NCBI GenBank assembly: GCA_012522505.1
Contig: JAAYKJ010000213.1
Coordinates: 1 to 34,741 of the forward strand
Length of the DNA stretch: 34,741 nt
Source of the DNA: Clostridiaceae bacterium
GTDB taxonomy: Bacteria; Bacillota; Clostridia; DSM-8532
Reading direction: 5' to 3'
Shown piece after piece: positions 1 through 34,741 of the stretch (the stretch's first letter is position 1; the number at the start of each line of letters is the position of its first letter). Under the pieces are notes generated by a model. It worked only from the letters and a program-made list of their open reading frames with translations. It had not been told where the DNA came from and searched no databases. The position numbers and the translations under genes are program-made.

Positions 1-114
1 AACGCCTTGTTCGTAATTTTGCTTCGCAAAAACGTTTGTTGTGTGGTTTCAGCTGAACAAGCTCGCAAACTTATGGCAAGTCCAAGTCAATACTATCTTA
101 ACCCATTTCAATGA
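1..114 (+). CDS. Possible 3' end of an unknown plus-strand gene (partial)
   Basis: Frame 1 is open from the window edge to a TGA at 112-114, giving a 37-residue tail that ends in SPSQYYLNPFQ. The tail has ordinary composition and would face the next gene convergently. I do not recognise the family. The open stretch is short enough to arise by chance, so this is only a candidate. If it is real, the gene starts outside the window. No clear terminator lies between it and the convergent gene that ends at 154. Confidence 0.3.
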   Translation, partial: NALFVILLRKNVCCVVSAEQARKLMASPSQYYLNPFQ

Positions 115-153
115 ATAATTGTAGATCATTATATATCGAAATGCAAAAATTAC

Positions 154-702
154 TTAGTCAGGATCGTTTTCTGGTGAATATTGCGTTCCTACTGTAATGT
201 AGTCTTTAATCCTCTCAAAAGTAGCCTTCCCAATTCCTTTTATTTTCATGATTTCCTCGATACTTTGAAATAAACCATTGTCCTCCCGGTACGCAATAAT
301 TGCCCGCGCCTTTACTTCACCGATACCGTATAGTGAGACCAATTCCTTCATCCCTGCCGTATTGATGTTCACGATATCGGATTTCTCCGGGATATTGCTG
401 TTATCCCCGCCCGATTCTCCATGGGATAACCGATTGCTGGCGTCCAGATTCCCATCTGATTCGGACAGAACTTCATCTTGATGTGGCACTGATATAACCG
501 GGTCTGCCTGCTTATCGTTATAGACTGAACCGATATCGCTCCGCTCTGTTCGAAGAGTAGGATCGGCAGGAGGATCTCCGGCATCAAAAACCTCAATCTG
601 GTTGGTTTTCAAATACCAACCCCAGACTGTGAGAAGCATCAACAAAAGAATTAGACCAACAACCGTATATCCCTTTTTGATCCTTGAAAAATTCGATTTC
701 AT
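154..702 (-). CDS. Membrane-anchored helix-hairpin-helix protein, ComEA-like
   Basis: This 182-residue protein has a short basic N-terminus, one membrane segment at about residues 11-31, a low-complexity acidic linker, and a C-terminal pair of helix-hairpin-helix motifs (about 110-171). The motifs are visible as VNINTAG, LYGIGEVKA and IKGIGKATFERI. In ComEA, such domains bind double-stranded DNA at the outer face of the membrane during DNA uptake. I start at ATG 702 because AGGAGG lies 9 bases upstream; the longer frame to 729 has no comparable site. The Shine-Dalgarno sequence overlaps the TAG stop of the upstream XylF-like gene, so the two are probably translationally coupled. It is last in the sugar-sensor cluster, which is odd for a competence protein, and no comEB or comEC is nearby. 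DNA binding is inferred from the motif; a role in uptake is unproven. Confidence 0.75.
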   Translation of the reverse strand: MKSNFSRIKKGYTVVGLILLLMLLTVWGWYLKTNQIEVFDAGDPPADPTLRTERSDIGSVYNDKQADPVISVPHQDEVLSESDGNLDASNRLSHGESGGDNSNIPEKSDIVNINTAGMKELVSLYGIGEVKARAIIAYREDNGLFQSIEEIMKIKGIGKATFERIKDYITVGTQYSPENDPD

Positions 703-716
703 TTCTTTTTTGCCTC

Positions 717-1778
717 CTAATCGGGCCACCTGTCCTTCTGTACATTGCGGTAGACTTCCTCCATCGTATGAAAGCCGTCCTTGATGACGGTTTCAACCAT
801 ATTGTCTTTCGTGACCAGAATAGGATCATACTGAATCGTGAGTACTGTATATTTGCCATCGTTCATGGTGTGTGTATACTCTATTTTTTTACCCTTCGCC
901 ATATTCACCGCCAGTTCTGCTGCTCCTTCGGCCAGAACCTTGATCGGTTTATAGACCGTAGCAACTTGTGTCCCTTCCACGATCCGCTGGCATGCAGACA
1001 GCTCTGCATCATGGCCTACAACAAGAACTTCACTTAACAGCCTGTTTTCCGAGAGCGCTTTGATCGCTCCTTCTGCAAGGCGGTCGTTTCCTCCGATGAC
1101 AGCATTGATCACAAGACCTTCTTGAATGGCTTTATTAACGGTGCTATATGCTTCCTCCTCACGCCAATCGTCTGACCAGACCTCATCAAGAATCTGTATT
1201 TTATTGCTGTCCAGCCCCTCCTGAAGCACCAGCTTGAAGCCACTGTTAAATAGATAACTGTTGTTGTCCTTTTGGGAGCCATTGATTATTATGTAGTTTC
1301 CTTCCGGGACTTTCTCGTATAACGCTCCTGCCATTAACTGCCCGACCATGACGCTGTTGAAGGCTATGTAAGCATCCACATCAGCATTTTTAATCAGCCT
1401 GTCATAAGATATCACCGGAATTCCTTTCTTTTTTACTGTCCGGATGCATTGGGACAGACCGTCCTTGTCATAGGGAATGATGACAAGGCAATCGATTCCC
1501 TCCTCGATGATGGCATAGATCTGCTCTATCTGCCTTCCTGTGTCCTCGTTCGCGTTCCGTACGATGACCTCGGCACCCAGTTCTTTTGCCTTTGATACAA
1601 AAATGTCCCGGTCTTTCTGCCATCTTTCAATGACAAGACCATCCAACACCATACCGATGATGATTTTATCATCGGCTTTTACTTCAGTGTTTTTATCGAT
1701 GGAACAACAGGAGCAGCCAATGATGACAAAGATGATCCCAGCAATGAAAATCACTGCTTTCCTCAGGTTTTTTATCAT
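717..1778 (-). CDS. XylF-like sugar-binding lipoprotein, candidate sensor subunit
   Basis: This is a 353-residue type I periplasmic-binding-protein fold of the XylF/ChvE kind. The N-terminus has a hydrophobic stretch ending in the lipobox VIIGC with Cys22, so the protein should be a lipoprotein on the outer membrane face. Characteristic segments are ERWQKDRDIF near residue 52, VISYDRLI near 122 and TVYKPI near 281; the first closely resembles E. coli XylF as I remember it. The gene starts three bases after the YesN-type regulator gene and far from the transporter genes. By analogy with XylFII, which passes a xylose signal to a LytS/YesM kinase in Clostridium beijerinckii, it may be a sensor rather than a transport subunit. 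The sugar bound cannot be read from the sequence; xylose or another aldose is the best guess. Confidence 0.82.
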   Translation of the reverse strand: MIKNLRKAVIFIAGIIFVIIGCSCCSIDKNTEVKADDKIIIGMVLDGLVIERWQKDRDIFVSKAKELGAEVIVRNANEDTGRQIEQIYAIIEEGIDCLVIIPYDKDGLSQCIRTVKKKGIPVISYDRLIKNADVDAYIAFNSVMVGQLMAGALYEKVPEGNYIIINGSQKDNNSYLFNSGFKLVLQEGLDSNKIQILDEVWSDDWREEEAYSTVNKAIQEGLVINAVIGGNDRLAEGAIKALSENRLLSEVLVVGHDAELSACQRIVEGTQVATVYKPIKVLAEGAAELAVNMAKGKKIEYTHTMNDGKYTVLTIQYDPILVTKDNMVETVIKDGFHTMEEVYRNVQKDRWPD

Positions 1779-1781
1779 TCT

Positions 1782-3386
1782 CTATCCTCCTTTTACCGGT
1801 TCTTGCTTATAGGTGGTAGGAGAAAGCCCTGTGTTTTTTTTGAACAACCGGCTGAAATAGTTTGGGTCTGTGTATCCGACACTGAAGCATGTCTCCTTTA
1901 TGGTCATATCTGTCGAGTTCATCAATTGTTTACTGCGTTCGATACGGACAAATGTGAGATACTCGATGAAGTTATATCCCGTCTCTTCCTTGAATAGCCT
2001 GCTGAAATACTGCGGGCTGATATTCAGGATCCTTGAGATCTCCTCCAAAGACAGCTCCTGCCTGAAATGTTCCCTGATATAGCTTTTTGCTCGGTTTATT
2101 ATGTGGTTCCCATTCTTTGTTTTTCCGTCCTTTATCTTTCGAGTGATATGCTTAATCCGGTTCATACACCAAGAAATCAGTTTTTCAATGTTATCGATGT
2201 ACAGCATTTCCTGGATATAATCATCATACTTCATACAGGAATCTTCGCATACCTCAGCTTCGATTGCTTTTCTGTGAACCATAACCATATACTCTATCAA
2301 GAAATTTCGTCTTTGTTCAAAGCTGATACCCTGGATACGCAGGAGTTTATCGATTGCTTTGGAAAAGGCAGCGACGGCACCCTCTTCGTTCCCCATTTCT
2401 ATTTTGGACATCAGATTCCCTGTCTCATGGATATCATGGATATCCCTTTGCTCTGTTCCACAAACATCGAAGATGTGCGAAATTGGTTCGCCACGATTCA
2501 GCCTTAAGGCCTTGACCGCCTCATTGTATGAAATGATAATTTCATGATTTCTTTTACAGCTGCCGATCCCGATAAAGCATTCCATATTCATTTTTTTCTG
2601 AACACTCTCTAGTATATCTCCAGCAAGCTGTATGGTTTGCAGCCGGAACTCATACTCGTTTTCAATCCACTCTGAAGAGATATATACAATGATTTTGTTG
2701 ATTAAAACAGGCCCGACAATACATTTGCATTTAAACTTGAAGATATCTCGCAGATACGGATAGTTCTCATGACCAATGATACTGGAACCGATTCTGTTTC
2801 TAAGGGCCTCCGCCTTTTCTCCATCACCGAATTGCATGATCATGATATAGCCACCCGATTGGTTCATATTCAATATCTCCATGTATTTCAAAAGCTCTTC
2901 ATCAAATTCGGTATTTAGCAGGATGGAATAGATAAACCCTTGCTCCAGATAGGGAATTACCTTCTCCAGTTTTTCTATGGTTTCCAGTTCCCTCCTTTTT
3001 TTCTCTGTCTGTTCCTGTATTTGGTGGATCATTTTCTGGATCGTTTCTATCAGAGCCGTTCTGTTGATCGGTTTTAGAATATAGTGCTCCACACCGAGTT
3101 CCATTGCCTGTTTTGCGAACTCGAACTGCTCATAAGCCGATATAATGGCAAAACGAATATCTGGATAGAGCCTTTTTATTTCTGTAATGGCGTCTATACC
3201 ATTTATTCCTGGCATACGGATATCCATCAGAATGATCTCCGGATGGTTCGCCTTTACTTTTTCAATCGCCTCTCGTCCGTTTTTTGCGCTAGCTACAACC
3301 GTTACATTCTTGATGTTTTTGTTGATAATATGTGTAACCGCGTCAATGACTATCTGTTCATCGTCAACGAGCATAAGCTTATACAT
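1782..3386 (-). CDS. YesN-type response regulator with AraC DNA-binding domain
   Basis: This 534-residue regulator has a CheY-like receiver at residues 1-120. It shows the acidic pocket VDDE (residues 7-10), phospho-acceptor Asp55 in LMDIRMPG, and the conserved Lys in YILKPI. A long middle region of about 300 residues follows, then a C-terminal AraC/XylS pair of helix-turn-helix motifs (about 430-530) with the paired signatures ISPQYFSRLFKEETG and DPNYFSRLFKKNTG. It should be phosphorylated by the YesM-type kinase encoded 114 bases upstream and then activate sugar-uptake genes. The neighbouring xylFGH-like operon is the obvious target. Start ATG 3386 has GGTGGGGG four bases upstream. Family assignment is firm; the target is inferred from position. 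Confidence 0.92.
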   Translation of the reverse strand: MYKLMLVDDEQIVIDAVTHIINKNIKNVTVVASAKNGREAIEKVKANHPEIILMDIRMPGINGIDAITEIKRLYPDIRFAIISAYEQFEFAKQAMELGVEHYILKPINRTALIETIQKMIHQIQEQTEKKRRELETIEKLEKVIPYLEQGFIYSILLNTEFDEELLKYMEILNMNQSGGYIMIMQFGDGEKAEALRNRIGSSIIGHENYPYLRDIFKFKCKCIVGPVLINKIIVYISSEWIENEYEFRLQTIQLAGDILESVQKKMNMECFIGIGSCKRNHEIIISYNEAVKALRLNRGEPISHIFDVCGTEQRDIHDIHETGNLMSKIEMGNEEGAVAAFSKAIDKLLRIQGISFEQRRNFLIEYMVMVHRKAIEAEVCEDSCMKYDDYIQEMLYIDNIEKLISWCMNRIKHITRKIKDGKTKNGNHIINRAKSYIREHFRQELSLEEISRILNISPQYFSRLFKEETGYNFIEYLTFVRIERSKQLMNSTDMTIKETCFSVGYTDPNYFSRLFKKNTGLSPTTYKQEPVKGG

Positions 3387-3500
3387 AAAACCCCCACCTT
3401 GTATTTTTCGCTCCCCCTCGGTATGATTCAGACTTAGCCTGAGCCTGATTTACAGGATTCGCTACAGTAAATTCCCACTGGAAGGATCATTATACAGAAT

Positions 3501-5000
3501 CTATCTCTTTTGAGGAATACGGATAATCACCCGTGTTCCTACCCCCTCTATACTGGTAATTCGAATCACATCCTCACGTTTATACAGTATTCGCAAGCGC
3601 TGTATGACATTGTTAATGCCGATCCCTGTAGTATGGCCTTTTTGATCCTCTTCCGGAAAGCTTTCCTCCCCCAAAGCCTTCTGATGAATCCTGTTAATGG
3701 TTTCCTCGCTCATACCCATGCCATTATCCACAACCTCAATCAGGTTGTGGTCACCTTCCCGGAAAATATGGATGACAATACTGCCCCCTTCTTCTTTTTC
3801 TCCAATCCCGTGAATACATGCATTTTCAACGATTGGCTGAAGAATAAGTGGTGGTACGGATATCTGAAGTATATCTTCGTCTTCTATTTCCACACCGAAC
3901 TGTATCATGTCCCCAAACCGCACCTTCATCAGATCGATATATGCCTTGACATTATGCATCTCTTCATACAGCGTAACTTCAGTATCCAGCCGCCTGACAT
4001 TGTAACGGAATACGGCAGCAAGATTCTCGAGAAAACAGGAGGTTTTGTCGGCATCTTCCATCATTGCAAGCTGAACACCTGCGTTTAACGTATTAAATAA
4101 AAAATGCGGGTTGATCTGAGACTGGAGGGACTGTAATTCTGCTTTGTTTAAAAGGGTCTGCATTTTCAGGTTCTGCACTTCCTTTTCCATCAGCCTTGAC
4201 TCAATTTCTGCTTTGCTGTGCAATGCTTCAATATAATTGTGCACGCTGGCTTTCATTTTGTTGAAGGCTTCAGCCATGACCTTGATTTCGTCATCGCTTG
4301 CGACAATAACTTCATCCACATCAAAATTCCCTTTCGAAATCTCCTCTGCGGAATGGGAAAGCTTCATAATCGGATCGGTCATCCTGTATGTTATGTAGAA
4401 AATGATGATGCAGGACAGGACAAGGATATCAATGATCATGACAAGGTTCGCCTTCTCCACGATGATATTGTTTCTGGACAGTGCGGCATAATATTCCGTG
4501 TTCCGTTTCAACTGCTGCAAATTCAGTTCCTGTATTTCTTCCAGGATATACTTTCCGGTTTGATGAACCTCAATGTATTTTTCCCTTATTGCGTTGGCAT
4601 CCCGGCCTTGTTTTGCTTCTATGGCTTCAGCCGCGTTCTGAGAAAAGGTCTCAATCAGGTTTATCAGCCGGTCGGAGTAGTCGTAATCAGCCAATAAGGT
4701 TTCACCAATCCTTCCTGCAAGTTCATGCAACTGATCCATGTTCAGCTGGTAGCGATTTTTGCTGTCAGAATCCTTGGTCTGAATGAAAAGGACCAGATTT
4801 CTTTCTGCCTCAATCAGATAATTCTGCATATCCTCCAGGCTTTTGCTTGCGTTGAACATGGCATCTATTTTTCTGAAAAAAGAATTGGAATTGACCGACA
4901 GGTATACACTGACAAAGCTGACCAGAAGGATGGACAACAGAAAATAAAACAGCATTCTTTTTCGGATCGTATTCAGTTTAATCTTTTGTTTCCATTTCAT
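3501..5000 (-). CDS. YesM/LytS-type sensor histidine kinase
   Basis: This 499-residue membrane kinase has one membrane segment at about residues 16-36, an extracellular helical region of roughly 150 residues, and a second segment at about 186-205. A HAMP linker (about 206-258) leads into a His_kinase domain with the phospho-acceptor in QINPHFLFN (His299), and then a HATPase domain with VENACIHG, VDNGMGM and TGIGINN. It lacks the usual HisKA dimerisation sequence, as is normal for the YesM class. A frame from GTG 5021 exists, but ATG 5000 has GAGGGG just upstream and is preferred. The extracellular domain is well placed to touch a sugar-binding protein, and candidate partners are encoded on both sides (5135-6172 and 717-1778). 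It should phosphorylate the YesN-type regulator encoded next. Confidence 0.92.
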   Translation of the reverse strand: MKWKQKIKLNTIRKRMLFYFLLSILLVSFVSVYLSVNSNSFFRKIDAMFNASKSLEDMQNYLIEAERNLVLFIQTKDSDSKNRYQLNMDQLHELAGRIGETLLADYDYSDRLINLIETFSQNAAEAIEAKQGRDANAIREKYIEVHQTGKYILEEIQELNLQQLKRNTEYYAALSRNNIIVEKANLVMIIDILVLSCIIIFYITYRMTDPIMKLSHSAEEISKGNFDVDEVIVASDDEIKVMAEAFNKMKASVHNYIEALHSKAEIESRLMEKEVQNLKMQTLLNKAELQSLQSQINPHFLFNTLNAGVQLAMMEDADKTSCFLENLAAVFRYNVRRLDTEVTLYEEMHNVKAYIDLMKVRFGDMIQFGVEIEDEDILQISVPPLILQPIVENACIHGIGEKEEGGSIVIHIFREGDHNLIEVVDNGMGMSEETINRIHQKALGEESFPEEDQKGHTTGIGINNVIQRLRILYKREDVIRITSIEGVGTRVIIRIPQKR

Positions 5001-5134
5001 GATTCCCCTCGAGCAGAACACAGAATATCACTTCCATTTTTTGATCCAGGATACTCTTGTCGTATTACAAACCCGGCTGTGGTCTATAAGGAATGCAATA
5101 CATTTTTCACAGGCCACATTATATTTAACAGCTC

Positions 5135-6172
5135 TTATTTGTTGAAGAAGTGAACATTGTCAGCTTTTACCGTTGTAATTGGAATTTCAGCAAAATCACT
5201 GGCTGCTTTTTCCCCCAGCATGATGTTCAATGATTTTTCGCCCATGATTTCAGGGTTCATGTCGAAGGAAGCTGCGATCACTTCCAGTTCAATGTATTTC
5301 AAAATGTCCTTCGATATACCGGCACCAATCACCTTGGTTTTGCCAACCCTGTTCATGTCAATGATGACCTGTACTACACCAAAGGTATCCTTCTCGCTGG
5401 TACAGATAATCGCATCAATGTCCGGATAACGTGTCAGGATATCATAAGCCGCATCCTCGGCACTGAACAGATCATAGCTTGTATGAACAATATCCGCAAT
5501 TTTGATAGTCGGATGCTTGTCGATTACCGATTTAAACCCCTCTATTGTCAGGCTTCCGGTTACATCCTTCTCAACATCGGTAACACTGTGCACCATTAAG
5601 GCAACATTGGACAACCTGCCGGGCATTTCATCGATGACACAGCGGGCTACCAGTTTTCCATGGTCGTATGGATTATAGCCTATAAAGTAGTCTCTGGCGG
5701 TTCCTCTTGCATCGGTATAAACAAACTGCACGACAATACCTTTGTCCTTGGCCTGATTAATTGCATGTATATAGTCTGCATCATATATCCCCTGGGCAAT
5801 AATGCCGTCCACTTTGGCGGCGACTGCTGTGTTGATGGCGTCAATAGCTTCACCGATACTTTCAACATTTACAAAGTCAATGCGGATTTTCTTCTTTTCA
5901 GCCTCTTCGATGATGGACCTTTGGAACCTGGAAAGGAAGTCATTGGAGTTCTGATACATCACCACAAGAAAATCTTTCTTATATTCGGTTTGCGCTTTGC
6001 TTACTTTATTGTTCCTATAAAAATTTTCTTCCATAACCATGGAATAAGTTATAGAAACAGCGAAAGCTGAAACAAGAACCAGAAACAAGATGATGATCAT
6101 TACCTTGAAAAAAAGGCTGAATTTCTCATTGTTATCAATTAGCTGGATCAGCTTCTTGTGGTCACTTTTCAT
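5135..6172 (-). CDS. Membrane-anchored RbsB/XylFII-type sugar-binding protein
   Basis: This 345-residue protein has a cytoplasmic N-terminus of about 22 residues, a strong membrane segment at about 23-45 and a type I periplasmic-binding fold. Segments such as KDFLVVMYQN, DGIIAQGIYD and IDAIICTSEKDTFG mark the fold. There is no lipobox cysteine, so it is likely tethered by an uncleaved signal anchor, unlike the two lipoproteins nearby. AGGAG stands seven bases before ATG 6172. It is the first gene of the sensor cluster and lies directly upstream of the kinase gene. The position and uncleaved anchor suit a sensor that presents sugar occupancy to the kinase. Ligand identity is not visible; ribose, galactose or another monosaccharide would fit the family. 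Confidence 0.83.
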   Translation of the reverse strand: MKSDHKKLIQLIDNNEKFSLFFKVMIIILFLVLVSAFAVSITYSMVMEENFYRNNKVSKAQTEYKKDFLVVMYQNSNDFLSRFQRSIIEEAEKKKIRIDFVNVESIGEAIDAINTAVAAKVDGIIAQGIYDADYIHAINQAKDKGIVVQFVYTDARGTARDYFIGYNPYDHGKLVARCVIDEMPGRLSNVALMVHSVTDVEKDVTGSLTIEGFKSVIDKHPTIKIADIVHTSYDLFSAEDAAYDILTRYPDIDAIICTSEKDTFGVVQVIIDMNRVGKTKVIGAGISKDILKYIELEVIAASFDMNPEIMGEKSLNIMLGEKAASDFAEIPITTVKADNVHFFNK

Positions 6173-6286
6173 GATTTTACTCCTTTATATCATGAAGGTA
6201 GCCTTAGATTGACATACTGCAATTCGTAGGATTATGTTCCCAATCTCCAAAGCGCTTTTCCTATAGGCTTGTTCAGCTTTATTTCC

Positions 6287-6316
6287 ATTATACTCCTTTT
6301 TATATGAAAATCATAT
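6287..6316 (-). promoter_or_regulatory. Candidate promoter of the sensor operon with inverted repeat
   Basis: A consensus TATAAT reads on the minus strand at 6292-6287. Upstream of it, ATATGA-TTT-TCATAT forms a perfect 6-base inverted repeat at 6302-6316, where part of the -35 region would be. No good -35 hexamer is seen, which would suit an activated promoter. The same TATAATG also reads as the start of a tiny ORF, so the two interpretations compete. Confidence 0.4.
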
Positions 6317-6323
6317 CGTATAT

Positions 6324-6352
6324 ATAAAAAAAGCAAAGAGATGTACTCTTTG
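6324..6352 (-). terminator. Second intrinsic terminator after the sugar ABC operon
   Basis: On the minus strand CAAAGAG (6352-6346), a 5-base loop and CTCTTTG (6340-6334) form a 7-base-pair hairpin followed directly by CTTTTTTTA. It follows the terminator at 6391-6419, making a tandem stop between the transporter and the sensor operon. Confidence 0.85.
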
Positions 6353-6390
6353 TATTCTGCTGAATAATCACAGCTCAATATGTGCGCTGC

Positions 6391-6419
6391 TGTAAGGAAA
6401 GGGCGCTAAAGCGCCCTCA
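6391..6419 (-). terminator. Intrinsic terminator of the sugar ABC transporter operon
   Basis: On the minus strand AGGGCGC (6417-6411), loop TTTA and GCGCCCT (6406-6400) form a GC-rich stem, followed by TTCCTT. It lies 36 bases past the stop of the permease gene at 6455. Confidence 0.85.
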
Positions 6420-6454
6420 ATGACTTACAAGTGCAATCCTTAATTATCATCCAA

Positions 6455-7627
6455 TCAGGCTGCCTTGGCCTTGGATTTTGTGAAAACGTCAAATGCTACA
6501 GCGCCCAGCAAAACCAACCCTTTTACGATGGACTGCCAGAATGTTGAAATTCCCATAATGGACATACCGTTGTTCAGGATCCCCATAACAAAACCACCGA
6601 TGATAGCTCCGATAATTGTTCCCACACCACCGGATGCAGACGCTCCGCCGATAAAGCAGGCTGCGATGGCATCCAATTCGAAGTCCTTGCCTGCGGTCGG
6701 TGCTGCTGAATTCAGGCGCCCTGCAAAAATGATCCCTGCCAAACCAGCCAGCAAACCCATGTTGGCATATACCCAGAACATCACCTTTTTGGTATCGATA
6801 CCCGAAAGCGCTGCCGCTTTAGGGTTTCCTCCCAAAGCATACACATGTCTTCCTGCAACGGTCTTATTGGTAATGAAGGTATAAAACAAAATCAATGCTA
6901 TCAGCAGAATGACAACATACTGCAGCCCATTGGCCAATGCAAGCCATAAGGCAAACAGGATGATTATACCGGCAAGAAGGATTGTCTTCACAATGAAGAA
7001 ACCATTAGACCCCACATCAAAATCATATCTTTTCTTTCTGTTTCGGGTGGATATTGCCCTCGCAACATAAATCGCGGCACATATCAAACCAATGATAACG
7101 GTGGTTACATGCAATCCGTCTCCACTCCCGAAGATATCAGGAATAACACCAGAGGCGATGGTCACATATAGTTGGGGCAGCATAATCGTCTTCCCGTTCA
7201 GAATGATGTTGTTTATACCCCTGAAAATCAACATACCGGCAAGTGTACAGATAAAAGCGGGAATTTTTACATAAGCGATAAAGAAGCCCTGCCACATTCC
7301 GGCCAGCAGCCCTAACCCCAGCCCCAGGAAAATGGAAATAACCACGGGAATTCCAAGGAACACGCTGAACAACGCTGAAGACGCACTAACCATCGCTACA
7401 ATGGATCCAACAGAAAGGTCGATATTTCCGCCCGTTAATATACAGAACACCATTCCAATGGAAAGAATTAATATGTAGCCCTGCTGCTGAATCAATCGAG
7501 ATACATTGATGGGCCGCAACAGAATTCCTTTGAATAACCCCCCTGTTAATATCTGAAAAATGATCATGATGACCACTAATGCAATCAACATTCCATACTG
7601 TCTCAATTTCTCTTTAAACTTATCCAT
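6455..7627 (-). CDS. Sugar ABC transporter permease, XylH/GguB type
   Basis: This 390-residue integral membrane protein has about ten hydrophobic segments. It carries the family features GMVFCILTGGNIDLSVGSI near residue 58, the segment VYALGGNPKAAALSGI near 265, and a glycine-rich stretch, GGASASGGVGTIIGAIIGG, near 328. These place it in the branched-chain/ribose/xylose permease family, closest in layout to XylH and GguB, which are longer than RbsC. It forms the channel for the ATPase and binding protein encoded upstream. AAGGA lies about seven bases before ATG 7627. The 223-base gap in front of it is unusually long for this operon type. Xylose, glucose or arabinose are plausible substrates. 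Confidence 0.93.
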   Translation of the reverse strand: MDKFKEKLRQYGMLIALVVIMIIFQILTGGLFKGILLRPINVSRLIQQQGYILILSIGMVFCILTGGNIDLSVGSIVAMVSASSALFSVFLGIPVVISIFLGLGLGLLAGMWQGFFIAYVKIPAFICTLAGMLIFRGINNIILNGKTIMLPQLYVTIASGVIPDIFGSGDGLHVTTVIIGLICAAIYVARAISTRNRKKRYDFDVGSNGFFIVKTILLAGIIILFALWLALANGLQYVVILLIALILFYTFITNKTVAGRHVYALGGNPKAAALSGIDTKKVMFWVYANMGLLAGLAGIIFAGRLNSAAPTAGKDFELDAIAACFIGGASASGGVGTIIGAIIGGFVMGILNNGMSIMGISTFWQSIVKGLVLLGAVAFDVFTKSKAKAA

Positions 7628-7850
7628 ATTGCATCCTTCCCTCTACTGATAAATCGTTCGAAGTATCAATACCCCCACTTCAATTTGTGGCGGGTCCGAC
7701 TTGCTGCATTTATATAAAACCCAAAGCCTCGCTTTATTGATGACCTCCTTCGTAGAATGCCTGATACACAGGTTGCAAATGAGTCTGTTTTTCTCTTTGA
7801 AATAAGAAAACCATAAATTAAGCGTGCTTACCTGGAAATGAACATCTTTA
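7628..7850 (-). other. Spacer between ATPase and permease genes
   Basis: This 223-base spacer holds no convincing gene. A 76-codon open frame (7643-7873) overlaps the ATPase 3' end and has no ribosome site. An AAGGAGG on the minus strand at 7750-7744 is not followed by a usable start codon. A weak stem AAAGC-GAG-GCTTT with GGGTTTT after it lies close by and might act as a minor attenuator. Confidence 0.4.
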
Positions 7851-9404
7851 TTATGAAGCTGATTCTGAACCATTCTGGGAGGATTTTAAGATACACTTCA
7901 TAATACTCTCCTGGTTGGCCGTTTCTTTATCCATTTCTCCGACAATTCTTCCCTCATTCATGATATAAATTCTGTCGCAGATGCCCAGAATCTCAGGCAA
8001 TTCCGAAGAAACTACTACAACGCATTTCCCTTGCTCAGCAAGCTGGTTTATGATCGTATAAATTTCATACTTTGCACCTACATCAATGCCTCGTGTAGGT
8101 TCATCCAGAAACAGAACATCCGGCTCGGAAAATATCCACTTGCTCAAAACAACCTTTTGTTGGTTCCCTCCGGAAAGGGTTCCCGCTTTTTGATAAATTC
8201 CGGAAGATTTAATGGTTAACAGCTTGCTTTGCTCTTCTGCAGCCCTGATCTCTACATTATCATCGATCACATTGTTATTGCTGATTTTATCCAGTCTTGA
8301 AAGTGTAATGTTTCTTCTTATGTCATCGATCAGGATCAGCCCTGCTGTTTTTCTGTCTTCGGTAACATAGGCCAAACCGTTCTCTATCGCTTCACGGATT
8401 GTTTTCAGTCTCAGTTCCCTTCCATCCTTAATCAGTTTTCCGCTGATCTTTTTTCCATATGCTCTTCCGAAAAGGCTCATGCATAATTCAGTTCTTCCAG
8501 CGCCCATTAAACCTGCAATACCTACAACCTCGCCTTTTCTAACATTCATACTGACATTCTTAATCACAATTTTTTCTTCATCAAGAGGGTTGTAAACAAC
8601 CCAGTTTTTTACTTCAAACCCGATATCACCGATTTTAGGCGTTCTTGCCGGGAACCGGTTTACAAGTTCTCTGCCCACCATCCCCTTAATAATTCGGTTC
8701 TCTGTGATTTCATCCCTTCCCTTAACGAGGGTTTCAATCAGGGCTCCATCCCGTAATACGGTTATTTCTTCTGCTATTTTGGTAACCTCATGGATTTTGT
8801 GAGAAATGATAATACAGGTAATTCCCTGTTTTTGATTCAGCTCAACCAGTAGGTTTAGCAAATTGTTTGAATCTTCATCGTTCAAAGCGGCGGTAGGTTC
8901 ATCAAGAATGAGAAGTTTAACTTGCTTGGATAATGCCTTGGCAATCTCAACAAGCTGTTGTTTTCCAACCCCGATATCCTTGATCAGCGCCGTATGTTTT
9001 TCCCGTAACCCTACCCTTTGGATGAGTTTCGCTGCTTGATGGTTGGTTAAGTCCCAGTTAATGATTCCGTTTTTCGCTCGTTCATTTCCCAGGTATATGT
9101 TCTCTGCTATTGTCATATACGGATTAAGTGCCAGTTCCTGGTGTATGATGGCAATGCCGACTCTCTCGCTTTCCCGAATATTTCTGAACACACATTTTTT
9201 GCCGTTGAAGTAAATATCCCCTTGATAGGTGCCATACGGGTAAACCCCGCTTAATACGTTCATCAGGGTAGACTTGCCTGCCCCGTTTTCACCAACAAGC
9301 GCATGAATCTGCCCCTCTTTCACCTTCAGGTTAACATTGTCAAGCGCTTTAACCCCCGGGAATGTTTTCGTGATGTTTTTCATTTCAAGAATATATTCCG
9401 ACAT
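7851..9404 (-). CDS. Sugar ABC transporter ATPase with two domains, XylG/GguA type
   Basis: This 517-residue protein is a tandem ABC ATPase like RbsA, XylG and MglA. The first domain has Walker [10 protein letters not shown] (residues 38-46) and Walker [12 protein letters not shown]. The second has the degenerate Walker [10 protein letters not shown], the signature LSGGNQQK and Walker [13 protein letters not shown]. The degenerate second Walker A is normal in this family. I start at ATG 9404, which begins [10 protein letters not shown] as in relatives and has GGAG eight bases upstream. A longer frame to 9467 runs through a hairpin and is unlikely to be translated. It powers uptake of a monosaccharide together with the permease and the lipoprotein of the same operon. 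Confidence 0.95.
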
Positions 9405-9448
9405 AGTAATGCTCCATTCCTGTATGATGCTCATGTTCCTGTAAACCT

Positions 9449-9487
9449 GCATACTGTAATGGAGCACTGAACTCCATTACAGTATGC
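9449..9487 (-). other. Intercistronic stem-loop after the binding-protein gene
   Basis: A perfect 16-base-pair inverted repeat, GCATACTGTAATGGAG and its complement, brackets a 7-base loop. It begins 15 bases past the stop of the binding-protein gene. No run of T follows on the minus strand, so it looks like an mRNA 3'-end stabiliser or partial attenuator. That would keep binding-protein mRNA in excess over the ATPase and permease, a pattern known from malE-malF in enteric bacteria. Confidence 0.85.
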
Positions 9488-9502
9488 TTTCAGGAAACTC
9501 TA

Positions 9503-10594
9503 TTACTTTAACTGGGCTTCTTCGTAATATCCGGTATCGATCAGTAATTCTTTGTAGTTGTTTACATCTGCGAATACAGGATCACACAGATAGGACGGAA
9601 CCACTTTTTTGCCATTGTCATAGGTCTCGGTATCGTTTATCTCGGGTTCGGTTCCCTTCATAATTGCTTCAACCATTCCTACAACCTTTTCTGCAAGTGT
9701 TCTGGTATCCTTGAATACAGACATGGACTGCTCGCCTGCGATCATATGTTTTACGTTTGTAATGTCACAATCCTGACCGGTGAGAATCGGATACGGTTTA
9801 GAGGCAGTGCCATAGCCTGCTGCTTTCAGAGATGCCACGATACCCTGTGCAAGACTGTCATTCGGGGAAAGAACGACATCGATGTTTTCATCAGAATAAA
9901 ATGCAGTCAGGAGGTTATCCATTCTGGCCTGAGAACCCTCAGATTTCCAGCCCGAAATTGCAATCTGTTCCATGTCTGTCTGGCCCGACTTGATAACCAA
10001 TACGCCACTGTCAATATAGGGCTTTAAGGTATCCATCGCACCACCATTAAAGTAATAAGCATTGTTGTCATCCGGGGAACCGCCGAATACTTCCATGGTG
10101 AATGGCCCTTTTTCTCCTTCGGCAAGCTTCAATGTATCAATGATATACTGCCCTTGAATTACACCAACTTTGTAGTTGTCAAAGGTCGCATAATAGTCAA
10201 CATGAGGTGTTCCCTTAATCAGACGGTCATAAGCAATGACCTTAATACCTTCTGCTGCTGCCTCTTCAAGAACTCCACCAAGAGATTCGCCGTCGATGGA
10301 GGCAATAACCAGAACCTTCGCTCCCTTTGTGATCATATTCTCAATTTGTGTTAACTGCGTATCAACGCTATCTTCTGCATATTGCAGGTCTACAGTGTAC
10401 CCAGCCTTTTCCAGCAGTTTCTGCATGTTTTCACCGTCCTGGTTCCAGCGCTGCAAGGATTTGGTGGGCATCGCAACACCGATAAGCTCTCCACCACCGG
10501 TGGCGGGACCACCGCCAGATGGCAGCGTACAACCCATAAGAACCACAGACAACAGCATAACCACTGCTACAAGAATCGATAAAGACCTCTTCAT
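9503..10594 (-). CDS. ChvE/XylF-type monosaccharide-binding lipoprotein
   Basis: This 363-residue lipoprotein has a basic start, a hydrophobic segment and the lipobox LMGC with Cys22, followed by a Gly/Pro-rich linker. The mature part is a type I periplasmic-binding fold. IGVAMPTKSLQRWNQDG opens the first strand; VIAYDRLI, FGGSPDDNNAYYFNGGAMD, LSPNDSLAQGI and LTGQDCD follow, all typical of ChvE and related multiple-sugar-binding proteins. It delivers sugar to the GguA/GguB-like ATPase and permease downstream. AAGGAGGG stands seven bases before ATG 10594. The range of known ChvE-type ligands (glucose, galactose, xylose, arabinose) means the substrate cannot be fixed by reading. The relative at 717-1778 is separate and belongs to the sensor cluster. 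Confidence 0.93.
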   Translation of the reverse strand: MKRSLSILVAVVMLLSVVLMGCTLPSGGGPATGGGELIGVAMPTKSLQRWNQDGENMQKLLEKAGYTVDLQYAEDSVDTQLTQIENMITKGAKVLVIASIDGESLGGVLEEAAAEGIKVIAYDRLIKGTPHVDYYATFDNYKVGVIQGQYIIDTLKLAEGEKGPFTMEVFGGSPDDNNAYYFNGGAMDTLKPYIDSGVLVIKSGQTDMEQIAISGWKSEGSQARMDNLLTAFYSDENIDVVLSPNDSLAQGIVASLKAAGYGTASKPYPILTGQDCDITNVKHMIAGEQSMSVFKDTRTLAEKVVGMVEAIMKGTEPEINDTETYDNGKKVVPSYLCDPVFADVNNYKELLIDTGYYEEAQLK

Positions 10595-10625
10595 AAAAAA
10601 CCCTCCTTTTAATAATTAGATCGAT

Positions 10626-10665
10626 TAACAGCATGACTTTCTAACGCTGTTACTACCTAATCATA
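10626..10665 (-). promoter_or_regulatory. Candidate promoter and leader repeat of the sugar ABC operon
   Basis: TATGAT on the minus strand at 10665-10660 is a possible -10 element, 66 bases before the start codon. No recognisable -35 is present, which would suit an activator-dependent promoter. Just downstream, TAACAGC and GCTGTTA (10652-10646 and 10632-10626) form a 7-base inverted repeat that could be an operator or leader hairpin. Confidence 0.35.
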
Positions 10666-10750
10666 GAGGATCTTTACAAATTTTACTCTGGACAGATTTA
10701 AGAATGTGATGGAAATATTTATGCTATGTTTTTCCTTGATATGGTATATA

Positions 10751-10772
10751 GTAAAAAATTAACGTCAAAAAT
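10751..10772 (-). promoter_or_regulatory. Tandem 9-base repeats, possible YesN-type activator site
   Basis: ATTTTTGAC (10772-10764) and ATTTTTTAC (10759-10751) are direct repeats differing at one base and offset by 13 bases. They lie upstream of the sugar ABC operon, about 90 bases above its possible -10. AraC-domain regulators often bind direct repeats. The AT-rich sequence makes a chance match quite possible. Confidence 0.25.
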
Positions 10773-10780
10773 ATGAAGAG

Positions 10781-10794
10781 ATCCCTTTTGGGAT
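10781..10794 (-). terminator. Weak terminator-like hairpin after murG
   Basis: ATCCC-AAAA-GGGAT forms a five-base-pair hairpin about 70 bases past the murG stop. The following CTCTTCATATTTTT is only loosely T-rich, so termination would be inefficient. Confidence 0.3.
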
Positions 10795-10865
10795 GAACTT
10801 TAAACTATTGTATTCCAGACGCATCTTACTGAATATGCCTGGGCCTTGTTTGGATTGACACAACC

Positions 10866-11939
10866 CTAGGCATTGCCTTCAGTTTCTTTCTGAATCAACT
10901 GAACAACTCTGTCTATGGCATTTTGTGAGGAGTTTTCCTGCATCGCAACGGTGTATTGGTTTCTGTTCCGGTACAATTGGGATAACTTTTCGATAAGAAC
11001 GTCCTTTGAAAGGTTCTCTTCGAACAGCACCTCACTATATCCACGCCTTTGAAAAGATTCGGCGTTTAATATCTGATCTCCGCGGCTGACATTTTTGGAC
11101 AGGGGAACAAGCAGTGCGGGTTTCTTCAGCGCAAGGATCTCAAACAAAGTCGTAGCACCTGCTCTGGATACGATTATATCACAGCTTGCAAACAGATCCG
11201 GAAGTTCATGGTTAACATATTCAAACTGCCTGTACCCTTTAATTCCTTCGAATTCCTGGTTAACATTTCCTTGACCACAAATATGGCATATCTGAAAAAT
11301 TTCAAGCAGCTCCTGCAATGCCTCACGCACTGCTCTGTTGATATTTTCAGAGCCCTGGCTGCCTCCGATAACCATCAATACCGGTTTTGTACTGGAAAAA
11401 CCACAAAGTTTATACCCATTCAGCCGATCTCCAGAGGTGATCGCCGACCGTACCGGAAGACCGGTGAGGCAGGCCTTATCGATGCCAAAGTGTTTCTTTG
11501 ATTCGGGAAATGTATAACATATCTTTTTCGCGAAGGGGGCCGACAATTTATTCGTCAGACCCGGTGTGATATCCGATTCATGAATGATAACCGGTATTCT
11601 TCTAATCCAGGCCGCCCACACAACAGGGCAGGATACAAAGCCTCCCTTGCTGAATACCACATCTGGTTTTATTTTCCCCAAAACCGCCAATGACTGATAA
11701 AACCCGCCCATGATCCTGAAGATATCGGTGAGGTTTTTCATATCCAGATATCTTCGCAGCTTTCCAGCCTGTATCGCATGATAAGGGACATTCTCCTGTT
11801 CGATCAGTCGTTTCTCTATGCCGCTCTTTGAGCCAATATAGTGAATGTTGTACCCGCATTCCTTCAGTTTGGGAATTAATGCTATGTTGGGGTTTACATG
11901 TCCAGATGTTCCACCGCCGGTTAAGACGATTGTTTTCAT
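10866..11939 (-). CDS. murG: MurG-like UDP-GlcNAc transferase, stand-alone paralogue
   Basis: This 357-residue GT28-family protein matches MurG in length. MurG adds N-acetylglucosamine to lipid I to make lipid II at the inner face of the membrane. The donor and acceptor loops are visible: GGGTSGHVNPNIAL (residues 8-21), VVFSKGGFVS, GGSQGSENIN and SRAGATTLFEIL. The segment IIHESDITPGLTN carries Glu-Ser-Asp where canonical MurG has Glu-Gln-Asn. GAGGAG precedes ATG 11939. The gene stands outside any mur/fts cluster, so it is probably a second copy or a paralogue acting on a related lipid-linked substrate. Enzyme class is firm; identity as the essential MurG is less so. Confidence 0.85.
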   Translation of the reverse strand: MKTIVLTGGGTSGHVNPNIALIPKLKECGYNIHYIGSKSGIEKRLIEQENVPYHAIQAGKLRRYLDMKNLTDIFRIMGGFYQSLAVLGKIKPDVVFSKGGFVSCPVVWAAWIRRIPVIIHESDITPGLTNKLSAPFAKKICYTFPESKKHFGIDKACLTGLPVRSAITSGDRLNGYKLCGFSSTKPVLMVIGGSQGSENINRAVREALQELLEIFQICHICGQGNVNQEFEGIKGYRQFEYVNHELPDLFASCDIIVSRAGATTLFEILALKKPALLVPLSKNVSRGDQILNAESFQRRGYSEVLFEENLSKDVLIEKLSQLYRNRNQYTVAMQENSSQNAIDRVVQLIQKETEGNA

Positions 11940-12192
11940 ATATGGTCTCCTCAGTTATGAACTATACACAATCCGTTATTCTATTCTAAAGTATATTCAG
12001 CATCGATGTGTTTTCTTCATCCACAAGCCTCTTTTTATTATCCAGGCAGGTGTTTCCGCGATAAACAAATTGTCTGATCAAACGCAGAATATTACAGATG
12101 TTTACATCCTTGTTCGCAGAATTCCATGCAAATTTCTCCCGCACTGTGAACGAAATCCCGATGAAATGCTTTTGCGACTGAAACATGTACAG
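11940..12192 (-). other. murG upstream spacer
   Basis: This 253-base stretch holds no convincing gene. A 66-codon minus-strand frame (11986-12186) has plausible codons but no ribosome site and no recognisable motif. TATAGT about 25 bases before the murG start may be a -10 element, though no good -35 is seen. Confidence 0.4.
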
Positions 12193-12942
12193 TTAATTGG
12201 GCCTGTTCCTTACATATTTCAAGTTGATGCTCCGGTTTCTTGTTTTTACGGTTTTTATATCAAACTGTTTCAGAGAAGAGACAAATGGCGTAAGCTTTGC
12301 ATAGCCGTAGTTTCTTGTATCAAAATCCGGATACCGTTTATTCAGGATACTGCCCAACTCACCCAGAAAAGCCCACCCATCTTCGTCAGATATCTCGGTG
12401 ATAATCGTTTTAATTACCTCAGTCAGCTTTTCAATTCCCAATGTACCAGGCTTGGTTTCTTCCTGTTTGCCCTTCATACTCACATGCTCTATCGGTTTGA
12501 CGTTTACAGAAGCCAGAACCTCCAGATATTTGAACTTTTCGCACGCCGAGATAAAGGGGGTTGGTGTCTTCTTTTCCCCCATGCCAACCACATACATGCC
12601 GGCTTCCCGTAACCGGGCTGCAAGCCTGGTAAAATCACTGTCACTGGATACGATACAGAAACCATCCACGTTCTTTGAGTATAGAATATCCATGGCATCG
12701 ATGATCAGCGCTGAATCCGTTGAATTCTTGCCAGTCGTATAGCTATATTGCTGTATGGGGGTGATGGAGTAATTCAGCAGCACATTTTTCCAGGATGTAA
12801 GCTGAGGTTTTGTCCAGTCCCCATAGATTCTTTTATAGGTAGGGATTCCATGATTGGTAATCTCGTCAAAAATATACTTGATATATTTTTCTGAAACATT
12901 GTCAGCATCAATCAGTACCGCAATTTTTTTCTCTGTCTCCAT
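12193..12942 (-). CDS. NYN-domain (LabA/DUF88-like) protein with C-terminal LOTUS domain
   Basis: This 249-residue protein opens with a NYN domain, a PIN-like ribonuclease fold. The expected acidic and polar residues are visible: VLIDADN (Asp12, Asn15), NSTDSALIIDAMD (Asp76) and VSSDSDF (Asp101, Asp103). A linker follows, and residues about 168-245 form an OST-HTH/LOTUS domain (GWAFLGELGSILNKRYPDFD and the following segment), which in other proteins binds RNA. The combination points to an RNA-processing or RNA-turnover enzyme; the substrate is unknown. ATG 12942 is preferred because GGGGG lies five bases upstream and the NYN fold starts immediately; the frame reaches 13062 without support. 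It has its own promoter candidate, so it is probably monocistronic. Confidence 0.85.
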   Translation of the reverse strand: METEKKIAVLIDADNVSEKYIKYIFDEITNHGIPTYKRIYGDWTKPQLTSWKNVLLNYSITPIQQYSYTTGKNSTDSALIIDAMDILYSKNVDGFCIVSSDSDFTRLAARLREAGMYVVGMGEKKTPTPFISACEKFKYLEVLASVNVKPIEHVSMKGKQEETKPGTLGIEKLTEVIKTIITEISDEDGWAFLGELGSILNKRYPDFDTRNYGYAKLTPFVSSLKQFDIKTVKTRNRSINLKYVRNRPN

Positions 12943-13002
12943 TATTTCCCCCTTAGTTCCATCATTTTCAGCTGCATCGGATGGAATAAGCCTTTTCATC
13001 AT

Positions 13003-13033
13003 GTTATAATAATTGAATGAAAACCGCAAGCAA
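13003..13033 (-). promoter_or_regulatory. Promoter candidate for the NYN-LOTUS gene
   Basis: TTGCTT (13033-13028) and TATTATAAC at about 13011-13003 give -35 and -10 elements with 16 to 19 bases between them, depending on the register. They lie 60-90 bases before the start codon and just after the terminator of the preceding operon. Confidence 0.5.
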
Positions 13034-13052
13034 CAAAAATGAACTCGTCCAA

Positions 13053-13081
13053 CAAAAACCAAACGATGATATTACCATCGT
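13053..13081 (-). terminator. Probable terminator of the fchA-folD operon
   Basis: ACGATG (13081-13076), a 7-base loop and CATCGT (13068-13063) form a 6-base-pair stem followed by TTGGTTTTTG. It starts six bases after the stop of the coiled-coil gene. Confidence 0.65.
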
Positions 13082-13086
13082 AAGCC

Positions 13087-14031
13087 TTAGGGCTGCGATG
13101 AAATGATGAGCTCATTCTTTTTGTATTCAAGGGCATCCAGTATCCGATGGATTTCTGACTTTCTGCTCTCAATTTTGGATATTGCTCTATCAACATTTCC
13201 GTATATTTTCCGTATTTGCTCCGAGTCGTTTCGGATTTGATCGCGGACTCTCAAATCGGTAAAAATATTATCAAACCAAAAATCCAAAACTCTTGTCGTC
13301 GAATCTATACCTCCTATTCCGGGAATCTCCGGTATATCGATATCCGAAAGCTCTTTTTTGAAATCCTTCAGCTGGGAGGATAACCGGTTAAAATCGGATT
13401 CAGCATTATCGATATGGTTGTATTTTGACATGTGGCTTATAATGCCTCCCTTAAACCATACATCGTAGGTTGCCCAGCTTTCAGCACTTTCCAGGTGCTG
13501 CATGACACTTCGTGCAGTGCTTTTAACTCTTGAGCCTGCACGGATTGCTTCCTGTACTTCAACAAGCTGGCTCTCAAGCCTTTCCCTTTCTTCTTCAAGG
13601 CTCCTGTACTGTGCAGAAACCTCATCATTCATCTGTTGCATGATCAACTGCTCACGTCTTTTTAACTCGGACTCATAGGTTCGTTGATCCACCTTCAGGT
13701 TGCATATTCTGTCATTTATTTCATCCAGTTCAAGGCGAAGTTCTTTTACCCTGTCGCTCACCCTATCATATTCAATTTTCGCCTGAATGATTTCCTGGGA
13801 TTCCTTTTCCAGCTTTCCTTCATATTTCCCAAGCAGCTTCAGTATCGTTGAGGATAAGGTGTTGTTCTTCAAATTCTCTACATCCATTTTTTCTTTTTCA
13901 TAAGATTCCAGCTTTGCCTTAACAATATCCTCCGCTTCTTTAAGCTTGATACGCAGCGCTTCAGCCCTATTTCGAAGCATCGGAAGCATGGCAAGGTTAT
14001 TCCGGATCTCTTTCAATTTCTCGCTGGTCAT
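13087..14031 (-). CDS. Coiled-coil protein of unknown function
   Basis: This 314-residue protein has no signal peptide or membrane segment. Residues from about 5 to 165 are almost continuous heptad-rich coiled coil. A more globular segment (about 165-200) contains the distinctive AESWATYDVWFKGGIISHMSK, and a second coiled region closes the protein after a short Pro/Gly-rich IPEIPGIGGI. ATG 14031 has AGGAG nine bases upstream; a TTG at 14040 would sit directly on that site and is rejected. It lies 44 bases after folD with no terminator between, so it is likely co-transcribed with fchA and folD. I do not recognise a named family, and nothing in it suggests a folate enzyme. Confidence 0.75.
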   Translation of the reverse strand: MTSEKLKEIRNNLAMLPMLRNRAEALRIKLKEAEDIVKAKLESYEKEKMDVENLKNNTLSSTILKLLGKYEGKLEKESQEIIQAKIEYDRVSDRVKELRLELDEINDRICNLKVDQRTYESELKRREQLIMQQMNDEVSAQYRSLEEERERLESQLVEVQEAIRAGSRVKSTARSVMQHLESAESWATYDVWFKGGIISHMSKYNHIDNAESDFNRLSSQLKDFKKELSDIDIPEIPGIGGIDSTTRVLDFWFDNIFTDLRVRDQIRNDSEQIRKIYGNVDRAISKIESRKSEIHRILDALEYKKNELIISSQP

Positions 14032-14075
14032 AAATGACAACTCCTTTTCCCGCTCTTCCGGGTTATTGCGATGGC

Positions 14076-14915
14076 TTACTTTCGCATCGCACTTTGAATG
14101 GTATGCTTTAGTAGAACAGAGGTGGTTACAGTCCCGACGCCACCCGGCACCGGCGTAATGGCCTTAACTATTCCGGCAACCGCATCATAATCAACATCGC
14201 CACACAGCTTTCCATTATCCATATTTATGCCCACATCAACAACAATTTGCTCTGGATGAACAAAGCTTTCCTTCACCATTTTTGCAACGCCGGCACAGGC
14301 TATCAGGATGTCTGCTTTTTTACATTCTTCGGACAAATTCTTCGTTCGGGTATGACAAATCGTAACCGTGGCGTTTTTCCCCAGTAATAGCATTGAAAGA
14401 GGCTTCCCTGTAACCATGCTGCGTCCGACAACGGTTACTTTCTTACCGGTCAGGTCGATCCCATAAAAATCCAAAAGTTCAATAACTGCCTGGGGCGTAC
14501 ATGGCGGAAAACCGATTTTATTTCCGGAGAACACATGAGCAATATTATTGATCCCCATGCCATCGACGTCCTTACCCTCCGCAATAATCGATTTGATCCT
14601 GTCCTCTGACAGGTTTTTCGGTAAGGGCCTGAAAAGCAGAATGCCATGAACGCTCGTATCTTCATTTAGGTTGAGAATGGTTTGTTCAAGCTCTTCCTGT
14701 GAAACATCCACCGGAAGCGCAATAACCTCTGCAATGGCCGAAACAGTAGAAAACCTTTTCATGATACCCTTTTCATATGCCAGATCATCGGCTTGTTCAC
14801 CAACCCGTACCACCGTCAGCTTGGGTACAATCCCCTCGCCTTTCAGCCTCTCGATATCACTTTTAAACTTTTCCGCAAGACTATTAACAACCGGCATTCC
14901 TCTTAATTCCTGCAT
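14076..14915 (-). CDS. folD: FolD-family methylenetetrahydrofolate dehydrogenase
   Basis: This 279-residue protein is of normal FolD length. It shows the family segments DVDGMG (Asp118), PPCTPQAVIELL, the Rossmann motif VVGRSMVTGKPLSMLLL and the C-terminal PVPGGVGTVTTSVLL. FolD oxidises methylene-THF to methenyl-THF with NAD(P) and usually also hydrolyses methenyl-THF to formyl-THF. Here the active-site region reads LAYEKGIMKR instead of Tyr-x-x-x-Lys, leaving Ile51 at the usual Lys position, and the Val-Gln-Leu-Pro motif is replaced by LLFRPLP. Both Lys and Gln are associated with cyclohydrolase activity, so it may be mainly a dehydrogenase. ATG 14915 is preferred to ATG 14927 because GGAGGG sits four bases before it. 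The cyclohydrolase-like fchA is immediately upstream. Confidence 0.9.
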   Translation of the reverse strand: MQELRGMPVVNSLAEKFKSDIERLKGEGIVPKLTVVRVGEQADDLAYEKGIMKRFSTVSAIAEVIALPVDVSQEELEQTILNLNEDTSVHGILLFRPLPKNLSEDRIKSIIAEGKDVDGMGINNIAHVFSGNKIGFPPCTPQAVIELLDFYGIDLTGKKVTVVGRSMVTGKPLSMLLLGKNATVTICHTRTKNLSEECKKADILIACAGVAKMVKESFVHPEQIVVDVGINMDNGKLCGDVDYDAVAGIVKAITPVPGGVGTVTTSVLLKHTIQSAMRK

Positions 14916-14956
14916 AATACCCTCCATTCCTGTAATCGTAAGACTTGTTGCACGGA

Positions 14957-15577
14957 TTAACCCATAAGCCCGTCCGATACCTGCCGGTATACCTGCTCAC
15001 AGGTTTTAACCCCGGCACTCAGTATTCTTTGCGCTTCCATATTCGTCTTTTGGGCATATTCGCGATCCCGCATCAGTTTCGTGTTGATATAGATATTCAA
15101 GATCGCGCTTTCCATTGCACACCTCAACGCAGATGCCGCTACTCCCACATCACTGATAGCAAGTCTTGTGCCTTTCACCATAAGCTGAACGATAACATCA
15201 AGAATTTCTGAAACCTCCTTCAAGATCTCCATCGGAACAGAACAAGCGGCAACAAGAGCTTGTTCCAGAACAGCATCCCGGTTCGGATCTTCCTTTGGAA
15301 TACCATATGCTGCAGATAGGGGCTCAAACACTTCAGCATCTTTGTCGATCAGTTTCAGCAGTCGATCTATCGATTCCTGTGTCCTGGATAGGATCATTTC
15401 CAGATCATGTTGATATTCGGCATATTTCTTCTTTCCAGAGGTTAGGTTCGCGACCATGGAGCACAGAGAGACACCAACCGCACCAATAAGTGCACTAGCA
15501 CCACCACCGCCTGGAACAGGCGCTTTTGATGACAGCTGTTTCATAAAATCGTTCACTGGCACAGTATGCATATCCAT
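14957..15577 (-). CDS. fchA: FchA-like methenyltetrahydrofolate cyclohydrolase (cyclodeaminase family)
   Basis: This 206-residue all-helical protein belongs to the formiminotransferase-cyclodeaminase C-terminal family. The N-terminal signature APVPGGGGASALIGA (about 19-33) forms the folate-binding loop, and the rest is amphipathic helices such as KDAEVFEPLSAAYGIPKED. In acetogens and other clostridia, FchA converts methenyl-THF to 10-formyl-THF; related proteins deaminate formimino-THF. ATG 15577 has GGGAGG six bases upstream, whereas the frame to 15640 has no support. folD follows after 41 bases, so the two probably work as consecutive one-carbon steps. No hut or formiminotransferase gene is nearby, favouring cyclohydrolase over cyclodeaminase. 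Confidence 0.85.
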   Translation of the reverse strand: MDMHTVPVNDFMKQLSSKAPVPGGGGASALIGAVGVSLCSMVANLTSGKKKYAEYQHDLEMILSRTQESIDRLLKLIDKDAEVFEPLSAAYGIPKEDPNRDAVLEQALVAACSVPMEILKEVSEILDVIVQLMVKGTRLAISDVGVAASALRCAMESAILNIYINTKLMRDREYAQKTNMEAQRILSAGVKTCEQVYRQVSDGLMG

Positions 15578-15611
15578 AGAAATCCTCCCCGTCTTTTCAA
15601 CTTTACTATAT

Positions 15612-15640
15612 ATTGTTACACAATTTCTGAAGAACGGCAA
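15612..15640 (-). promoter_or_regulatory. Promoter candidate for fchA-folD
   Basis: TTGCCG (15640-15635), a 17-base spacer and AACAAT (15617-15612) lie 34 bases before the fchA start. The upstream terminator at 15664-15697 isolates this promoter from the maltodextrin operon. Confidence 0.5.
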
Positions 15641-15663
15641 TAGGTTTGAATGCCTTTGACGAT

Positions 15664-15697
15664 GTAAAAAACCAGAGGAAGCGGCCCCTCTGGTTTA
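15664..15697 (-). terminator. Intrinsic terminator of the maltodextrin operon
   Basis: AAACCAGAGG (15696-15687), an 8-base loop and CCTCTGGTTT (15678-15669) form a strong perfect stem running into a T tract. It starts directly after the phosphorylase stop codon. Confidence 0.93.
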
Positions 15698-17311
15698 CTA
15701 TGGATTGTATATCTTTTGATAATATTCTTTGACCATCCTTGCCGCGGAAAACGTGTACTGCGACATTTCAATGCTTTTTGCCATCATCTTTTCCCATTTC
15801 TTTTTATCATCATAAAAAGTGGGGATTACCTCTTTCATCAGCACCTTATACAACGCCTCCGCATCCGTCGTGTCACAGTCCTCTCCCTCATATCCATCCC
15901 CAAACTGCCATCCGTTAACCCCATGGACGCACCCTTCAGGCCACCATCCGTCAAGGACACCCAGATTCAGAACACCGTTCATGGCGGCTTTCATCCCCGA
16001 TGTTCCACTTGCTTCCATTGGTCTTATCGGATTATTCAGCCACACATCACACCCTCTGGTCATCATCCGTCCGATTGCCATATCATAATCCTGGAGAAAC
16101 ACGACATTTTCAGGGTACTTTTTGGCCATTCGGAAAAGCTTCGCTACGATCTCCTTCCCTTCCAGATCATTCGGATGGGCTTTGCCGGAGAAAATAATTT
16201 GAAGTTTTCTCTGATGGAACAATTGCTTTACAATCTCTTCATCTGTAAAGATCAGGGCACTTCGCTTGTATGGCGCTGCTCTGCGTGCAAAGCCCAGCGT
16301 GAGGATATTTTCATCAAGATCTACTCCATTTCGCTTTTTCACCTCGTTCATCATGGCTCGTTTCAATACCTGATGGGCTTCCAGCAGGCCGGTCTTTTCC
16401 CGGTACGCCTGAATGATCTTTTCGTCCTGCCAAGTGCCGTTGTGTACCCCATTTGTCACCGAAATGATCCGCGCCGCACCGGAAACCCCTTTCCACATTC
16501 TGTTGGCAGTTTTTTTATGTAGCTTTGAAACCGCATTGGCAACCCTGGAAAGCCTTAAACCAGCTACAGTCATACTGAATGGGTCTCCTCCAAGCTGGAG
16601 CATTTGGCTGTGCGTCAGGCCGTTATACGCACCCATATATTGCAAAAGGCCGTGGTCATGGGCTTCATTACCGGCAACAACGGGTGTGTGTGTTGTAAAT
16701 ACTATCTGGTTTCTGGTCGTCTCCCAGGCCTTTTCGAAGGGTAATTCATCCTCGTCCATTTTCTGTCGGATAAGTTCCAGGCCCGCAGGAACCGGGTGAC
16801 TATCGTTGAAATGATATACATCCGGCTTTATTCCCAGCGCCTTTAAGGCTTTCAGACCGCCTACACCCAGCAGCATTTCCTGCGCCACCCGTTCCTCTGA
16901 GAACCAGCCATAAAGCTGTCCTGTCAATAAAGCGTCCTGGTTTTTCGGAATGTTTGTATCCAGCAGATACAACGGTACATTGCCAAATTTCTTGCAGCAC
17001 CATACCTTCGCCCCAACATGTCTGCCCCTGATTTTAACCTTTATTGTAACCCCTGTATACTCCAAAAAATCGTAGTGGTAGTCTGAAAATATGTCCAAAA
17101 GCTTCCCATCCGCATCCACCTTTTGCGATACATAGCCCTGTCGCCACAGAATGCCTACACCAACCATCGGATAATTTCCATCTTTAGCTGCTTTCAAAAT
17201 ATCTCCCGCCAGAATGCCCAATCCTCCGGAATAAATTCTGAAATCCTCATCCAGACCATATTCCATACAAAAATAGGCAACCAGCGGTAATCTATCTTTC
17301 TTCTTCATCAT
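15698..17311 (-). CDS. glgP: Alpha-glucan (maltodextrin/glycogen) phosphorylase, short GT35 type
   Basis: This 537-residue enzyme is a short phosphorylase of the kind found in Thermotoga and clostridia, not the 800-residue glycogen type. It cleaves alpha-1,4-glucans with phosphate to release glucose-1-phosphate in the cytoplasm. Visible features are EYGLDEDFRIYSGGLGILAGD (about 17-37; the full match is 21 residues, ending at D37), TTHTPV, FARRAAPYKR (341-350), SGKAHP, and the pyridoxal-phosphate loop EASGTSGMKAAMNG with Lys441. The usual His-x-Asn-Glu-Gly-His motif appears as HFNDSHP. ATG 17311 follows GGGGAGG at six bases and overlaps the 3' end of the upstream GH13 gene by 20 bases, so translation is coupled. 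It is the last gene of the maltodextrin operon and links oligosaccharide uptake to glycolysis. Confidence 0.92.
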   Translation of the reverse strand: MMKKKDRLPLVAYFCMEYGLDEDFRIYSGGLGILAGDILKAAKDGNYPMVGVGILWRQGYVSQKVDADGKLLDIFSDYHYDFLEYTGVTIKVKIRGRHVGAKVWCCKKFGNVPLYLLDTNIPKNQDALLTGQLYGWFSEERVAQEMLLGVGGLKALKALGIKPDVYHFNDSHPVPAGLELIRQKMDEDELPFEKAWETTRNQIVFTTHTPVVAGNEAHDHGLLQYMGAYNGLTHSQMLQLGGDPFSMTVAGLRLSRVANAVSKLHKKTANRMWKGVSGAARIISVTNGVHNGTWQDEKIIQAYREKTGLLEAHQVLKRAMMNEVKKRNGVDLDENILTLGFARRAAPYKRSALIFTDEEIVKQLFHQRKLQIIFSGKAHPNDLEGKEIVAKLFRMAKKYPENVVFLQDYDMAIGRMMTRGCDVWLNNPIRPMEASGTSGMKAAMNGVLNLGVLDGWWPEGCVHGVNGWQFGDGYEGEDCDTTDAEALYKVLMKEVIPTFYDDKKKWEKMMAKSIEMSQYTFSAARMVKEYYQKIYNP

Positions 17312-19439
17312 AAAATACCTCCCCGATGATGACTTCTCCCGGCTTCAGTTCCCTTCCCCAGGTAAAGAACCCGTAGCCCTCATCTCCTTCATTGATAACA
17401 GCATTTGTTTGCCTGCTGATGTTTTCTTGATCTATGGAAGCAATCCATTGGCTATCCCTGAAAACGAGATTTACCCTGAGTTTTTTGGCTTCCTGCTGAA
17501 AACAATCTATTGGCCTGAACCTGACACTTGCCCTAAAGTTACGGTTAGCCAGTAAAAAAACACCCCGTCCTGACATTTCATGAAAATAGTAGAGTAAGGT
17601 TAGTTCTTCATCTTGGCACAGGGTTTTCTCTATAAAATTTTCCCGAGCCGCCAGCAGGTCAAGGTATCGTTTGCGTATCCTCGCAGCACGGTTAAGTTGC
17701 TCACACATCCATACCCGGTCTTCATTTGTCCAGTGTAAGCGGTACGGATCAAAGAACGCCAGCTTTCCATACATTGGGTCATCCGGGTTTAAAACATACC
17801 TGCCCTTTTCGGAGTTATCCAGCCCAAGGTTCATCGGCTGTTTTTCCATCACTTCAAACCCATTGGTTAAAAACTGCACTGAATTGGGCAAAAAACAATT
17901 CAATAGAATCAGCTGTTCCAATTTTCTCTTATCACGATGCACCCATGCTGCCCTTGGCGTATCAGGTGTTTCGAGGGTAGCGACTACCGGCAGTTCCGAT
18001 TTCAGCAGGCATTGACCCAGCAATTTTTTGTTGAACCCGGGCTTCTCAAGCTCCTTGTATATCCCCCAAACCTCTCCTGTGATAAAATGAAAGCCTTCTT
18101 CTTTAGCTGCGACTGCTTTTTCGGGATCGAACTCCTCCGACCAGAACAAAAAATACTTATCCCCGTTCATCGCACGGGTTATAATCTCTCTGCTCAAATC
18201 CTGCGGGAGCGCATGCCCCATATCCAGCCTGGCGCCATCAACTCCGTATTTGTCCCTGTAGTACGGGATAACCCCTGATATGTAATCATACAGCCCGGTA
18301 TTGGGTTGGGTTCCGGGATAAAGCTTCAGTTTCACACCATCCTGCATGATATATGGCGCCTGATGGGCATCTACATATCTGGCAGCTTTCTCATTCACAT
18401 CGAAATAAAACCTGAAATAGGTAACATCCGTCCACTTCGGTTGATTATCATTCAAGACATCCGAAAAGCCAGGTACTGTGGTCATATTGAATTCTTGTTC
18501 GATCAGATCAAGAATGTTTTCACCGGTTTTCCGATGTCTTGCAACAAGGCTTTCCCACTTTTTTGCATTGGTCTTCTTTGGATTGTGCACAAACTTCCCC
18601 AGATAATCCTTCAGCCCCTCTGAATGATACAGTGCAGAAAAGGTTTGATCATTAACCTGCACGGGCTCTGTTGTAATCCCGATGGAAGGGGTGGTAATGG
18701 TCTTCGCATATTTCTTGTCGATCCAATAAAACCATTCGGGATGGGAAAGGATCAGATCGTTGTCTCTGGCTGCTGTTCTGAAAGCATAATCCATCATCAC
18801 CATCATTCCCAGCGCATGGCACGCTTCAACAAATGCCATGAACTGTATATCCAGCAGCTCTTCGGAATACTCACCCAGCAACGGCTCGTGCAGGCTCCTG
18901 TCGATTTTATAGATGTTTTTTATTGCATAAGGGCTGCCAATCGCTCCTTTTTTGTATCGATTACTGTGTTCGAAAAACGGAAGCAGTGAAACGATATCAA
19001 CTCCGATGCTTTTCAGCCAGGGGAGAAGGCATAGCGCCTTAATAAATGTACCTGAACAGATTCTATCTTTATCATAATGATCCCATGCGGTTACCATCCG
19101 AGGAAGCATACAGTAAATGGAGTGCCGGCACGGGCTTGGCAATTTTTGCGGCGAACATTGAAAGCACATATGCTGTGCAGTATTTGCACTGTTAACTGAC
19201 GTCAGGAAGGGTTTTCCTTCACGTTCTCGAACGTCTCTGTTTGCCGCCGCTTTTAGCAGGATCTGTTCTATGCATGCTGAAAAAAAAGCGTAGGGATCGA
19301 TCCTTTGCTCTCCCGGCCTGGCCGTTTCCGTACGATAGTCAGTGAACCCCCAGGTATTCCATCCTTCTGGTATAAAGTAACCCTGGGATAGACTGTTTCG
19401 ATTTTTCAATAACCTAAGTACAAGCTTTAATTTTTCCAT
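17292..19439 (-). CDS. GH13-family enzyme, maltosyltransferase-like
   Basis: This 715-residue cytoplasmic protein has a GH13 barrel. The catalytic residues are readable: nucleophile Asp406 in GARLDMGHALP, acid/base Glu435 or Glu436 in FWSEEF, and Asp493 in TLETPDTPR. The first 130 residues are unusual and include a Cys/Pro-rich stretch (MCFQCSPQKLPSPCRH). The segments SHPEWFYWIDKK and RLDMGHALP recall Thermotoga maltosyltransferase and, more distantly, GlgE, rather than a secreted amylase; there is no signal peptide. It may transfer maltosyl or glucanosyl units among maltodextrins to make good phosphorylase substrates. Its ATG overlaps the upstream stop codon by one base, and its 3' end overlaps glgP, so the three are translated together. 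The exact activity is not settled. Confidence 0.75.
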   Translation of the reverse strand: MEKLKLVLRLLKNRNSLSQGYFIPEGWNTWGFTDYRTETARPGEQRIDPYAFFSACIEQILLKAAANRDVREREGKPFLTSVNSANTAQHMCFQCSPQKLPSPCRHSIYCMLPRMVTAWDHYDKDRICSGTFIKALCLLPWLKSIGVDIVSLLPFFEHSNRYKKGAIGSPYAIKNIYKIDRSLHEPLLGEYSEELLDIQFMAFVEACHALGMMVMMDYAFRTAARDNDLILSHPEWFYWIDKKYAKTITTPSIGITTEPVQVNDQTFSALYHSEGLKDYLGKFVHNPKKTNAKKWESLVARHRKTGENILDLIEQEFNMTTVPGFSDVLNDNQPKWTDVTYFRFYFDVNEKAARYVDAHQAPYIMQDGVKLKLYPGTQPNTGLYDYISGVIPYYRDKYGVDGARLDMGHALPQDLSREIITRAMNGDKYFLFWSEEFDPEKAVAAKEEGFHFITGEVWGIYKELEKPGFNKKLLGQCLLKSELPVVATLETPDTPRAAWVHRDKRKLEQLILLNCFLPNSVQFLTNGFEVMEKQPMNLGLDNSEKGRYVLNPDDPMYGKLAFFDPYRLHWTNEDRVWMCEQLNRAARIRKRYLDLLAARENFIEKTLCQDEELTLLYYFHEMSGRGVFLLANRNFRASVRFRPIDCFQQEAKKLRVNLVFRDSQWIASIDQENISRQTNAVINEGDEGYGFFTWGRELKPGEVIIGEVFYDEEER

Positions 19440-21379
19440 TAATCCACCATTTCTTTTTCAACACTATCTGAAAGCGAATCAATTCGCTTAAGAATCATTC
19501 CGCTTAATGGCTCAAGCGTCACTGTAACTGCATTACCTTCAAGCATGTATGTTTTTCCACTTATAAGCTCTGCCATATAGCCATGCTTGTCTGGAAGCTC
19601 TGGCCTGGATTCACCTTTTTTACAGTACCGGACATCCAGCGTGTACTGAACCACCGACTCGCTGTTATTGATGATTACAAACAACCTTTTGCCGTTAGCT
19701 TCTCTGAAATAGACAATCGTGTTACAGACCAGTTCCCTGTCTATTGTGATATAATCTCCGGTCATCAGATCCATATGTTCTTTCCGGATCGTGATAAGCT
19801 TTTGATAAAACTCAAAAAGCTGATTTGAGGTTTCGGATTCGCCCCATTGCATGGGTTTTCTGTAATCCTTCTCGCAAAGCCCGTCAAGGCCTTTCTCATC
19901 CCCGTAATACACGGTGGGAATTCCAACGTGGGTCATCATGAAAAGTACCGCGAGTTTTAGTTTTCTGATGTCTCCTCCCGCCTTTGACAGGAACCTGGGA
20001 ACATCATGGCTGTCAATAAGATTCATCTGAACCTGCTGAATGTCTTTTTTATACCGCATTCTCAGATAGCTCATTCTGTCATCAAACTGCTTCACGTTGA
20101 TAATCCCCTTGGCAAAGAAATCGGCGCAGGTATCCATAAAACCATAATTCATTACCGAGTCAAACTGGTCACCCATCAGCCATTCCCTGGCGTCAAACCA
20201 GATTTCCCCGATCAGGAACGCATCTGGCTTCACATCTCTGACAGCTTTTCGGAATGCCCGCCAGAAATCATGGTTCACTTCATTGGCTACATCCAGCCGC
20301 CAGCCATCGATATCCGCTTCTTTTATCCAATAAGTTCCCACATCGATAAAATACGCCATAACCTCTGGATTACCGGTATTCAGCTTTGGCATGCTGCTGA
20401 CATAGGCGAAGCATTCATAATTCTGCTTGTCACAGCACACCGGGTAATCCTTGATAAAAAACCAGTCTTTATACCTGGATTGTTCTCCCTTCTCTAAAAC
20501 ATCCCGGAAGGCAAAGAAATCTGCTCCACAATGATTGAACACACCGTCGAGGATGACCCGTATATCCAAACCGTGGCATTTTTTTACCAGCTACTTCAGT
20601 GTTTTCAGGTCCCCAAAGCAGGGATCCACACTGAAGTAATCGATCGTATCATATTTATGGTACTCTCCCGCAGTAAAAATTGGTGTAAGGTACAGACAGT
20701 TGATCCCCAAACGCTTCAGATAGGGCAGGTTTTCGATGATCCCCCTGAGGGTTCCCCCCTGGTCGCTTTTGCAAAAGATGTGATTGCTGTTGGCTGCAGC
20801 ACCCGTACCGAGCGCACTCCCGGGCGGATTCGGCGGCATCTGAATCGCTGTGAAGGGGATAATGTGTTCCGCTGTACATATGCCGCTATCGGTCACCCAT
20901 TTCATTGGGATCGTTTTCCCTTCTGCGGCAATATAGTTGCGTCCTGTGGCAAAACTGTCTGGGAAAACCTGATAAATGACGGCTGATTTAGCCCACTCAG
21001 GCACATCAACGATATCTTCCTGCCGGATATAGGAAAGTTGATAGTATTGATTTCTGTTGTGCCCCAGTTTCTGGTGAAATGCATTGCCATAGTAATAAAC
21101 AGACATTTTACCGTCTGATAGGATAAAATAATAGCAAACCCTTGTCAGATCAGTTTTAATGATCGCTTCAAAATAGTCAAAGCAGCTGTCCGAAGCCACC
21201 ACGGACATTTCCACTGCATCGACACGTACAACCTCTCTTGGGTATACTCTGTCACCATAACATACCACACATCGGGTCAGGTCTCCTCTTTTCGCCCGCA
21301 ACCGGATGACAATGGTGTGGATGTCGATGGCGTGACAGTATTCCGAGCCCGTTGAGTGAAAAACAGCTTCAAAGACCAT
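19439..21379 (-). pseudogene. Neopullulanase/maltogenic-amylase gene (GH13_20-like) interrupted by in-frame TAG
   Basis: The reading frame is continuous for 646 codons apart from one TAG at 20593-20591 (codon 263). The first part encodes an N-terminal beta domain like CBM34 and the start of the barrel (PEWAKSAVIYQVFPDSFA, GINCLYLTPIF, HKYDTIDYFSVDP). The second continues in the same frame with DGVFNHCG, GWRLDVANE (nucleophile Asp), LIGEIWFD (acid/base Glu) and LIDSHDVPRF. Relatives usually have a Glu at or near the stop position, so a single G-to-T change could explain it. TAG is an ordinary stop elsewhere in the window, arguing against recoding. Start ATG 21379 has GGAGG seven bases upstream. 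Without readthrough only 262 residues lacking the catalytic site would be made. An intact enzyme would hydrolyse imported maltodextrins or pullulan fragments. A sequencing error remains possible. Confidence 0.85.
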
Positions 21380-21429
21380 GATTAATCCTCCATTCAAAGA
21401 GCGTTTGCGCGAATTGTGCGCCAAAACGC

Positions 21430-21446
21430 AGGCGCTGAAAGCGCCT
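21430..21446 (-). other. Hairpin between malG-like and amylase genes
   Basis: AGGCGCT-TTC-AGCGCCT is a perfect 7-base-pair hairpin in the 119-base gap after the malG-like gene, followed by GCGTTTTGG. The T tract is poor, so partial termination or mRNA protection is more likely than full termination. Confidence 0.6.
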
Positions 21447-21498
21447 TATCTTACGGGTCGAGCCGTGTGGGACGAGCATATTGTCAATATTTTTTCGG

Positions 21499-22338
21499 CT
21501 ACATTTTAGATGCGCCTTCTGCAAGCCCCTGGATCATGAAACGCTGTAAAAAGATAAACAGGATTGTAATGGGCACCGCCACCATGACAGCGCCGGCTGC
21601 AAACATTGTAAACTCGGTATTCATCCTTCCAGAAACCATTTCATACAACCCGATCGCCAACGTTTTTTTATCTGCTGAGCGCAGAACAAGCCTGGCCAGA
21701 ATATAATCCATCCATGGCGCAATAAAGTTGGACAGCGCTACAAAGGTAAGAATCGGGAAGGACATAGGCATCATCACTTTTGTAAAAATCGTTGCGTTGG
21801 AAGCGCCGTCTATTTTCGCAGCCTCTGGTAAAGATCTTGGAATTCCGTCAAAATAGCCCTTTACAAGCCAGGAACCGCCCGGAATTGCACCTCCGGCATA
21901 TACAAGAATCAAACCCAGATGGGTATCCAGTAGCCCCATCTGCAGCAGTAAAAGATAGATCGCGATCATCGTCATAAAACCTGGAAACGCCTGAAGGATC
22001 AACATGGCCATCAGAGACATTCTGCGCCCCCTGAATCGAAACTGAGACAGCGCATATGCGGTAAAAATGACCAGTACTAAGGCCAGGATCATCGTAAAAA
22101 AAGCAATTTTTAACGTATTTATGTACCACAGCCCAAAATCTTTCTCAAGAAACAACTCTCTGTAATGAACCAGCGTGAACCTTTCGGGTATCAGGGTTGT
22201 GGAGTACAATGCCGTGCCTGGGTTAAATGAGGACATCATGATCCACAAGATTGGATAAATGGATGTCACCGCTGTGCATACCAGAAGGACATAGATAAAA
22301 AAACGAACGATGATTCTCCTTACTTTCGAAAAACTCAT
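21499..22338 (-). CDS. malG: Maltodextrin ABC transporter permease, MalG type
   Basis: This 279-residue membrane protein has six hydrophobic segments. The ATPase-contact loop reads EAAKIDGASNATIFTKVMMP (about 187-206), a good EAA motif. The C-terminus ends QGLAEGASKM, typical of MalG and GanQ. It pairs with the MalF-like permease, whose 3' end overlaps its start by four bases. No MalK-type ATPase gene is in the operon, so it likely shares a multi-sugar ATPase encoded elsewhere, as in many Bacillota. Substrate assignment to maltodextrins rests on the neighbouring GH13 and phosphorylase genes. Confidence 0.92.
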   Translation of the reverse strand: MSFSKVRRIIVRFFIYVLLVCTAVTSIYPILWIMMSSFNPGTALYSTTLIPERFTLVHYRELFLEKDFGLWYINTLKIAFFTMILALVLVIFTAYALSQFRFRGRRMSLMAMLILQAFPGFMTMIAIYLLLLQMGLLDTHLGLILVYAGGAIPGGSWLVKGYFDGIPRSLPEAAKIDGASNATIFTKVMMPMSFPILTFVALSNFIAPWMDYILARLVLRSADKKTLAIGLYEMVSGRMNTEFTMFAAGAVMVAVPITILFIFLQRFMIQGLAEGASKM

Positions 22339-23636
22339 TGCACCATATCCTCCTCTTTGAATGATCGTGTACGCATGTAATTAAATGCGGATATGATTGT
22401 GATGAAGACAAATATGATGATGGACACAACCGCTGCCATATGGTATTGATTTTGCTCAAGGGTGAGCTTGTATAACCATGAAAGCAGAATGTCGGTATGT
22501 CCTGCATAAAAATACTGATTGTTGGCTGGGTTGCCGTTGGTCAGCAGGTAAATCAGTGTGAAGTTGTTGAAATTATAGGCAAAACCATTGATAACCAATG
22601 GAGCAGTTGCGAAAAGAACCATGGGGAGCGTGATCTGAAAGAACTGTTGGCGTGCGTTCGCACCCTCAATGGAGGCCGCTTCATATAGATCTCTCGGGAT
22701 ACCAGTCAATACGCCTGACATCATTGCCATATAATATGGAAACCCCAGCCACAAATTGACCAGTATGCAGGTGGTCTGTGCCCAGAAAGGTTCAGCCAGC
22801 CAGGGAACTGCACCAATGCCGATACTGGTCAGATATTTGTTTATCGGGCCGAACTGGCCATTAAACATATTGCGCATGATCAATATGGATATAAAGCCAG
22901 GAACCGCCCAAGGCAGAATGAAGATAGACCGCCAGAACTTCTTTAATACAATTTTATTTGCGTTGATGATTACTGCAAACACAAGTCCCACAAAGAATGT
23001 GGTAAAGGTAGAAAGAAACGCCCATATCAGTGTCCATCGCGCAATTCCGGCAAAGGTTTTCCCCAGGGACGGAATTTGAAACAGGTTGATAAAATTCTGA
23101 AAGCCCACCCAATCCACCAATGACCTGGGTGGCAGATGATTCGGGCTGGAGTAATTTGTAAATGCAATCATGACCCCGAAGGCCAATGGCACTACGGTTA
23201 AAAAGAGTGTAAAAACCCCTGCAGGAGTTAGCAAAAGATATACAAACCCTTTCTCCGACAAATTCCTGAGCGAATCCTTATATGAATTTACTTTTTTCTT
23301 TTCATCCCTGTTCTTTCCAACCTTGAATGCGTCCCGAACATTGATGATATACAGCACAACAAACAGAAACAATACGATGATGGCAATAATGCCGTAAACC
23401 ATCATAAATATAGAGTGATCACCCTGTATAATCTTACCGTTAACCATCCTCTGCGGCGTATCTCCCAATGTAACAAGACCTTTTATGCAGCTAAGTGTAT
23501 ACGGTAAAAGCATGATGATATACAATGCCTCCGCAACCGCCAGTATGCACCCTTTTATTATCTGCCTATTGTATAGCTGCCCCAGACCCATAAACAGAAT
23601 GGAAAGCGCTCCAGCCCTTTTGGAATGCCTGCCCAT
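22335..23636 (-). CDS. malF: Maltodextrin ABC transporter permease, MalF type
   Basis: This 433-residue membrane protein is longer than most sugar permeases. The N-terminal 130 residues carry two extra hydrophobic segments, with GLGQLYNRQIIKG before the first, and a charged linker. The conserved permease core follows, with FILPWAVPGFISILIMRNMF near 241 and the EAA loop LYEAASIEGANARQQFFQITLP (about 319-340, shown by its ends LYEAAS and ITLP). The size and layout match MdxF/MalF. GGGGG lies nine bases before ATG 23636. A 289-base gap containing a structured RNA separates it from the binding-protein gene. Confidence 0.92.
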   Translation of the reverse strand: MGRHSKRAGALSILFMGLGQLYNRQIIKGCILAVAEALYIIMLLPYTLSCIKGLVTLGDTPQRMVNGKIIQGDHSIFMMVYGIIAIIVLFLFVVLYIINVRDAFKVGKNRDEKKKVNSYKDSLRNLSEKGFVYLLLTPAGVFTLFLTVVPLAFGVMIAFTNYSSPNHLPPRSLVDWVGFQNFINLFQIPSLGKTFAGIARWTLIWAFLSTFTTFFVGLVFAVIINANKIVLKKFWRSIFILPWAVPGFISILIMRNMFNGQFGPINKYLTSIGIGAVPWLAEPFWAQTTCILVNLWLGFPYYMAMMSGVLTGIPRDLYEAASIEGANARQQFFQITLPMVLFATAPLVINGFAYNFNNFTLIYLLTNGNPANNQYFYAGHTDILLSWLYKLTLEQNQYHMAAVVSIIIFVFITIISAFNYMRTRSFKEEDMVQ

Positions 23637-23825
23637 ACCAGTTCGCCCCCTTCATCAAATTTCAAAGAAGCATGCCTTATCAATTATCAGCAACCCGTGC
23701 TCCTGCCTTTCGTCAGCAGGGTCTCTCTTTTCAGTCATATGAATTACAATCAATTCAATTGATGTTTTCAGAACTGTCATGCTTGCTGTAAAGCTAAATT
23801 GGACAAGGCCAGCCTTAATCATATT

Positions 23826-23899
23826 GGGTAACCAATCCCGGACAGACATCCTGTAACAGACTGTCCAGGATTGTTATGACGTATAACCTTTGGTTACCC
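23826..23899 (-). ncRNA. Predicted three-way-junction RNA in the malE-malF gap
   Basis: Three helices fold together on the minus strand, beginning 27 bases after the malE-like stop. P1 pairs GGGTAACC (23899-23892) with GGTTACCC (23833-23826). P2 is GTTAT-ACGTC-ATAAC (23887-23873). P3 pairs CAATCCTGGACAG with CTGTCCGGGATTG (23873-23861 and 23845-23833), 13 base pairs with one G-T. A few bases could join either P1 or P3. No T tract follows. The likely role is mRNA 3'-end protection or attenuation, keeping binding protein above permease. The remaining 190 bases to malF hold no convincing gene. Confidence 0.7.
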
Positions 23900-23925
23900 T
23901 TTCTTTTCAGTCAAAAAGGAGAACC

Positions 23926-25242
23926 TCACTCACTCTGGGTGGCCAACACATCCTGAATGGCCCTCACGGCATTGTCAAGCAACGTTTTGGGGTCTCCACC
24001 CTTGTTCCAATTTTCCTCCAGTGCAGTAGCCATGGGAGTCCAGACAGAGCTCATTTCAGGAATATTGGGCATTGCCTGGGCATACTGTGCCTGTTCGAGA
24101 ATGGCAGCATTCAGCGGATCATTGCGGATAGCGGGATCCTCAAGCAAATCGTTGCGCGGCGGAATCTGGCTGGTCTTCAAGAACCTGTCGGCCAGCAATT
24201 CTTTCGATGTCAGGTATTGGGCCAAAAGCTTTGCTGCATTGGGATAGTCGGTATAAGAGTTAACATAGAATGCGCGAATCCCTGAAAAGGATTCCGGGTT
24301 TTTTCCATTTGGAAGCTTTGGCAGCGGAGCAATTCCGAAATTCACACCAGCCTCCTTATATCCCTGTATTGCCCAGGGCCCGTTGATATCCATAGCCAGC
24401 TTTCCTTCGTTAAAAAGCGCGGTTTTGATATCATAATTTATATCTGCTGTGTTTAGCGGAAGGATTTCCTTAAGCCCTTGATGGAAGAGCAAGCCATCTA
24501 CCGAACCCTCATTGGCCAGGCCAATATCGTTTTTATCGGTGCCTTCACTGCCGAATACATACCCTCCATACCCACTCATGAAGGAATATACGTAATAGAA
24601 ATTTGAGGCTTCCATCATGAAGCCATATAGATTGTTGTCAATGTCGTTAAAGTTCTTGCTGAATTCAATCAGCTCGTCAAAGGTTTCGGGTGGTTCTAGC
24701 ACCAATTCCTTGTTGTAGAAAAGAGCATAGGTTTCAATCGCTACCGGAAAGCCATACCACACATTATCATAGGATGTTCCTTGAACTGCTGCGTCCAGAT
24801 ACTCACTTGAGTCTCCCACATCGTTTGGGTATACCAGCCCTGCGCTAACCAAACCACCAAGATGATCATGGGGCGCGGAGAAAACATCGGCACCAAGCTT
24901 CGCCGGGCCGTCTGTCTTCAGTTTTGACGGCGCATCGGTATGCTCTACAGGCTCAAAGATGACCTCGATGCCATATTCTGCAGCGAATTGTTGAGTAACC
25001 ACCTTCAGCCAGTCACCTTCCGGCCCGTCCGAATCCCATATCTTCAGTTTTGCGCCTGGTTCAGGCTTTAGCTCACTGTCACCAATTTGCGCTGTTCCGC
25101 CATCTGTATCGGAACCCCCTTTAGTTGGTTCATCCGAACTTACACTTCCTGGTAAGCCTGTGCAACCAGCGAACATCATAAGCATCACAAGCATTGCCAG
25201 AATAAACACCCACGTTCTTTTTCCTGCCTTACCTTCAAACAT
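23926..25242 (-). CDS. malE: Maltodextrin-binding lipoprotein, MalE/MdxE type
   Basis: This 438-residue extracellular solute-binding protein (family 1) has the lipobox FAGC with Cys27, followed by a Ser/Gly/Asp-rich linker to about residue 60. The mature domain starts GAKLKIWDSDGPEGDW and contains GADVFSAPHDHLGGL, NKELVLEPPETFDELI and KLAMDINGPWAI, typical of maltose- and maltodextrin-binding proteins. AAGGAGG lies eight bases before ATG 25242. It is the first gene of the transport operon and follows the lacI-type gene. Operon content favours maltodextrins; other glucans cannot be excluded. Confidence 0.93.
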   Translation of the reverse strand: MFEGKAGKRTWVFILAMLVMLMMFAGCTGLPGSVSSDEPTKGGSDTDGGTAQIGDSELKPEPGAKLKIWDSDGPEGDWLKVVTQQFAAEYGIEVIFEPVEHTDAPSKLKTDGPAKLGADVFSAPHDHLGGLVSAGLVYPNDVGDSSEYLDAAVQGTSYDNVWYGFPVAIETYALFYNKELVLEPPETFDELIEFSKNFNDIDNNLYGFMMEASNFYYVYSFMSGYGGYVFGSEGTDKNDIGLANEGSVDGLLFHQGLKEILPLNTADINYDIKTALFNEGKLAMDINGPWAIQGYKEAGVNFGIAPLPKLPNGKNPESFSGIRAFYVNSYTDYPNAAKLLAQYLTSKELLADRFLKTSQIPPRNDLLEDPAIRNDPLNAAILEQAQYAQAMPNIPEMSSVWTPMATALEENWNKGGDPKTLLDNAVRAIQDVLATQSE

Positions 25243-25273
25243 ACTAAGACCTCCTTAAAACATCATGTTATTG

Positions 25274-25300
25274 CGAAGACTCCTGGTCTTCGTATACGAA
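25274..25300 (-). promoter_or_regulatory. Overlapping leader hairpin and palindrome before malE
   Basis: CGAAGAC-CAGGA-GTCTTCG is a 7-base-pair hairpin (25292-25274). It shares four bases with the perfect 12-base palindrome TTCGTATACGAA (25289-25300). The two pairings exclude each other in RNA; as DNA, the palindrome could be an operator. The element lies 32-58 bases before the malE start. Confidence 0.5.
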
Positions 25301-25335
25301 CAGAAAGAAAAGTTGCCCAAGATGATGTGTCGGTT

Positions 25336-25388
25336 ATGAGCACACTGATTTTGCCCAGTTTCTTTTGCAAATTGCATTGTGTGCTCAT
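25336..25388 (-). repeat. Ten-base inverted repeat in the malE leader
   Basis: ATGAGCACAC (25388-25379 on the minus strand) and GTGTGCTCAT (25345-25336) are perfect inverted copies separated by 33 bases. Lying downstream of the proposed promoter, they could form a long stem in the leader RNA or be paired protein sites. Confidence 0.55.
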
Positions 25389-25401
25389 TCCTAAAACGTA
25401 T

Positions 25402-25407
25402 GTTATA
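25402..25407 (-). promoter_or_regulatory. Possible second malE promoter -10 element
   Basis: TATAAC at 25407-25402 could be a -10 hexamer. No matching -35 is found at 16-18 bases, so it is weaker than the extended -10 candidate at 25484-25492. Confidence 0.2.
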
Positions 25408-25483
25408 CCGGAAAGCCGCACGGAATAGCTAAGATGGTTACTGAAATGTTAGTGAATTGATGTACTTCGAGTGTTTACCTTGA

Positions 25484-25510
25484 ATATTACCAAATTGTGC
25501 ATACGCTTGC
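25484..25510 (-). promoter_or_regulatory. Candidate malE promoter with LacI-type operator
   Basis: GCAAGCGTATGC (25510-25499) is a near-palindrome with central CG, the form used by LacI-family repressors. Just downstream, TGGTAATAT (25492-25484) is an extended -10 element. The operator would cover the spacer and -35 side. A similar site, GCAAACGGTTGC, lies in front of the lacI gene itself; eight of twelve bases, including the outer GCAA and TGC, are shared. Confidence 0.6.
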
Positions 25511-25527
25511 GCATATAAGCAAAAGAA

Positions 25528-26535
25528 TTATGTAGATTTTCTGACTATCAGCTTCGCTGGAACAATAGCCCTGTCAAAACTTGTATATTCCTTGTTCATA
25601 TCGGCCAGCAGCAATTCAAATGCTTTGGCACCGAGGCTGAATGCATTTACATCCACTGAAGTCAGTGGGGGATTGAAGTATTCGTCCAGCGGAACATTGT
25701 TCACACCTGCCACAGCGATATCATCTGGCACCTTCATTCCTTTTTCGTTCAAATATCTGATTACACCGAAAGCAAGCAGAACGTCACATGCGATTACTGC
25801 GTTCGGCATTATCCCTCTGCCAATCAGTTCCTGGATTAACGCATATCCAGTATCTTCAACGAATTTACCATTGACGATCAGTTCGTCTCTGATTGGAATA
25901 TTGTGTTCCTGTAAGGCCTTCTTATACCCTTCCAGCCTGTCAAGGGTTACATTAAACTCAGGAGATGCACCCAGAAAAGCGATCTCTTTATACCCTCTTT
26001 CGATGAAATGTTTGGTTAAATCATAGCCGATGCATACATTATCATTGTCTACCCAGTTAACTTCCCGTTCAGATTCCGGCCTTCCGACAACAACAAAGGG
26101 AAACTTCATCTGCTTCAGTTCATCGACCGACGGATTCTTCACCCTGGAAGCCAATAAAATGATGCCCGATGTGATACCGCTTTTTGCAAACTCGGTAACA
26201 ACCTTCTTTTCCTCTGTGGCACTATTGACACTGGATATTAAAATTTTATACTTGTTTTTATATGCAATGGACGCTATTCCGCTTAATATCTCTGGAAAAA
26301 ACGGATGCTGGAAGGCTTTTTCAGTTGAACCGGTAACGACGACCCCAATAATTTTTGTAGACTTGTTCGCCAATGAACGGGCGATCATATTGGGATGGTA
26401 GTTCATCTCTTCCATCAGCTTTAAAATGCGTTCGCGGGTTTTCTTGCTGATTCGTGGATTGTTTGCAATTGTTCTGGAAACAGTTGAAGGTGAGACATTC
26501 GCAGCCTTTGCAATATCGTTGATCGTAACTGACAC
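25528..26535 (-). CDS. LacI-family repressor of the maltodextrin operon
   Basis: This 335-residue regulator has a helix-turn-helix and hinge at residues 1-60 (TINDIAKAANVSPSTVSRTI, then YHPNMIARSLAN) and a periplasmic-binding-like effector domain. I start at GTG 26535, where GGAGG stands seven bases upstream and the helix-turn-helix begins at once. The frame reaches 26574, but that part overlaps the operator. It lies directly upstream of malE on the same strand and resembles MalR-type regulators. Paired operator-like sites at its own promoter and before malE suggest autoregulation and control of the transport operon, relieved by maltose or a maltodextrin. The effector is inferred from context. 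Confidence 0.92.
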   Translation of the reverse strand: MSVTINDIAKAANVSPSTVSRTIANNPRISKKTRERILKLMEEMNYHPNMIARSLANKSTKIIGVVVTGSTEKAFQHPFFPEILSGIASIAYKNKYKILISSVNSATEEKKVVTEFAKSGITSGIILLASRVKNPSVDELKQMKFPFVVVGRPESEREVNWVDNDNVCIGYDLTKHFIERGYKEIAFLGASPEFNVTLDRLEGYKKALQEHNIPIRDELIVNGKFVEDTGYALIQELIGRGIMPNAVIACDVLLAFGVIRYLNEKGMKVPDDIAVAGVNNVPLDEYFNPPLTSVDVNAFSLGAKAFELLLADMNKEYTSFDRAIVPAKLIVRKST

Positions 26536-26558
26536 AACATGACCTCCATTTTGTTTGT

Positions 26559-26570
26559 GCAACCGTTTGC
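26559..26570 (-). promoter_or_regulatory. LacI-type operator before lacI
   Basis: GCAAACGGTTGC is a near-palindrome with a central CG. It starts ten bases after the -10 element, covering the early transcribed region, a normal place for a repressor to act. It resembles the site at 25499-25510. Confidence 0.65.
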
Positions 26571-26579
26571 TCACTTTCT

Positions 26580-26608
26580 ATCATACACTCTACTTTATTT
26601 TCTGTCAA
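26580..26608 (-). promoter_or_regulatory. Sigma-A promoter of the lacI-type gene
   Basis: TTGACA (26608-26603), a 17-base spacer and TATGAT (26585-26580) form a near-consensus promoter 45 bases before the GTG start. Confidence 0.85.
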
Positions 26609-26685
26609 TGGTTTCTATGCTATTTATTTTTATTTATTTCCAGATAAAAGAATTGCATTGGTAAGGCAGCGCATACCGCGCACAC

Positions 26686-26715
26686 ATAACAAAAGCCCTG
26701 ATTTCTCAGGGCTTT
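26686..26715 (-). terminator. Terminator of rnpB
   Basis: AAAGCCCTGA (26715-26706), loop GAAA and TCAGGGCTTT (26701-26692) form a perfect 10-base-pair hairpin followed by TGTT. It lies just past the RNase P RNA. Confidence 0.9.
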
Positions 26716-26719
26716 ACAG

Positions 26720-27081
26720 TATTGAGCAAGCCTATAAGCCGGGTTCTGTATTGGATGATCATCTATCTAGGCTGGGCATTACTGCGCAGCTCAAGCCACC
26801 TCTGAGGACTGGCGGGCAACCAATGCGTCCTCTTCACGGTGTTGCTCCAGACGGGGTTTGCAGAGCATTTCCTGTCGCCAGGAAACCGGTGAGCTCTTAC
26901 CTCACCTTTCCATCCTTACCCAATAAAATGCATTGCATTCTATTCGGCGGTTTATTTCTGTTGCACTTTCCTTCAAGTCACCTTGACCGGGAGTTACCCG
27001 GCACCCTGCCCTATGGAGCCCGGACTTTCCTCGTATACGGCCTTTCGGCATGTACACGCGATCATCTGGCTTACTCAATAT
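26720..27081 (-). ncRNA. rnpB: RNase P RNA, type A
   Basis: On the minus strand the conserved 5' block GAGGAAAGTCCGGGCTCCAT (27033-27014) is followed by AGGGCAGGGTGCCGGGTAA and later GTGCAACAGAAA. The 3' part has the conserved ACAGAACCCGGCTTAT. The ends pair as TATTGAGTAAGCC with GGCTTGCTCAATA (helix P1, one G-U), which sets the ends to within a few bases. A length of about 362 bases and the layout match the ancestral type A, usual in clostridia, rather than the Bacillus type B. The RNA is the catalytic part of the enzyme that matures tRNA 5' ends. Confidence 0.95.
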
Positions 27082-27248
27082 GTAGTTTCATCAAATGCCC
27101 TACGACCACTGCCTGGCCTAAAGGCCACGAATAGAGGAAGTGTATTTTTAGTCGCAAGGCGAATATGCGGGGAGAAACCGATTTAAGTGGCTGCTGTTAT
27201 TATGCATGCAGCGCACATCGTTTCCGGATATGCTATGGCAGAACAAAC

Positions 27249-28343
27249 CTATCTGCTTTGAAATATATCCTGCCCATAGTGCTCAAAAATTATAACATCA
27301 TGAAACCGATCTTTCAATACCTCAGATATTCCCTTAATAAACATTTTTTCGGTATGGTAATGCCCGGCATCTACGGTGAATATGCCTGCCTCAGCCAATT
27401 CCTGTGCATCATGATATTTCAGATCCCCTGTCACCAGTGCATCAACCCTCTTGGATTTCAGTGCTTTAACATCACCATCAAAGCTTCCGCAGAAGACTGC
27501 AACGCTACTGATCTGACTTGCCGTTCCGGATGTTCGTACATTCTTCACCTGTAGTTTCTCTTTTACCAGTTCAACAAACTCATTTTCCGAAAGACTTTTC
27601 GTCAGGTTACCTGTCCTGCCCAGACTATATTCTATACCAGGCTGTTCAAGACGATATATGTCATAAGCAACTTCTTCATAGGGATGAACTCGCAGCATAC
27701 TTTGAACCGCATCGGCAATCCTGTTTTGCGGTATAATGGTTTCCAGCCGGATTTCCTGAACGGTTTCAAGCTTACCTGTCCGTCCAATATAAGGGTTTGT
27801 TCCCTCGTGTGGCCTGAAGGTTCCGTTTCCTTTCGTTGAAAAGCCGCAATCACTGTAATTCCCAATCCAACCTGCACCTGATTCATACAGGGCATTTTGC
27901 ACCTTTTCAAAGCTATCCTCTGGAATAAATACCACCAACTTGAAAAAAGTTTCCCGGTAATGTGTTTTCAAACCCTTGATGTCTTGCAGTTCTAGTGCTC
28001 GAGCCAGATAATCATTCAAACCGTTTTGGGCCACATCATAATTTGTGTGTGCTGCATACACACAGATCTCTTCCCGGATGCAATCGGCCAACATGCCCCC
28101 TTTTCCGTAACCCGTGTGTATGCTTTTCATCGGTCGGAACATGATGGGATGGTGGGATATGACCATCTGAACCTTTTCCTTTTTGGCTTTTTCCAATGCC
28201 TCCTGTGTAAAATCCAGACATACCAAAACTTTTTGAACATGACTGTCTGGATTCCCCCACTGCAAACCAGAGTTGTCATAGCTCTCCTGCAAGTACAGGG
28301 GTGCCTTCTGTTCCAAAAAAGCAATGATATCTTTACATTTCAT
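27249..28343 (-). CDS. Nif3-like dinuclear metal-centre protein (YqfO type)
   Basis: This 364-residue protein belongs to the Nif3/GTP cyclohydrolase I type 2 family. Metal-binding segments are visible: VISHHPIMFRP, VYAAHTNYD, and near the C-terminus VDAGHYHTE. The central 120 residues form the inserted PII-like domain found in YqfO proteins (FKLVVFIPEDSFEKVQNAL, then YDIYRLEQPG). ATG 28343 is chosen because AAGGG stands ten bases upstream; GTG 28352 is too close to that site. The gene follows trmK, as in many Bacillota, but after 249 bases rather than nearly touching it. The molecular function of the family is unresolved. Confidence 0.9.
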   Translation of the reverse strand: MKCKDIIAFLEQKAPLYLQESYDNSGLQWGNPDSHVQKVLVCLDFTQEALEKAKKEKVQMVISHHPIMFRPMKSIHTGYGKGGMLADCIREEICVYAAHTNYDVAQNGLNDYLARALELQDIKGLKTHYRETFFKLVVFIPEDSFEKVQNALYESGAGWIGNYSDCGFSTKGNGTFRPHEGTNPYIGRTGKLETVQEIRLETIIPQNRIADAVQSMLRVHPYEEVAYDIYRLEQPGIEYSLGRTGNLTKSLSENEFVELVKEKLQVKNVRTSGTASQISSVAVFCGSFDGDVKALKSKRVDALVTGDLKYHDAQELAEAGIFTVDAGHYHTEKMFIKGISEVLKDRFHDVIIFEHYGQDIFQSR

Positions 28344-28376
28344 ACCGTTCACACCCTTACGATCATTTTCCAGTTC

Positions 28377-28405
28377 ATCATAACAGATATCCCATAAACC
28401 TTCAA
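28377..28405 (-). promoter_or_regulatory. Promoter of the Nif3-like gene
   Basis: TTGAAG (28405-28400), 17 bases and TATGAT (28382-28377) with an extended TG one base earlier give a strong candidate. It lies 34 bases before the start codon. Confidence 0.7.
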
Positions 28406-28592
28406 CGCAGCAGTTGCATCAAGGATGCTGCGGACTGGCCATCTCGAGCGCAGCAGCCTGTTGCATGGACTTACCCGCCTGATACGCACAAGGCGCAATG
28501 CATGTCATGATTAAAAGCCGCATTCGCAGGGCAAGGTGTAACCTTCTCTGAGCCTTCTTCCATATGATTTTTGTGCGACTACTACGGCCATG
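28406..28592. other. Spacer between trmK and the Nif3-like gene
   Basis: No gene is seen in this comparatively GC-rich stretch. A 7-base-pair hairpin, CGCAGCA/TGCTGCG with a 13-base loop, sits at 28406-28432, directly upstream of the next promoter. There is no T tract. No terminal repeats or transposase trace were found by eye. Confidence 0.4.
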
Positions 28593-29288
28593 CTATGTGT
28601 TCAGCCACCGGTATGCTTCCTTTAGTTGTTCGAGGAGCACAAACGCTTTTTTATACATTTTTTCGCATTGTTCAGATTTTGCAATCCCATTGACGATTCT
28701 TGTTTGTATTTGGATTCGTCTATCCAAATAGGCTTTCAACAGCGGATCACTGTTTTCAAACAAAACTCGACCAACATGGTAATACAGGTTTTGGTCCTGC
28801 CGGATGATACCATCAAAAACAGCCCGAATAACAACGTATATTCGCCCTTCATCCCGAACCAGGGCTTCTTTCTCTATCCTAAAACCCTTTTGAAGAAGAA
28901 ACTCACGAAGAACCTCTTCTTTGTATAAGGGCTGAAGAACAAGAGCCTTTGCTTTTTCAACAGTTTTCAAAGAGGCCTCAAGAATCTGGGAAATGACGAT
29001 CCCGCCCATACCGGCTATGACAAAAGAATCACATTCTCCATCCTGTATCGGTTTGATACCATACCCCATGCGAAGCTCAATTTTGTCGGAAAGCCCATAC
29101 TTTTCAATGTTTCTGGCAGCCTTTATTAATGGACCCTTTCTTACATCGGTCGCAATAACCTTCTGGCATTTTCCGGATTGCACCAGATAGACAGGGATGT
29201 ATGCATGGTCTGTACCGATATCTGCCGGCTTCTCACAGCCTTCCAGCATGGATGCTACTTTAAGAAGCCTCCCCTGTAAATGGATCAT
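28593..29288 (-). CDS. trmK: tRNA (adenine-22-N1)-methyltransferase TrmK
   Basis: This 231-residue Rossmann-fold methyltransferase methylates A22 in the D-loop of some tRNAs using S-adenosylmethionine. Characteristic segments are RLLKVASML, ADIGTDHAYIPVYL (the S-adenosylmethionine pocket, about 22-35), ATDVRKGPLIKA, IAGMGGIVISQIL and LVLQPLYKEEVLREFL. The C-terminal 70 residues form the helical, coiled-coil-like extension of the family. AAGGGG precedes ATG 29288 by seven bases. It has its own promoter downstream of the tRNA terminator and precedes the Nif3-like gene, a common Bacillota pairing. Confidence 0.94.
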   Translation of the reverse strand: MIHLQGRLLKVASMLEGCEKPADIGTDHAYIPVYLVQSGKCQKVIATDVRKGPLIKAARNIEKYGLSDKIELRMGYGIKPIQDGECDSFVIAGMGGIVISQILEASLKTVEKAKALVLQPLYKEEVLREFLLQKGFRIEKEALVRDEGRIYVVIRAVFDGIIRQDQNLYYHVGRVLFENSDPLLKAYLDRRIQIQTRIVNGIAKSEQCEKMYKKAFVLLEQLKEAYRWLNT

Positions 29289-29347
29289 ATCTGTTCCCCT
29301 TTCTCAAAACCTTCCGCATCAGGGGGATTGATTCATATTCCATACGT

Positions 29348-29376
29348 ATTTTAAGTGAAGTTTTTCCGCAATCCAA
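29348..29376 (-). promoter_or_regulatory. Promoter of trmK
   Basis: TTGGAT (29376-29371), 17 bases and TAAAAT (29353-29348) lie 60 bases before the trmK start. Confidence 0.6.
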
Positions 29377-29443
29377 AACACTATACATGCCTCGTTCCAA
29401 GCTGCATGGGTAAACCAGAAGCAGAAAATATCATCAAGCACAT

Positions 29444-29473
29444 GAAAAAGGATGGATACTAATCTATCCATCC
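29444..29473 (-). terminator. Terminator of the tRNA pair
   Basis: GGATGGATA, a 6-base loop and TATCCATCC form a perfect 9-base-pair stem running into TTTTT. It starts seven bases after the encoded CCA of the second tRNA. Confidence 0.92.
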
Positions 29474-29479
29474 CGTATC

Positions 29480-29556
29480 TGGTGGGCCTTCAGGGACTCG
29501 AACCCCGGACCAACCGGTTATGAGCCGGTTGCTCTAACCAACTGAGCTAAAGGCCC
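29480..29556 (-). tRNA. tRNA with CAT anticodon (Met or lysidine-modified Ile2)
   Basis: The cloverleaf reads GGGCCTT at the 5' end and AAGGCCC at the 3' end, with discriminator A and an encoded CCA. The anticodon loop is CTCATAA, flanked by an AACCGG/CCGGTT region. It is not an initiator tRNA, because the acceptor has a normal first pair. C4-G69 and C5-G68, pairs favoured by the lysidine synthase TilS, and the similarity I recall to Bacillus tRNA-Ile2 lean towards Ile2, but elongator Met cannot be ruled out. Length 77 bases. Confidence 0.93.
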
Positions 29557-29559
29557 GTG

Positions 29560-29635
29560 TGGCTCCTCAAGTTGGACTCGAACCAACGACCCTGCGGTTA
29601 ACAGCCGCATGCTCTACCGACTGAGCTATTGAGGA
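29560..29635 (-). tRNA. tRNA-Asn (GTT)
   Basis: A 76-base cloverleaf starts TCCTCAA and ends TTGAGGA with discriminator G and an encoded CCA. The anticodon loop CTGTTAA gives GTT. It is first in a two-tRNA transcript, separated from the next by three bases. Confidence 0.95.
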
Positions 29636-29659
29636 ACGTCAATTTGTGGCGCAAGTTAT

Positions 29660-29688
29660 ATTATACTGTCCAAACGCTGTTTGGTCAA
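29660..29688 (-). promoter_or_regulatory. Strong sigma-A promoter of the tRNA pair
   Basis: TTGACC (29688-29683), exactly 17 bases and TATAAT (29665-29660) lie 25 bases before tRNA-Asn. It is among the best promoter matches in the window. Confidence 0.92.
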
Positions 29689-30082
29689 GAGGAAAAGTAT
29701 TTCTTGCACAGTGTTTTTTATCGGAAAGTGCTACTGTTCAAGACCCCAGTATTTTAGTTATGACTGTACAATACCAGAAGCTGCCTCATCTGCAAGAGCT
29801 GTGTCGTCCGGCTTAAGTGTTCTTAACGCTTCACACTAAAATTCGCAACATTAACATTAATGTAGCACATCTTGCGGAGCAAAAGTACATGGCAAGCCAA
29901 AACCCATAAAAAAGCATTTTTTACTCAAACATTCGACTTATTTCCCCCGCCATGACTATACCTCTCCAAGATTCATTGCACTATTGTTTCCTAACATTGC
30001 ACAGTCACATCTATTTAGTTACCTGTGAGCAGTAAATCAAACGATCGAGACCCATCTCCATAATGTGGGTTGGGGGTTGATC
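29689..30082. other. Gene-free stretch between paaK and the tRNAs
   Basis: About 390 AT-rich bases without a supported gene. A ten-codon frame on the minus strand (MAGEISRMFE) follows a GAGAGG but is too short to call. ACATTAATGT at 29854-29863 is a perfect 10-base palindrome next to a partial direct repeat. No convincing terminator for paaK is seen: the best stem, ACCCA/TGGGT, is weak. Confidence 0.4.
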
Positions 30083-31387
30083 TTATTTTACCCGCTTGTC
30101 GATAACTCTTTTCGCTTTGCCTTCGCTTCTTTGAATGCTCTTCGGTTCCAGAAGGCGAACCCTGCAGGTTAAACCAAGAATGCTTTCTATATTGTGCCTG
30201 ATTTTATGCTCTGCCTTTTCAACCTGTCTGACCGCATCGGAAAACATATCCGGTGTCATTTCCACATGGACCTCCAGGTTATCCAGCGTACCAACCCTTT
30301 CCACAACCAGCTGGTAGTGCGGCGATGAAAGCCCCAATTCTAGAAGAGCGCTTTCGATCTGCGACGGGAAAACATTCACACCACGGATGATGAGCATATC
30401 GTCACTGCGACCAGTTACCTTCCCCATTCGAATCTGTGTTCTGCCACATTCACATTTTTCGCTGTTCAGGCGGCAAATATCTCTGGTGCGATAACGGATC
30501 AATGGAAGAGCTTCTTTCGTGATACAGGTAAATACCAGTTCCCCTTCAGACCCTGGCGGTAAAGGTTCTTCGGTTTCCGGATCAATAATTTCAACAATAA
30601 AATGGTCCTCTTGGATGTGAAGTCCGTTTTGATACTCACATTCTATGGAGACTCCGGGACCGATGATTTCTGACAATCCATAGATATCAATTGCCATAAT
30701 CCCCATCTGTTCTTCGATTTCCTTACGCATCTCTTCGGTCCAGGGTTCAGCTCCGAACACACCTGCTTTCAGTTTTAAATCCTTTTTCGGATCAATATTC
30801 ATCTCTTTCATGGTTTCGGCCAAATACAGCGCGTAAGACGGTGTACATGTCAGGATTGTTGAGCCGAAATCCTGCATAATTTCGATTTGCCTTTTTGTAT
30901 TCCCACCGGATATCGGGATAACCGTGGCCCCAATTTTTTCAGCACCATAATGAACACCCAAACCACCAGTGAACAGACCATACCCGTATGCCACATGGAC
31001 AAAATCTGACTTGTCTGCTCCCGCTGCGGTCAGACACCGTGCAATGAGTTCGGTCCATATGTCGATATCCTTTGCCGTATACCCCACTACTGTCCTTTTC
31101 CCGGTTGTCCCGGTGGAGGCATGGATACGAACCACTTCGTCCATTGGGGCAGAAAACATTCCATAAGGATAAGTATCTCTCAAATCCTGCTTATAGGTAA
31201 AGGGCAACTTGCGAAGATCCTGTACAGTATTGATATCCCCAGGTTCGACCCCTTTGTCCTTCATTTTTTGTCTGAAATAATTAACATTGGAATAAACCCG
31301 TTGTACCGTGTTACGAAGCCTTTCCCCCTGAAGCTCCATCAGTTTTTCGCGATCCATGCATTCGTATTCAGCATTCCAAATCCCCAT
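30083..31387 (-). CDS. paaK: Phenylacetate-CoA ligase family (aryl acid AMP-forming ligase)
   Basis: This 434-residue adenylate-forming enzyme joins coenzyme A to aryl acids such as phenylacetate. Motifs are the nucleotide loop [14 protein letters not shown] (about 93-106), [27 protein letters not shown] and the hinge [20 protein letters not shown]. Cysteines at CECG lie between the last two. ATG 31387 has GGGAGG six bases upstream; the frame to 31444 adds an unsupported hydrophobic stretch. It is third in the operon after iorA and iorB, so it may interconvert aryl-CoA made by the oxidoreductase with free acid, or activate imported arylacetates. Direction in the cell is inferred. Confidence 0.92.
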
Positions 31388-31460
31388 AACTGTCCTCCCA
31401 TTCAACCATTTTATAATTGCAATACATATCAACAAGGCGGGCATTTATCGCCTCGTGACC

Positions 31461-32048
31461 CTACACTGTGCCTCCTGCCAGCTGGTAACCCTCATCGAAA
31501 GCCTTCAGATTCAGATCCACAAATTTTGCCTTCACTGTTTCCCGGATGGCTTCATGCCATATTTCCTTTTCAATTTCAGTGCTTTTTGCCATTAAACCAA
31601 CCATGACAATATTCAAGACTTTGATATTCCCCAGCCTTCTGGCTACTTCAAGAGCATCGATCACCCTTACACCCGAAAATTTCCCCCGTATTTTTTCCAG
31701 TATATCATCGGGATACTTAGCTTTGCCGATGATAACCGGCATGGGGTCGATCTGTTGATCGTTTATGATAATCGTACCGGTTTTCTTGACATAATCAACC
31801 CAGCGAAGGGCTTCAAGCTTTTCAAAACATAGCAGGATATCGGCCTCGCCCTTTTCAATGATAGGAGAATTCACACTTTTTCCAATCCGAACATAGGTGA
31901 TAACACTGCCGCCCCTCTGGGCCATGCCGTGCACCTCTGACATTTTTACATCATATCCGGCCTTAACCGCTGCGGCACCCACAACGCGACTGGTTAAAAG
32001 AGTTCCCTGCCCGCCTACGCCAACTATCATAATGGAAATATTACGCAT
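31461..32048 (-). CDS. iorB: Indolepyruvate ferredoxin oxidoreductase beta subunit
   Basis: This 195-residue protein belongs to the pyruvate/ketoisovalerate oxidoreductase gamma-domain family. It begins ISIMIVGVGGQGTLLTSRVV and contains VHGMAQRGGSVITYVRIG, both typical of IorB. It partners IorA in oxidative decarboxylation of indolepyruvate, phenylpyruvate and similar keto acids to aryl-CoA with reduction of ferredoxin. I start at ATG 32048, overlapping the iorA 3' end by eight bases, with AGGTAGG in iorA as the ribosome site. A GTG at 32057 is possible but less likely. Confidence 0.94.
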   Translation of the reverse strand: MRNISIMIVGVGGQGTLLTSRVVGAAAVKAGYDVKMSEVHGMAQRGGSVITYVRIGKSVNSPIIEKGEADILLCFEKLEALRWVDYVKKTGTIIINDQQIDPMPVIIGKAKYPDDILEKIRGKFSGVRVIDALEVARRLGNIKVLNIVMVGLMAKSTEIEKEIWHEAIRETVKAKFVDLNLKAFDEGYQLAGGTV

Positions 32049-33786
32049 TGATGCCACCTACCTTTTCCAACGCACCGAATTTGCAGACCTTCACGCACAA
32101 ATCACATCCCACACAAAGGGCATCATTGATGCGTATGCCGCTACCAGTGTCTACTATTGCTGGGCAACCCAAGCGCATGCATACCTTGCAGTATTTGCAT
32201 TTCTCGTCGTTTACGGTAACCTTTCCCTGATACTTCACTTGTTTTAGAAGTGCACAAGGCCGCTGGGCAATGATCACGGATGGCTCTTCTGCTGCGATTT
32301 CTTCTTTCAGCACTTTTTCGAACCCCTCCAGATCAAACGGATCACACACTTTAACCCTGTCTATACCTATCGCCTGGCATAGCTTTATCAGATCTAGCTG
32401 CCGCGTTGGCTCCCCTTTGATTGTTAACCCGGTTGCGGGATTATCCTGATGACCAGTCATACCCGTAATGGAATTGTCCAGGATGATTACGGTGGATGTT
32501 CCCTTATTATAAACGATATCGATAAGCCCGGTAATTCCGGAATGAACAAAAGTGGAATCACCGATAACTGCGACGGTTTTAGCTCCGGCTTCGCGCCCAA
32601 GGGCTTTTTCCATACCGTGCGCTATCCCTATGCTGGCACCCATGCATACACAGGAATCCATAGCTTCAAGCGGAGCCAATGTGCCGAGTGTATAGCAACC
32701 GATATCACCCGATACCCTAAGCTTGTTCTTCTTCAGAACGTAGAAAACACCACGGTGGGGACAACCTGGGCAAAGTACCGGCGGTCTGGCGGGAACATCC
32801 AGGTTGATATCCGTTTTGCCGCCTGGGTTAATGCCTAATACGCTCTCTTTAAGAAGGCTTGCACTGTATTCACCAAGCACAGGCAGTTTTTCCTTTCCAA
32901 TGCATGGAATGCCTCTTTCTTTCAAAAATCCTTCAATAAATGGTTCCAATTCTTCAATGATATATAGTTTTTTAACTTGAGCTGCAAACTCAGTGACCAA
33001 TTTTTCGGGCAGTGGGTATACCATCCCAAGCTTCAGATAAGAAACATCCCCGAAAGCCTCTTTGGCATATTGATATGAAATACCGCTGGTAATGACACCT
33101 ATTTCTTTACTTCCCCAGATAACCTGATTCAGCTCGGTGTCCTCGGCAAACGCATTTAGACGTTTCATCCGTTCCTCGATAGCTACACGTCTTTTTCTAG
33201 CCATTGCCGGCATCATGACATATTTCCCCGGATCCTTTTGATAATCTTTCAGAAGAACCTCCTGCCGTTCTTCAAGCGTAACCAGACTTTGGGAATGAGA
33301 AATACGAGTTGATAGCCGTAAGATGAAGGGTGTATCAAACTGTTCGCTGAGCTCCAGTGCTTTTTTTATATAATCTTTGCATTCTTGGCTATCGGATGGT
33401 TCCAGCATTGGAACCTTGGCTGCCCTGGCATAATGACGGCTGTCCTGTTCATTTTGGGAGCTGTGCATCCCGGGGTCATCTGCAACACAAATGACCAGCC
33501 CGCCGTTAACCCCCGTGTAAGATGCAGTGAACAGCGGATCTGCAGCTACATTCAGCCCAACATGCTTCATCGCACATACCGAACGTGCTCCGGCAAAGGA
33601 TGCGCCAAGAGCTACTTCCAAAGCTACCTTTTCGTTTGGTGCCCATTCTGAATATATTTCATCATAAGTTGCTATTTTTTCAGTAATTTCGGTACTGGGA
33701 GTACCCGGATATGCTGATGCAACAGTTACCCCCGCTTCATACGCGCCCCGGGCAATTGCTTCGTTGCCAAGCATCAGTTTTTTCAT
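32041..33786 (-). CDS. iorA: Indolepyruvate ferredoxin oxidoreductase alpha subunit
   Basis: This 581-residue protein has an N-terminal pyrimidine-binding domain (SAYPGTPSTEITE, NEKVALEVALGASFAGAR) and a thiamine-diphosphate domain with GDSTFVHSG (409-417) and LDNSITGMTG (Asn438). Two C-terminal 4Fe-4S motifs use Cys530/533/536/541 and Cys558/561/564/568. With IorB it oxidises arylpyruvates derived from aromatic amino acids and passes electrons to ferredoxin. This marks an anaerobic amino-acid-using metabolism. The last cluster motif ends Cys-Lys-Phe-Gly instead of the frequent Cys-Pro. GGAGA precedes ATG 33786 by ten bases. It is first in the operon. Confidence 0.96.
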   Translation of the reverse strand: MKKLMLGNEAIARGAYEAGVTVASAYPGTPSTEITEKIATYDEIYSEWAPNEKVALEVALGASFAGARSVCAMKHVGLNVAADPLFTASYTGVNGGLVICVADDPGMHSSQNEQDSRHYARAAKVPMLEPSDSQECKDYIKKALELSEQFDTPFILRLSTRISHSQSLVTLEERQEVLLKDYQKDPGKYVMMPAMARKRRVAIEERMKRLNAFAEDTELNQVIWGSKEIGVITSGISYQYAKEAFGDVSYLKLGMVYPLPEKLVTEFAAQVKKLYIIEELEPFIEGFLKERGIPCIGKEKLPVLGEYSASLLKESVLGINPGGKTDINLDVPARPPVLCPGCPHRGVFYVLKKNKLRVSGDIGCYTLGTLAPLEAMDSCVCMGASIGIAHGMEKALGREAGAKTVAVIGDSTFVHSGITGLIDIVYNKGTSTVIILDNSITGMTGHQDNPATGLTIKGEPTRQLDLIKLCQAIGIDRVKVCDPFDLEGFEKVLKEEIAAEEPSVIIAQRPCALLKQVKYQGKVTVNDEKCKYCKVCMRLGCPAIVDTGSGIRINDALCVGCDLCVKVCKFGALEKVGGINA

Positions 33787-33859
33787 AAGTTCTATCTCTC
33801 CTCACAATAGATCGCATGACCCACAGTTTTTTTACATGTAATTAACGCCTTAATACTAT

Positions 33860-33887
33860 ATTATACATGAATCAAATTCGATGTAAA
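33860..33887 (-). promoter_or_regulatory. Promoter of the iorA-iorB-paaK operon
   Basis: TTTACA (33887-33882), 16 bases and consensus TATAAT (33865-33860) lie 73 bases before iorA. Confidence 0.75.
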
Positions 33888-34005
33888 TAGAAGATGGCAG
33901 AAAAGCAACTCTGAAGGAGAACAAATTGTGCGCCGTTATATAGTGCAGAAATACGACGAGTAACAATTATATGCTTATGGTGGATTATTATCAATTCGAA
34001 ACTGG

Positions 34006-34048
34006 TAAAAAATAAAGTTTAAACCAGGGCAGATACACCTACCCTGGT
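34006..34048 (-). terminator. Terminator of the ribbon-helix-helix-like gene
   Basis: ACCAGGG (34048-34042), a 12-base loop and CCCTGGT (34029-34023) form a stem followed by a T-rich tail ending in TTTTTT. It starts six bases after the stop codon. Confidence 0.7.
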
Positions 34049-34054
34049 ATTCTG

Positions 34055-34438
34055 TTACATCCGCCTTGGCTTCTTAAGTTTCATGAGGATAGCCATTTTC
34101 ATCATCACAGGCTCTAAAATTTCTCCAACCATATAGTTAACCGTTGGTGAGTAATTCTCCTTTGTTTCGTCAAACAGCTTGGAAAGAAGGTCATAGAGAT
34201 TCTTTATGTCCTCGTCTGTAGCATCTGCTGTACTGATTTCAATGAATATCTTTGTCCCGTCACGCTTGGCAATATGGTCTCTTACATACTTCTCCAGAGC
34301 ATATCTTGCAATACTGGATGTGGTAACGCTTGCCTCCGGCATCTGTGCTTGAAGCTCTTCGATGATAGCATCCAATTCATCCGACTGCCTTTGTGTAAGC
34401 CTTACCCGTAACATACTATCCTTTTCTGTAGACATCAT
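34055..34438 (-). CDS. Ribbon-helix-helix-like DNA-binding protein
   Basis: This 127-residue soluble protein begins with a short strand and two helices typical of ribbon-helix-helix repressors: LRVRLTQRQSDELDAIIEEL, then SVTTSSIARYALEKYV. The C-terminal 70 residues, including IKNLYDLLSKLF and VNYMVGEILEPVMMKMAI, are helical and not recognised. GGAGG lies four bases before ATG 34438 and seven before a second ATG at 34435, so either start would work. It has its own promoter and terminator and stands alone. Such proteins are common on integrative elements and in toxin-antitoxin systems, but no partner toxin or mobility gene is visible inside the window. Confidence 0.65.
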   Translation of the reverse strand: MMSTEKDSMLRVRLTQRQSDELDAIIEELQAQMPEASVTTSSIARYALEKYVRDHIAKRDGTKIFIEISTADATDEDIKNLYDLLSKLFDETKENYSPTVNYMVGEILEPVMMKMAILMKLKKPRRM

Positions 34439-34466
34439 TGAACCTCCGGTGTTTCTTGTTGGTTTT

Positions 34467-34496
34467 ATTGTATCACAATGTATTACATCTTGTCAA
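34467..34496 (-). promoter_or_regulatory. Promoter with tandem repeats for the ribbon-helix-helix-like gene
   Basis: TTGACA (34496-34491), 18 bases and TACAAT (34472-34467) form a strong promoter. Between and across the -10 lie two 9-base copies, TGTAATACA (34487-34479) and TGTGATACA (34477-34469), one helical turn apart. This is the layout expected for an autoregulating ribbon-helix-helix operator. Confidence 0.75.
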
Positions 34497-34504
34497 GCTT
34501 AGAT

Positions 34505-34545
34505 AAAAAGAAAACCCGACTTGCCGTTATATTGGCTTGCCGGGT
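34505..34545 (-). terminator. Probable terminator of a transcript entering from the right
   Basis: ACCCG (34545-34541) pairs with CGGGT (34518-34514), and an inner GCC/GGC extends the stem across an internal loop. TTTTCTTTTTAT follows on the minus strand. It would end an unseen minus-strand gene beyond 34741. Confidence 0.55.
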
Positions 34546-34741
34546 ATTAGCTTTATTCTATATTTTTGCATTGTCATTAACATTATTTATAGCTGGACTT
34601 TTGATTTAAATAGTATATTTTATACCCATGTTATAATCATTCTCGTTGAAATAGATCTTTTAGAATGAAAACAACTGTGGTGTTACATAAAAGCTTATCA
34701 GTAGTTTTCTTAGTTTTATGGTATTAAGTTATTCATTCACA
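34546..34741. other. Right-edge AT-rich stretch
   Basis: No open frame, repeat or RNA gene is evident in these 196 AT-rich bases. Confidence 0.4.

Follow-up and report, generated by a model that had tools for sequence, protein, structure and literature searches.

In Escherichia coli, the structure between malE and malF consists of REP sequences. The malE part of the malEFG message there has a half-life of 3.5 min against 1 min for malFG, with a 3' structure lying between malE and malF (Newbury 1987, as relayed in PMC5927463). In Clostridium operons subject to selective RNA processing and stabilization (SRPS), 28 of the 33 stem-loops carry no U run (PMC4423207), and across eight cellulolytic Clostridia 191 stem-loops have been predicted downstream of binding-protein genes (PMC9045158).

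The element described here lies in a 34,741-nt stretch of DNA from a Clostridiaceae bacterium (contig JAAYKJ010000213.1), referred to below as the window, within an operon that encodes a maltose-type transporter (Table 1). The malE-like product scores under the cut-offs of the NCBIfam MalE and GanS models, and genes for an alpha-amylase and then an alpha-glucan phosphorylase follow 3' of the malG-like gene in the same minus-strand operon. Since all genes of the operon are on the minus strand, this is the relevant strand for the element. A reading of the sequence only, which preceded our analysis, had placed a folded RNA right after the malE-like stop codon and ahead of the permease gene; the position holds, as 26 nt separate the malE-like stop from the start of the element and 189 nt separate its end from the malF start, in an intergenic stretch of 289 nt that exceeds the length found in most relatives.

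Other features of the neighborhood include the alpha-amylase gene (19439-21424, minus strand), which is interrupted by an in-frame TAG at 20591-20593. Both of its open reading frames are in the same frame and encode successive portions of the catalytic domain, and the TAG may represent a pseudogene, a sequencing error or readthrough. A class A RNase P RNA gene (26719-27077, minus strand) is located between the LacI-type regulator and DUF34/NIF3 genes.

Table 1. Transporter operon genes and helices of the intercistronic element, in window coordinates
Feature	Position	Strand	Details
LacI-type regulator gene	25528-26574	minus	
malE-like sugar-binding protein gene, upstream of element	23926-25242	minus	Pfam SBP_bac_8 (E 7.2e-41), SBP_bac_1 (E 5.2e-34)
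Whole three-way-junction element	23826-23899	minus	MFE -32.9 kcal/mol, z -5.33
P1 closing stem, 5' arm	23891-23899	minus	9 bp; pairs with 23826-23834
P1 closing stem, 3' arm	23826-23834	minus	perfect 10-nt inverted repeat
P2 side hairpin	23873-23887	minus	5 bp, loop of 5; arms 23883-23887 / 23873-23877; probabilities 0.88-0.95
P3 main hairpin	23835-23871	minus	arms 23861-23871 / 23835-23845; 11 bp in MFE, up to 13 bp by junction sliding
malF-like permease gene, downstream of element	22335-23636	minus	Pfam BPD_transp_1; NCBIfam MalF best, below cut-off
malG-like permease gene	21499-22338	minus	Pfam BPD_transp_1; NCBIfam MalG best, below cut-off

Fold of the malE-malF element

The three mutually compatible helices that the earlier reading had proposed are all recovered on the minus strand, where P1, P2 and P3 meet in a three-way junction. 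None of 200 shuffled sequences, and only 1 of 5,000 in a larger set, is as stable as this fold, and the plus strand of the same positions is less stable (-26.9 kcal/mol, z -3.41). Among the non-overlapping 74-nt folds of the whole window, the element ranks second in stability. P3 is the firmest part, with a probability of 1.00 in every context tested. Eight of the nine P1 pairs have probabilities of 0.98-1.00; the P1 probability ranges from 0.39 to 0.99 depending on the amount of flank folded. The values of 0.39-0.81 belong to some of the contexts containing the first nucleotides past the malE stop codon, which are able to make an upstream helix in place of P1. Opening P1 in favor of a local hairpin costs 5.3 kcal/mol, and omission of P2 costs just 2.2 kcal/mol. 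The side branch is unusual and adds little to the stability of the element.

Two details of the earlier proposal survive in reduced form. The 13-bp helix corresponds to P3, which does extend to that length (with one G-U pair), but only at the expense of bases in P1 and P2; the minimum free energy fold has 11 bp. Likewise, bases at the junction can indeed join either of two helices, with competing pair probabilities of 0.62 against 0.31 and 0.73 against 0.19, but the alternative forms are slides of 1-2 bp within about 0.5 kcal/mol. The ambiguity at the junction is real, yet it does not amount to a switch between distinct folds.

Structures after other binding-protein genes

Orthologues of the malE-like gene were collected from related genomes and genome contigs, the closest being from an uncultured Clostridiaceae (71% identity) and the others mainly from Paenibacillus (42-49%). 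After removal of duplicates the sample comprised 90 malE-malF junctions, the window's own included, and up to 110 nt past each malE stop was folded, depending on the length of the intergenic stretch. The 90 junctions, which are not independent since the Paenibacillus loci are related, have a median z of -3.0, with z below -2 in 66 of them. A component below -10 kcal/mol is present in 81/90, and the best component starts no more than 40 nt from the stop in 85/90. At the same loci, the 3' end of the malE coding sequence gives a median z of -0.45 (z below -2 in 7/90) and the 5' start of the malF coding sequence a median z of +0.12 (z below -2 in 2/89). A simple hairpin with 8 bp or more, including 5 or more GC pairs, occurs in 73/90 junctions, as against 13/90 for shuffled sequences.

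For the most part the orthologous structures are plain hairpins with differing, unrelated sequences, and many of the folds labeled as multiloops in the survey seem to be plain hairpins enclosed by outer pairings. The three-way junction of the window was recognized in no relative among the sampled junctions, and neither its sequence nor its shape is conserved. L003 and L004, for instance, which are near loci from one family, have in common a 17-bp hairpin that is unlike the window's, and the intergenic stretches of L003-L006 align to the element no better than shuffles do. The locus with the 71% identical malE (L032) matches P3 and the 3' arm of P1 at a borderline level (shuffle fraction 0.014) but folds as a single hairpin. 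What is conserved at this junction is a strong structure in position, not a sequence or a shape.

A separate observation concerns Paenibacillus (L034-L110), in which a CCCGCCG...CGGCGGG hairpin recurs just past the malE-like stop in 48 distinct junctions. In 36 aligned copies, compensatory changes are seen at four of the ten pairs and four pairs are invariant, and the sequence conservation is above what a generic stabilizer would need.

In the same genome as the window, a structure with z below -2 follows 21 of the 30 other binding-protein genes whose 3' end is readable. This count may include genes that do not head an ABC operon, and ordinary terminators of operons may account for some of the structures. 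Of the same coding sequences, 1/30 reaches this value in its last 110 nt. Within the window, just one non-overlapping 74-nt fold is stabler than the element, a long, nearly perfect hairpin at 9426-9510 (minus strand, z -7.30). It lies between the genes for a Peripla_BP_4 binding protein (9503-10594) and its ABC ATPase (7851-9467). The listed GTG start of this ABC ATPase gene falls inside the hairpin, and an ATG near 9404 looks likelier as the start.

The element is a further case of a rule for ABC importers, namely that a strong RNA structure tends to stand at the end of the binding-protein gene. In the survey, position is kept while sequence and shape turn over fast, and covariation of one homologous structure is therefore ill suited to testing this class; folding energy compared at matched positions serves better.

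A probable protective element and its alternatives

The element probably serves, between the two cistrons, as the 3' end of the malE-like message, where it would stabilize malE mRNA and keep the binding protein in surplus. The malE, malF and malG genes would be transcribed as one RNA, of which the long malFG part would be cleaved or would decay from its 3' side. Exonucleases would then be halted at the strong structure, leaving the malE segment longer-lived, and the predicted outcome is a malE:malF ratio at which binding protein exceeds the permeases. P1 and P2 would do no more than make a plain hairpin larger. A simple protective structure was one of the two roles suggested by the sequence-only reading, and our analysis supports it: strong structures follow most of the orthologous and same-genome binding-protein genes, and the arrangement is a published device for setting stoichiometry (PMC5927463, PMC4423207, PMC9045158).

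The same surplus could be generated at the level of synthesis if the element were a leaky internal terminator, with some transcripts ending just past malE, and either route, stabilization or leaky termination, leads to surplus binding protein. The binding-protein stem-loops tested in R. cellulolyticum are leaky terminators, which counts against the protective reading, as does the lack of conservation of the window's own sequence and branched shape. In cellulolytic Clostridia such stem-loops terminate at 20.7-96.1% and include types with few U (PMC9045158). The stem of the element is long and its position right for this role. However, the minus-strand sequence after P1 is AATATGATTAAG, which has three T in its first eight bases and no run, so that the U-rich tract by which internal intrinsic terminators are defined is absent after the stem. 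A terminator scan also gives no minus-strand site at the element, and in a published reporter a stem-loop stripped of its U-rich tail failed to terminate (PMC9045158). Leaky termination is accordingly rather unlikely; mRNA stabilization is the likelier of the two because no U-tract follows the stem, and the position, the stability and the lack of a U-tract together favor a 3' protective element.

It is very unlikely that the structure is a small palindrome, mobile or repeated, that landed by chance between malE and malF. The perfect terminal inverted repeat and the long intergenic stretch would fit such an origin, as would a 15-nt direct repeat (23723-23737 and 23899-23913; 14/15 identical, a level reached by 2/1,000 shuffles) that brackets a 161-nt segment containing most of the element. 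Against this, only one copy of the element exists in its genome, a search of 30 related genomes gave no convincing match and a plasmid search no similarity. Moreover, the direct repeat, though adjacent to the element on one side, is 88 nt away from it on the other. A REP/MITE-like repeat was rejected on the same single copy and lack of convincing matches in relatives. A pattern search with the P1 arms recognized no other copy in relatives, and in viral contigs the matches, judged by their number, come close to our estimate for chance. No further exact copy of the direct repeat occurs in the genome, and the repeat may reflect a local duplication or insertion.

The second role suggested by the sequence-only reading, a regulatory element of a previously undescribed class, is not supported: the junction is not recurrent, the element has neither a second copy nor a relative in Rfam, and it forms no terminator/antiterminator pair. 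A ligand-responsive element or a new class thus has no support. A known riboswitch or other Rfam family was also rejected, as covariance models gave no match at gathering score and a permissive search returned a single chance match to a miRNA (E 1.6). A regulated RNA switch, in which the junction or the upstream helix would change with malE translation termination or a ligand and alter malF expression, might draw on the junction bases able to join two helices and on the nucleotides just past the malE stop, which in some contexts are able to form a helix with the P1 5' arm. It is nevertheless highly improbable, given the 1-2 bp scale of the junction alternatives, the absence of an Rfam match and of a homologous copy in relatives, the plain hairpins at orthologous positions and the distance between the element and the malF start. 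A lineage-specific regulated element, which would respond through its junction or upstream helix to malE translation termination or a ligand and would tune rather than fix the malE:malF ratio, is highly improbable as well. A terminator for transcription of the opposite strand is very unlikely: the plus strand also folds and its stem is followed by TTTCTTTTC (23826-23920), but no operon gene lies on that strand, the minus-strand fold is clearly better, and no plus-strand site came out of the scan, although a long branched stem would exceed its loop limit. The element is an ordinary intercistronic structure of slightly unusual shape.

Relation to described systems

The E. coli malE-malF junction resembles the window's in the kind of operon, in the junction concerned, in the strong structure past the malE stop and in the need for malE in excess. 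The sequences are unrelated, and the window has one branched element in a single copy that belongs to no repeat family. Stabilization of the mRNA was measured in E. coli, whereas we infer it for the window's element.

The internal terminators of PMC9045158, of which type IV is the nearest, share with the element their position, a long GC-rich stem and few U. That paper describes them as single stem-loops only, with no additional structures, whereas the element has a side hairpin and no clear U-rich tract.

In the SRPS operons of Clostridium cellulolyticum (PMC4423207; PMC8219983), a stem-loop likewise stands at the 3' end of the operon gene that is needed more, mostly without a U run. The free energies of these stem-loops, -6.6 to -31.8 kcal/mol, are in a range similar to that of the element, which differs from them by the side hairpin that makes it a three-way junction. 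In the window too, a strong stem-loop lies past the stop of a gene needed in excess and no U run follows it; at orthologous junctions strong structures recur (66/90), alike in position and strength but not in sequence or shape.
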